A stretch of DNA of 64,000 bases, from contig OX031059.1 of the NCBI GenBank assembly GCA_943736015.1, forward strand, positions 51,533,159-51,597,158, given 5' to 3'. The position numbers and the translations under genes were made by a program. Below, in pieces: positions 1 to 64,000 of the stretch; within the stretch, counting starts at the first letter, position 1; each line of letters opens with the position of its first letter. The DNA comes from Tridacna crocea. Its lineage: Eukaryota; Mollusca; Bivalvia; Cardiida; Cardiidae. The notes under the pieces were generated by a model, which did no database searches, was not told where the DNA came from, and worked only from the letters and a program-made list of their open reading frames with translations.

Positions 1-103
1 TCCAAGGTCATTGTAGGTGTACATCATACTGAAATCTGAAGTCTGATTCGGAGTCTATCCAAACTGAAACCTTGTAAACTGTTTAGACCCAAAAAGCCTT
101 TAA

Positions 104-196
104 CCCATTACCACACAATCCCTACTTTTGACGACCCTGAGATAGAAGCCTTTAGAAAACATTGTGGGAAAACGAGAAAATGCTGGCAACCAGAAA
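104..196 (-). mobile_element. TTAA MITE type 1, reverse, 3' truncated
   Basis: CCCATTACCACACAATCCC start after TTAA; breaks off inside the central palindrome. Confidence 0.65.
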
Positions 197-324
197 CAAC
201 TGCCGGTATATCATGTATTCAGTGAACTTTTCTATTGAACTTATTCTGTCTGTCAAGCACTGGCCCTTTACCACACAGTCCCAAGATTTACTCACCCATG
301 ATTTTTGTTGTATGGTAAGAAGTT

Positions 325-553
325 ACCTCTTTATCAAACAACAAAATTTTAGACCTCTCCAAATTCAAAGCATTTGCAGACGACAACATTTATGTGACTC
401 AAAAATTAATCAAAACTTGTTTTGGGAAGAGTGGAAAACATTGCGGGAAAAGGGAGAAAGCACTGGTTCACAGCATTTTGTCCTTTTCCTAAAATGTTTT
501 CAAAAGTCTTCTTTCTCAACATTATCAAAAGTCAGGACTGTTTGGTACAGAGG
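325..553 (+). mobile_element. TTAA MITE type 1, forward, diverged
   Basis: Full-length layout with eroded ends; lies just downstream of the last visible AADAT exon. Confidence 0.65.
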
Positions 554-590
554 TCAATGGCTATAAAATTATGTGATTTCACAATATAAC

Positions 591-3500
591 CTTTTAGATG
601 CTTTTCAGCTGCTTTAATACACTGGTCTTTCCTTTCTCTGTAGAACTCTGTGACTTTATCCACATGCTTGAAAAAACCCTCATAGCCCCATTGGTATAAA
701 ACTTGGTGCATCACAACCTACAGGTACACAGTTAGTTTAAATATGTAGGATATGTTATGAGCTGTATTCTGACAGAAGGGGTTTTGACCCTTTACCAAAC
801 AATCCCTGGTTTTCACAACCCTGAGACAGAAGCCTTTAGAAAACATTGTGGGTAAAGGAGAAAATGCTGCTAACCAGCATTTTCTCCTTTTCCCACAAAG
901 TTTTCTATCTTGCAGAAAACAACCAGAGCCGTCACTGAATGTGACTTAATACCCCCACCAGCACTTTGACAGAAAGAGGAAATTACTAGTATTTTGTGCA
1001 CAAACGGCCACATGAACAGACACAGACAGACAGGCTGATTCCAGTATACCCCCGAAAACATTTGTTTTGCGGGGTATAAATACTAGTATCAGTTTTTGAG
1101 TTATGTTTATTTTGTTGTCTACAAGTGCTTTTAATTTGGACCACACTACTTTTTTTTATAGTTTGGTAAAGAGTTGGGACATCTCCTATAGTGCACGGGA
1201 CCAAGCAAGTGATCATATAATTAGGAATCCACAAAATCTATTACTGTATGACAAGTAACTGAATAATGAGGTAAAATGGTCTTTTTACAAGAAGAAAATA
1301 GACAAGGTTTGATCCAGGTCAGTCTGCATGGAATGCCCAGACTTACATGGGTCCAAACTTTTAGCAGATGTATAAAGTCTTTACCACACAATCTTGAATT
1401 TTAATGATCCTGAGGAAGAAGCCTTATGAAAACATCATGGGAAAAGGAGAAAATGCTGGTAACCAGCATTTTCTCCTTTTCCCACAATTTTTTCTACCCT
1501 TCATGTAACAAATTCTTATTTTCAGTCAATTCCATTTTGTTTAAAATTATGGTGTTTGGTCTAAAATTATGGTGTTTGGTAAAGATGTAAACCCAGCTTT
1601 CACAGAGCATGGCTCAAACATGACTTGAAGTGCAAACCAGTACCTTAACTCTTCACCAAACAACAAATCTTTAGACTAGACCAAATTCTTGGCCATCTTT
1701 TTCCCACAATGTTTTCAATATGCCTATATCTCAGGGTCGTTAAGTGTTGGAATTGTGTGGTAAAGAGTTAAATTTGTCCTTTACCAGATGACTAAATCAT
1801 AAAACTGTACAAACTGAATGCTTTTGCCGAAGACAAATTAAGTGGCACAAATAATGGAGACTTTTAACTCTTTACCAAATGATAATGTCTTTGACATCAC
1901 CAAATCGAAAGCATTTGCAGACCACAATTTCAATGTAGCTTGCAGAATAATATCTAAATTTCAAATGGTACAAACATCATGGGAAAAAGAGAAAACACTG
2001 GTTACTAGCATTATCTACTTTTCCCACAGAGTTTCCTAAAGCCTTCAAGAGTCATGGTTGTTTAAAAGATTGTGTGGAAAAGGGTTAAAATGGTGGCAGA
2101 CCTCTTTTAGATAACCTTATTCTGTTGTGTGCATATTAAAAACATACTGGGAAAAGGAGAAAATGCCTGTAGCATTTTCTCCTTTTCCTACAATGTTTTC
2201 TACCCTACTAGAAATAAATTTCAATTTTTGAGTCACATTTATTTTGTAGTCTGCAAGTGCTTTCTATTTGGACCAGTCTGAAATTTAGTTGTTTGGGAAA
2301 GGGTTAAGAATGTCTAAAGTGAAAAAAAAAAAAAAAAAATATTCATATATTGCCTCAAAAAGAGCAATTTCTTCATTCCATCAAATTATCATACAATGCT
2401 GAAGTGGTATAAAATGAATGCTCAAGAAAAGTGTGAGCATCACAACACTGCACAGCTCAAGTGGTGGTCTGTATGACTTGTAAACATCAAATCTTGAGAC
2501 ATTAGATGGCGCTGGTTTAAGCCTGGCAGCTGGCCATATAAATTTCCATTTGTCTGGACAGTGAATGGATTGGTTGGTTGGTTGTATTGGGGTTTAACGC
2601 CACTTTAACAGCTAAGGTCATGTCACCACGGTCGGTGATGCACATTTGTTTCCTGGCTTTCTCACACCAGTAGGTTGGTTGTATTGGGGTTTAACGCCAT
2701 TTTACCAGCTAAGGTCATATCATGGCTGTCGGTGACGCACATTTGTTTCCTGGCTTTCTCACACCAGTACTATCACAACTTTCTTTCCAAAGCCACTGAC
2801 TACTTTTCTCACATGCTTCAGTAGGGGTGAGAGGCGAAAATATGCCGGAAAGAAAGTTTGCCTCAACTGGTTATTGAACTCACAACCCGGTCATGAGTCC
2901 GATGTGATGGTGCTATACACAAAGTAAAGGTTTCATCCTGTATCTTGCACTATTCCTTATAACAAAATTAACAGCTTTCAGGGTACATCGCCCATATGGG
3001 CAATCGTTGGCAGTAATAAATAAATGGATAATCAATCAATCAATCAAGTTTGAATATATACTGTGTTCTCCTTTCTCCGTTCACCTAAGCGTGAATAAGC
3101 TCACGAAATTCACATTTTCGGTCAAGGAATCAAAATTTTTGTGTAATGATCAAATATAAAATCTGAATCAAAAGTGTGACCGAAAAAAATCACTACAACT
3201 TGCATCAAAAGGTTTCATCCAAGGATTTTTTCAAACCTACCCCGCCAACCTGGGTAGTATGGCCACTTTCTCATTTGTCCATTCACTTGATTGAAAGTCA
3301 AGGCCGGTCGCTAAAGACTGATGCATATTCTACACTCTAGTTCAGACAGACTAGCTTATTCATAGTAAAAGGTAAACACAACCCATTTAGGCATATTTAA
3401 TGTTGAAAAACACGGAAAATTTGCCTTTTATTGTATCTACTGAAATATTTTCTTTCAAACTCTGAGAATTACTCTCTTTTGTTGCATTTTTGTGTCTTAT

Positions 3501-6500
3501 TCGATAGAAAAATAGTATTGATGTAGGATAGGTTGTTATTCATAATATCTGACAGAGTAGAATAGAACCAGGGTGGAACAAAACGTCACGAGCGCTTATT
3601 CCTTCCGCTTTAGTACATGAACGGAGAAGCGAGAAAGAACGGAGAAATGAGAAAAGGCCATACCTGTGAAAGTCCACTGGCATGCATGACTGATGCCTGC
3701 ATGTGTAATGATACTCTGTCTAGAATTGGTTTTGGTCCAGTCACACAACCCAGTCGCATTCTGGAATACAGTTTAAAAAGAGATCTGGATTTTCAAGCAT
3801 ACAATTTTTGTTGGATGGTTTTGTATCAATGAACATCTCCTTGATCAAAAAAGTATGAACATGCACACTCTTGAGAGCAAATTTCAGCAATTTGATCTGT
3901 TCTTTTAAAGACCCCGAGAAAGAAGCCCTTTGAAAACATTGGGAAAAGGAGAAAATGCTGGTAACCAGGAGAAAAAAAAGGAGAAAATGCTGGTAACCAG
4001 CATTTTCTCCTTTTCCCACAGTGTTTCTACCCTTCCCAAACCAAATTTTAATTTTTCAGTCACCTTGATTTTGTTGTCTGCAAATGCTTTCAATTTGAAC
4101 CAGTCTAAAATTCTATCATGTGGTAAAGGGTTAAATCCATCACTAGTTAGGCTGCTTTTAGAAATACCCAGAACTGTAGAAAGACATACAAAACAGAGGA
4201 ATGTTACAGAAAAGGAAACATGATGCAAAGGAAAAGTCACGTTTTTCTGATAAAAACATGTTGAAAGAAATGAAGTTTTTACTTTTGGATCTACATTGTC
4301 CATAAATCTGCACAAAACAGCCCAGAAATTTCAAGCTTCATCTACCTTTTTTTAACTCTTTCCCAAACAACAAATTTTGGACTCTTCCAAACCAAAAAGA
4401 GTTTGCAGACGACAATTTTAGATTTGGAGAAAATGGCAGAAAGTTCTCAAGAAGGGTAGAAAACACTGTGGGAAAAGGCAAAATTGCTCATTACAAGCAA
4501 TTTCTCCTTTTCCCACAGTGTTTTTAAAAGACTTTTACTGCAGACAGGTAAAAACCAGGGCTTGTTTGGGAAAGGGTTAAATCAAGGGTTACAATAAAAT
4601 ACATGTAGTCTATTTAGAATGATAATTCAACTATGTCAGTCTTGTTTCCAAACAACTAAACATGTTTATGTCAGTCCTATTTCCAAACAACTAAACATAT
4701 TTATAACAAGTAACACATACCCAGATGAAATCAGTTTGGAGAAAGAATCAAATCTAATGACTCGTCCATCAATATCTATTGAAAACAAGCTTTGAACATA
4801 TGGCTGTAAAAGAACAATGGAACATTCAGCAATACAACATAAACTCACAGTTTGAACAATATTAACCCTTTACCTAACAATCCCAGTTTTTTTAAAACCC
4901 AAAAGAAATGGCCTTCTAAAAAAATTTTGAGAATAGGAGAAAATGCTGGTTACCAGATTTTTCTCTTTTTTGACAATGTCTTCTATCTTCTCAGAGACAG
5001 ATTTCATTTCTTAAGCCAAGTTTATAATGTCACCCAAAAATGCTTTTAATTCTGATCTAAGTCAAAAATCTGGTCATTTAATACATGGTCAACTCATTAA
5101 ATCCCACAGATGACTTTTTGCATCTTGCTGCAAAACATCATGTAAAAAAAACACTGTGGCAATACAAAAAGTGCTCTTAACATTTCTCCTTTTCCGACAA
5201 AGTAAGTTATCAGCGTATAACAAGGATTTTTTCAGTCATCTGCAGCAAATCACTTCAAGAGGTAATAAGATAACATACATGTACTTATAATTTTGTCTAA
5301 TTTTCTGGAAATACAACTATAACAGACCAATTCAAATTGTTGACAATCACACCAACTGATTCTGTTAATCTGATTGACATTTACCGTACCTGGGTTTGTT
5401 CATATATCAAAACTAATGATAAAACAACACAAAATGTTAAGCAAGATCAGACTGTATATATGTGTAGGTTTATCTTGCTTTAAACTCTTTACTAAAAACA
5501 TCTACAGTCACAAATGGAAGGATATGGGTTGAACATTTTAGCAAAAATTTTCAAGATTTGGCCAACTCATTTCCAAAATTCAGAAAATAGAAAAATAAAG
5601 GAAAATATCACGGCAATACACTTGGATAAATGTAACAGAGTGACAGATGAAAAACCTTTTTAAACTGTAGGTAGAAATAAGGATCATCCTCCAAGACCAT
5701 CAGATCATATTCCTGAGCTATTTTGTAAATCTCTTGCTTTCTCTCATCAGTTAACCCATGTCCAGTTGGGTTACCCCCATTTGGTATCAAATACAATAGT
5801 TTTGGAATAGTACTATCTTTATCCTTGGCATCAGAGGGTTTCCAACGTGAAAGTACTTCCTGTAGGTTATGCGGGTCAAGGCCATCCTTGTCAGATGACA
5901 CAGGAATTAAGTTACAGTCCATTGGTTTAACCTGAAAAGTCAAACTAAAATTTACTTTCATCACGACATAAATATACGAGTACTTCTTTTTCTGAAACAT
6001 TTATTACCTCACAGATGAGACTATTCTTGTTCCAGACATTACAGTACACAAAGTCTTTGTAGTGTACACTTTATGGGACACTACCAAAAATGCTTTTTAC
6101 AAGCAACAGATCTAATTCCTTTTCCCCTTAACCCTTTCCCAAATGACAAATTTTTAACTCTTCCAAACTGTAAGAGTTTGCAGACGACAATTTTAGATTT
6201 TGAGAAAATGGCAGAGAGTTCTCAAAAAGGGTAGAAAACACTGTAGGAAAAGGAGAAATTGCTCGTTATGAGCAATTTCTGCTTTTCCCACAGTGTTTTC
6301 AAAAGACTTCTACTGCAGACACATAAAAACCAGGGCTTGTTTGGAAAAGGGTTAATATGTATACAAAATCAATTAAAAAGACAGTTCCTTTCCTCCAAGT
6401 AAATCTTTGTATCTGTGGCCACAATGTTTTCTAATGTGTCCTGTTGCATAAATGTTTCCAAATTTTATCTGCAAAAAGACACAAATAATCACCTGCAGGC

Positions 6501-9500
6501 ATTGAGGTAATCCACCATAATTAATAAATAAATAGTTAGTCTATCTTGTTTTCTGAATTTAAATGGCTCTGGCATCGTAACAAGTGCTGAAGCATAAACT
6601 GCAAAAAACAGACTGCATGCATCCAGCATTTAAAGAGATAAACTTCAACCTGCATCAAATTTGGTCACTTGTCATGAAATTAAGCCAATAAGAACTGTAT
6701 TGAGAATGGTTGAAGACATTCAGTTTCTGGAGAAGTGGACAAGATCTGAATATCTACTTACTGCCGCAAGTGTACCAGAGTAGGTTGGTGTCTCAATCAA
6801 AACATTATCTCCGTGTGATACCATGGCTTCAAATACCTGGAAATAGTAAGTAAAAAGTATCACTGTAACCTCTCACCCATTGAATGTTTACATACAACAT
6901 TGTTTACATCCAGGTATACAGCATATAATTCATATTGAATTCTTCCCCATGTGACAAAATTTTGGACTTGTCTAAAATTGAAAGCATTTGTAGACGATGT
7001 AATAAATGTGACTCAATAATTAAGATTGGTTTTTGAAAGGTAGAAAACGGTGGTCACTGCTGGTTGCTCCTTTTCCAACAAGTTTTTCAAAAGCCTCCTT
7101 ATTCAAAGTCATAAAAACATGGGATTGTTTTTTGAAGGGTTACAACAAGGAATACCTAGGACTACTTTGGACTATGAAGATGAAAATCAGGGTCCGTATT
7201 CACGCGCCATTCTTAACTCTTTACCAAACAACAAAATTTCAGACTGGTCCAAATTGAAAGCACTTGCAGATGACAGAATAAAACGAACTCAAAAACTGAA
7301 TATTTTTCCAGCTCAGTTGAAAACATTGAGGGAAAAGGAGAAAATGTTGGTTACCAGCATTTTCTCCTTTTCCCATCATGTTTTCAAAAGGCTTCTATCA
7401 CAGGGTCGTAAAAACCAGGGATAGTTTGGTAAAGGGTTAAGAACGTTCTTAGTCTTATTTTTCAAGGTTTTCTGACTGTGAAAGTAACAGAACGTCGCAT
7501 TGGCTAAACTAAATGGTTTAGCCAATCAGAAGTTCTGTTACTTTCACACTGAAATAGTCTGAAGAATGAACAATGAACAATGAACAATGCCAGAACAATA
7601 TAATGTCTTTTAGATTTTCAGCTGGAGTAGAAAATTTCTATAACTCTTTATCATGAAATCCTGAGTTTTAACAACCTTAAGGAAGAACACTTTCAAAGAC
7701 ATTGTGAGAATTGGATAAAATGGTGGTATCCAGCATTTCTCCTTTTCCTACTTTGTTTCCTATGCTTCCTCAGGAAAATTTCTGCTTTTTTTAAGTCATG
7801 TTTGTCGTCTCCAAACCATTTCACTTGATTCACCAAAATTTTGCCATTTAGTAAAGATTTTAAGCGGTTATTTCTCTTCTTGAAAAGATGTGAAATTCCC
7901 TATTTGGTAATATATTAGCTTGATACCATATTGGCTTATTTTTTCTGTTCATCACAAGCAAATGCTCCTTTTCACACAATGTTTTTAAATACAGTCTTTC
8001 CCAAAGGCATAAAAACTTCCTGTAATAATTTATATTGGTTTAACCCTTTACCCCATAAGGTATTTCAATGGCATCTCTTATTGACCCTAAATGGCAGCAA
8101 GGATGAAGCTATTTCTTATGTGTAAATGACACCTTTTTGATAGAATAGAAACACAGTGACAAAAGGTGAAAATGCTCGTCACAAGCAATTTCACCTTTTG
8201 CCACAATGTTTTCCAAAGGCTCCCACAAGCAGTGTGTAGAAATGAGTATCTATGGAGTAAAGGGTTAACCCCTAAATACTTCTATACCTCCGCATGACAA
8301 AGTCTTAAAACTCATCTAAGTTCAAACCATTTTTAAGGGACATATTCAATGTGGCTCGTATAAAGATATTCTTCTTTTAACCCTTTACTCCATAGATACT
8401 CATTTCTACGCATTGCTTGTTGAAGCCTTTGGAAAACATTGTAGCAAAAGGTGAAATTGCTCGTCACGAGCAATTTCACCTTTTGCCACAATGTTTTCCA
8501 AGCTATCAAAAGATGTCATATACACATAAGAAACAGCTTCATCCTTGCTGTTAGTTAGGGTCAATTAGAGATACCATTGAAATGCCTTATGGGGTAAAGG
8601 GTTAAAAGTAGAAAATTTTGTGGAAAAATTGGAAAGTACTACAGTCCGCTCCACATATTACGAGATCGGTTTCAACGAGATACCGCTTATAACGTAAATC
8701 TTGCTGAGTCCCGGCAGAATCCCTTCTTTTTTTCTTTTACTTTATACCGCGTAGAACGAGATCGGTTACGGCGAGATATCGGCTACAACGTAAAAATAGT
8801 CAAGGCCCCCAACGTAAATTTCCCACCTTACAACGAGGTCTATTGATAAAATACGTCATCTGCATTAGTTTGTCACCATGCAAGGCAATTATCGAATAAT
8901 TATCCGATTAACTGTCTAACATTAAACTATTGTCGCGTTTTGGATATTTTTGCGCCAGGGGCTAAATTGATCCGTAGGTGATTAAATGTTATCACACATT
9001 TTTTTAGCAGTTTATACATGTAGCTTATGACTGACCAGTTCTGATGGATGAAATGAAAACTTTACGCCGGTTCTTTGAGTGCGTGTCGGACATTGATCAG
9101 AGCACATTTTCAAACTTAGCGAGTATTGAACAATTACTGGAGGATAAAATCAAAAACAAAAAAGGCTATCTAACATAACAGCATTCTTCAAATAAATGCA
9201 TATTTAATTTTTAAAATGTTAACATTCATGTAAATATCTCGTAAATACATATAATACATTGTACAGTAAATCGACAGAGTTATCTGTCTTTGTATACTCT
9301 TCAAAAAGAAGGTAATTAGCTACTTCCGGTGTAAACGAAAGTAAACAGTATGAAAGTCTGTATCCTTACGTATCTTTACGATGTTTGATTTCCTATTTGG
9401 TTATAACGAGACCCGGTTACAACGAGATAATACTTCTTGTCCCCGCGATCTCGCTGTATCCGGAGTGCACTGTAATTTACTACTGTCACAGTTTTCCACT

Positions 9501-12500
9501 ATATCTTTCAATTCATTACCAAATGACAAAATTTTAGACTGGTCACAATCAAAAGCATTTGCAGACAACAAAATAAAAGTGGACGAAAACTTTAAATTTG
9601 TTTTGTGAAGGGTAGAAAACAATGTGGGAAAAAGGAGAAAATGCTGGTTACCAGCATTTTCTCCTATTCCCACAATGTTTTCTAAAGGCTTCTCTCACAA
9701 GGGCGTCAAAAGTAGGGACTGTGTGGTAATGGGTTAAAGCTTTCTAACTCATGATTCTTAAAACATGGGCTCGTTTGGTAAACATTTAACATTGTACCTC
9801 CTGAAGCAAACTAGGATCAGACCATTTTGATAACATCCCTGTAAAATAAGACTGAGTCAAAGCATTATAGCGAATGGAGCAGTTTCACTTTTTACATGAC
9901 AATTTTTGAAACCAACAACAACACATGTTCATGAGATAACATCTTTACCTTACATATTGCATCCTGGCTACCATTGGTAATGATAAGATCAGATTGGTCA
10001 TTACTGGACAATGTCCTAGGGCTGTGTGACTGCTCCTGCAAACCTTTCACCCATTTTACAAGGTCTGGAACCCTTTTTTATAGATAAAACAAGAACGAAC
10101 ACTTCATCAGTTATACACTGTTTTCAAAAAGAGTACTCCACTTCAATCCACAAAGAGATCCTAAGTACCAAGAAATACACCAGATCATAACAATAAAGGC
10201 CAAATGTGAACAAATGGGGGTGTTTGAATGCAGTGAATTTATACCATACCATTAAAAGGTATTGAATTCATTGTGAAGATGACAATCTGGCATTGAATGG
10301 TCACTCCAAGTGTTAGTTACAGACAGAGAAATTCATTTCAAAACTAGGTTAACGCATTACCACACAACCACGACTTTTGAAGCCCCTGAGAAAGAAGCCT
10401 TTAGAAAACATTATGGGAAAAGGAGAAAATGTTGGTAACCAGCATTTTCTCCTTTTCCCACAATGTTTTCTACCCTTCACAAAACAAATCTTAAATTTTC
10501 AGTCACTTTTATTTTGTCGTCTGCAAATGCTTTCAATTTGGACAAACCTAAAATTTTGCTGTTTGGTAATGAGAAAAAACTTGCCAAGTACCTGTGTCTA
10601 TTGTTTACTTTTGGCATGATTTTAAAATTAAATTTTTCTGCCTGCAACTAATATCTGGCCTAACCACAGAATAATAGACTATCATCTCCATAATATTTTC
10701 CATGCTTTCAAATGGTATGGTTTTAATTCAAATGTATTTTGACACCCGCCTTTACTTGGCCTTTAATGAAAACCATACATGAAACATATCAAATACAAAC
10801 TGTGTACCAGTAAGTATGTGTATATCAAAGGTGTACTTGTATTTCAAACATGGAAATCTCTACCCTGAATAATGACAGACAGTCATTATTATTATATATT
10901 CACTTATTGCTGACAGAAGGGAAAAGTAATTATCTAACAGTATAATTACCCTACAAAAGGACAGTTAACCTTTTACCACACTATCCAAAGTTTCAATGAC
11001 TTTACAAAGAAAAGCTTTGCAAAGATTGTGGGGATAGAAGAAATTCTATCAACTAGCATTTTCTCCTTTCCCCACAATGTTTTCTTCCCTTGTACAAAAA
11101 GAAAAAAAAAAATAACCACTTGAGTCACTCTTGTTTGTCACTGCAACTTCCTTCTTTCAACATGGAATAGTGTAAAATGTTGTTGTGTGGTAAAGAGATA
11201 ATTAAATGAAACTGATTTATTTTCACTTTTGTAACGAAATGGAAGGTGCCACAGAAAATCTCTGTTAATCCTAAGCATTTGTACTGGTAATATAATGTTC
11301 AGTCCAAAAAAAAAAAAAAGAGCTGTAGCTTAACATAGGAATATACTAGGGTTGTACTTGTTCTTTATGTGAACCATGCTCTGGCAATACAGAGCTTAAT
11401 TCTTTACCAAACGGCAAATTTTTGAGAAAGGACCAAATTGAAAGCATTTGCAGACGAGAAAATAAATGTGACAGAAAAATTGAAATTTGCCTTGAGGAAG
11501 GTAGAAAACATTGTGGGAAATGGAGAAAATGCTGGTTACATGCTGTTTTCAAAAGCTGTCTTTCTCAGGGTTGTCAAATAGCGGGATTGTGTGGTAAAGG
11601 CTTAATGCATTATACTAAACAAGTCACCACATAATAATGGATCCATAATAGCTACTTTCTTTAACAACCAACTGAATCATGAGGTGGCCTGGTCCTTGGA
11701 CGTTGCCCAACAGGGAAAGTTTTCCATGCAGTGTGACCTGGGTCTCTACTTTTCACAGATGCATTAACTCTTTACCACACAATCCCTATTTTTAACGACC
11801 CTGAGAAAGAAGCCTTTTGAAAACATTGTGGGAAAAGGGAGAAAATGCTGGTAACCAGCATTTTCTCCTTTTCCCACAATGTTTTCTACCCTTCCCAAAC
11901 CAAATTACAATTTTCCAGTCACTTTTATTTCGTCATCTGCAAATGCTTTCAATGTGGAACAGTCTGACATTTTCTTGTGTGGTCAAGAGTTAAGCACCCT
12001 TTTCACATGGCGTGGTTCATAGGTAATTGCATTCACAAGCTATGACAACTCTACCAAAAGAAATAGTGAGACACAATATATTCACAATCAAAGTAGACAA
12101 TCTACATAGAACATACAGTAGAAGTGAACAAACCCTGGGGTTGGACTGTACTGTAATGCTTGCTTCATGAGTTGTGGAGTCATCTCAAACTGGGAACCAT
12201 CACTGTAAAAACATAAGGACATGCTTCCAAACATAAAAAGGAAAGGATATATCCAAATGTAAAGTAGAATTCTAACATGAAAGTAATTACTTTCAATGGG
12301 TACTGCTTGGATCAGTTGTATAGTGCAAAATTTGTGACCTAGAGATCCCAGGTTTGACTCTCACTGAATGCACTGGGATTTTAATAGCAGTGTCCTTGGG
12401 CAAGACACATCAGAGCCCTAGCCTGCTGTTGGTGAAATATAGGAAAAGTGTGAATATGTGAGCTGTCGCCATCAACATGACATGACTGGAAAAATGTTGA

Positions 12501-13779
12501 AAGTGGTGTTAGAGACCATTCAATCAATTATCTTGACTCTTTACCAAACAGCAAAATCTTAGACTTGTCCAAACTGAAAACACTTGCAGACGACATTATA
12601 TACTATTACATGACATAAGAATAGAAATTTGTTTTGGGGAGGGTAGAAAACAATATAGGAAAAGGAGAAAATACTGGTTACTAGCATTTTCTCCTTTTTT
12701 TTTTATATTATCTTATTTTATTTTTTTTTTTTTCAATATTTTTTAAAAAGAGCTTTTCAAAAAGGTTGTGAAAACCTGGGATTGTTTGGTAAAAAGTTAA
12801 CTTCTCAAATAAATAATTTTGCATGTAATGGACTAAGGGATTAACAATCATCAACAAATGCCTATGAATTTCCCCATGGCCCTGTATTGCTCCGCGTGCA
12901 AACTAGATTGCATCAAAGGAAAATACAAAATAGCTGCCACATCAAGCTATGTTCAGAGTTTTCATCCTACTTGATAAAGAATCTTTCAGAAAATCAAAGG
13001 AAAAGTAGTCTACTGGAAGATCAATCTTATTTGTTATCTTAGAACAAAACATTGTCATGGCAACAAGACCTCAATGAAGATTTTATGTGATAAAAAAATA
13101 TTTTAAATCTATTTCTGTTTCTGGTGACTAAAATAGAATTATCAAAAAAAAAAAAATCTACGTCAACAGTCTTACTTAAGTTGAAATGTTGCAGATTTGA
13201 TTGGAAAGGTATCCACATTAGGCATTCCTCCAGCCATCGATATCATTGTTGGAGGGCCCTGTTGCAGTATGGCAGCTGAAAAATACAGGAAAGGTTTCTA
13301 AACATACTCTCTTATAGGTCACAAGTAAAGTCACACAAGATATCCATAGGATACTAATATGTGAAATGCATAGGTACAAAACTATAGGTCAGAATAGAGT
13401 AAGTTGTTAAGCAATAGCTAACAGAATACAATGTATGTATGTGGCAACTGTTTGATGAGGCAGGCAAGACAAAATCCCCAGCTGAAACTGCTTATGCTTT
13501 TCTCGATTGCTAGAGCCAGGGCGTTTGTATTTTCTCCATCCCAGTCCCTACAATGTTTTTACAAGTCTTTTACCCCACAGTTATAAGGGTATATGTGTTA
13601 CTGTCAATCAGTGTGTTAATCCGAGTAAATGTGCTTGCATTTGAAGACTTTGTCAATCTTGCCACTTTAATAAAATGATGGAAAATAAAATTATTAATAG
13701 AAAATGTCTTACTTAACACTCTAATGGGAGATGGCTGGCGTGCCAAACTGACTGAGTTGAGAAATCTAGCATAATTCAT
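591..13779 (-). CDS. AADAT: Kynurenine/2-aminoadipate aminotransferase (AADAT/KAT II type), 3' end off window
   Basis: PLP-dependent fold-type I aminotransferase that moves the amino group of kynurenine or 2-aminoadipate to 2-oxoglutarate (family knowledge). Nine coding exons with GT-AG junctions whose phases agree: 13779-13713, 13275-13176, 12202-12134, 10072-9949, 6836-6762, 5931-5656, 4803-4721, 3760-3664, 717-591, about 339 residues of the usual ~425. The start reads MNYARFLNSVSLARQPSPIR, very close to the vertebrate N terminus. Later marks are SMAGGMPNVDTFP, ITNGSQDAICK, PTYSGTLAA, the NPTG segment in PNGGNPTGHG, EDDPYFYLQF, and DSFSKLISSG, whose Lys should bind PLP. Exon 3760-3664 (MRLGCVTGPKPILDRVSLHM) was found by phase matching. 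A splice acceptor at 13821-13822 suggests a 5' UTR exon beginning at 13820. The C-terminal ~85 residues are not in the window. Introns are packed with TTAA MITEs. Confidence 0.93.
788..1173 (-). mobile_element. TTAA MITE type 1, reverse, with an inserted repeat
   Basis: Both ends recognisable (CCCTTTACCAAAC and TTTGGTAAAGAG); interrupted at 926-1088 by another repeat. Confidence 0.7.
926..1088 (+). repeat. Short dispersed repeat inserted in a MITE
   Basis: CGTCACTGAATGTGACTTAA then TACCCCCACCAGCACTTTGA, ending GACAGGCTGATTCCAGTATA and a GCGGGGTATAAA segment. It interrupts the MITE 788-1173. The related copy at 21255-21660 has its TTAA occupied by a MITE. Confidence 0.55.
1187..1377 (+). repeat. 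Old dispersed repeat with an AGATGNATTAA end, copy split by a MITE
   Basis: Shares GTCAGTCTGCATGG and CTTTTAGCAGATGTATAAAG with copies at 11630-11767, 24880-25345 and 47230-47345. The MITE 1378-1585 sits at the same site as the one at 11768. Confidence 0.45.
1378..1585 (-). mobile_element. TTAA MITE type 1, reverse
   Basis: Complete centre; a 19 bp internal tandem duplication (TAAAATTATGGTGTTTGGT) near the right end. Confidence 0.7.
1649..1767 (+). mobile_element. TTAA MITE type 1, forward, internal deletion
   Basis: Both TTAA flanks kept; about 100 bp lost, including most of the palindrome. Confidence 0.65.
1868..2084 (+). mobile_element. TTAA MITE type 1, forward
   Basis: TTAA on both sides; inserted into an older MITE piece at 1778-1863. 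Confidence 0.7.
2136..2304 (-). mobile_element. TTAA MITE type 1, reverse, 5' truncated
   Basis: Starts at the palindrome, ends TTTGGGAAAGGG/TTAA. Beyond it, to 2568, only a poly-A run (2322-2339) stands out. Confidence 0.65.
2569..2930 (-). mobile_element. Molluscan tRNA-related SINE with duplicated head
   Basis: TTGGTTGTATTGGGGTTTAA and TCCTGGCTTTCTCACACCAG occur twice (2575-2669 and 2670-2769). The second copy continues through CTTTCTTTCCAAAGCCACTG to TTATTGAACTCACAACC, whose inverse resembles a B box, so the tRNA-like end is at the right. Confidence 0.6.
2940..3050 (+). repeat. SINE-like tail ending in (AATC) repeats
   Basis: Holds CACTATTCCTTATAAC and CATCGCCCATATGGGCAATC, then ends in ATAATCAATCAATCAATCAA, like other SINE tails in the window. 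From here to the AADAT exon at 3664 I see no further gene or clear repeat. Confidence 0.35.
3903..4129 (-). mobile_element. TTAA MITE type 1, reverse, with repeated half-palindrome
   Basis: GGAGAAAATGCTGGTAACCA occurs twice before the mirror half, so one arm is duplicated. Confidence 0.7.
4356..4576 (+). mobile_element. TTAA MITE type 2, forward, complete
   Basis: Ends CTCTTTCCCAAAC...TTTGGGAAAGGG; centre AAATTGCTCATTACAAGCAA. Diagnostic GGCAGAAAGTTCTCAAGAAG and ACTTTTACTGCAGAC. Confidence 0.75.
4866..5085 (-). mobile_element. TTAA MITE type 1, reverse, degraded
   Basis: Left TTAA and outline remain; palindrome partly lost. Starts 63 bp upstream of AADAT exon 4721-4803 in gene sense. Confidence 0.5.
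6132..6351 (+). mobile_element. TTAA MITE type 2, forward, complete
   Basis: TTAA on both sides; centre AAATTGCTCGTTATGAGCAA. Confidence 0.75.
6944..7140 (+). mobile_element. TTAA MITE type 1, forward, diverged
   Basis: Palindrome half lost (GGTGGTCACTGCTGGTTGC). Confidence 0.5.
7191..7570. mobile_element. Foldback element A (same family as 50267-50686) with a TTAA MITE in its left arm
   Basis: The left arm GTCCGTATTCACGCGCCATTC is interrupted at TTAA by the MITE 7217-7436 and resumes GAACGTTCTTAGTC. The centre is GGCTAAACTAAATGGTTTAG. The right tip seems lost, with a short TGAACAA triplication at the break. Confidence 0.65.
7217..7436 (+). mobile_element. TTAA MITE type 1, forward, complete (reference copy)
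   Basis: Ends CTCTTTACCA...TGGTAAAGGG between two TTAA. Forward order: AGACTGGTCCAAATTGAAAG, GCA(T/C)TTGCAGACGAC, GGTAGAAAACATTGTGGG, then the centre AAAATGCTGGTTACCAGC mirrored outwards to CCCACAATGTTTTC, then AAGGCTTCTNTCTCAGGGTC. About 220 bp, noncoding. TTAA duplication and CCC-type ends point to the piggyBac superfamily. Confidence 0.85.
7643..7859 (-). mobile_element. TTAA MITE type 1, reverse, degraded
   Basis: CTCTTTATCATGAAATCC start and GCCATTTAGTAAAG end; one of the older copies. Confidence 0.5.
8044..8264 (-). mobile_element. TTAA MITE type 3, reverse, complete
   Basis: CCCTTTACCCCATAAGG...TATGGAGTAAAGGG between TTAA; centre TGCTCGTCACAAGCAATTTC. Faces the next copy at 8381. Confidence 0.8.
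8381..8601 (+). mobile_element. TTAA MITE type 3, forward, complete
   Basis: CCCTTTACTCCATAGATAC...TTATGGGGTAAAGGG between TTAA; centre AAATTGCTCGTCACGAGCAA, a perfect palindrome. Confidence 0.8.
8642..9472 (+). mobile_element. Internally deleted Tigger/pogo relative
   Basis: Inverted ends begin CAGTCCGCTCC at the left and, inverted, CAGTGCACTCCGGAT at the right, each flanked by TA. Subterminal ACGAGAT motifs repeat in both ends (CAACGAGAT, AACGAGATC). The interior keeps only a C-terminal transposase piece (9044-9175) reading MKTLRRFFECVSDID and SIEQLLEDKIKNKK, typical of Tigger transposase tails. The DDE domain is gone. Confidence 0.65.
9044..9175 (+). pseudogene. C-terminal remnant of a Tigger-type transposase
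   Basis: A 43-residue reading frame inside the deleted element at 8642-9472. It keeps the acidic/basic pattern FSNLASIEQLLEDKIKNKK seen at the end of Tigger transposases. A stop follows GYLT. Confidence 0.5.
9512..9733 (+). mobile_element. TTAA MITE type 1, forward, complete
   Basis: Starts CATTACCAAATGAC, ends GTGTGGTAATGGG/TTAA; lies 40 bp beyond the deleted Tigger element. Confidence 0.75.
10353..10573 (-). mobile_element. TTAA MITE type 1, reverse, complete
   Basis: GCATTACCACACAACC start; perfect centre. From 10574 to 10978 nothing is recognisable. Confidence 0.75.
10979..11197 (-). mobile_element. TTAA MITE type 1, reverse, diverged
   Basis: Palindrome eroded (TTCTATCAACTAGCATTTTC); poly-A stretch inside. 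Confidence 0.55.
11400..11601 (+). mobile_element. TTAA MITE type 1, forward, half palindrome deleted
   Basis: TTAA on both sides; the mirror arm after ATGCTGGTTACATGC is missing. Confidence 0.65.
11630..11767 (+). repeat. Old dispersed repeat copy
   Basis: GGATCCATAATAGCTACTTT, AACTGAATCATGAGGTGG, and CACAGATGCATTAA. The last TTAA is occupied by the MITE 11768-11989, after which GCACCCTTTTCACATGG resumes the repeat. Confidence 0.5.
11768..11989 (-). mobile_element. TTAA MITE type 1, reverse, complete
   Basis: Inserted at the TTAA of an old repeat whose other copies (25309, 47313) are empty. Confidence 0.8.
12295..12535 (+). mobile_element. tRNA-related SINE
   Basis: CCAGGTTTGACTCTCACTG resembles a B-box region. 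CCTTGGGCAAGACAC and the tail AAAGTGGTGTTAGAGACC...ATTCAATCAATT are shared with the piece at 38740-38890. Confidence 0.5.
12536..12796 (+). mobile_element. TTAA MITE type 1, forward
   Basis: The mirror arm is replaced in part by a T-rich expansion (12697-12735). It abuts the SINE 12295-12535. Confidence 0.6.
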
Positions 13780-14259
13780 GATGGTTTCAAAATACTGGTC
13801 TTTGAAGGAAAATCAGTGAACTGAAACAAAAACAAGACAATAGTTAGTTTGAGCCAACTCATTAAGGTCTATCAGACTTATAAAACAGTCATAAATGACA
13901 CTTTCAACCCTTTCTGCCATTCTTTGGTTTATGTTTCATCAGCTTGGTGATGGAAAATGAAACTCATATACACCAACGTTATCATTCTTTACTGAGAAAG
14001 ATTTCCATCATGAAGATCTATCGATGAAACATGACAGAAGTCGATGTTTAGAGTTGTTGTTGTTCTCACCCGGTTCGCCATTTTTTAAAGGGACGTTACC
14101 GTATTTCCGCGGTATTCAGTAATACCACTATATAAGAAATACTAATGATTTAAATACAGGAATATGGATTTATTATGCAAGACGGGGTAAGAATACACCA
14201 TCAAAAGCTTTAATAAAGCACTTTCAAATTATTTATTACTTTCAAAATCATTTAATATG

Positions 14260-16694
14260 CTAAAATTTCAAATAATTTCTGTAACAGTGGGGGCACTTGA
14301 AGGAACTTCCTCGTCTCAGGACTCGTATTGGAGAACAAAAGGCCAAATGGGTCCAGTGAGAGCAAATCTCACACTGGCCCCAGTTGACAATAATAATATT
14401 TTCACACCCACGTTTTTGGTCTGGGTAAAATTCTTTACATACACAACAAACTTCAGACTCGTCCATTTCTTCATCTGAGGAATCTGAAGTGTCTTCAATT
14501 GGAAGTGGACCACCTTTTCCTCCACTTACACCAGATGTTGAAGGGATACATGTTTTTTCGTTGGTTTTATTTAGTTTTAATTTTGCAATTTGACTTTCTT
14601 TTTTTACAGATAGATCTTGAAGATGCTTCAAGTTAAATTCATTGGACAAATCCCCAGAAACTTTGAAAGGAGGGACAAAGTGTTTTTTTGTTTTTTGAGA
14701 AATAACAGCTGTGATTTTCCTACTTTCTAAGAAACTGCTGATGTCTGATGACGGCTTACCTGATGAAACATTCTTTTCCTTGGTGTCTTCATCTGGAATG
14801 GACTTTTCATAAATGACCGCAGGAGCCATATCAACTGATTTTATTTTATCTTTGTCAAAGGGAAAAATACCTGCTTTACAAAATGCTGAGGATATATTAT
14901 GAGGGGACATTGCTTTCAGATATGGTTTGGCTGTCAACCGGGCTATTTCATACCGGGTAATAGATATTCCTGGATTCTTCTGAAGGTACAACTGACATTC
15001 CCGGTAATAATAATTTTTAAAAGGACCAAACAACCCAACATCCAGTGGTTGAGTCAAATGACTTGTATGAGAGGGCAAAACAAAGAGAATAACATTATTT
15101 TGTTTTGCCCACTCAGACAGAGTCAAAGAGATATGTGACTTGTGACCATCAAATAGAATCAAGGAAACGGGCTTTGTTGGACCATTTGAGACTGACATAT
15201 TTTGCAAAGTGACTCGTCAAGTATTCCTCAAAGACTGCCGAGTTGGACCAACCCTTGTCAGACATAGTACCACTGGCCCCAGCAGGTGACCCATCCAACA
15301 AAGAACTACTCCAACGCTTTCCTGGAAATACATAATAAGGAGGGACAAAATTTCCAAGGGCATTAACTCCTGCAATAATGGTGATGTTTGCAGACCTGGG
15401 TGAGGTGGCAGCCTGAGCTTTGGCCTCAGGTCCACAAACAACTTTTGGCGGGTTATGTTCTGTGCTGACACCAGTTTCATCAATATTATATATATGTTGT
15501 GGTGTTTCAGACAAATTGTTCTTTTGGATGATATCACCCAACTCCTTAAAGTAATTTTCTATTGCTTCCTCAGAGGCACCCTTTGCACGAGCCAGATGTA
15601 ATTTTTGGGGCTTCAAAACCTTCAGTTCGGGCCATCTCCTGATGAATCCATAGAACCAATTGTGACTGAAACAATTTCCTACTTCCTTCCCCATAGATAC
15701 AGCCAGATCTGCAGCAATGTACTGGATATTTGTCTTGGAATATCCATACCCAATTGAGGCCATGTACTCTATGAAATCTACCAGTTGCCTTTCCTCACTT
15801 CGTGAAAATAAAGTGGATGGTCCACGAGTAGCATCAAGATCTACCAAGTTTCTTGTCCTGTCCCGCAGGGTTGACTCTGGAACATTAAATAAACGTGCTG
15901 CCCTGTAGACCGATGTCCCAGACCGGGTGGCTTCATATGCTCGTATTAAGTTTTCTTTATTGTATGACTTGGGCTTTTTGGGATCCTGAAATGTGAATAC
16001 TGTTTTGAAAACAAAAATAAGGGAATCTGTCAATGTGTATTTATTCTCTGTATATAATTTTTTGCAATTATTTATTTTTCTTATAAATGTTTCAAATTAA
16101 AGTATGATATTTTTGCTTTTTAATTCTATTTTCCAATGAACACCCCACTTTCCAACCCACCCTCAATGCAGTTCAACAAGTGAGTGCCTCCTACAGATTA
16201 TAAAAAGATAAACCTGGTTCAAGCTTGTTTATTTTTATTTAGCCTCATAAAAAAAAAAGTGGTGAAAGGAGAAAATGCTTAAAAAAAAGGAATTTCTCTC
16301 TTCTCCACAGTATTTGACCATGTCAAAAGACAAAATTTTCGGTATATACAACTAAATAATAGAGTGAGAAAACCTCATGTTATTAAAAAAACACCATATC
16401 TGTCATCTGAATCATAATCATTAGTTAACATCTTGAAACTGTCAAAATTATTTCCTTATCAAAGAGTGAGGGAAAATATAAATTCGCAAGTGGAAATGTA
16501 CCTTTAATACAATCCACATATTTAGTGACGTCATGAAAATCCTACGCTCAGAAGACAGAGATTTGTCGAAGGAAAAAAAGAGCAAAACAGTGAAATCTGA
16601 CAACATTTGCAGCATTAACTGATTGCATATTGATGTCCTTTAGTTTTTCTATGGTTTGCAATAAAAATGAACCACTTACCCGAATTTTAAACAT
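14260..16694 (-). CDS. pogo/Tigger-type transposase with DDE domain and C-terminal zinc-finger-like domain, one frameshift
   Basis: Cut-and-paste transposase. A tiny first exon (16694-16680, MFKIR) ends in GTAAGT and joins in phase to an acceptor at 15985. The protein then reads DPKKPKSYNKENLIRAYEAT, a psq-type helix-turn-helix, followed by a CENP-B-like DNA-binding stretch (GYGYSKTNIQYIA, NWFYGFIRRWPELKVLKPQ). DDE acidic residues are seen in YNIDETGV, LILFDGHKSH and LTQPLDVGLF; 35 residues separate the last two Asp. The C terminus has a Cys/His cluster like a PHD finger (CCVCKEF, CEICSHWTH, FKCPHC). A single-base frameshift near 15205 splits the reading between FDGHKSH and the upstream part, so this copy is probably inactive unless it is an assembly error. 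About 580 residues in total. Confidence 0.87.
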
Positions 16695-16752
16695 TTTTTT
16701 TCTGGATTTTTTCTTGCTTGGAGTAAAGGACGAGAGTGAAATTGAAAGTCGG

Positions 16753-16760
16753 TGACGTCA
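16753..16760. promoter_or_regulatory. CRE-like palindrome upstream of transposase start
   Basis: TGACGTCA lies about 60 bp upstream of the transposase ATG. A second TGACGTCA is at 16526-16533, inside the transposase intron. CREB/ATF binding is family knowledge; use here is inference. Confidence 0.35.
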
Positions 16761-17405
16761 CACAGACAGTAGGTGGCGTTGCGATATGTTTACAAGTGAA
16801 ATTCGGAATGCCGCGGAAATAGAGGTAACGCGGAAATACGAGGCGTGAGTATACTAAATATAGTCCAAACATCAGTTGTGAAGCTAAATCATTTATCTAA
16901 TGATCCATTCCCACAGTATTAGCAGTCACTAAGAATATTGCAGAATAAACTGTTAAAGCCATTTGAAGAGAGAGCCCTTATGATTAACTCTCATTCCAGA
17001 AGCTGTCTATGGATGGCTGACATAAATGTGAGTGGAGAAACAATCACAAAAATAACATAACAGTGAAGTTCGCAATAGGTTATCTGACAATGAGTCTCAC
17101 TACAGTTGGGACTAGGCCTAGGGTCAAAATGTCTCGGTGTCGAAGTGACTTCATTTGCCCCTTAAAAATTGCGTGATTGAGCAACTTGTATTTGTCGCAA
17201 TAACCTAATCAATAAAAGTCAAACTTAGTAACACAACGCTGCAAACAACATTACTGATGACCAAAGCAAGGGAATTCTGAACAGCAACCTGACAAATTAT
17301 CTAACACTCATCATCTGTCAAACAAATGGCGTCGCAGCGTTCAAGGGGAATAACTTTTTTCCACTATTGGCGTGTTCGATGAAATGATTCAATGATTCCG
17401 GGACA

Positions 17406-17487
17406 TTTCGGCCCATAACAATTTCGGCCCATTACATTTTCTGCCCATAACAATTTCGCCGTATTACAATTTCAGCCCGTAACAATT
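17406..17487 (+). repeat. ~16-18 bp tandem repeat
   Basis: Five variants of TTTCGGCCCATAACAA run head to tail into the start of a MITE copy. Confidence 0.65.
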
Positions 17488-17684
17488 TAGACTGATTCAA
17501 AATGAAAGCATTTGTAGATGACAAAATAAAAGAGAATGAGATTTTGAAATTTGGTTTTTGAAAGGGAGAAAACATTGTGGGAAAAGGACAAAATGCTGAT
17601 TACCTGCATTTTCTCCTATTCTCAAAATGTTTTCAAAAGCCTTCTGTCTTAGGATCAGTAAAATTGGAATTATGTGGTAAAGGC
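17480..17684 (+). mobile_element. TTAA MITE type 1, forward, 5' end lost
   Basis: Begins within the tandem repeat at 17406-17487; ends GTGGTAAAGGC/TTAA. Confidence 0.6.
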
Positions 17685-17817
17685 TTAAACCCCATCAACC
17701 CATTATGTCGCAATCTAAGTTTTACCATCGCTGAGAAAGAGGTTTTTTGAAAACATTGTGGAAAAAGAAGAAAATGCAAGAAAGCAACATCTCGTTTTCC
17801 CCATTTTTTACATTTAA

Positions 17818-18003
17818 CCCTTTACCAAAGAATCCCTGGTTTTTAAGACCCTTACATAGAACTGGTAACCAGCATTTTCTCCTTTTCCCACCATGTTTTC
17901 TACCCTTCTAGAAACGAATCTCAATTTTTTAGTTCAGTTTCTTTTGTCGTCTGTAAGTGCTTTCAATTTGGACCAGTCTAAAATTTTGTCGTTAGGTCAA
18001 GGG
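17818..18003 (-). mobile_element. TTAA MITE type 1, reverse, one arm deleted
   Basis: Follows a more degraded reverse piece at 17698-17813. Confidence 0.65.
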
Positions 18004-18131
18004 TTATGAGACAGAAATCATCCTTTTGAGCTAATTTGACTAAGCTTTCTGAAAATCTTTTTGAAGTTGAGAATCATTTAATCTGGTAAAGGGTTAAAAC
18101 AATTCAGATAAAACTCAAGACCTCTCTTCGA

Positions 18132-18345
18132 CCCTTTACCAGACAACAAAATTTTTGCCTTGTCCAAACTGAAGGAAAAATGCAGATGACAATTTCAATG
18201 AGGTTAAAATGGTACAATTTTTCTTTGACAGGGTTGAAGACAGTGTGGGAAAAGGAGAAAATGCTGGTTTCAAGTCTTTTCCCAAAATGTTTTCAAAAAC
18301 GTCCTTTCCCAGGGTCATTAAAAGTTGGCATCATATGGTAAAGGG
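18132..18345 (+). mobile_element. TTAA MITE type 1, forward, palindrome shortened
   Basis: CCCTTTACCAGACAAC...ATGGTAAAGGG/TTAA; mirror arm mostly gone. Confidence 0.65.
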
Positions 18346-18750
18346 TTAAAAAAATTGGGAGAAGAGATAAGACAGACAGTCAGAGAGAATGGGCATAGAA
18401 TACATTGGTCTTTGACAACAAAAGCTAAAAAGATCCAAGATACATCTTTTACAGTTTATTGTAAGCAACAAGTTCTGTTAAATAATTCAACAGAAAAAAA
18501 TAAATAAGAGAATCATATTCTTAGTTCAATTTTTCTATCACAAAAACTGCATTTTACATTCTTACAGCTATTGAAAACATTGAGGCATTGGGAGAAATTT
18601 TCCCTTTTGTTCCTTTCCCTGAAAATTTCTAGAAAGTTAAAAAATTCAAGAAAAGAATGTTCTCTGCAATAATGCTTTGGATCATAATGTATCCTAAGTG
18701 TCAAGCCATTCAAATTTGTTTATAGATAGATATAAAGTGTACATGCTTAA

Positions 18751-18971
18751 CTTATTACCAAACGGCAAAATTTTTAGTTGGTCCAAATCGAAAGCATTTG
18801 CAGACAATATAATAAAAGCGACTAAAAATTTGAAATTTGTTTTGTAATGGGTAGAAAAGATTGTGGAAAAAGGAGAAAATGCTGGTTGCCAGCATTTTCT
18901 CCTTTTCCCACAATGTTTTCTAAAGGCTTCTTCCACAGGGTTGTCAAAAGTAGAGATTGTGTGGTAATGGG
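18751..18971 (+). mobile_element. TTAA MITE type 1, forward, complete
   Basis: CTTATTACCAAACGGC start; centre GGTTGCCAGC. Confidence 0.75.
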
Positions 18972-19133
18972 ATAATGTAATAGTAACTCACTTCTTCTTT
19001 GCCTACAATAGTTTCAAAAGTTGTAAACTGTAGATAACATTATTACAATGATAAGTCCAACAACGGCTTGCAAGAAAGTTTTATCTGTCTTTTAATTTTC
19101 AAACAGTTTACATTCACATCAATTTTCTCTGCA

Positions 19134-19365
19134 ACTTTTCATCAAAATACAAATTTTAGGACTAAACCAAACTACAGCCATTTGCAGACAACAAAATAAA
19201 CACAGCTTAGATGACGATGACTGTTTAAGATAGCAGAAAACATCGTAGAAACAGAAGAACATGCTGGTTACCATCTCTTTATCCTTTTCCAAAAATGTTT
19301 CAAAAATGTTTTCAAAAGCCCTCTCCTACAAGATTGTAATAACTCGTAATTGTATGACAAAGTGT
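19134..19365 (+). mobile_element. TTAA MITE type 1, forward, degraded
   Basis: Recognised by GGACTAAACCAAACTACAGC and CATTTGCAGACAACAAAATA. Confidence 0.45.
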
Positions 19366-19646
19366 TAAATCAGCAGTCATTCTTCATGTACTCCTCATTC
19401 TACTACTATATCAATTTTGCAATAAATGGAAAAAACTCAGACATAATAAGCAATTTTTTCTTGAGCAACAATTCTTTCTTTGCTGTCTGTCTCAGTCTGT
19501 TTATTTTCATTATTTTCTACAGATTTTGGCAAGTCTGAAATATCTAGTATTCCATCACTGTACAATTTTTACAAGTAACACAAAGGAAAAATATGTGAAG
19601 GAAAGGAAACATCTAAATGTGTAACAGGTGGTGAAAAATATATCGC

Positions 19647-19719
19647 GGCTCAACCGGGATTCGAACCCAGGGCCTCAGGAATACCGTTCCTGCACTCTAA
19701 CCAACTGAGCTACCGAACC
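19647..19719 (-). tRNA. tRNA-like sequence (cloverleaf intact, anticodon GGT with C33), gene or SINE head
   Basis: The minus strand gives 73 nt with a 7 bp acceptor stem (GGTTCGG/TTGAGCC, with G-U pairs), D arm GCTC/GAGT, anticodon stem CAGGA/TCCTG with loop ACGGTAT, and T arm CTGGG/CCCGG. The A box is TAGCTCAGTTGG and the B box GGTTCGAATCC. TTTTT follows about 8 nt after the 3' end, as a Pol III terminator. Position 33 is C rather than U, and GGT is not a normal eukaryotic Thr anticodon, so it may be a pseudogene or the tRNA-like head of a SINE. Confidence 0.5.
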
Positions 19720-19834
19720 ACACGATATAGCCGCACGATATATCACCAAATACCTGTACCCAGCAACATTATAGATTTTCATCTATCTGTGGGATAGACC
19801 AATATACTACACATGTATTTTGAATGAACTGGAA

Positions 19835-19936
19835 AAGAGAGCCAATGCTGGTTTCAATTTTTCAGTCACATTTATTTTGCCGTCTGCAAATGCTTTCAAT
19901 TCGGCCAGTCTATAAAGTTGTCGTTTGGTGAAGAGT
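19835..19936 (-). mobile_element. TTAA MITE type 1, reverse, right half only
   Basis: TTCAATTTTTCAGTCAC to TCGTTTGGTGAAGAG/TTAA. Confidence 0.6.
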
Positions 19937-19948
19937 TAACATCTTAAT

Positions 19949-20118
19949 TCTTTACCAAATGACCTATGTTTTTTTGTAATGTTGACACAGAAGGCTTGTA
20001 GAAACATTGTGGAAAACAGCATTAATTACATCTACTCCCCCCCCCCTTATTTTCTAAACTTTCAAAGAAAAATACCCGCATCAGATTCATATTAAATCTA
20101 TAGTCTGCAAATGCTTTA
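19949..20118 (-). mobile_element. TTAA MITE type 1, reverse, degraded
   Basis: Contains a C10 run at 20039-20048; right end replaced by the next copy. Confidence 0.45.
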
Positions 20119-20121
20119 AAA

Positions 20122-20342
20122 CTCTTCCCCAAACAATCCCTGGTTTTTATGACCCTGAAATAAAAGCCTGTTGAAAACACTGTGGGAAAAGGAGAAAATG
20201 CTGGTAACTAGCATTTTCTCCTTTTCCCACAAGGTTTTCTACCCTGCTGGAAACAAATTTTAATTTTTGAGTTATGTTTATTTTGTCGTCTGCTAGAGGT
20301 TTCAATTTGGAGTAGTCTAAACATGTGTTGTATGGTAAAGGG
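20122..20342 (-). mobile_element. TTAA MITE type 1, reverse, complete, in Kelch 3' UTR
   Basis: Ends 36 bp from the Kelch stop codon; read in the gene's sense it supplies the first AATAAA. Confidence 0.8.
20277..20282 (-). promoter_or_regulatory. Polyadenylation signal AATAAA for the Kelch gene, inside a MITE
   Basis: The first AATAAA after the Kelch stop codon on the minus strand, about 97 nt downstream. It is the AAAATAAA of the MITE 20122-20342 consensus, read in the forward sense. Confidence 0.4.
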
Positions 20343-20378
20343 TTAAATATCAAGAAGTTGACAAATTTTATGCTCTTG

Positions 20379-23300
20379 TCAAACCACAACAGCAATTCCT
20401 TCACACCGACTAGATAGCATGGTGCCTACTTCAAACCACATGTCCTTCACCGGGTCGTAGCATTCCATTGAGTCTAGAGTAGTGGGTGCCGTGAACTCGT
20501 CTGTATAATTCCTTCCACCCATTACATATAACATGTTATTTACAACAACTACTGATGCTGCTGCTCTGCCAACTGACATTGGGGAAACTTCTACCCAGAA
20601 CCCCTGAAATAGTGGATTTGACATGTACAGTACTTTCTCTTCATTATTTAACCCTTTCTCAAAAAATCCCTGTTTTTTACGGGTCTGGAATAGTAGCCTT
20701 TTAAAAACATTGTGGGAAAAGGAGAAAATGCTGGTAACCAGCATTTTCTCCTTTTCCCACAATGTTTTCTACCCTATCATAGACAGAAATAATCTTTTCA
20801 GCAAGAGTGAAATGTTGTCTGCAAATGCTTTCAATTTGGTCTAGTCCAGAAGTTTGTCGCTTGGGAAAGTGTTAATTTCCTCTTGCTGATAACTTTCTTT
20901 CCTGTCTTGTAGCAATCAACTTCTAAACTGTGGAAATAGAAGGAATTGTCTGAAACATACATAGTTTTCAAACATGAAACCTTAACCTTTTTCACACAAT
21001 TCTGACTTTTAACAAGGCTGATGAAGAAGTCTTTCGACTGACAGAAAAGAATACAATAAAAGAAACAAGCAATTTTTTTCTTTTTCCCTTTTATATCCTT
21101 TTGCAGACAAATCAATTCTTTTAGTCATATATAATTTACAAAAGCTTTCAATTTCAACTAGTTAAGAATTTGTCTTTTGGTAAAAACTAACACATAATGA
21201 TGCGGCATACATGTATTTTAACAAGTACAGTGAAAAGCTGTTTTGCAGCAAAATAAACTAGAACTGTCACTGAATGTGACTTAACTCTTTACCAGACGAC
21301 AAAATTTTGGACAAGTCCAAATTGAAAGCATTTGCAGACGACAAAATAAATGTGAATCAAAAATTGAAATTTTATATGGAAAGCGTAGAAAACATTGTGA
21401 GAAAAGGAGAAAATGCTGGTTACCAGCATTTTCTCCTTTTCCCACAGTGTTTTCAAAGGCTTTCTTTTTCAGGGTCGTTAAAGGTCGGGATTGTGTGGTA
21501 AAGGGTTAATACCCCCGCCAACGCTTTGACAGAAACAAGCAATTACTTAGTCTAGTATTTTGTACACAGATGGACACACGGATGGACACACAGAGAGACA
21601 CATGGACAGACACACGGAGAGACAGGCTGATTCCAGTATTCATTTTGCGGAGGTATAAAAACAAACAGTTTGAATAGATCTAAAAGCAGACTGCTTATAT
21701 TCTGTGCACCCTGAACTGAAATCTACACTATGCTGTCAAGAGGCTATTATGTTAAAACAGGACACAGGAATTCTACATCTCTTTAAAATTGCACACAAAC
21801 TTGTAGTTGCTATATGAGCAAAGTTTATTTCTCCCTTGCAATTTTTTGGCATTTTTTAATATTCATGTTCATAATAAATGCTCAGAATCAGCATATACAG
21901 TGATTTGAAAACTGTTACATTAATTATCACCTTCACAAAAACAAGATATACCACGAATTTGCAAGAAGAAAGGATCAATTAATTTTCAAAAAGTTTATCT
22001 ATAAGAAAAGAATAAAAATCCATCAAGTACATCATCATCAATAGGTGACAAAACCGTGGATCATGAAAAGTTAGCAGTGTTAAATGAAATTGTTACCTCA
22101 TTTTTGTCCTAGAAGGCATATCAGAAGAAAACAGACACATGAAAAAAAATGTTATTATCAGGCACTAATCGATCGTTCAACAATTTTTTTGTTCAGTAGA
22201 TCTATGATAATAAAAAAACATACAAGTTTAAAAAAAAAAAAAAGAAAAATGGTTCTTGGAAGGTTGGGAAATAGTGCAGGAAAAGGAGAAAATTCTGGTT
22301 TTCTCCTCACAATGTTTTCAAAAGTTTTCTTCATTTCAGTCTTCATTACATCCAGGTGAAACATTTGTAGGTTAAGGAAATGTCTTCCTTTAATTCTTTA
22401 CCAGACAACAAAATTTTAGCGCTTTTTAAATTGAAAGCATTTGCAGACGACAATTTTAATATGTGCAAATGGTGCAAATGTTTATAAATAAGGTAAAAAC
22501 ACTGTGGAAAAGGAGAAAATGCTGGTTACCAGCATTTCTCCTTTTCCCACAATGTTTTCAAAATGCTTGTATCCAAGGGTCATCAAAAGTTGTCATTGTG
22601 TGGTTAAGGGTTTATATGGAAAACATTATGTGAACTGGGACAATTACTTGAGACAAACAATTTCCTCATTTTCCCATATCACTTTCTGAAAGTTTTGCTG
22701 CAGGAACTCGAAAAGCTCAGATTTGGATGGTAATCTGTTAATCAATAAACCCAACAGGCGTTGTCATTCTAGAAATAAGACCCAAACATTACAACTTAAT
22801 GGCTGCTTTTATCCAGAGTGTCTCATCAAACCTGACAGTATAGATCAAAGATCTTTAGGTTTTGTGCAGTATTAAAAGCTTATGGTATAATCTTGATCTA
22901 CACTTGCCACACAAGTAAATTCACTTTTCCCCACATTTTTTAAAAATAAGCAGGCAAAGCCCCCACTGAAAAATCAATGAATTGACTTCTATTTGATTTT
23001 CTAATATAGCTGTTCTCTGCTGCCAATTTTGTTACAGGAGTTTATTAATTAACTTTTTACTCAGTGCACAATTCCAAATTTTACCAACCTTGACCAGGGA
23101 TGGCTTTTAAAACATTTCAGCATTTTCCCCTTTTCCCTCAATGTTTTCCTACCTAATCACAAACCATCATTTGGGACAAGTACCACCATTTGTAAAACAT
23201 ATGAATTGTGGCCTGTAAATATTTTCAACATGGATGAGCCCAGTTTTACCATGCCATCTTAAATTTTACATATGACCAGCATTATCTCTTTTTCCCACAA

Positions 23301-26300
23301 TGTTTTCTACCATTTTAAAGACAAATTCCATGATTTGAGCCACATAAAATTTGTCAACTGCAAAATGCCGTAAATAAATTCAAGTACACAATTTTACTAT
23401 GTGGAAAAAAGTTAGCAATTACCTTGCTAAAGGACAGTTTCTCCACTGACTTGAGAGCACCATCTGTTTCATTCCATCCCCCTACAGCATACAGACAATC
23501 ATCCAGTACCGCCACAGCTGTATAGGACCTCTTCACATTCATGTCCGCCAAGTTTGTCCATTCTTTTGTAACAGGATTGAAACTCTCAACACTTGTCAAC
23601 TCTTCACTGAGGTCATTACTACCACCAACCAAATACATCAAACCTATAATGCAGTTTTACTTTAAATCATAATCAAATGACAAAAAATTTACTCTTGTTT
23701 GAATGTTCAAAATGAAAGCCTAAAAAGACAATTTGAATCAAGCTAAAATGTTAGAGTTTTTCTTACAGGAGTAGAAAACATTGTGGAATAGGACAAAATG
23801 CTGGTCACCTGCATTTTCTCCTTTTTCAACAGTGTCTTAACCCTTTACTCCATAGATACTCATTTTGACGTATCAACAACAGACAGCTTTTGAAAACATA
23901 GTGGGAAAAGGAGAAATTGCTCATAATGTTTTCCACTCAATCAGATATTTGTATCCTCATTTGTCCATATTTTTGACATCGTATCTTTATTTGCTGCTGA
24001 AATGGAAGAGCCTCAATTTGGCACATCAGGTAAAGGGTTAAATGAGTTTATTTTTCAGGGTCTTTAACTTTTTACCAAACGACAAAATTGTAGACCAGTC
24101 TGAATTGAAAGCATTTGAAGACAAAAAAAATTGAAGTTTGTCTTGGGTGAGTAGAAAACATTGTAGGAAAAGAAGAACAGATGGTTAACAATGTTTTCAA
24201 AAGGCTTCTTTCTCAGAGTCGTTAAAAGTTGGGGTTGTGTGGTGCAGAGTTAAAGCCCACGATTGTTTTGTAAAGGATTAATAAAAGCCATTATTGAAAT
24301 TTGTTTTGGGTAGGGTAAGAAACATTGTTGAATATGGAGAAAATGTTGGTTACCAGCATTTAGTCCTTTCTCAACATTGTTTCCCAAAGGCCTTTCCACC
24401 AAATCATTAAAAGCTGTGATTTGTGTTGTAATAAGTGATATGTCTACCTGGACTTACAGCCTGTGGTAAAATTGGGTACTCAAACAAACACTAATATCCA
24501 TATATATAATGTTTGCTTGGTTATGTAATATCATTTTCAATAATGTTGTAGTTATGTACAAGCATCCTGTGCCTCTACCCATGCATTCATGGTGCTTTTT
24601 CAACTTGCATCATACAAACAACATTCTTTGGAAGCCATTGGCTACTTTTCCTAACTCAAAGCCTGGTCAATGTTCAGCTTTGAGAGAAGGATGAACCCTG
24701 TCGTGACTCTAATCAATCCTTGTAAAGAAATATTGTCATAACTAAATCCACATAGAAAAATTCTAGTATGTGATGGCACTCTGGCAAAAGGAAGTCTAGT
24801 GTGTCTTGCATTAGACCAAGGATGTCATCAGAATAATTATGATTGACTCTCGCTCCAGCAACAAGGGGCTTAATGCATCTCCATGATCCATGGTACCAAG
24901 CAAGCCTTCACCTACTAATGGATCCATTACAGCTACATTTTTAACTCATTACCACACAGTCCTTACTTTTGACGCCCCTGAGAAAGAAGCCTTTTAGAAA
25001 ACATTGTGGGAAAAGGAGAAAATGCTGGTAACCAGTATTTTCTCCTTTTTCCACAATGTTTTCTACCCTTTACAAAACAAATTTTAAATTTTCAGTCACT
25101 TTTATTTAGTCGTCTGCAAATGCTTTCAATTTGGACCAATCTAAAATATTGTCGTTTGGTAAAGCGTTAAACAGCCAACTTAATCATAGGGTAGACTGTT
25201 CCTTCGATATACAGAAACTGTTCCTTGGATATACAGAATATACCAATAACAAAAAAAGACAACACAGACTGCGCAGGCTGACCTGGGTTGATACTTTTTG
25301 CAGATGCATTAAGCCTTCTTTTCACAGAGTATGGCTCAATTATCATTATCTATAAAATCCATTTTGTCAAACAAAAGAGTGAATTATGAGGTTGACTGTC
25401 CTTAGATATGCACAAAATTTATATTACAAAACAGCCTCAACCAAGGTCAGCCTCGAGGACAGTACTGGCTGACATAATTATACATACATGTACTTATTGC
25501 ATTAGTTGGTTGTATTTGGGTTTAACACCACTTTAACAGCTAAGGTCATATCATGGCGGTTGGTGACGCACATGTGTTTCCTGGCTTTCTTACACCAGTA
25601 CTAACACAACTCTCTTTCCAAAGCCACTGACTATTTTTCTCACATGCTTCAGCAGAGGTGAGAGGTGAAAATACGCCAGACAGAAAGTTTGCCTCAACCG
25701 GGTATCAAACTCACAACCACAAGGTTATAAGTCCGACCTGCTCACTACCGAGCCACCCAAGAGGGCGTGCTAATTGCAGATGCATATACTTCTACTACAT
25801 GACAAAATTTTAGACCTGTCCAAATTGAAAGCATTTGCAGTCAATAATTTCGATGCAGCTAAAATGATATAATTTTATTTTTTTTTGTAAAGCAGAAAAC
25901 ACTGTGGGAAAAGGAGAAAATGCTGGTTACCAGCATTTTCTCCTTTTCTCACAATGTTTTCAAACGGGCTTCTACCTCAAGGTCATTTAAAGTCGGCATT
26001 GTGTGGTAGAAGGTTTCAGAGGACTGACATGTACAGAAAATATATTACCTTTATCTGCTGTAACACCCATCCAACATCGTAATTTTCTACAATGTCCCAC
26101 AATGGACCATTTCTGTGTTTCTGGATCATACTTTTCTACAGTGCTTCCCATTTCTGAACCAATCCAGCCACCAACTGCATACAGACAGTTGTCTATTGTA
26201 CACACACCCAAACCACATCTACAGGTCATGAAAAGAGAAAATACATGTACATGTATGTATATTGTATTACAATAATTAATTACAATATTCTGTAAATAAT

Positions 26301-29300
26301 TCTTGAATCTTTAAATGGTAGTCTTTACAAGTACAGTAACTGTTGTTCTTATCTTCTGACACCTTCATTTTAAAGAGTTCAAAATCTACAGTTACACTCA
26401 GACATCTGACAAGAAATTTCATTAACCCTTTACCAAACAATCCCTGTAGGGAGGAAAGGCTTTTGAAAACATTATGAGAAAAGGAGAAAATGTGGGTAGC
26501 CAGCATTTTTGCCACTTCCCACAATGTTTTCTACCGTATGAAAGACAGAAATCGTCATCTGAGCTTATATATCCCCTCGATATGTGTACATGTAAATAGA
26601 AATATAAGTTTTGAAAAGATACAGTGTAAACCCCTTATCACACAATTCATTTTTGCATTCCCTTCAAAAGAAGGCTTTAGTAGAAATAAGGCCAAGAGAT
26701 GTTTCATTGCTTAACCCTTTACCAAACAATCCCTGATTTTTATGAACCTCAGATAGAAGCCTTTTGAAAACATTGTTGGAAAAGGAGAAAATGCTGGTAT
26801 CCAGTATTTTCTCCTTTTCCCACGATGTTTTCTACCCTGCTGGAAACAAATTTCAATTTTGGAGTTACATTTATTTTGTTGTCTACAAGTGCTTTCAATT
26901 TTTGTTGTTTGGTAAAGGGTTAGGTTAAACAATGGTTAGTTTGGTCACTAAAATTACTTCTTCACGGTATCTTACCTAGGTGTAGTAAGGCCTTGAAGAC
27001 TTTTCCATTCATAGGTCTCTGGATCGTATGTTTCTACAGAGTCCAATATCAACATGTCATTTTCCCCACCCACCACACACACCTGCCCATTGACAACACC
27101 TGCACCTAAAGCGCTTCTTTGAAACTGTAAACTTGGAGAGCTATGCCATGTATTGTAGAATGTATCATATTTTTCTACCGTATTTAATGTTCTTGCATCA
27201 CTCCAACGTCCACCTTTAGGCCGAGTAAATCCACCACAGATATATATAGATTTTCTTGCACATTGTCTTGGTACAAGTAAATGATGTTTTATAGTTGTGG
27301 TTTTAAATCTCTTGTCAAATAAGCCTGTGAGCTTTTTGTCAGTACGAAAATCACTGAGAATCTTTTTTAATGCCACTTGAATGCTGATATCTGTGTCACT
27401 GAGCAAGGTCACATATTTGTCCATTTGTGTCTCTGGAATGATGGGAAATCTGATAGGGCTCATCACATCAAAAATGTACTTTCTTCTGTCCTGTACGTTG
27501 TAAAGTATCCAGCCCATTGCAGCTGAAACAAAAAGATGAAGTATTCACCCTTTACCACAAAATCCTGTATTTTAATGACTCCAAGTGAGCAGCCATTTAA
27601 AAACATTGTGGGGAAAAGGAGAAAATGCTGGTTACCAGCATTTTCTCCTATTCTCACAATGTTTCATATTCTTTCAAGGGGGAATCACATCATTTTAGCA
27701 ACATGTAATTTGTTGCTTCATTCTGCATTCAAAAACTTATATTGTAACTGGAATTAAAAGCTTGCAGGGAGATCAAGTATGAAAATCTTTTCACTGTCAA
27801 ACAATTATAAGCCTTTACCTGGGGCTGTAGGTACAAGGGCAGAATGCAAAGGGTTTTTGAAAATTTACCTATGAGGGATAGTCAGAGAATAGCATGTCTT
27901 ACAACATCCCTGTCATGACCTACACACATTATACACTGGCAAAAACTGCATTTTATATTTTCTTTCGTTCCACTCAGACAAATATAAAACATTTATGTTC
28001 TATTGCATGGACTTATTACAGAATGATAAACAACAGAAGCTGGTAATAGGAGTAGCGGCATAGACTACACATTGTATTCCAGAGGTTTGCATATTTCAAC
28101 CTCTTATCATTCATTCTACTTACCATTAGCTTAACATGAACATAACATTTGACAAGCATGAATAGCTATACAGAACTATATACAATAGTAATGTTAATTC
28201 CCTTAGAAATGGGTGGATAGATGGGTTATAATGCAATTGTGAATAGTGTGTAGTCTAGTGTAGTCTAGTGAATAGTGTGTAGTCTAGTGTAGTCTAGTGA
28301 ATAGTGTGTAGTCAATGACCAGAATAGAGCCACACTCTCTATTTATACTACAACGAGAAGGGCCTGTGCGAAACATACATTTAACAGAGTATAATAATTG
28401 ACAAAGCACCCAAATAAATATATTTATTATCTATAAATAAGTCAGTCTGTTTTGATTAACCCTTTACCAAGTAATGCTAAGTATTAACGAACCTTCAGAC
28501 AGACGTTTTTGAAAATATTGTTGGAGAAGGAGAATATGCCAGTGATTAGCATTTTCTCTTTTTTATTTTTCCTCAATGTTTTCCACTCTATAACAGACAA
28601 ATGTCTTACTCTGAGTCACATTTATCTTTTCATCCACAAATCCTTTTAACTTGGACATGATTTCTAAAACAGAGCATAAAGCATGAGTACTTCCTAACCA
28701 CCCCTATTTTGCTGATGGAAAATAGAGCACAGTACCTTTAAACACCTGATATTCATTCTCAACATGTAGACATTCACTGTTAAGAAAATGGATAAGTGTG
28801 TCCTTCGAAATATTGAGAAATTCCTCCTCAGTTGCAACCTTCAAGAAGTGTTTAAAGATGTAAATCTCTGCTTCTCTTTTTAGCATGTGGCAAGCAATAG
28901 CCTCCGCAAACAGATATATACCTAAATATTAGATGTCAAACAATGATGATTTAATTCATGATGCATTGAAATGAATTTGCAGGAGCCAATTTTGAATGTC
29001 AATTTTACAAAAAATACCATACATTAAGTCTTAATACATGTAAGATAGTACAGTTGAATACATTGTGGCAAAACAGTAATTGCTGGTACTGAGCAAGTTC
29101 TTTTGTCTCCAGTTTTCATATGCGGTCTGCTGCAGCAACAAAAATGTGTGCAGAAGGTCCAGTAATTTTTCCACTTTTTACCAAACAAAACTGCAATTTC
29201 CATTGTCCAACAATGTTTTCTGTCCTGGCAATTAAAGCTCCAGTTAGATCCACCACATTTACTTTGGCTTCTGGAAGTGTTTCAAAATGGACCAATTTGA

Positions 29301-32300
29301 AATTTTCTCATTTCATAAAGAGATTTATATATATAAAGTAATAAATCGAAAGAGGAAGAATTTCTAATGGATATGATAACATTCTATACTCTTTATTGTC
29401 TCCAGTGATATGTATTTTCACTTAGGCTCACTTTAACCCTTTCCCAAACAATCCCTGGTTTTTACGGGTCTGGAATAGTAGCCTTTTGAAAACATTGTGG
29501 GAAAAGGAGAAAATGCTGGTTACCAGCATTTTCTCCTTTTCCCACAATGTTTTCTACCCATCATAGACACAAATCATCTTTTCAGCAAGAGTTGAATTGT
29601 CATCTGCAAATGCTTTCAATTTGGTCTAGTCCAAAAGTTTGTCGTTTGGGAAAGGGTTAAATCAAATTAACTCTTTATCATACAATCCAGTATTTGTACA
29701 ACTCTGAGAAAGAAGTCTAGTTAGCAAGCTTTACATACTTTTTCCACAATGAATTCTACCATTTCTAGATGAAATTAATTCATTTGACCAAAATGAATCA
29801 ATCATCTGCAAATATATTCAACATGGACTTGACTAAAATTTTACAGTTTCATAAATCCTTTAACCCTTTACCTCATAAGGCATTTCTATGGTATCTCTAA
29901 TTGACCCTAAATAACAGCAAGGATGAAGCCATTTTTTATGTGTATATGACACCTTTTGATAGCATAGAAAACATTGTGACAAAAGATGAAATTGCTCGTG
30001 ACGAGCAATGTCACCTTTTGCCACAATGTTTTCCAAAGGCACCTACAAGCAATGCATAGAAATGAGTATCTATGGAGTAAGGGGGTTAAAAGATGTAGAC
30101 TTGTATACCAATAAAAAAAACAGAAGTGCATACGGATCAGCCTGCTTTTCTTCAATGTTGATTTTTTCATCACTTCACCTATGAATCCCATCAGCTGAGC
30201 CACATTGAACTCTTTATGATACAATAATATTTCAGCATTTTCCAATTTGACAGAAACAATTGCATACAATATTTCAAACATGGTTCATAGAATTAAATCA
30301 ATTTCAATTTTTGGTATTTCAGAAAACACTGTGGGAAAAGGGGAAAATGTGGGTTACCAGCATTAATATTTTTTTGGTTTCAAAAACTTTCCTCCCTATG
30401 GACTGGTAAAACTCAGAGTTGTTTAGTAAAGGGTTAACTCTTTATCACACAGTCCCAACTTTTAATGACCCTGAAGAAGGAGGCTTTTGAAAGCATTATG
30501 GTGACCAGCATTTTCTCTTTTTCCCACAATGCTTTCTACCCTCCTGTAAACAAACTTCAATGACTGAATCAAGTTTATTTTGTGATCTGCAAATGCCTTC
30601 AATTTGGACAAGTTTGAAATTTTGTTGTTTGGTAAAGAGTTAATTATAATCTACAAAATTAATGCTTTCAATCAGACACTCCTAAAACACGGTCATCAAA
30701 TAAAGTTCAGAAAGACAACAACCAAATACCTGTGCAGTTTTCTGGCTGTAATCTTTCCTTTAGGAAGTTACAGCAGGCTGTCACTATCTCGGTCACAGAG
30801 AACATGTCCGCCGCTGTCAACAAGTCTTCACAGTTACTGTCTGTTACTTCTACCTCTCCTGTAAACGTATAAAAAAAGTTACCTATGGTAAATACAATGA
30901 GAATGTCTTAGACAACAAATCATGCTACCATAAAATCCAGGCAGAAATATATCAGCAACAAAATTATTATAACAATTAATTAAACCCCTTTTCAGAGTGT
31001 ATGCATCACTTGCCTGAGTATAAGAAATCCAATATGATGGAAAATGTGTCTGATGACACTCCACCAATGTGTACAATATCCTTGTCATGTTCACACATCC
31101 CACTGATAAACATAGCATGGAAATATGGGCTACCTGCCATTAGTACAATCTGAAAAACAGAAAGTAAATGCGCAGATATGCAGTGGCACATAATATTTGA
31201 ATCCTAAAAGCACCATGTGAATTTCTTCAATAGAGCCTATGAGGGTATTCAGTGGTTATAATGTTGACTGAATTCTAATCAGTATCCAATACATAGGTTT
31301 TTGCAAAGGACACAGATGCGGTCACCCTATGAATGAGAAAATATTGCTTAACCCTTTACAAACGAATCCTGTATCAATGAAACTGAGAAAGCAGAAAATG
31401 GTGAGGGAGATGCCAAAAAGCTACAAAACAATATTCCTTCTTTTCCTACAAGTGTTTCAACCTTAACCCTTTACCAAACAACAAACCTTGTCTAAACTGG
31501 AAACATCTGCAGATGAAATATCAAATGCAGCTCAAACTAGAGCTATCACTAAACATGATTATCCCAACCCCCCCTCCCCCACCAGCTCCTTGTCACAAAA
31601 ACAGGTCTTTGTCATAGACTGCAGAATGTTTTAGTACAAATGAGTCAATGACTGCTATATGCTTAAAGACAACTTTATCTGACAACTACACATGTGTTAT
31701 ACTTATGCACATACCTTATGACAGCCAAACTGTTTACTTTCCACTTCTAGTTGAACATCACAAAACGCATTTTCAAATCGTAGTTCATGAATTGTTTTAA
31801 AGAAGGACTTGGGATATTCTGCTGAAACATACCTACAATTAAGAAATAATGATTTGGATTATTCTATTAAAACATAGGTTAACCCTTTACTCCATAGATA
31901 CTCATTTCTACGCATTGCATGTCGGAGCCTTTGGGAAACACTGTGGCAAAAGGTGAAATTGCTCCTGACGAGCAATTTCACCTTTTGTCACAGTGTTTTC
32001 TATGCTACCAAAAGGTGTAATATACACATAAGAAACAGCTTCATCCTTGCTGTTATTTAGTGTCCATTAGAGATAGCATAGAATTGCTTTATGGGGTAAA
32101 GGGTTAAGGGAGACCACTGATTCATGCGCAGCTTCGTCCCAAGTTAAATACAATACATGACCACTGCATTGAAGAGATATCTCTTTGGCGCAGTGGTTAT
32201 GGTATTGCTCTTTTAAGCCTCAAAAAAAGAGTATATTTGCTCATCATCGGTTTGAATCCCGCCAGAGACGGTTTGTATTTCAGCTATGCAATTGTTCATT

Positions 32301-33128
32301 TGTTTCTTTGTTACAGACTTTGTTCGTAAGACATACCCTAGTCCCTATGAGTTAATAAAATATCTAAAAGACAAAATTATAACTGCAATTATGTGTGAGT
32401 ACTAAATGAATTATAAAATGCAATTATGTATGAGTACTAAATAGGCCTTGTGTAAATTCACAGTCAATGTCAACATAGCAAAAGAATTGCATCTCTTTGT
32501 ACCCAAAGATAAATATTGAGAGTTAAAAAAAAAGGCCATGAAATCACATGGTGTAGTTGGAGGTCCTTTCCAAAATAGACCAGGGCAGCAATATCATGAT
32601 GCTAGCTGGTCATTATGACAAGCATTAGATAAAGAATAGGACTGAAATAACAACATTTGAAGCAGACAAATTTGATAAAATCTTTGAAGAGAATACATAA
32701 TCAGCATGGATTTATGTTAAGCCTTACAGTGCTGAATAAGCCAAGGACAATTTTTAAGATAAAATGCAAACCCTGATATGAGCAATTTCAAGGTTGCCTT
32801 CGTCCTGACTCCAAAATGTCTATGCAAAACAGAGTAAATCAAAGATCAGATTGCATGCTTTTTGCCACTCTATCTTATTCTACCATGGCCATCTGGACAA
32901 CTAAAGCAGTACAAGGAGTTTTAAGCATTTAACTTGTAAATATACGTAAGGTATAGATGCAAGCTGAAGAAATTCCTCATAGCAGTTGTTTTCATCTTGT
33001 GTGCAAATATCTTAAAAAATTGTCGGCATTGTAAATGGAAAAAATAAATTGTCTATATCAGAGATTGTATAAAGCTGATACCTTGAGGCATTTTCTTTAC
33101 AACTGTACACGGTTCCACCTTCTGCCAT
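20379..33128 (-). CDS. BTB-BACK-Kelch protein (kelch-like family), complete
   Basis: Likely a substrate adaptor of Cullin-3 ubiquitin ligases, from the domain order. Exons: 33128-33082, 31832-31715, 31149-31014, 30858-30730, 28921-28736, 27522-26976, 26218-26049, 23643-23423, 20603-20379. They total 1779 nt, giving 592 residues plus TGA, with all phases matching. The BTB spans about residues 25-130 (FCDVQLEV, GCHKIVLMAGSPYFHAMF, FLYSGEVEV). BACK spans about 135-245 (IYLFAEAIACHML, AAMGWILYNVQDRRKYIF). Six kelch blades follow from about residue 300, each with a GG pair (YICGGF, VCVVGGEN, LYAVGGWIG, MYLVGGSND, LYAVGGWNE, LYVMGGRN). The intron between 31014 and 30858 begins with GC in an AG/GCAAGT context. 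The start MAEGGTVYSC lies in a 47 nt first coding exon preceded by an acceptor-like site near 33148, so a noncoding first exon is likely. I cannot assign an orthologue number. Confidence 0.93.
20652..20871 (-). mobile_element. TTAA MITE subtype with GACAGAAATAATC arm, reverse
   Basis: CCCTTTCTCAAAAAATCCC start; closely related to 29437-29656 and 50441-50661. Begins 48 bp upstream (gene sense) of the last Kelch exon. Confidence 0.75.
20984..21186 (-). mobile_element. TTAA MITE, reverse, degraded
   Basis: CCTTTTTCACACAATTCTG start and TTTTGGTAAAA end; centre unrecognisable. Confidence 0.4.
21255..21660 (+). repeat. Related short dispersed repeat, split by a TTAA MITE
   Basis: CTGTCACTGAATGTGACTTAA is followed by the MITE 21285-21505, then TTAATACCCCCGCCAACGCT, a GGACACACGG-type simple stretch, and GACAGGCTGATTCCAGTATT. 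A poorer relative is at 31540-31600. Confidence 0.55.
21285..21505 (+). mobile_element. TTAA MITE type 1, forward, complete
   Basis: Interrupts the dispersed repeat 21255-21660 at TTAA. From 21661 to 22248 no other feature is seen. Confidence 0.85.
22249..22345 (+). mobile_element. TTAA MITE type 1, forward, central piece
   Basis: GGAAAAGGAGAAAATTCTGG and CACAATGTTTTCAAAAG only. Confidence 0.5.
22394..22610 (+). mobile_element. TTAA MITE type 1, forward
   Basis: Left TTAA kept; related to the variant at 1868-2084 (GTGCAAATGGTGCAAATG). Beyond it, 22740-23050 holds nothing clear. Confidence 0.7.
23276..23372 (-). mobile_element. TTAA MITE, reverse, right-half fragment
   Basis: ACCAGCATTATCTCTTTTTC and TTTGTCAACTGCAAAATGCC. 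A second degraded piece is at 23056-23180. Confidence 0.45.
23676..23836 (+). mobile_element. TTAA MITE, forward, truncated
   Basis: Left end eroded; GGACAAAATGCTGGTCACC centre kept; runs into the next copy. Confidence 0.5.
23841..24037 (+). mobile_element. TTAA MITE, forward, type 3 ends with type 1/2-like middle
   Basis: CCCTTTACTCCATAGATAC start, but GTGGGAAAAGGAGAAATTGC inside; TTAA both sides. A possible chimera of subtypes. Confidence 0.6.
24068..24249 (+). mobile_element. TTAA MITE type 1, forward, arm lost
   Basis: TTAA both sides; palindrome reduced. A further degraded piece lies at 24290-24440; 24450-24880 shows nothing clear. Confidence 0.6.
24880..25345 (+). repeat. Old dispersed repeat copy split by a TTAA MITE
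   Basis: GGATCCATTACAGCTAC runs to TTAA, then the MITE 24945-25166, then TTAAACAGCCAACTTAATCA. The downstream site GCAGATGCATTAAGCC (25303-25318) is unoccupied here. Confidence 0.5.
24945..25166 (-). mobile_element. TTAA MITE type 1, reverse, complete
   Basis: Interrupts the old repeat at 24880-25345; the homologous site at 11660 is empty. Confidence 0.8.
25503..25768 (-). mobile_element. Same molluscan SINE as at 2569
   Basis: Single copy reading TTGGTTGTATTTGGGTTTAA, CAAAGCCACTGACTATTTTT, GTATCAAACTCACAACC and CACTACCGAGCCACCC. In the Kelch gene intron between exons 26049 and 23643. Confidence 0.6.
25788..26012 (+). mobile_element. TTAA MITE type 1, forward
   Basis: Complete centre; ends eroded. 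Ends 37 bp from the Kelch exon 26049-26218. Confidence 0.65.
26426..26562 (-). mobile_element. TTAA MITE, reverse, truncated right end
   Basis: CCCTTTACCAAACAATCCC start after TTAA; palindrome with several mismatches. Confidence 0.6.
26715..26919 (-). mobile_element. TTAA MITE type 1, reverse
   Basis: TTAA at the left; small deletion near the right end before TTTGGTAAAGGG. Confidence 0.7.
27548..27715 (-). mobile_element. TTAA MITE, reverse, right end lost
   Basis: Complete central palindrome; starts 26 bp from the Kelch exon 26976-27522. Confidence 0.6.
28240..28313 (+). repeat. Short tandem repeat, ~30 bp unit
   Basis: GAATAGTGTGTAGTCTAGTG plus TAGTCTAGT repeats about 2.4 times. Between 27716 and 28440 nothing else is recognisable. 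Confidence 0.7.
28461..28660 (-). mobile_element. TTAA MITE type 1, reverse, degraded
   Basis: CCCTTTACCAAGTAATGC start; GAGTCACATTTATCTTTTC right part. Confidence 0.5.
29437..29656 (-). mobile_element. TTAA MITE, reverse, complete (50441 subtype)
   Basis: CCCTTTCCCAAACAATCCC...TTTGGGAAAGGG between TTAA; perfect palindrome. The preceding gap 28922-29436 has only a doubtful MITE piece at 29050. Confidence 0.8.
29672..29857 (-). mobile_element. TTAA MITE, reverse, degraded
   Basis: CTCTTTATCATACAATCC start, ATCATCTGCAAATATATTC near the right; palindrome lost. Confidence 0.45.
29864..30085 (-). mobile_element. TTAA MITE type 3, reverse, complete
   Basis: CCCTTTACCTCATAAGG...GGAGTAAGGGGG between TTAA; centre TGCTCGTGACGAGCAATGTC. 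Confidence 0.8.
30305..30433 (+). mobile_element. TTAA MITE, forward, left half lost
   Basis: Ends TTTAGTAAAGGG and shares a single TTAA with the next copy. Confidence 0.55.
30438..30639 (-). mobile_element. TTAA MITE type 1, reverse, arm shortened
   Basis: Abuts the previous copy across one TTAA (30434-30437); ends 91 bp from the Kelch exon 30730-30858. Confidence 0.65.
31008..31014 (-). other. GC-AG splice donor in the Kelch gene
   Basis: On the minus strand the exon end TACTCAG is followed by GCAAGT. Only this junction joins YSG to EVEVTDSN in the correct phase at the acceptor 30859-30860. Confidence 0.75.
31352..31535 (-). mobile_element. TTAA MITE remnants, two broken pieces
   Basis: CCCTTTACAAACGAATCC at 31352 and CCCTTTACCAAACAACAAAC at 31465, each strongly decayed. 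Confidence 0.45.
31877..32330 (+). mobile_element. Old solo LTR of the same family, with a TTAA MITE nested near its 5' end
   Basis: The pentamer ACATA lies on both sides (31872-31876 and 32331-32335). The LTR begins just before a type 3 MITE (31883-32103) and resumes at GGGAGACCACTG, continuing through an A-box-like TGGCGCAGTGG and B-box-like GGTTTGAATCC to TTGTTCGTAAG. It is strongly diverged and is the oldest of the three copies. Confidence 0.65.
31883..32103 (+). mobile_element. TTAA MITE type 3, forward, complete, nested in an LTR
   Basis: TTAA both sides; centre TGCTCCTGACGAGCAATTTC. Sits 5-6 bp inside the solo LTR 31877-32330. Confidence 0.8.
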
Positions 33129-33149
33129 TGTTGGTAAAGGTAGTGAGCT

Positions 33150-35249
33150 AAAAAATATATCAGAAATTATCTTTTATAAAAAAAAGAATTGTAAATTTTG
33201 TAAATACACTACACACTATAGATTCTGGCATTTGCTAAAAACATATAAATTTTCCTGTCAATAAATTATGAAGTAAATGTGACATGACTTTCTTTTTATT
33301 ATTCTTTCCACATCATTTGAAAGTATTGTGCATTTTCATTTAATGGGACAATTTGGCCAATCCTGAATATTTTGGCATACTGTTAAACATTCAGAAATGC
33401 CTATCACCATAAACTGACAAACGCATCCATGGAAAACTTTGTCATTCCTTTCCAAATTACTGATTTTCTAAAACGTCCAACAAACAAATTTCAGTCTGAG
33501 TTTACCACAGATCCCTTTTGAGACTCAGATCATCACAAAAGGCCTGAAGTGGTGTCTGCTTTTTGTCATGCTTTCGGGTAAGACACAATATAGGGAACAG
33601 TAGTGTTGCACTTGGGGGTGAAAAATGAAGGTCCCTTAATTGACAGAACAAGTAGTTTTTCATTTAGTACTATGCTTTAAGTTCAAGAAACCAAAATATC
33701 TTGTAGATTGCTGCGCACGAAATACATTTTTTGTTAGCAGACAAATTGACCTTCTAGAGCTTGTTACGGACACTACACAGGGATATAACATCAATAAAAT
33801 ACTTGAAATTATGTTTTTCTTTTTTTTTATGTCATACAGTTCAAATTTCCTCATATTTTTAACTGGTATAAAACAAAAAATACAACCCAAAATGATAATT
33901 ACATCTCATAATCCTTACAAGAAATCTTGCAAAAAATATTGCTGAAAAATTGCCATGTTTCAACTCTGCTCAAAAATACAGTTCTCATCTTTAGACACTG
34001 TTATTACACAAAACTTGAAGTTTAACTTATAATCAACATACAGAAATAAAAAAAGTTTTATCAGACTCTGTCTATATCAATTCTAATTTTGAAAACGAAA
34101 AAGCTGTAAGTTTGGTTACGGACTCTACATGAATATATGACAAAGGCAAATCTGTCTATTATCTTGAAATTTGTATTGAACTGTGCTTGTTTCAATACTT
34201 TTTTATGTAATTTATGATATAATTAAAAAAAAATCCCTGTATATCAGTAATTTTTGCAAATACAAATATGAACAATGCAGAAAAAAGAAATGAACTCTTT
34301 GAAAACTATCTGTTTTTGTATGAATGATATCATATCATGTTCTCATATACCTATTTCTGTAGGAATAAACATGAAAACTATTAGTAAAGGTTCTTTTTTT
34401 GGGCACATGATAGTTTTAATATGGATAAATCTGTTCATGACACTATGCATTTTCCTTTAAAGGTGGGTATTTAGAATTTTTACATCTCACTAAATTAAAA
34501 AATATATATATCACTCAAATTCACATGAAAAAATAATACAAACCATCAATGATTAAGATTCATAGAATTACATTTTTTTTTTCTTTTGATGGTATTCCCT
34601 TAAAAGGCTACGTAGCCTCTTAAGCTATTTTTAGAATTCGCGCCAAAAATCAATAAAGCATTGTGGGAACGTCAAGTGACTGGCACGTGACTCATAACTC
34701 TTAAATTCCCTATCATAACAAACATAATGTCTTCTTCGGACGCTATGTTTGAAGCTTCTTCTATGTATTCCTGTAAGTAAATGAGCGAACTGATCAGCTA
34801 AAAATAGAATGCGTCTCCCGTTGGTGTCAACCTGGGCCGTAGTAACTCTCTAATTTCTTGTGTTGTCGGACGGTTTTCAACTACTATGAATGAAAATTAA
34901 AAGGCCTTGGGAGTATAAGGATGATTTTTTTGCATTTTTGTAAAATTTTCGTCCCAAAATCTTAATGGAAATAAACATATTTATAGTCTTTCATCAACTT
35001 TTGGAAATGTCTGTTATTTCTTTGGGCTCAAAAACAAAGTGTAAAATGTTCAATTTCACCTCCCGCCTCTGTATCAAGTGGGAAAGTTGTCAGCGACATG
35101 GAAAGAAGGTTGTGTAAGTACTGGTGTGAGTAAGCCAGGAAAACATGGGATGCCGTGATATAACATAGATGTTGAAAGGGGCATTAAACTCCAATCAACC
35201 AGCAAATGAACACCAGACAAAGTAAGTAAAAAGAACATTTCGAGTCCAA
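33150..35249. other. AT-rich intergenic DNA, no gene assigned
   Basis: Almost free of TTAA MITEs. It holds two copies of the GTTACGGAC motif (33763, 34115) and poly-A/T runs. Around 34600-34860 the base composition turns more GC-rich, with an E-box-like CACGTGAC at 34684, and may be a promoter. Confidence 0.4.
34727..34772 (+). CDS. Possible short first exon
   Basis: ATG opens MSSSDAMFEASSMYS and runs into CCT/GTAAGT, a good donor, 40 bp downstream of a CACGTGAC E-box. No following exon was found in the window, so this is weak. It might instead be noncoding sequence near the Kelch gene promoter on the other strand. Confidence 0.2.
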
Positions 35250-35464
35250 AACTGTTGTAACTCAAAACCTATCTAAAACCCCAAGTTTAGGGGCACAACT
35301 GACTCCTTTATAGGGGTTATAAGATGTTTTCTTCAGTAAACAATGTAAATTTAGGTGCCATTGCTCATCATGAGCAATGGCACCTAAATTTACATTGTTT
35401 ACTAAGGAGTCAAATTTGCCTCTAAACTTGGGTGTTTAAGATGGGTTTTTAGTTACAATAGTTT
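35250..35464. repeat. Palindromic foldback element
   Basis: The centre is a perfect palindrome of about 60 bp around GGTGCCATTGCTCATCATG. The outer arms CCCCAAGTTTAGGGGCA and TGCCTCTAAACTTGGG also pair, out to AGTTACAA at the tips. Confidence 0.65.
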
Positions 35465-37369
35465 TGAACTTAGCCCTCGATTTGTAGGCATCTAAATTAT
35501 GTTCATGTTAAACAGTATATTGTAATTGATTTTGGCCTTAAAGTAAGTTTCAACGTCTGGCTTGTAAGTGTTATCAAAATCAATTAACAAAAGCTATGTT
35601 ATTATTATTTCTGTGTAACTTAATGTCAAAATATTTGATACATATATACTATATATTAAATCATGTAGTGTCCGTAACTTTCACACCATTCTTTATTATC
35701 ATCTGTGTAAAGAACATGTTCTGGTATTTTATTTGGAATTGTATCCTGTCTGAATAATGGATATTTAAGCTTTGGAAATATGTCTGCCTTTAAGTTACTG
35801 ACGCTTATAAAATACTGCAATTATTCTCAATGAATGATATTAAGGGAGAAAACTACCATTTCAACAAAATGTATCTTGAAAATAGAAATTGTGCCAAAAA
35901 AGCTTTCTCAATTAGTAATGTTACCTACAGAATGTAAAAGACAGCTAAATTTTGTTTTTTGTGCAGCAAAAGTATAATTTTAGTTTTATAAGAATTTGGT
36001 TACGGACACTACACAATTATTGGTAAAGAAAGATGGGAAATAAACTTAACTTTATTAACTTATTAGCTGGAAAACTTTGGTGTTTTCTAATGTTGGAACC
36101 ATATTAAGCTGATAAAACAAAATGATTTATAATGAATCATTTGAATAGATTTTCTATGACTAAACTATTTACAGTGATGCCACAATGGAAAAAATGGTGT
36201 TTATAGATATGATACAATCAAGGAGATTTACTGTATTACATCACCAATCATGATCCTCAAAATAAACAAGGGATGCTATATTTGATGAAAAAAAAACATT
36301 AAAACATAATTTGTGATTTTAAGTGGGGCAAAAAAAATGAGGAAAACTGTTTTTTTTTTAAGGTTACGGACACTACACATTTTTTGTAGAGTCCGTAACC
36401 ATTAAAGTTGGTTAACCGCTTTGTCTTAGGGGAAAGATGTTGTCGAATGTATTTTCTGAAATCTGTGTAGGTCATGAGTGAATAATGAATTGCTGTGAAG
36501 TATCTTTAGAGACTTATATCTACTGAATTTTACATGGTTACGGACTCTACTATTTTTCTGAAAAGGCATTTTGTACATTTGAAAAAATCATGAAAATTTT
36601 TTTTTGTTAATAACACTTCCAAATGCTTTTCCATGTTGATCAACCTTATCATAGTTGTAATTCTATATCAAAAAGTACTGAAAAAAGTTGTATTAAGAAG
36701 GTTTTTTCATCCTATAACAAACAAGAGATATTCAAGATTAAATTTGCATAACATGCTACTACATTTACAGTTTTCGTCATATTTTTCATATTCTTTAACC
36801 AATTTTAACAAATCAAACATCAAATTAATCCTTGACAATTTTACTATCTGTTGAATATACCTACTGAGCACTTACCAGAATATTTAACAAGTAGTGCAAA
36901 TTGAAAAAAGAGTGAAATTCTAAGTGCAACAACATAACGCAAAAAAAGTACCATTTTGGAGGTATGTTTCATGTTATATCTCGGAGGCCTTTTGATCTTA
37001 AGTGCTCAAATTTTGGCTGAGACTTGAACATACACTAACAAATGATTACACATAGGTTTCACTGATGTAGGACTGGTGTAAATATAAAATAACTTGACAT
37101 AACAACCAATTTTTTCAAATGATCCCTATATTGTGTCTTACCCGTTTGGTAATAAAGCCTGCATTATGAAATATTTGTAATTTAGAATTTTGTACCCCGT
37201 TGGAGCTGAGTCAGCTGATACAAAGTACTAATACAATATATAATCATACAAGATGTGAGAAAAAGTAAAGTATACATGTACATGTATACTTTAGTATCTG
37301 AGGTTTATTTTCATGATTTAATGACACTCCAGCAAACAACAACAAAAGTGAACGAAGAAACAGGAAGGC
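35465..37369. other. AT-rich DNA with dispersed GTTACGGAC motifs, no gene assigned
   Basis: Contains five of the seven motif copies (35664 to 36551). No MITE, exon-like phase pattern or known element is recognised. Confidence 0.4.
36362..36400. repeat. Hairpin of the GTTACGGACWCTACA motif
   Basis: GGTTACGGACACTACA and its inverse TGTAGAGTCCGTAACC form a 16 bp stem with one mismatch. Further single copies: 33763-33777(+), 34115-34129(+), 35664-35678(-), 35999-36013(+), 36537-36551(+). Confidence 0.6.
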
Positions 37370-37884
37370 CCTCAAAAGGGGTCCTACTAAAACACGCCGT
37401 ACCAGAAAAATACGCCGTACCATACGCCGTACGGATTAAAACACGCCGTACCAAAATGTGAATTATATTGTATGCTTTTTTTGGTATTTTTATATTGAAA
37501 AACATATAATCTAACTTAAGTAGCGATATTACTGCCCAATTTTTCGTATTTGTCAAGTTATTGGTAATTATAGACATTCTTGTACGGGACCAACAGGTGC
37601 CCGTTTCGCCGTACCAATTACATGAGCGCCGTACGAATTTTGAGGCACAAAACAACCAAATTAATAAGAATGTATGGTACAATATGCAATTATCTACTTA
37701 TTTACGAGTTCATGTTGTTCTATTTCATGTCTTACAGAGGTTGTAGGTACATGTCAAGCATCCAGCAGATATTTACAGAAGGGAAATAACTCTGTGGTAC
37801 TGATGAAGTTTATACAGAGAACTTTCCGTTTCATTACTTTAATGAAACCTTGTGAAAAAAATAGGAAATTGCTGGTCTTGAAAA

Positions 37885-38002
37885 TTAAGGTTATTGAAAA
37901 TATTTAGGAAAAAGAAGAAAATGTTGGTAACCCTCCCGTAACAAATTTCATTTGTGTCGTTAGCAAATTTGGACCATTTGAAAATTGTCGTTTGGTTAAG
38001 AT
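37885..38002 (-). mobile_element. TTAA MITE, reverse, fragment
   Basis: GAAAATGTTGGTAACC and AAATTGTCGTTTGG inside the 37379-40108 element. Confidence 0.45.
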
Positions 38003-38247
38003 TAAATGGTTGTACATAGAACTTTTAGCCCTTAAAATGTTTCCAGACTCAACGACTTGGATCTGCTTCTACGATGAGTCCTTTTGTTTTTAGTTTCTTT
38101 CACTGTTATTATTTTAAACTTGATACTATTTTATGAATTTGTAATTTTAAAACTCAGTTATATTTTTTCATTCATTCATTAATCCATATTTACATTACTA
38201 GTTCTTGTGTTTTACAGTCAGTATCGTTGCCCACTGCGAATGAATTA

Positions 38248-38439
38248 ACCCTTTCCCAAACAACAAATTGTATAGACTCTTCCAAACTGAATTAGTTTGC
38301 AGACGACAATTTAAAACTTGGTGAAAATGGTGGGAAGTTCTCCAAAAGGTTAGAACACTAGAGCAATTTCTTGTCTGCACAGTATTTTCAAAAGATTTAT
38401 ACTGCAGACACTTAAAAAGAAGGATTGTCTGGGAAAGGT
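38248..38439 (+). mobile_element. TTAA MITE type 2, forward, palindrome mostly lost
   Basis: CCCTTTCCCAAACAACAAAT start after TTAA; GGTGGGAAGTTCTCCAAAAG and TTTATACTGCAGACAC. Confidence 0.6.
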
Positions 38440-38739
38440 TTAGATGACCAAAATAGTTATGACCAAAAGGAATTGAATACTGCTCTGAAGGCACTACATT
38501 ACAAGCCTGCGAACACATAAAAGAAGAAGGCTTGAGGACAATGAATCGCCAGTACATTCACTTCGCCGCTTCCAAGACCCTACTGAAGAAGGGTTCGCAA
38601 GTCATCATCACACGTCATCTTTTCGAAAAATTGTCTTAAAAACGGCCCTTCTCAGTGCCAACACATTGAAGTAAACGGGAAAAGACATTACCCTCATCAT
38701 CCCCTTTCTCAACAAATAAAAATGACGTGAAAATGGGTT

Positions 38740-38890
38740 CTTTCTCAGGTATTTCCTGGGGCAAGAAAATTCAGGGCCCTTGCGTAGTACTTATGAAAAC
38801 AGGAAGTACATGAATATGTGAGCTTCCGCAGTGAAATAATTAATGTACTTAAAGTGGTGTAAATCACCATAAAATCAATCAATCAACATT
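38740..38890 (+). mobile_element. SINE 3' fragment
   Basis: CTGGGGCAAGAAAATTCAGG, AATATGTGAGCTTCCGC, AAAGTGGTGTAAATCACC and the tail AATCAATCAATCAA match the end of the SINE at 12295. Lies inside the 37379-40108 element. Confidence 0.45.
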
Positions 38891-39207
38891 TGCCAGTCAA
38901 ATTTCTTTACATTGTTTATTGGTAAAAAATTCATCGGGACAAAAGAAAAAGAACACATGTTTGTGAAACACTTATGCCCCTGTTTATGCAGACGGACATG
39001 CGGGTAAAGCTATATGGCCCAAATCTTCCGATGCCGGGACATAAAAAATAGAATAGATCTATCTCAATATTGATTTACAGTTTATTGATTGAGAGAGTTG
39101 TGATGGCAATTTTCGGAAGATATCATTCAAATCGGCACATGTAAAGGTTGAGAAAATGTTACATAGGGCACACAAATTGGGTGTATCTAAGTTCAGCTAT
39201 CCTTATT

Positions 39208-39325
39208 TTTCCATACCGTGCTTTCTACCCTTTTGGAGAACTCTCCGCCATTTTCATCAACTTTAAAATTGTCGTCTGCAATCTGTTTCAGTTTGGATGG
39301 GTCTAAAATTTATCATGTGGACAAA
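39208..39325 (-). mobile_element. TTAA MITE type 2, reverse, right half
   Basis: CTTTTGGAGAACTCTCCGCC and TCGTCTGCAATCTGTTTCAG. Confidence 0.5.
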
Positions 39326-39432
39326 AGTCATTTTTGTCACAGTGCGCAACGATACAGCATGGAAAAACCAGCACTAAATGGAAAAATTGATTAAAGAATG
39401 AAAAAATACAGCCCACGTTCTACAATCATTAA

Positions 39433-39595
39433 CTTTTTCCCAAACAACAAAATTGTAGACTGTTCTAAATTTGCAGACGACACAATTGAAATTTGTTCTT
39501 GGAGGGTAGAAACATTATATGAAAAGGAGAAAATACTGGTTACTAGTATTTTGTCCTTTTCCCAAGATATTTTCAAGAGCCTTATTTTTCCGGAT
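39433..39595 (+). mobile_element. TTAA MITE, forward, right end lost
   Basis: CTTTTTCCCAAACAAC start after TTAA; centre ATACTGGTTACTAGTAT, a changed but still symmetrical palindrome. Confidence 0.6.
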
Positions 39596-40221
39596 TAGAA
39601 AAGAAGAGAAACGGTCATAAGCAATTACTCGTTTTTCCACAAGGTTTCATTGAACTGATGTTTAACGTAAAGTTCTCTGTATAAACTTCAGAGTTATTTC
39701 CCTTCTGGAAACATCTGCTGGATAAATGCTTGACATGTAGCTGCAGCCTCTGTAAGACATGAAATAGAACAACATGAACTCGTAAATAAGTAGATAATTG
39801 CATATTGTACCATACATTCTTATTAATTTAGTTGTTTTGTGCCTCAAAATTCGTACGGCGCTCGTGTAATTGGTACGGCGTAACGGGCACCTGTTGGTCC
39901 CGTACAAGAATGTCTAAAATTGCCAATAACTTGACAAATATGAAAAATTGGCAAGTAATATCGCTACTTAGGTTAAATTATATGTTTTTCGATATAAAAA
40001 TACCAAGAAAAGCATTCAATATAATTCACATTTTGGTACGGCGTGTTTTAATCCGTACGGCGTATGGTACGGCGTATTTTTCTGGTACGGCGTGTTTTAG
40101 TAGGACCGCCTCAAAAGCGATTTACGGATGTTTCTGTGACAGACGCGTTCGGTAACATAGACTTATAGAGTAATGGATATTGGATGTTTCGCTAACATAG
40201 CAATTATATAGTGTTAATGTA

Positions 40222-40506
40222 TCGTGACGTTCTTTACACCCAAAGCATGGCTTTATTTTGTTCAAACCTTCGTTATTCGTTGATTTGTAATTTCCACAAT
40301 GTTTCGTAAATAATTTTTTGCTATGTACCTCATTCCATGCTGTATGTTTTGACCATGTGGACTGCCTATCTATCAAAGGAAAAAGGGTGGAAAGTTAAAA
40401 AATAAAAGGTTTGAACCTATCTATCAAGGGATAAATGGGTGAAAAGTGCAAAAGTGAAAGGTTTGAACAAAACAAAGCCATACATTAGGTGTAAAGAACA
40501 TCACAG
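40222..40506. repeat. MITE-like element with ~45 bp inverted ends
   Basis: The left end GACGTTCTTTACACC... through TTTTGTTCAAACCTT is matched inverted by AAGGTTTGAACAAAAC... through GGTGTAAAGAACATC. Confidence 0.6.
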
Positions 40507-40540
40507 AACATTTTGTTTATGTATGCGAAGACCAGTCACA

Positions 40541-40636
40541 AAAATAGCATCGGAGCAGACACCTTCAGACTGAAGGTAACAGAAACCTCAATTCAGTGAC
40601 TAGCTTCGGTGTTATTTGGAGTTTTGTGACTGTGCA
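40541..40636. repeat. Short foldback sequence
   Basis: Imperfect inverted arms CCAGTCACAAAAATAGCA and the reverse form ending GTTTTGTGACTG. Small and diverged. Confidence 0.4.
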
Positions 40637-40879
40637 GTATTGTAAGACGCAACATCAGGAACATAATTTAATGATTGACACTCGATTTGAACATAAAACA
40701 ACTGTGATAGTTCACTATTTAGTCCATTATTTGAAAAGAAAGAAATACCTCAGGAAATAGTTGGCTTCAATTTTGTGATCACTTTCCCGATAGCTTTTTT
40801 GTAAATCGGAATAAGATAAATCAGATAAATTTCAAGGAAGACTGCCGAGTTTCCGAATAGTGAAAGAAATCTTCATTAT

Positions 40880-41599
40880 TGCATAAAACGTGCCTTTTCG
40901 GGCCGTTATAAGCATGTATTAACGGGTAAAAATCGGGCGGTTAACGGGAGAAAACGTGTATTAATCAGTAAATTCACGCGCCGTTAACGCCCGGGTTTGT
41001 ACTATCAATATCCTCGATTCGGGCCTACCTTGTAAACAACGTTTGTCCTTGTCAGATTTTCCCTAGACTCCGACCATCAAACTGTAGGAATTCGTACCAT
41101 ATTCGATCCTTTCCATGGCATGTCTTTGATGATATTAGTGCACCACAAACAAACCTTTGCACAGAATCGCAGTTTAATCGAGATCTGAACAAAAATTCAC
41201 CCGTGAAATGTACTCTAAACCAGCTACATCCCACCCACTTTTTGACGTGATCAGTCCGCCTCGCTTGATGTATATCGAACCCTCTGTCCCCTTCAGTTAC
41301 AGAAATTTTTATCCACGCATTCATCCTAGTTGTAATCGTCCAAATGTGTCCAAGTTTATTCCGCATAAGTCCAGTGTGTATTAAAAATCAATAAAAGTGT
41401 ATTTACAGCGAGAGAAGCAAAACTGGCATACAGGACTAACGGCCCTTTCCTAATCGTAACAAAAACTTCTTCGCCGACTTCCGGTTTTGACCCATTTGCG
41501 TACAGTACATTTGAAATTCGCTTATTTGCATTTCTATGGAAATATTTTTGCTATCTGTGCAAATTATTGTTAGAATACCTTTACTTTATGCAATAATAG
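40880..41599. other. GC-richer sequence upstream of the Ldh_2 gene, probable promoter or element
   Basis: Carries several GTTAACG / CGTTAAC inverted motifs (40916-40995) and a 104-codon minus-strand frame at 41052-41366 that I do not recognise. It ends at the 41600-41738 hairpin. CTTCCGGTTTTGACC (41478) resembles an ETS-type promoter site. Confidence 0.3.
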
Positions 41600-41738
41600 C
41601 GTTAATTCACGTTTTTTTCGGTCGTTAACATTCGCAGAGGCCCTCAAAATACTTAAACACCCTCGTGCTTCGCACTCGGGCGTTAAAGCATTTTTCGGGC
41701 CTCTGCGAATGTTAACGACCTCAAAAACGTGAATTAAC
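41600..41738. repeat. Long hairpin just upstream of the Ldh_2 start codon
   Basis: Arms of about 45 bp (GTTAATTCACG... to ...CGTGAATTAAC) include GTTAACATTCGCAGAGGCCC and its inverse. The loop holds a small second palindrome (CGTGCTTCGCACTCG). The right arm ends 34 bp before the ATG, so it lies in the promoter or 5' UTR. Confidence 0.7.
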
Positions 41739-41771
41739 CCTATATTGAGAAGATAGGAAAAGGTTACGAAA

Positions 41772-44700
41772 ATGATAACAAACCACTGTCAAAAGTCTAT
41801 ACTCTTGAAACTTCTCTTACACCGTTATTCTTTCTTGTCAGCGCGTAGTTATTGTACAAGTACCGAAAAAGATAGATGGGACGCTGTTCCCATCAAAGAA
41901 GTTCAACGGTTCATCGTAGATTGCATGAAAAGTGTGGGTACAAAAGCTGACCATGCGGCAAGCCTTGCAGATAACCTTACTGCTGCTGATCATAGGGGGC
42001 ACTACAGTCATGGCCTGAACCGTCTTGGTAACTTGTCATTTTACTTACACTTTAACCCAATACTGCACAATGCTGACTTTTAACACCCCTGGAAATAAAG
42101 CTTTTAAAAACATAGTAGAAAAAGGAGAAAATGCTGATAACCAGCATTTTCGCCTTTTCCCACGTTTTCTACTCTTTTGAAAACAAAAATGCTCAATTGA
42201 AATTGACGTCTGCAAATCCTTACAAATTGAATAAGGCTTGAATTTTGTCGTCTGGTCAAAGATTAATAGTATAGAAGACAAGTAAGTTGCAGCCTATGTT
42301 CTTCTGGTATTAATTTCCATCGGAACCATTTTTAGACAAGACACTATCTCCAAGCCAAACGCTCTTTCCCACATAAACAAAGTCAAACAATGTCAAGTTG
42401 TGAAAAAATACATCATATGTGACTTCTTTCAGACCTCAAACAAAGCTTTATTAGATTGGCTTCAAATCAATGCTGCTTGCTTACTAATACTGTACCCATC
42501 AAGATGAAAAGGCAGAACCATAAAATTCATCCATACTTTGCAAAAAATAAAAAAAATTACAAAAAATTACATTTACAAGTTATTCATGTACCGGTATGCT
42601 TGATCCACCTAAGATTTACCGTATTTTATTTTCTGTAGATATGTATGTTCATGACATAATGGCTGGGATTGCTGTTAGTGATGTTGAACCCTCTATACAG
42701 AATGAGACTTCAGCGACTGCACATGTTAATGGGAACAATGTTCTTGGACCTGTGGTGGGCAACTTTTGTATGAAACTTGCTATACAGAAAGCAGAGGATA
42801 CAGGGGTTGGATGGGTTGTTGCCTCTGGTAAGTTTTAAATTTTTTACTGATTACAAAGCAAATACTGCTTCCTTTGTCCCTGTACATGACACCTTTGTAA
42901 AATCCTATGAGTGAAGTATTGATTACTTGTAACTGCTCCTTTCTTACAATGTATTCTATACTGTTGCAGGACAATATTCTGCTCTCCAAGAAATATTTTG
43001 CCCTTGATTAAATGATTACAACTCAAAAATTGAAATTTGTTTCCAGCAGGGGAGAAAACATTGTGAGAAAAGGAGAAAATTCTGGTTACCAGCATTTTCT
43101 CATATCCCACAATGTTTTCAAATGGCTTCTATCTCAGAGTCCTAAAAACCAGGGATTGTTTGGTAAAGTGTTAAACCAGAACAGAAAATGTTTTTCTGAT
43201 CATTTTTGTATTTGGTTTGAACTTTGATATGCCGGTAAAGAACAACTTTAAAATATTGGATCTGTTGAACTGACTGAAAGTGTCCAAATCATTTGCACTC
43301 TAATGTTTGATAGGACAGGTACATGTTCTGGTACAAAAAATAGTACACGCACTTTGATTTTATGAATGGTTACCATATACCGGTTTAGCTAATTAGCAAA
43401 CAAAAATATTTTAAGCTTGTCCATCCATATTAAAAGCATTTGCAGACGACAAAAAATAGGTGACTGAAAATTTGAAATATGTTTTATGAAGGGTAGAAAG
43501 CATTGTGGGAATAGGAGAAAATGCTGGTTACCAGCATTTTCTCCTTTTCCCACAATTTTTTCTAAAGGCCTCTTTCTCAGGGTCATCAAAAGTAGGGATT
43601 GTGTGGTAATGGGTTAACAAAGACGACTCCTGTTTGAATACAGGTTCAAATCATTATGGAATTGCTGGCTGGTATTCTATGCAGGCATCTAACCAGGGAT
43701 TTTTGGTGAGTACTTAAAAGAATTACCAAAGTCTGCTACAATAGATTTAGAAATGTCAGAACTACATATTTAAACATTCCTTAACTGTATATCTCACAAT
43801 TAAATTTTGGTGAGTGAAAAGTGTAAAAACAAAAATATAAACCAGTGTGCCAGGTTGACGTGATGTAGCTGAGTATCAAAACAATCATTCTAGACATGTT
43901 CAAAATGAAAGCATTTGCAGATGACAAAGTAGATGAGGCTTAAATGATGAAATTTGCCTATGTAAATATAAATATAAGGGTAAAAAGACTCATGGGTAAA
44001 AGAGAAGATGCTGTAACCATCATTTCTCTCTTTTCCACAGTGTTATCAAAAGCATTTTTCCTTACATTAATTAGATTTGGGATTGTTTGATAAAGCATTA
44101 ATTAAATTTTATTACATGTCTTACAAGTCCGTAACAAAGAAGTAAATGAATAAATGCATGGCAGAAATAAGGGACCAGGCAGGATTTGAACACCAGAACT
44201 CCCGGATGAAAGGCCAGTACCTTAACCAATGAGCCGAAGAGGTATCTCCCTGACGCAGTAGTCAGGTATCGTATTTAAATCGGGATGAAGCCATGCAGGA
44301 AGGAGTGGTCTCCCGTAACACATGCCATTTAATTTTTCTCTCCAGGGCTTATCCTTTACAAACACATCACCGTTAGTTGTGCCAACACGAGCAAAAACAG
44401 TAAGTACACATTTAACAAGCCTGTTTCAATATTTTCTGCATTCAAAAGATCATTGCAAACACACGTATCATCCTTCCAATGCTATATGACATTTTACTGC
44501 CCCAATGTCAACAGCGGTGAAAACTAGTGGGGAAAGGTGGAGATCTTGTATAATGTAACCATTTAAGTGTTTCCTATATAATTTGGAGATTTAACAGCCC
44601 TGACAAAGAAAGCTTTTGAAAACATTGTTTTGCTACCTTTTCAGAGAAAAACCCTACTGTGTGAGGTTTAAATTTGTCATTTGCAAATTGTTCTGATTTG

Positions 44701-47700
44701 GGTCGTTCTAAAAGTTGGTTGTGTGGTAAAGAGGTACTTGCAACTTTACCCTTAATATTGATGGTTAATCATTTAACCCATTACCACACAATCCCTACTT
44801 TTGACACCCCTGAGAAAGAAGCCCTTAGAAAACATTGTGGGAAAAGGAGAAAATGCTGGTAACCAGCATTTTCTCCTTTTCCCACAATGTTTTCTACCTT
44901 TCCAAATCAAGTTTCATTTTTTGATTCACATTTATTTTGTCATCTGCAAATGCTTTTAATTTGGACAAGTCCAAAATTTTGTAGTGTGGTAAAGAGTTAA
45001 AACAGCAACATTCTTAGTTCAGCTGTTTTTGAAAGAAACATCAATGTATTGTTGTAGCGCTGGCATCATTATCATCGTCTGCTTCATCATCATTGTGCGA
45101 AAATTTTGATATTATGTAATATTTCTGTAATAGCTGAAGATATCTACTTCAAACTTGAACAACCTCTTAACTCATTACCATACAACAATATTTTAGGCTT
45201 GTCCAAATCAAAAGGATTTGCAGACGACAAAAGTGACTGAAAATTTAAAATCTGTTTTGAGAAGGGTAGAAAACATTGTGGGAAAAGGAGAAAATGCTGC
45301 TTACCAGCATTTTCTCCTTTGCCCACAATGTATTCTAAAGGCTTCTTTCTCAGGGTTGTCAAAAGTAGGGATTATATTATGATGTGTTAACTATTAAAAT
45401 GGGAACCTACACAACAAAGGCAGGTTACTATCAAAGTATTTGACACAGTTTTTATGCCCCCTTTTCACCTTAGAATTTTCTCTGAAAATGAAGCACTTGC
45501 AGCAGAGTGTTTGCAGCCTCTTGTTATGCTCTTATTTTTCAAGGATTGATGAACATCTTGTAACTTTTCTGAGACATTTTGGAATTATCCCTATAAGTCT
45601 TGCCAGTGTGTTAACCATTGTGCCCCAACCTGATATTTCATAATGCAAGATGGTTTTTATGTGTCACATAAGTTGGGGTACATGTATTCAGTCTTTCTAT
45701 ACCAAATCTAGAATTCTACTTTTTGTATGCAGCAAAATTGAAAGTAAGCATCAATTAATAAACATACAACAGTTGAGACAACAAATTGGGAAGTAAATGT
45801 TGATTAGTAAGCATACAACAGTTGAGTGCCATAAATACCCAACTTATTGCCTCCTGTAGACATCAGTTACTGTTTCTTGTCTTGGTTGATTACATGGTGT
45901 TTGACCCATTTTCCAGCACACTTATCCATGCTTTCCTGGAGTATCTTTTACACATACTCAGCACAATATTCTTTCTAAACCACTGGCTGCTTACCCACAT
46001 AACTTTCATTGAAACGACAATCGGCTGTGAGCAAGGAATGAACACTAACAATCATCAATAGGGAAGAAATTGGTTGAGCCAGGGATCGAACCAGCAACTC
46101 CCTGTTCTTGAGAGTCCTGTATGCTACCCTCTGCTTTACCAGGGCTTGGTGTTTCATGTCAATTTTCAAATTGCTTTCTCCCGAGGGCCTTCAAAATCAA
46201 AGACTGAGTGGTAAAGAGTGAACCCTTTACTGCACAATTTTGACTTTAAGCAAACTGGGACAGAAGTGAAGCCTTTTGAAAACATTGTGGGAATGGAAAA
46301 AAGGCTGGTAGCCAACATTTTCTCCTTTGTCCATAATGTTTTTCCTATCATAGAAAAAAAAGCACCATTTGAGCAACAGCAAAATTGTCATCTGCAAAAT
46401 TTTAATGCTTTCAATTAGGACAAGGCTTAAATTTTGTTGTCTGGTAAAAGGTTAAGCTAGACAAAAAAAGTCATTATGTATTTTCATACATGAGTTTCTT
46501 TTGTCTAGATCAGACAAAGAAATTTGACTTTTATGTTTCAAAGATGACTGATGAGCTGCTCCTAAAACGACAATAGACAACATTTCTTACCCGTAAGTGT
46601 CAACAAAACATTACGGCAAAATGAAAGTGATTGTTACCATCATTTTCTTGTTTTCCAGTAATGTTTTCAAAAGCCTTCATTCTAGGGGTGGTAATTAGGG
46701 ATGATGGATAAAGGATAAAATGAGATCTTTTTCTTTTTTCAGCCAGTTCTGGGTACAAATCCAATAAGTTTGGCAGCTCCTGGTAACCATGGTGATAGCT
46801 TTGTGCTAGACATGGCAACCTCAACTTGTGCTCTTGGCAAGGTAAATTTCTAAAGGTGTATGCACATGTTCTTATAATAATTTTTTTTCTATTTTGATTT
46901 AAACTGTCCATAAAAGTATTGTTTTATCTTTGCCTAGAGATTTCAGCTGTCCCATTTTCCAGCCATTTCAATTTGATCTTCAGATTCCTGAGCACAGCTT
47001 ATAGCCCTATTTCAATGAATATCTCAGTTGCACAGAACATGCAGTCTGATCAGTAATTTTACAGATATTCTAATCAACCTTAAAATGATGTAGATTTTGT
47101 CTTCCAATTGAATGTGTTAGAATCATGTTCTGCTACAAAAGTGGTTCAGTGCAAAAACTATTGACCCATTTCACCCTCTGTAATATGTGCATCTGGTAAT
47201 TTTCTGCCTGTCAAAGGACCATTCTGTATCATGATTCAACCTGCTTGCAGATTAAGTCTACAACATATGTGGACTGCACAGGCTGACATAGGTCATTACG
47301 TTTTGCAAATGCATTAAGCCCCCTTATCACAGAGCATTGTTTAAGCACTTTTTTTTATATGTATACCAGATAGAGCTCCATGACAGAAAAGGTATCCCTA
47401 TTCCAGATGGGTGGGGTGTCGATGAGGATGGACAGGTAAAGTGAGCAATCTTCCGTCTGGTATTCTGGTCTTTGATATTTGCAGCAGATACATTATAGAT
47501 ATTTTAGTTTTTTTGGAATGAAAATGTTCGAACAGTTTAGAAAAAAGATTCATCTTTACATTTGCATATGTGCCAAGTTTTGGTAGAAAACATTGTGGGA
47601 AAAGGAGGAAATGTTGGTTACCAACATTTTCTCCTTTTCCCACAATGTTTTCTAAAGGCTTCTTTCGCAGGGTCGTCAAAAGTAGGGATTGTGTGGTAAT

Positions 47701-50700
47701 GGGTTAACAAACTGGACAAATCCAAGTAAACGAAGACTCATCTATGAAAAACATGCGCTCTCTTGATGCATCTAGGACAACTTTGGAGTCCATGCTAAAT
47801 GATGTACTGGACATCAGGATTGCCATCTTCGCGAGCCAAGGTTATGATCACTAGGTGGATCTTACCTTGGCTGATTGAGCCCAATTTCGAGGTTTCCTGT
47901 GATGTGCCCTCTATTGGATGCTGGTCATTATCCCCCTTTATATTTCTAAATTCCAATGAAATATTTTTTTACAAACTGCTTACGAATACACATGAAGTGA
48001 TGAGCAGACATCCACGTGGGTTTCCATGTTTACCTTCTATTCGAAAGGCAGCGACCTTGTTCTATTTTTATCAAAGATGAAATGCTAAAAGCGATTTCAT
48101 TAATTGCAGATAGAGCCTGCTGCATCCAATGAAAAAGTATATCGAGGGAATGTAAAAATCAAGCTCGATCCGCCAAGGCTAGAGTAGCGTAGTGAATCGT
48201 CAGCCTTGGCTTGTGAAGATGCAAGATTGCAGATCATCTTCAAGGAGTTGATTTCTTACTGTTTGTACATGAATGTTGCAATTATTATAATTACCTTCAA
48301 TATTAATAGCCCTTTTACATGTAGTAAGTGTTGCAATTTTTGATGGTTGGAAAGACAACTCTGTTGATGAGGCACTGTCTCTAAGACTGTTGGCAAGGCT
48401 TGCAGTATTTTTCAGACCCCTTACAAGTTGCTCTATGACCCATATGTACTTGGTTAGCCATACCTTGATAGCAAATGGTTAGATATGACTTTGAATAATG
48501 TTAAGTGATGTGTATAGCTGAAGAGTATTAAGTGTTGAATAGCATGATTTCATTAAACTTTTTGCTGTAGTACACTTTCTCTGTGAGCTATGTTACATCA
48601 AGAGGTTGAGCAAAGATATATCATGTTAACCCTTTACTCCATAGATACTCATTTCAACACATTGCTTGTAGAAGCCTTTGGAAAACATTGTGGCAAAAGG
48701 TGAAATTGCTCGTGACGAGCAATTTCACCTTTTGCCACAATGTTTTCTATGGTATCAAAAGGTGTCACATATACATAAAAAACAGCTTCATCCTTGCCTT
48801 TATTTAGGGTCAATTAGAGATACCATAGAAATGTCTTATGGGGTAAAGAGTTAAGCACATAGTTACCATACAGTTGTATGACAGTCTTCCATCGTTTTAG
48901 GCCAAATGATAGTTGCACCTTCATATAATCTGTATTTCATTTTGGGTTCTGTATAAATGTAGAATCAGACCTGTAGACCATCTGGCTACCAACTGGGTTC
49001 AACTTGTTTGTTCCTGAAGTGGACTCAACAGAGAGATTTTGTAGTATCACAGAGATTTATACATTCCAGCAACTGTTTATTGATAATTTTATGTTTTTTG
49101 TAGCAATGCACTGCTTTCTTCAATTCAGTACCTTCTGATTGCACAGTTTAACATTGAGTATACTGGTAGATCTAGATGTAGAAAGGATGACAGATACCCT
49201 TATTTCTTACAGATGAGTCAGGATCCCAAACCAGTTTTACAGGGAGGAGGTTTGATGCCTCTGGGTGGATCTGAATTGACCAGTGGTTACAAGGGATATG
49301 GTTTAGCAATGCTTGTAGAAATATTTTGTGGGATTCTGGGCAATGCAGCTTATGGACCAAATATAAGGAAATGGAAAAATACTGATACAGTAGCAAATTT
49401 GGTAAGTTATTAGTTAAGGCGCTTTGCTGTTATCACTTAAAGTGCTAAGAGAATGAGACAATCTATTTAACTCTCTACCAAACGACAAAATTTTAGACTT
49501 ATCCGAATTGAAAGCACTTGCAGACAACAAAGTAAATGTGACAGAAAAATTGAAATTTTGTTTGGGAAGGGTAGAAAACATTGTGGGAAAAGGAGAAAAT
49601 GCTGGTTACCAGCATTTTCTCCTTTTCCTACAGTGTTTTTAAAAGGCTTCTTTTTCAGGGGTGTCAAAAGTAAGGATTGTGTGGTAATGGGTTAACTCTA
49701 TACCAAACAACAAAATTTTAGACTTATCCAAATTGAAAGCGCTTGCAGACGACAAAATAAATGTGACAAAATAATTAAAATGTGGTTTGGGAAGGGTGGA
49801 AAACATTGTTGGAAAAGGAGAAAATGCTAGTTACCAGCATTTTTGCCTTTTCCAACAATGTTTTCAAAAGGCTTCTTTCTCAGGTTCATTAAAAGTCAGG
49901 GTTGTATGGTAAAGAGTTAAGCAAGCAAAAAATGTAGATGTTGCATTTGCAATATTGTCTTTTGCCTGAATGATTCAAAAAAATATTTGAGATTGTACTT
50001 AAAAAAAGAAAAATCAGACTGCATTTTCTTGTTTTATGCTGTTTTTAATACTATTTCAGTTGTATTGGTGGCCAGTTCACCTGTACATGCTTTTCTGGTG
50101 TTTCTTTTACCAGTGTGTGGCACAATATTCTTCTCTAGCCATGGCTGCTTACTCATATAAGCATTTTGTCAATACGGTTAACACTCGTGAGAAAGGAATC
50201 AATACCAGCACAATGACTATCAACAGTCCTTTAAAAGAACATGGCTAAGCTGGGAGTTCAAACCGGGGTCTGTATTCACCAACCATTCTTTAGAACATTC
50301 TTGGTTTTATTCTTCAAGATTTCCTGACCGTGAAAGTAACAGGGCTTCTGATTGGCTAAACTACTTGGTTTAGCCAATCAGAAGTCCTGTTACTTTCACA
50401 TTGATAAAATTCTGAAGAATAGGACCAAGAATGTTCTTAACCCTTTCCCAAACGACAAACTTTTGGACTAGACCAAATTGAAAGCATTTGCAGACGACAA
50501 TTCAACTCTTGCTGAAAAGATGATTTCTGTCTATGATAGGGTAGAAAACATTGTGGGAAAAGGAGAAAATGCTGGTTACCAGCATTTTCTCCTTTTCCCA
50601 AAATGTTTTCAAAAGGCTACTATTCCAGACCAGTAAAAACCAGGTATTGTTTGGGAAAGGGTTAAGAATGTTTGGTGAATATACGGTAGTCCCTGGGGCT

Positions 50701-53700
50701 CCCTAGGCTCAAGTCCGGTATGCTGCCGACTGGGCTAGAGGCTTTATTGCATTTTTTTCTCTGCTCTGTTATAATAATAATGATGTCCACAAAAACAACT
50801 TAAGTTATATACTTCTTGCTCAGTGAGCTATATGATATCCTTGTCAACATTTTGGGCTAAATAAATGAAATGGGCATTTGTCATGGAGCTAGTACTTGTT
50901 TTCAGTCCTCTAGAGTGGTTTTGTTCAGTTGTAGATCCTGTTTCACAACCTATGTTAAAGTTACACAGGAGCACAGAGATCAAATGTAGGTTGGGATCAT
51001 ACATCATGTTTTATTATACGGCAAAGAAATTTCTCGTGATCTGATTAGTTAACATGCAGGGAACATATATATCATGTACCCTGGCAAAAACCACGTAAAC
51101 CAGTTTCCCTTTTGAGTGCCCCGTAAACATCACCACACTTGCAACACAACATACAAAATGGCGATGTCGATCGATCACCAGACTGCATGTTTATGCACCA
51201 AACTGCATGTTTTAGTGATGTCAGTTTGACATCAGTTTTCATTGAATTGGGGCACTCAGAAGTGAATTTCTATTCCGTCAGCAAACTTGATTCGTGAGAT
51301 TATAAAACAGGAAAATTTCGCTTAACACGCATTGAGAGGATAAAACTTTGCAGTATAATAAATTTGTTGTATGGTCAGGTGGCAGGGGACTTGGAAACTT
51401 GTTCACGGCCGTGTTGAATCATGTTGCCACCTCACCTTTGGCTCTGGGCGACACGATATCACCATTGCCGTGAACAACTTTCCAAGTCCCCTGGCACCTG
51501 ACCGTACAACTAATACTGTGCTGTTGATTCGTGATGTCAAACTGTGTGCAAAAGTAAATTCATGTATGATCTTTCAGCCCAATGGCCAACAGTAATACAA
51601 TTTTTTTTTACCCTCTGTACATGAGAGACAGGTCTAATAACCAAACTTTTCTTAAATTTTAACATATTTTCTTTCCCTGAACCTACACAACCCTTTACTA
51701 AATGGTCCCCGATTTTTACAATCCAAAGATAGACGCCTTTGGAAAACATTGTGAAAAAAGGAGAAAATGCTTGTTACGACAGACCACTCCTTCCTGCATG
51801 GTATACTCCCGATTTAAAATACAATACCTGGCTACTGCGTCAGAGAGATATCTCTTTGGCTCAGTGGTTAGGTTATTGGCTTTGCGTCCGGGAGTTCGGA
51901 GTTCGAATCCCGCTCCGATCCTTATTTCTGCCATGCATTTATTCATTTGTTTCTTTGTTGCGGACTTCGTTCGTAAGATGGGGGCTCGTCCGGGATTGGC
52001 CATTGAGCCATTAATCCCATTTGTTGTCCAAAATCGGACTTCCTGCCTAATAAGGCTTTGAGTCATCAATAAATGATGACTTTAAGAGGGGGTGTGTTAC
52101 GACAGACCACTCCTTCCTGCATGGTATACTCCCGATTTAAAATACAATACCTGGCTACTGCGTCAGAGAGATATCTCTTTGGCTCAGTGGTTAGGTTATT
52201 GGCTTTGCGTCCGGGAGTTCGGAGTTCGAATCCCGCTCCGATCCTTATTTCTGCCATGCATTTATTCATTTGTTTCTTTGTTACGGACTTCGTTCGTAAG
52301 ATGCTGGTGACCAGCATTTTCTCCTTTTCCCACAGTGTTTTCTACCCTGCTGGAAACAAGTTTCAGTTTTTGACCAATGTCTGATTTATCGTCTGCAAGT
52401 CCTTTCAATTTGGCCAGTCTAAAATTATGTCATTTGAGAAAGGGTTAAGAAAAGGGCACCCTAATGGGAGATGTGTAACAATGCTTTTCATCTCCGATAA
52501 AACATACTGATTGGTCTAAGACTCTTGTATTCTGCAATTTATCAGCTGATAGATGCTGCTATCACCTTGATTATGGATTACCTGATTCTTATTTGAATCT
52601 GTAGGCTTTGGCAATGAAAGGCATGAGTACCATCTTTGCAAGCCAAGGCTGACCATTCACTACGCTACTCTACCCTTTACGGAACGAGTTTAATTTTTGC
52701 ATTCCCCCAGTACGCTTTTTCATTGGATGCAGCCTGCTCTAACTGCAACAAATGAAATCTTTCATAGCATTTCATCTTTGATAAAAATAGAACAAAGTCG
52801 CTACCTTTTGAATAGAGAGTAAACATGGAAACCCATGTGGATATCTGCTTATCGCTTCATGTGTATTCATAAGCGGTTTGTAAAACGATATTTCATTGGC
52901 TTTTAGAAATGTGATGTAAAGGGGGGTAATAACCAGCATCCATTAGAGGGTGCATCGCAGGAATCTCGAAATAGGGCTCAATCAGCCAAGGTAAGATCCA
53001 CATAGTGATCGTAACCTTGGCTTGCGAAGATGCCATAGTACAAGCAAAGTACACAAATCCCATTAGGTTGCGGTATCCTTTATGTTTAACCCTTTACTAC
53101 ACAACAAAATTTTAGACTGGGAATTGAAAGCATTAGTAGACAAAAAACTAAAAGTGCTTCATAAAATTAAAGTTTATTTTCAAAGGGTAGAAAATAATAT
53201 GGAAAAAGGAGAAAAGGATGGTTACCAGCATTTTCTCATTTTCCCACAATGTTTTCTCTAGGCATCTATCACAGGGTCATTAAAAGTCGGGATTGTGTGG
53301 TAAAGGGTTAATTTCTGACTTCTTCCTTTAACCCATTACCACACAATCCCTACTTTTGACGCCCCTGAGAAAGAAGCCTTTTGAAAACACTGTAGGAAAA
53401 GGAGAAAATGCTGGTAACCAGCATTTTCTCCTTTTCCCACAGTGTTTTCTACCCTTCCCAGAACAAATTTCAATTTGTCAATCACCTTTATTTTGTCGTC
53501 TGCAAAAGCTTTCAATTTGAAGCAGTCTAAAATTTTGTCATTTGGTAATGGGTTAAGTTGACACTGGCTTTTGATGGTCAATGAAATAGCATTCATTCTT
53601 TCACTTGATGGTATTGCATTTGACTGCTGACCTGCCCCAAATTATCAGTGGAGAGGGAGATATGAACATGTGAACATGTAATTCTGATTGTGATGTCTTG

Positions 53701-56700
53701 TTCCTTGTATAGGGTCAGTGTTTTATTGCTGTAAATCCGAATGCATTTGGTCCAGGTTTTACTGACAGAATGCAGAAGTTAATGGATACTTGTAGACAGC
53801 TTGATTCAGTAAGTATGAGTATGTGATCATTACATACTCTCGAGGAACCCAAGGTGCTTTAACTCATTACCAAACAACAAAATTTTGGACTAGCCCAAAT
53901 TGAAAGCTTTTGCAGACGACAGAATAGATGTGACTCAAAAACTGAAATCTGAGTTTACCAGCATTTTCTCCTTTACCCGCAATATTATCGAAAGCTTTCT
54001 TTCTCAGAGTCTTCAAAAGTCGGGATTGTGTGATAAGGAGTTAATGGACAGTGTGGTTGAAACCTTCACGACACTATGACAACTTTTAATGCTCCCTAGA
54101 AGAGAAGGTTTTTGACAACATTGTGGGAAGAGGAGAAAATGCTGGTGACCAGCATTTTCTCCTTTTCCCCCAATGTTTTCTTCCCAATCAAAGAAAAGTA
54201 ATTTGGAATGAGCCACGCTGAAACTGTCATCTGCAAATGCTTTCAGTTCAGACAAGTCTAAAATTTTGTCGATTGGTAAAGGGTTAAGATCAGATTGTAC
54301 AGAAGACATACACTATCTGGTTTTTGTGCGATGCTTTGATTAAGATGGTTTAGATCAGACAGACTTACAATATTCATGCAAAATTTGGAAACTTATGACA
54401 AAATATTTCAAGTAAATAGATCTATTGCTAAAGGAGAAATTCCTCATTACTTGCTAGCGTTTAGTTTGTTCTTCTTGTATAACATTTTCAGGAAAGAGGA
54501 AAAAGAAGCATTGTGGGTGTTAATTAACCCTTTCTCAAACAATCTCTGGTTTTCACAACTCTGAAAAAGAAGGCTTTTGTAAACATTGTGGGAAAAGGAG
54601 AAAATGCTGGTAACCAGCATTTTCTCCTTTTCCCGCAATGTTTTCTACTCTCCCAGAACAAATTTCAATTTTTGAGTCACATTAATTTTGTCGTCTGCAA
54701 ATACTATCAGTTTGGACCAGTCTAAAATTTTGTCATTTGGTAAAGAGTTAAAAAGGAGTCAGTGGATTTGAAAAACTGAATTGTGATAAAGAGAGACAAT
54801 GATTAACTGAAGTTGTTTTTTCTATGGTAAATCCTCAAAATGTGCGTCACTTATGTTAAAAAGATTGTCCCTAGGTCATTGGTTACCTCTGTATAATATG
54901 ATAAACGACATAATGTTGCAGGCTGATCCCTCTAGAGATGTATTAGTGGCGGGGGACCCAGAGAGAAGACATATGGCCATGTGTGACAGACGAGGTGGCA
55001 TTCCCTATCATCCAAATCAGATACAGTTTGCTGTAAGTATAGGGAATCATATGATCTATGCTTTATTTTTATGGTATTGGAGACTGTTTCAACAGTCTTT
55101 CAGATATGTCCATGCTGCCAGTGCATCTATCTGTGTCTCTTGGGTTTCTTTAACAGTGGTTTCCACAGCACTATTTCTAAGCCACTTGCTACTGGTACTT
55201 TCCGACATAAATCTTTAGAAGATAAAAGATAATCAAAGGCATTTGCAGAAGACTGTATTAATATAGTTTATTGGAATCAGTCTATGTTTGAAAGAAGAGA
55301 AAACAGTGAAGGAAAATGAGAAAATCATTGGACACCTTTACTGAAACAACAGCTTTGCAAAGTGGTGCATAGAAGCCTGATGGGGCTTGTCAGTGAAATG
55401 GGTTAGAATCTAGAACGCCTGCAGATATCCAAATTTTTAAAAGCCACATGCACAAGTATCATAGAGATTCATTGTGGTAAGTTTGAACTTACTCTTATGA
55501 AAACTGTAGGAGTTGCATGCACAAGAGATAGCTAACGGACAGACAGACGGATGGACAGATGACCGGTGCCATAGCATAATACGACCCTTCAGGTGTTTAA
55601 AAAAAGCACACTGGCACATCACATCTTGATCATATTTATGAAGACACGGTGTGCATATTTTATATGCTATTTGTAGCATCAGTGTTAGGTGATCAACCAA
55701 TGAAAATTTTAGTGTTCCATGATAACCAACTGAGCTTCAAAGGCCTGAGGATTTTGATATAACTGGGCCTTTAGTAGAACTCATTCTACAGCATCTTGGT
55801 GCATGGAAAAACATGACTGTTGTGGGCTCCATTTACATTTACAAAATGACAAAATGCTAGACTTATCCAAATTCAAAAGATTCGTAGATGACAAATTAGA
55901 TGTTCAGATTTGCCTTTGAAAGGTTGGATAATTGGGAAAAGGAGAAAAAGCTGGTCACATGTATTTTCTCCTTTTACCTCATTGTTTTCTACAGCTTTTT
56001 CCTTAAAGGAATTGTTTGATAATAGGTAAAAGAAAAAGCCATTGATAACATATTTTGAAAGATAAAATTTACAAAATCAACCATGACTCGCTTGCATTTA
56101 ACTCTTTACCAAACAACAAATTTCCTGATTGAACCAAATTCAAAGCATCCGTAGCCAACAAATTGAATCTTGGTAATATAATGATTTCTGACTTTGATAG
56201 TGTAGAAAATATTGTGGGAAAGAAGAATATGCTGGTTTCACATATTTCCTATGGGCTTCTTTCTCAGGACTATGAAAAGTTGGGATTGTGTGGTAATGAG
56301 ATAAGCAAGAGCAATCGTATCCCTTTTGTTTGTTATCTTGATGTTATCAGACTTAACCCATTACCACACAATCCCTACTTTTGAAGCCCCTGAGAAAGAA
56401 GCCCTTAGAAAACATTGTGGGAAAAGGAGAAAATGCTGGTAACCAGCATTTTCTCCTTTTCCCACAATGTTTTCTACCCTTCACAAAACAAATTTCAAAT
56501 TTTCAGTCACTTTTATTTCGTCGTCTGCAAGTGCTTTTGATTTGGACAAACCTAAAATTTTGTCGTTTGGTAATGAGTTAAAATATTCATGCAAACTTTG
56601 GAAACTTATGACGAAATATTTCAAATAAATATTGCTAAAGGAGATTTTTGATTTTCGAATTTCAGGTCGAGTTAGCTACAAAGTTATCCATAGATCCAAT

Positions 56701-56725
56701 GAAAACCATCAGTTTTCGAGACTGA
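41772..56725 (+). CDS. Ldh_2-family NAD(P)-dependent oxidoreductase (malate/L-lactate dehydrogenase-like), complete
   Basis: Family members oxidise 2-hydroxyacids such as malate, L-lactate, sulfolactate or ureidoglycolate with NAD(P); the substrate here is unknown. Exons: 41772-42027, 42639-42827, 43644-43705, 44346-44399, 46743-46841, 47370-47435, 49213-49401, 53713-53808, 54922-55032, 56666-56725, totalling 1182 nt, 393 residues plus TGA, with all phases consistent. The first ~35 residues are basic and hydroxylated with no acidic residue before EKD, like a mitochondrial presequence. The family core follows: [108 protein letters not shown], and [10 protein letters not shown]. The C terminus ends [13 protein letters not shown] hairpin element ends about 34 bp before the start codon, and a MITE starts 28 bp after the exon 1 donor. 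Confidence 0.94.
42056..42262 (-). mobile_element. TTAA MITE, reverse, 28 bp after Ldh_2 exon 1
   Basis: CCCAATACTGCACAATGC...TCTGGTCAAAGA between TTAA; related to the MITEs of the duplicated blocks. Confidence 0.65.
43013..43169 (+). mobile_element. TTAA MITE type 1, forward, left end lost
   Basis: TACAACTCAAAAATTGAAAT to TTTGGTAAAGTG/TTAA. Confidence 0.6.
43395..43613 (+). mobile_element. TTAA MITE type 1, forward
   Basis: Ends GTGTGGTAATGGG/TTAA; 31 bp before exon 43644-43705. Confidence 0.7.
43880..44097 (+). mobile_element. TTAA MITE, forward, degraded
   Basis: AAAGCATTTGCAGATGACAA; palindrome with GCTGTAACCATCATTTC. Confidence 0.5.
44120..44320 (-). mobile_element. Solo LTR of the same miniature family
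   Basis: A reverse copy of the LTR, about 201 bp, starting TGTTACGGGAGACC and ending TTGTAAG on the minus strand. It is flanked by near-matching pentamers CATGT and CATGC. It lies in the Ldh_2 gene intron before exon 44346 and is more diverged than the pair at 51772-52300. Confidence 0.75.
44777..44996 (-). mobile_element. TTAA MITE type 1, reverse, complete
   Basis: CCCATTACCACACAATCCC...GTGTGGTAAAGAG between TTAA. An older degraded piece lies at 44560-44735. Confidence 0.8.
45171..45386 (+). mobile_element. TTAA MITE type 1, forward, complete
   Basis: CTCATTACCATACAAC start; centre CTGCTTACCAGC. 45387-45764 shows nothing clear. Confidence 0.75.
45765..46452 (+). repeat. Duplicated block, copy 1 (SINE plus TTAA MITE)
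   Basis: Shares nearly all its length with 57894-58568: ACAACAGTTGAGACAACAAA, CAGTTACTGTTTCTTGTCTT, a SINE-like part with GAGCCAGGGATCGAACCAGC (inverse of a B box), and then a TTAA MITE at 46223-46452. It keeps about 50 bp after the B-box region that copy 2 lacks. Confidence 0.65.
46609..46715 (+). mobile_element. TTAA MITE, forward, central and right piece
   Basis: GTGATTGTTACCATCATTTT centre; 28 bp before exon 46743-46841. Confidence 0.45.
47230..47345 (+). repeat. Fragment of the same old dispersed repeat
   Basis: GACTGCACAGGCTGACATAG and TTTTGCAAATGCATTAAGCC with an unoccupied TTAA. Lies before the Ldh_2 exon at 47370. Confidence 0.4.
47581..47703 (+). mobile_element. TTAA MITE type 1, forward, left half lost
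   Basis: Palindrome centre ATGTTGGTTACCAACAT with paired changes in both arms; ends GTAATGGG/TTAA. Confidence 0.65.
47824..48221 (+). mobile_element. ~400 bp MITE with CATCTTCGCGAGCCAAGG ends, copy 1
   Basis: Terminal inverted repeats of ~35 bp (CATCTTCGCGAGCCAAGG at the left, the same type inverted at the right). Flanking nonamers CAGGATTGC and CAAGATTGC differ at one base, so a 9 bp target duplication is likely (Mutator-like, inference). In the Ldh_2 intron between exons 47370 and 49213. Confidence 0.65.
48630..48850 (+). mobile_element. TTAA MITE type 3, forward, complete
   Basis: TTAA both sides; perfect centre AAATTGCTCGTGACGAGCAA. 48851-49212 shows nothing else. Confidence 0.8.
49471..49691 (+). 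mobile_element. TTAA MITE type 1, forward, complete
   Basis: First of two head-to-tail copies sharing TTAA 49692-49695; starts 69 bp after exon 49213-49401. Confidence 0.8.
49696..49916 (+). mobile_element. TTAA MITE type 1, forward, complete
   Basis: Second of the tandem pair; centre TAGTTACCAGC. It differs enough from the first to be a separate insertion, not a duplication. Confidence 0.8.
50036..50262 (+). mobile_element. Older copy of the SINE inside the duplicated block
   Basis: Diverged match: GGTGGCCAGTTCACCTGTAC, CACAATATTCTTCTCTAGCC, and TGGGAGTTCAAACCGGGGTC at the tRNA-like end. Confidence 0.4.
50267..50686. mobile_element. Foldback element B with a TTAA MITE in its right arm
   Basis: Arms of about 115 bp begin TGTATTCACCAA and meet at a GGCTAAACTA/TGGTTTAGCC centre. 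The right arm is interrupted at its TTAA by the MITE 50441-50661. Confidence 0.7.
50441..50661 (+). mobile_element. TTAA MITE, forward, complete, nested in foldback B
   Basis: CCCTTTCCCAAACGAC...TTTGGGAAAGGG between TTAA; carries CTGAAAAGATGATTTCTGTC. After foldback B (50687-51365) nothing else is recognised. Confidence 0.85.
51366..51510. repeat. Foldback MITE with ~45 bp inverted ends
   Basis: Ends GTTGTATGGTCAGGTGGC and GCACCTGACCGTACAAC are inverted copies, continuing through GGGGACTTGGAAA / TTTCCAAGTCCCC and TTGTTCACGG / CCGTGAACAA. Confidence 0.65.
51772..51977 (+). repeat. 5' LTR of the miniature LTR element
   Basis: Starts TGTTACGACAG and ends TTCGTTCGTAAG; the ends share an inverted TTACGA. 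It contains an A box TGGCTCAGTGG (51857-51867) and a B box GTTCGAATC (51901-51909), spaced as in tRNA genes. Confidence 0.85.
51979..51996 (+). promoter_or_regulatory. Primer-binding site, tRNA-Pro type
   Basis: TGGGGGCTCGTCCGGGAT, one base after the 5' LTR, matches the tRNA-Pro primer site known from gammaretroviruses such as murine leukaemia virus. Confidence 0.85.
52084..52094 (+). promoter_or_regulatory. Polypurine tract of the miniature LTR element
   Basis: AAGAGGGGGTG lies directly before the 3' LTR, where plus-strand priming is expected. Confidence 0.65.
52095..52300 (+). repeat. 3' LTR of the miniature LTR element
   Basis: Same length and boxes as the 5' LTR (A box 52180-52190, B box 52224-52232). 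It is followed by the target repeat ATGCT. Confidence 0.85.
52631..53032 (-). mobile_element. ~400 bp MITE with CATCTTCGCAAGCCAAGG ends, copy 2
   Basis: Inverted relative of the element at 47824-48221, aligning along its whole length in the opposite orientation (402 against 398 bp). Flanking nonamers match only partly (both end in AGTAC). Confidence 0.62.
53090..53307 (+). mobile_element. TTAA MITE type 1, forward, complete
   Basis: CCCTTTACTACACAAC...GTGTGGTAAAGGG between TTAA. Confidence 0.75.
53332..53552 (-). mobile_element. TTAA MITE type 1, reverse, complete
   Basis: CCCATTACCACACAATCCC...TTTGGTAATGGG between TTAA, 24 bp from the previous copy. Confidence 0.8.
53863..54040 (+). mobile_element. 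TTAA MITE type 1, forward, one arm deleted
   Basis: Begins about 55 bp after exon 53713-53808; TTAA both sides. Confidence 0.65.
54066..54283 (-). mobile_element. TTAA MITE, reverse
   Basis: Left end eroded; good centre GCTGGTGACCAGC; ends GATTGGTAAAGGG/TTAA. Confidence 0.65.
54528..54747 (-). mobile_element. TTAA MITE type 1, reverse, complete
   Basis: CCCTTTCTCAAACAATC...TTTGGTAAAGAG between TTAA. Confidence 0.8.
55085..55215 (+). mobile_element. Fragment of the same SINE
   Basis: TTTCTTTAACAGTGG, GCACTATTTCTAAGCCACTT and the preceding CATGCTGCCAGTGCATC correspond to the SINE at 50036. It begins about 50 bp after the exon 54922-55032 donor. Confidence 0.35.
55843..56025 (+). mobile_element. 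TTAA MITE, forward, degraded
   Basis: AATGCTAGACTTATCCAAAT and a loosened palindrome. The stretch 55216-55842 has no other feature I can name. Confidence 0.45.
56102..56300 (+). mobile_element. TTAA MITE, forward, one arm deleted
   Basis: CTCTTTACCAAACAACAAAT start after TTAA; ends GTGTGGTAATGAG. Confidence 0.6.
56357..56577 (-). mobile_element. TTAA MITE type 1, reverse, complete
   Basis: TTAA both sides; perfect centre; 89 bp before the last Ldh_2 exon. Confidence 0.8.
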
Positions 56726-57038
56726 CACATGATGATGATCTACAACAGACTATCCATTACTTTTAGCTTAGATACCTACATCTCTAACCTTACTATATGA
56801 ATCCTGGTGCTAATCTAAATGCCATTTTAAGATAAATTTTATATTTTATATTCTTATACATATAGTGACTAAAGTCCCTTGAGTAAAACTTTTTTCTTTC
56901 CAGTTTTCTGAAATCCAGTTTACACAAAAACATCAATTTAACCCTTATTCTGGTCAATAAGTGAAATGAAACTTTCAGGCTGACCGTAATAACCCAAATC
57001 ATGCTGCTGAAGATAGTTATGTGTTTACTTCATATTAA

Positions 57039-57128
57039 CCAAATACCACACAATCCCTACTTTTGACGACCCTTAGAAAAAAGCCTTTAGAAAACATTGT
57101 GGCAAAAGGAGAAAATGCTGGTAACCAT
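57039..57128 (-). mobile_element. TTAA MITE, reverse, left half
   Basis: ACCACACAATCCCTAC to GCTGGTAACCATTACC; followed by another broken reverse piece to 57280. Confidence 0.55.
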
Positions 57129-57284
57129 TACCGAGCACTTCGGAGTTTTTAACAACCCCAAAAGAGATGGCTTTTTTAGACACTGGGGAAAAGGAGAAAA
57201 ATGCTGGTAACCAGTATTTTCTCCTATTCCAACACTGTTTTGTACCCCATCAAAGAAAAATCTCATCATTGAAGTCGAATTTAA

Positions 57285-57505
57285 CCCTTTACCAAACAAT
57301 CCTGACTTTTAACGACCCCAAGGAAGAAGTCTTTTGAAAACATTGTAGGAAAAGGAGAAAATGCTGGTAACCAGCATTTTCTCCTTTTCCCACAATGTTT
57401 TCTACCTTTCCAAAGTCAAAATTCAATTTTTGATTCACATTTATCTTGTTGTCTGCAAATGCTTTCAATTTGGACAATTCCAAAATTTCGTTTTTTGGTA
57501 AAGAG
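57285..57505 (-). mobile_element. TTAA MITE type 1, reverse, complete
   Basis: CCCTTTACCAAACAATCC...TTTGGTAAAGAG between TTAA. Confidence 0.8.
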
Positions 57506-57893
57506 TTAAATTGTGTTCTGCAAGTGCTGTCAGTATTGACAAGTCTGCATTTTTGTTGTATGGTAAAACACAGTGATGTGGATACCTCTAAAGTCTGTCT
57601 CTGCTCATCACAGGGTACAAACCAAGAACATCAGATGTGAGAAAAACCAACAATACCTTTGCAATACGGTCTCCCAGACTTAACCTGTCTCTAACAGTCT
57701 TTTCTGTCTATGTTATGATGCTTTATACATTGATTAATCATTTAATTCTGATTATTTATACCTGCTTTAACATATTATTTGATTAGTATATATGAGCCAT
57801 GCTCTGTGAAAAAGGAGTTTAACTCTTTACCACACAAATCTCAAGTATTACTGAAAGAGGAAGTACTAATCATACTAGAAATACTGTTCAATT

Positions 57894-58568
57894 ACAACAG
57901 TTGAGACAGCAAATTGGGAAGTAAGTGCCGATTAATAAGCATACAACAGTTGAGTGCCGTAATTACCCAACTTATTGCCTTCTGTAGACAACAGTTACTG
58001 TTTCTTGTCTTGATTGATTACATGGTGTTTGACCCGTTTTCAACATTATTAATTTTCACTTATGTTACAGTGGCCAGTGCACCTATCCATGTTTTCCTGG
58101 AGTATCTTTTACACATACTCAGCACAATATTCTTTCCAAGCCACTGGCTGCTTTCCCACATAAATACCATTGAAACAACAATCAGCTGTGTGCGAGGAAT
58201 GAACACTAACAATCATCAATAGGGAAGAAATTGTTTGAGCCAGGGATTGAACCAGTAATCTCTGTTCTTGGTGTTTCATGTCAATTTTCAAATTGCTTTC
58301 TCCTGAGGGCCTTCAAAATCAAAGACTGAGTGGTAAAGAGTTAACCCTTTACTGCACAATTTTGACTTTAAGCAAACCTGGGATAGAAGTGAAGCCTTTT
58401 GAAAACATTGTGGGAAAGGAAAAAAGCCTGGTAACCAACATTTTCTCCTTTGTCCATAATGTTTTTCCTATCATAGAAAAAAAAGTACCATTTGAGCAAC
58501 AGCAAAATTGTCATCTGCAAAATTTTAATCTTTCAATTAGGACAAGGCTAAAATTTTGTTGTCTGGTA
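57894..58568 (+). repeat. Duplicated block, copy 2 (SINE plus TTAA MITE)
   Basis: Second copy of the block at 45765, in the same orientation, downstream of the Ldh_2 stop. It has about 35 bp (including CACTTATGTTACAGTGGCC) absent from copy 1. The MITE part is 58345-58568. Confidence 0.65.
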
Positions 58569-58718
58569 AACCAGCTTTTTCTACTTTCCATTGATATCTC
58601 TTACCATCTTAATAAAATATAGAAAAAGATATATATTATTTTGTCTGCATTCAATTTGCTATCAGCAAACACTTTCAAACTGGACAAAACTAAACTTTTG
58701 TCATTAGTAAACAGTTAA

Positions 58719-58936
58719 CCCTATACCAAAAAATCTCAAATGTTTACAGTTCGAACAAAAAGGTCTTTTGAAAACATTTGTGGGAAAAAGAGAAAATGCT
58801 TGTAACCAGCATTTTCTCCTTTTCCAATAATGTTTTCTGTCCTATCAAAGACAAAATCATTTGAGTTACATTTATTTTGTCATCTGCAAATGCTTTCAAT
58901 TTGGTAGAGTCTAAAATTTTGTCGTTTAGTAAAGAG
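58719..58936 (-). mobile_element. TTAA MITE type 1, reverse
   Basis: CCCTATACCAAAAAATC start after TTAA; an older right-end fragment precedes it at 58634-58714. Confidence 0.7.
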
Positions 58937-59029
58937 TTTAGACATCTGAAAGAAGTGTGGTTCCAGGTCAGTCTAAGTAGTTTACACAGGCTAACCTGGC
59001 TCAAAAGATTTGGTTTGATAAATTTTTAG

Positions 59030-61471
59030 CTCACCAGTGCACGAAGTGCTCAGAGTGAGCTATTGTGATAGTGCTGTGTCCGGCGTCAACTTTTACCTTG
59101 TGTACGCTCTAGAGGCCACATTTTCAGTCCGATACTCATGAAAGTTGGTCAGAATGTTTGCCTCGATGAAATCTCAGACGAGCTCGAAAATGGGTCTTGT
59201 CGGGTCAAAAACTAGGTCACTAGGTCAAATCTTAGAAAAACCTTGTGTACGCTCTAGAGGCCACATTTTCAGTCCGATACTCATGTAAGTTGGTCAGAAT
59301 GTTTGTTTTGATAAAATCTCAGACAAGTTTGAAAATGGGTCATGTCAGGTCAAAAACTAGGTCACCAGGTCAAATTTTAGAAAAACCTTGTGTATGCTGT
59401 AGAAGCCACATTTTCAGTCCAATACTCATGAAAGTTGGTCAGAATGTTTACCTTGATGATTTCGTGGACGGGTTTGAAAATGGGTCATGTCGAGTCAAAA
59501 ACTAGGTCAATAGGTCAAATCTTAGAAAAGCCTTGTGTACGCTCTAGAGGCCACATTTTCAGTCCAAAACCCTCGAAAGTTGGTCAGAATATTTGCCTTG
59601 ATGATAGCTCAAACGAGTTTGAAAATAGGTCATGTCGGGTCAAAGCTAGGTCATTAGGTTAAATCCTAGAAAAACCTTGTGTACGCTCTAGAGGCCACAA
59701 TTTTAGTCCAAAACTCTTGAAAGTTGGTCAGAATCTTTGCCTTGATGATGTCTCGTACTAGTATGAAAATGAGTCATCTCGGTTCAAAAACTAGGTCACC
59801 AGGTCAAATGTTAGAAAAACCTTATGTATGCTGTAGAGGCCACATTTCAGTCCAAAACTCTTGTAAGTTGGTCAAAATGTTTGTTTTGATGATATCTCAG
59901 ACAAGTTTGAAAATGGGTCATGTCGGGTCTAAAACTAGGTCACCAGGTCAAATCTTAGAAAAACCTTGTATATGCTCCGGATCCCACATTTTCAGTTCGA
60001 CACTCTTGAAAATTGGTCAGAAGTTGCCTTAAAAATATCTTGGACGAGTTTGAAAATGTGTCATGTTGGATCAAAAACTGGGTCAATAGGTCAAATGTTA
60101 TAAAAACCTTGTGTATTCTCTGGAGGAAATATTTTCAGTCTGATACTCCTAAAACTTGTTCATGATATTTGTCCTGGTAATACCTTGAATGAGTTTGAAA
60201 ATGGGTCATGTGGAGTCAAAAACTAGGTCACCAGGTCAAATTTTAGAAAAACCTTGTGTATGCTCTAGAGGCCACATTTTCAGTCCCATACTCATGAAAG
60301 TTGGTCAGAATGTTTGCCTTGATGATTTCTTGGACGAGTTTGAAAATGGGTCATGTAGAGTCAAAAACTAGGTCAATAGGTCAAATCTTAGAAAAGCCTT
60401 GTGTACGCTCGAGAGGCCACATTTTCAGTCCAAAACCCTCGAAAGTTGGTCAGAATATTTGCCTTGATGATAGCTCAAATGAGTTTGAAAATAGGTCATG
60501 TCGGGTCAAAGCTAGGTCATTAGGTCAAATCTTAGAAAAACCTTGTGTACGCTGTAGAGGCCACATTTTTAGTCCAAAACTCTTGAAAGTTGGTCAGAAT
60601 CTTTGCCTTGATGATGTCTCGTACTAGTATGAAAATGGGTCATCTCGGTTCAAAAACTAGGTCACCAGGTCAAATGTTAGAAAAACCTTATGTATGCTGT
60701 AGAGGCCACATTTTCAGTCCAAAACTTTTGTAAGTTGGTCAGAATGTTTGTTTTGATGATATCTCAGACAAGTTTGAAAATGGGTCATGTCGGGTCTAAA
60801 ACTAGGTCACCAGGTCAAATCTTAGAAAAACCTTGTATATGCTCCGGATCCCACATTTTCAGTTCGACACTCTTGAAAATTGGTCAGAAGTTGCCTTAAA
60901 AATATCTTGGACGAGTTTGAAAATGTGTCATGTTGGATCAAAAAATGGGTCAATAGGTCAAATGTTATAAAAACCTTGTGTATTCTCTGGAGGAAATATT
61001 TTCAGTCAGATACTCCTAAAACTTGTTCATGATATTTGTCCTGGTAATACCTTGAATGAGTTTGAAAATGGGTCATGTGGAGTCAAAAACTAGGTCAATG
61101 GGTCAAATATTAGAAAAACCTTGTGTTCACTCTAGAGGCCACATTTTCTGCCTGATATTCTTCAAACTTGGTCAGAATGTTTGTTTTGGTGATGTCTCAA
61201 GAGAGTTTGATAATGGGTAATTGTTGGGTCCAAAACTAGGTCACTTGATCAAATCTTAGAAAAACCTTTTGTATGCTGTAGAGGCCACATTTTCAGTCCA
61301 ATACTCATGAAACTTGGTCAGAATGTTTGTCTTTTTGAAATCCCAAAAGTGTTTGATGATGGGTAATGTCTGATAAAAAACTAGGTCACTGGGAAACCAG
61401 ATTGAAAATGGTTCATGTTTGGTCAATAGACTCAGGTGATCGATTTCAGGGCCATCATTGCCCTTTTGTCT
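59030..61471 (+). repeat. Tandem array of ~145 bp units with six-unit higher-order repeat
   Basis: About 16 units of ~145 bp, each with GAGGCCACATTTTCAGTCC, AGTTGGTCAGAATGTTTG, GAGTTTGAAAATGGGTCATG and CTAGGTCA...CTTAGAAAAACC. Units starting near 59402-60121 recur at 60268-60989 with an ~866 bp offset. The array is framed by TTAGCTCACC...GTGCTCAGAGTGAGCT at the left and GACTCAGGTGATCGATTTCA plus GGGCCATCATTGCCC at the right, so it looks like the core of a mobile element with stem-loop ends (possibly Helitron-related, inference). There is no coding pattern. Confidence 0.75.
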
Positions 61472-61580
61472 GTATAGCCAAGGGCCATTCTCCCAGATGA
61501 TTCAGTCTGTTGCTAGACTAAATGGGTTTTATAGATTCATCATTACATGATGACTTGGTGAAATGAATGATAGAGATAGA

Positions 61581-61735
61581 GGATAATCAACCAGCTATTT
61601 TTGATATGAAAAATATCTCACGAGGATGCGTTGTTAGGTGTTGAAAAAACGAGTGCGCAGCACGAGTTTTTTTAATGCCTTACGACGCATCCGAGCAAGA
61701 TATTTTTCATATCAAAAATAACAAGTTGATTATTC
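61581..61735. repeat. Foldback element
   Basis: Arms of about 55 bp (ATAATCAACCAGCTATTTTT... and the inverse ...AACAAGTTGATTAT), sharing TTTTGATATGAAAAATATCT. The centre carries GAGTGCGCAGCACGAG. Confidence 0.65.
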
Positions 61736-62384
61736 TATTTATTATATACCTTATTAACATTATTATTTTTAATTTTTCGTTTAACAAAAAAAGTAGTTCA
61801 TAAATTACGGCAGGAAGTGAAAGTGAAAGTTGATATCGTCACTAGTGATGATATCAAAATTTATTACACTGGGAAATTCCAAGATTTCACTACTAGGTAT
61901 ATAATAAATGCATTTAACCACTTTTAGCCAGAGCATTGTTCATATTTATGAACAAAAGAAACTTCATTTTTGGATTTATCCACATGCAAAAGGCTTGGAT
62001 TTTGTGTTTGCATACTACAATTTGCTTGTTCATGTCTTTTTCATGTCTTTATATTGTTAATGATTTTCTAATAATAAATTTTATTTGTATTAACAAAAAA
62101 AAAAAAGAGAAGGGCAATATTGTCACAAACTTTTCTTAGTTTTCAACTTACCTGTTTTCAAATAAAAATATGAGATTTTTGTCATAGCCCTGTTGTTGTT
62201 TCTGTCATTGTTGTGCAAACACTGGGATTTTCTAATATTTCTGTCACTACTGGAGATATTTACTTGAAACTCAGAATATTTCTTAGCTATCAAGAGAGGA
62301 ACCCATACAAATCGGGCAGGTTACCAAAATAGGATTTTTGATTCCATTAAGCACCTTTGATGTGCAAAAACTTGACATTTTAAC

Positions 62385-62602
62385 CCTTTCCCAAACAACA
62401 AATTTTGGACTTTTATAAACTCAAAGAGTTTGCAGATGACAATTTCAAATTTGATAAAAATGGCAGAAAGTTCTCCAAATGGGTAGAAAACATTGTGGGA
62501 AAGGAGAAACTACTCGTTACGAGCAATTCCTCCTTTTCCTACAGTGTTTTCAAAAGACTTGTACTGCAGACACGTAAAAACAAGGGCTTGTTTGAGAAAG
62601 GG
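62385..62602 (+). mobile_element. TTAA MITE type 2, forward, complete
   Basis: TTAA both sides; centre ACTCGTTACGAGCAA. A degraded forward piece follows at 62726-62850; 61736-62384 shows nothing else. Confidence 0.75.
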
Positions 62603-63049
62603 TTAAAATCTTTTTCATGACTGAAGATATCTATGATGTACTACAAACTAGTTGTTAAGTTACAAAAGGGGAATCAATATTACAAGGGGAGGTAACCATC
62701 AAAATATCTGCTAAATGATTGGCTGTCTTTCAAGGGTAAAACCCACTGTGAGCAAACGAGAAAATATTGGATGCTGAATACCAGTATTTTCCCATGTTTA
62801 CTATGGTCCTCTTCCTCATGGTTGTGCAAACACAGGGTTATTTGGTGCAGAATTATATGGTCCCTACACATGACTGGTCTTTATCATCTAGCATTTCAGC
62901 CAACAAATTACATGTTGATTGAGTTAAGGGCACAGTGGCTGCCAAAAAATAAACAATGAGGATGTTAAAATGTGCTGTAATTAATAACAATACACCAAAC
63001 AGTCTAACCTGGCTTCATGAGTGTAATACTAGAAACGTGGCCTGTACTT

Positions 63050-63570
63050 CTGCACACAAGGTTTTTCTAAGATTTGGCTAAATGACCTACTTTGTGACCT
63101 TAGGTGTCCAAATTTCACATTTCTGAGATATCAAGACAAACACTTTGACCTAGTTTCTCGATTGTCGAACTCAACGCCTCTAGAGAGCACACAAAGTTTT
63201 TCTTATATCCAGGTCCAGTGACCTAGTTTGTGACCAAACTGTGAACATGACACAATTTCAAACTTGTTCGAGATACCAGCAAGACAAACACTCTGACCTA
63301 GCTCCAAGAGTATTAGGCTGAAAATGTAGCCCGTAGGGTGCACACAAGGTTTTTCTAAGATTTGGCTCATTGACCTACTTTTTGGCCTGACATGACTCAA
63401 TGTTGAACTTGTCAGAGATATTATCAGGACAAACATTCTGATTAAGTTTCATGAGTTTGTGACTGAAGTTGTGGCCTCTCAAGTGCACACAGGGTAAATA
63501 TTGACAACTGCATGCCGGATGCCAGACACAGCACTGTCACAAAAGCTGACAAGAGGGCCATGATGGCCCT
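63050..63570 (-). repeat. Inverted diverged copy of the ~145 bp repeat family
   Basis: Units in reverse orientation (CACACAAGGTTTTTCTAAGA, GGCCTCTCAAGTGCACAC). It ends at GACACAGCACTGTCAC and GAGGGCCATGATGGCCCT, the same end hairpin as at 61460. Confidence 0.6.
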
Positions 63571-63990
63571 GTATCGCTCCACTAGCTGGGAAAAAACCTA
63601 CATGCCAAACATAACAATATTTAGCCAATTGGTTTCAAACTGAGGGCATACACATGGTTAAATTCAAGCAGGTGATTTCTACAGCCAAGTTTGACCCCAG
63701 GGATTATTTTGAGCCTCCATGGTAGAGGGCTACTTGATATAGCTACTTGAAAAATTTGGTAGCCCTAGGCCAAATTGCAAAATGCAAGAAGATTTTTAAA
63801 GATTTTCCCTATGCAAGCCCATATAAAATTTGAGGACCTCCCAAGGAACAGTCCGGCCAAGTTTGGTCCAAAATAGCCCAGCAGTTTAGGAGGAGTTGTT
63901 GTTTAAAGAATTGTTGATGACTCACGACGGACACCAGGTGATCCTAAAAGCGCCCCTTGAGCACGTTGTGCTCAGGTGAGCTAATAAAAA
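63571..63990 (-). repeat. Second related repeat ending in GAGCAC...GTGCTC hairpin
   Basis: Single-copy-looking interior with AAGTTTGGTCCAAAATAGCC and AGGAGGAGTTGTTGTTTAA. It ends at GACGGACACCAGGTGATC and the hairpin TTGAGCACGTTGTGCTCAGG followed by TGAGCTAA, the inverse of the start of the 59030 array. No gene seen. Confidence 0.5.
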
Positions 63991-64000
63991 AAGAAAGAAG

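Follow-up and report, generated by a model that had tools for sequence, protein, structure and literature searches.

A 530-bp element at positions 51772–52301 of the analysed window (64,000 nucleotides of Tridacna crocea contig OX031059.1) is very probably a Helenus-type TRIM with a Pol III-type promoter in its LTRs, primed by tRNA-Pro and moved in trans by a Gmr1-like Ty3/gypsy helper. In the proposed cycle, transcription from the type-2 (A/B box) Pol III promoter of the LTR would start about 10–13 nt upstream of box A, tRNA-Pro would prime the resulting RNA, and reverse transcription and integration would be supplied by a resident Gmr1-like Ty3/gypsy element with the same primer site. The structure of the element and the history of its insertions can be read directly from the DNA; the polymerase, the helper and the exact RNA start are what we infer from it.

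The element consists of an LTR, a primer site, a noncoding interior, a purine tract and a second LTR. Its direct repeats, for which the original prediction gave 206 bp, are plus-strand LTRs of 207 bp each (51772–51978 and 52095–52301; TGTTAC...GTAAGA) that differ by a single G/A over 207 positions, a degree of repetition far beyond chance; the interior is noncoding as predicted, and measures 116 rather than 117 bp from LTR to LTR. Directly adjoining the 5′ LTR is the expected primer binding site (TGGGGGCTCGTCCGGGAT, 51979–51996, plus strand), a perfect match to a type that we take to be tRNA-Pro. It is followed on the same strand by noncoding sequence with a short hairpin (51997–52083; hairpin arms 52060–52068 and 52074–52082) and by the polypurine tract AAGAGGGGG (52084–52092), likewise anticipated, after which TG leads into the 3′ LTR. 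Both LTRs contain the predicted tRNA-type boxes on the plus strand: box A (TGGCTCAGTGG) lies at 51857–51867 and 52180–52190, and box B (AGTTCGAATCC) at 51900–51910 and 52223–52233. Upstream of these are a TATA-like TTTAAAA (51813–51819 and 52136–52142, plus strand), about 31 nt before the putative RNA start, and a native palindrome, AGAGATATCTCT (51844–51855 and 52167–52178), which coincides with the putative RNA 5′ end and with the axis of the mirror-image copies described below.

The element is flanked by a 4-bp target site duplication, TGCT (51768–51771 and 52302–52305), and not by the 5-bp ATGCT first proposed, a parse that arises because the final A of the LTR (...GTAAGA) equals the base to the left of TGCT. 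An exact 4-bp duplication, together with the ends TGTTAC and GTAAGA, is found at 38 of 39 fetched loci, of which 15 also fit a 5-bp parse; the exception is L015, where the second copy runs off the edge of the locus. These 39 loci are the best matches of a search that scored 40 of 3,855 first-look candidates, so that the sample favours the youngest copies. Two of them are tandem LTR–interior arrays (L017 with four LTRs and L046 with three), each enclosed as a whole by one duplication. The site before insertion is visible too, since the element interrupts a foldback repeat that occurs dozens of times uninterrupted elsewhere in the window, with copies reading across the insertion point; 115 alignments span the junction (excluding those over the element's own place and those missing the junction), many of them being both strands of one palindrome. 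The GGAGAAAATGCTGGTNACCAGCATTTTCTCC core of this foldback repeat is found, after merging, at 76 places from 150 to 62556, or about one per kb across the window, and two of these are the halves split by the element. The window TRIM lies near the foldback apex. Two of the fetched loci, L009 and L010, and one palindromic copy, L098, likewise lie in or near that apex; the search that yielded L009 and L010 included flanks and thus favours such copies. Separately, a 145-bp unit is repeated in tandem about 16 times at 59095–61390.

The exact 24-nt junction between LTR and primer site occurs 1,910 times (930 + 980; exact matches only) in 1,048,827,098 bases, and a reversed-pattern control gave no match in the same ~1.05-Gb genome. 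Separate pattern scans of viral contigs and of genome contigs, sets from which records of the window's own genome were possibly excluded, gave no hits. Among 42 adjacent LTR pairs, 21 are identical, 13 differ at one base and eight at two to four. Sampled interiors are 116–119 bp long, and in 42 of 43 the primer site is present, the same fraction that ends in TTTAAGAGGGGGTG. The window itself holds two solo LTRs. One, of a related subfamily (44119–44320, minus strand, ~84–85% identical), has its own 4-bp duplication, CATG; the other (32103–32331, plus strand, ~69%) is old and degenerate, with no recognisable duplication. The element is a recently active, young, high-copy and non-autonomous TRIM that carries no genes; the copies sought in its own genome were found in number, with duplications of 4 bp instead of 5.

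The same observations decide whether the repeats could be tandem SINEs, or a segmental duplication, without any LTR element being involved. The tRNA-like boxes do resemble those of SINEs and tandem arrays exist at L017 and L046, but the 43 sampled interiors have in common a primer site and a purine tract, the LTR termini are constant, exact 4-bp duplications flank 38 of 39 loci including both arrays, a solo LTR has a duplication of its own, and the empty site can be seen. A SINE has no LTRs and inserts in LINE fashion, whereas this element has LTR pairs and duplications of fixed length. Tandem SINEs are thus refuted and the alternative as a whole is extremely improbable; as originally proposed, this is a TRIM with tRNA-type boxes, whose interior, primer site, purine tract and duplications are common to many copies.

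Such elements, suggested to be an independent case, belong to a kind already published as Helenus, TRIMs with tRNA-derived sequence in their LTRs (Kojima 2024; PMC10886601). That paper reports 51 families from five orders of pteriomorph bivalves; Helenus lengths of 311–1263 bp; duplications of 4 bp in animals; bivalve primer types that include tRNA-Pro; a conserved GGTTC in box B; and solo LTRs and tandem arrays in some families. Gypsy is the suspected helper of animal Helenus on the basis of primer-site likeness, and the discussion describes transcription and helper as so far without experimental test (PMC10886601). Placement of the window element in this group, made by comparison with the published description and not with consensus sequences, is well supported. 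It is short and noncoding with two LTRs (530 bp, with 207-bp LTRs and a 116-bp interior), has the tRNA-derived box A (TRGCY, YGG; TGGCTCAGTGG in 83 of 84 sampled LTRs), carries a primer site after the 5′ LTR and a purine tract before the 3′ LTR (42 of 43 each), and makes the 4-bp duplication of animal Helenus (38 of 39 loci); where Helenus box B has GGTTC, the sampled LTRs read AGTTCGAATCC (80 of 84) or GGTTCGAATCC (3 of 84). Beyond the Helenus paper, the present genome adds one copy that is chimeric with a Gmr1-like element, and a set of mirror-image copies. Judged by title and the start of the abstract, the literature search returned no paper on a tRNA-promoter TRIM besides Helenus.

Two other miniature elements were compared. 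The plant element Cassandra also has a Pol III promoter in TRIM LTRs and forms tandem arrays, but its LTR is described as 5S rRNA-derived and as containing Pol III terminators (PMC7215508), whereas the window element has tRNA-type boxes; Cassandra was rejected because nothing in 51700–52400 matched Rfam at E ≤ 1 and TTTT occurs in just one of 84 LTRs. The bivalve biv-TRIM shares with the window element its miniature size, terminal repeats of 202–218 bp, solo repeats and tandem arrays, and differs in its 77–80 bp interior, the lack of a clear primer site and the purine tract GGGGAGA of most copies; the portion of the paper at hand describes no tRNA-type promoter (PMC6934838). It was set aside on account of the 116–119 bp interiors, the AAGAGGGGG tract and the primer site found here.

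Transcription of the TRIM by Pol III would agree with the composition of its LTRs. Box A and box B are spaced 43 nt apart, start to start, and the prevailing form of the latter departs at one base from the box B consensus, which is GGTTCGANTCC. The 323-bp repeat unit contains no TTTT, which is also true of 1.2% of 2,000 shuffles; across the sample TTTT is found in 1 of 84 LTRs and in none of 43 interiors, and AATAAA or ATTAAA in none of the 84 LTRs, with AATAAA present in all 43 interiors. By comparison, two LTRs of the Gypsy family discussed below have 14 TTTT each, and one of the two has AATAAA/ATTAAA. The missing TTTT and LTR polyadenylation signals favour Pol III with read-through; the AATAAA of the interiors, the box B mismatch and the lost cloverleaf described next count against the proposal. 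The tRNA-like part of the LTR no longer has a cloverleaf: it folds no better than shuffles (z −0.35), Rfam finds nothing in the region given above, and ARAGORN lists no tRNA at the element, results that also rule out a functional tRNA in the LTR. The sole tRNA that ARAGORN lists in the window is a tRNA-Thr (GGT) gene on the minus strand at 19645–19719.

The TATA-like site, which reads GATTTAAATAC in 81 of 84 sampled LTRs, keeps the choice of Pol III at the level of a suggestion, because TTTAAAA about 31 nt before the putative start would suit Pol II at that start as well. Transcription by Pol II, with the A/B boxes as functionless leftovers from the capture of a SINE or tRNA, would also fit the loss of the cloverleaf, yet it appears unlikely in view of the polyadenylation signals missing from all 84 LTRs and the near-absence of TTTT. 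It is further opposed by the two solo LTRs of the window, where box A is identical at 9/11 and 10/11 positions and box B at 9/11, above the stretch between the boxes (81% and 50%); this last argument is weakened by U5, which is equally preserved (50/57 in both). Downstream of the putative Pol III start, the leader is predicted to fold better than most shuffles (z −3.04; 2 of 200 as good). The model includes a 15-bp pairing of the box A region (51857–51871) with 51996–52010 that would enclose the primer site; none of 200 shuffles pairs as strongly, with the best one close (31 vs 32), and the copies are too alike for covariation.

A Pfam scan of five long open frames of the window identified a transposase of the pogo/Tc5 type, on the minus strand at 14260–16096 in two overlapping frames (DDE_1 and HTH_psq), along with a Kelch fragment, and no retroelement helper. 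Genome-wide there are 210 tRNA-Pro primer sites without a following T, of which the first 30 were taken in contig order rather than at random; compared with matches shorter than 60 nt left out, they comprise 25 TRIMs or degenerate relatives, four members of a Gypsy family and one chimera, with no third family. The Gypsy family consists of L078, L079 and L081, together with L080, a copy that has no large element frames. It codes for proteins, unlike the TRIM. In L081 a single frame contains H2C2 (266–323), rve (343–438) and RVT_1 (761–820), so that integrase precedes reverse transcriptase (RT), and L078 has the same order; the RT domain was not found in the frames of L079 and L082. Integrase ahead of RT is a mark of Gmr1. 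A SCAN domain is above the cut-off in L079, L081 and L082 and below it in L078, and two papers place SCAN in the Gag of Gmr1-like elements (PMC3424704, PMC4131045). With a SCAN-type Gag and this domain order, the family is Gmr1-like.

Larger relatives with the primer site and similar LTR ends had been sought, and this family supplies both, with a different primer-site spacing. The LTRs of L078 and L079 (~560 bp) end in TCGTAACA, similar to the end of the TRIM's, and the family's LTRs start with TGTTA (TGTCA in the right LTR of L079); its purine tract, AAGAGGGG or AAGGGGGG, is similar to that of the TRIM, and its duplications are likewise 4 bp (ATTA and ATGT in L078 and L079). The shared primer site follows the LTR after a 5-nt spacer (GAAAT) in the Gypsy copies, and without spacer in the TRIM. 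Neither box A nor box B was matched in the two Gypsy LTRs checked, and BLAST found no TRIM match in L078–L081. L079 is a Gypsy copy with LTRs 99.1% identical and a frame lacking the RT domain, followed by large repeats.

The chimera, L082, has the Gypsy leader, gag and integrase region between LTRs built of TRIM R-U5. Its interior is 94.5% identical to L078, 96.8% to L079 (over part of the length) and 94.3% to L081; no purine tract was seen before its right LTR. Having a 4-bp duplication of its own (ACTA) and LTRs that are 98.5% identical, it was apparently inserted whole, and, as a single example, it supports co-packaging of TRIM and Gypsy. From the shared signals and this one chimera, the Gmr1-like Ty3/gypsy family is the likely helper of the TRIM. 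It is improbable that some other tRNA-Pro-primed LTR element moves the TRIM and that L082 arose by DNA recombination: the lack of long similarity between TRIM and Gypsy and the unequal primer-site spacing would be compatible with this, but no third family appeared among the 30 fetched sites of 210, and recombination does not sit well with the duplication and near-identical LTRs of L082.

Each LTR of L082 is a head-to-head dimer of TRIM R-U5, and the 26-nt centre of this palindrome occurs at 39 places in the genome (78 rows, both strands of each). The 38 places besides L082 were fetched with a pattern that fixed the axis beforehand; L062/L082, the sole mirror-image copy met without that pattern, has the identical axis. 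In 19 of the 38 each arm reaches an exact U5 end at a distance of 129 or 130 nt from the axis, and exact 4-bp duplications flank 18 of the 29 whose outer ends were both read. Scored at up to four mismatches, the primer site is present on neither side in 16, on one side in 20 and on both sides in two (L090 and L096). Eight of the 16 without primer site have exact 4-bp duplications (L084, L092, L093, L094, L099, L101, L103 and L115); the other eight have none, and several of them are degenerate. The far end was read in 13 of the 20 one-sided copies, ten of which combine a palindromic left end, an ordinary right LTR and a matching 4-bp duplication (L083, L085, L097, which is an array, L102, L106, L107, L109, L110, L113 and L117), a combination not seen in L104, L108 and L119. 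Compared arm to arm, 11 of 18 copies show 0 to 7 differences, one shows 21 and six more than 25 (classed as indels); some of the differences fall at positions where ordinary copies differ too. Among ordinary LTRs, the full 12-nt palindrome is present in 42 of the 84 sampled and absent from the related solo LTR at 44119–44320.

Where U5 ends lie next to the duplication on both sides, the piece most likely integrated as it stands, and on balance, bearing in mind that the search fixed the axis, we lean towards reading the mirror-image copies as dimers of minus-strand cDNA that became integrated, with the RNA 5′ end at their axis. If the RNA began at the short palindrome AGAGATATCTCT, minus-strand cDNAs would end in self-complementary 3′ tails, so that two of them could pair and prime each other. 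Two strong-stop cDNAs would then give solo U5′R′RU5 palindromes, a strong-stop and a full cDNA an element that is palindromic at the left and has an ordinary LTR at the right, and two full cDNAs head-to-head elements, of which two are seen. With U5 ends facing outward, integrase could insert such dimers by a route that would need neither the purine tract nor a second strand transfer. If this holds, the axis would put the RNA 5′ end at about 51844–51847, 10–13 nt before box A, though the palindrome, complete in 42 of the 84 sampled LTRs and lacking in the related solo LTR, might simply be the easiest point of pairing.

Descent from a palindromic-LTR founder, or DNA inversion after insertion, is a possible but doubtful origin of these copies. 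L082, palindromic at both ends, indicates that such an LTR can be copied, the solo palindromes could be solo LTRs of a palindromic-LTR line, and the axis was set in advance by the search pattern, which leaves room for either origin. A normal reverse-transcription cycle makes the two LTRs alike, however, so the ten copies that are palindromic at the left only, with an ordinary right LTR and matching 4-bp duplications, are hard to derive from a founder, and an inversion ending precisely where U5 meets the duplication would be unexpected. In one copy, L091, the primer site runs straight into an inverted box B, as if the template had been switched during reverse transcription at the shared GGGATTCGAAC stretch. 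In L089–L090 (G000:C3:13871342-13874868), two palindromic LTRs lie 3 kb apart, and the right one has an inverted Gypsy leader on its left and a TRIM leader on its right. The literature search, again by title and start of abstract, returned no integrated palindromic cDNA of this sort, which is not proof of absence.

In summary, TRIMs with small-RNA promoters are newly recognised, and what this element is likely to add is a Gmr1-like helper, with one chimera, and mirror-image R-U5 copies. A chromosome-scale genome with 1,910 exact junctions, numerous nearly identical copies, a candidate helper, a chimera and mirror copies allows direct tests of the helper, of the RNA 5′ end and of the cDNA route. 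If the mirror-image copies are indeed cDNA dimers, they would preserve in nature an intermediate of reverse transcription able to integrate without the usual second-strand steps, and would mark in the genome an RNA start at the Pol III position.
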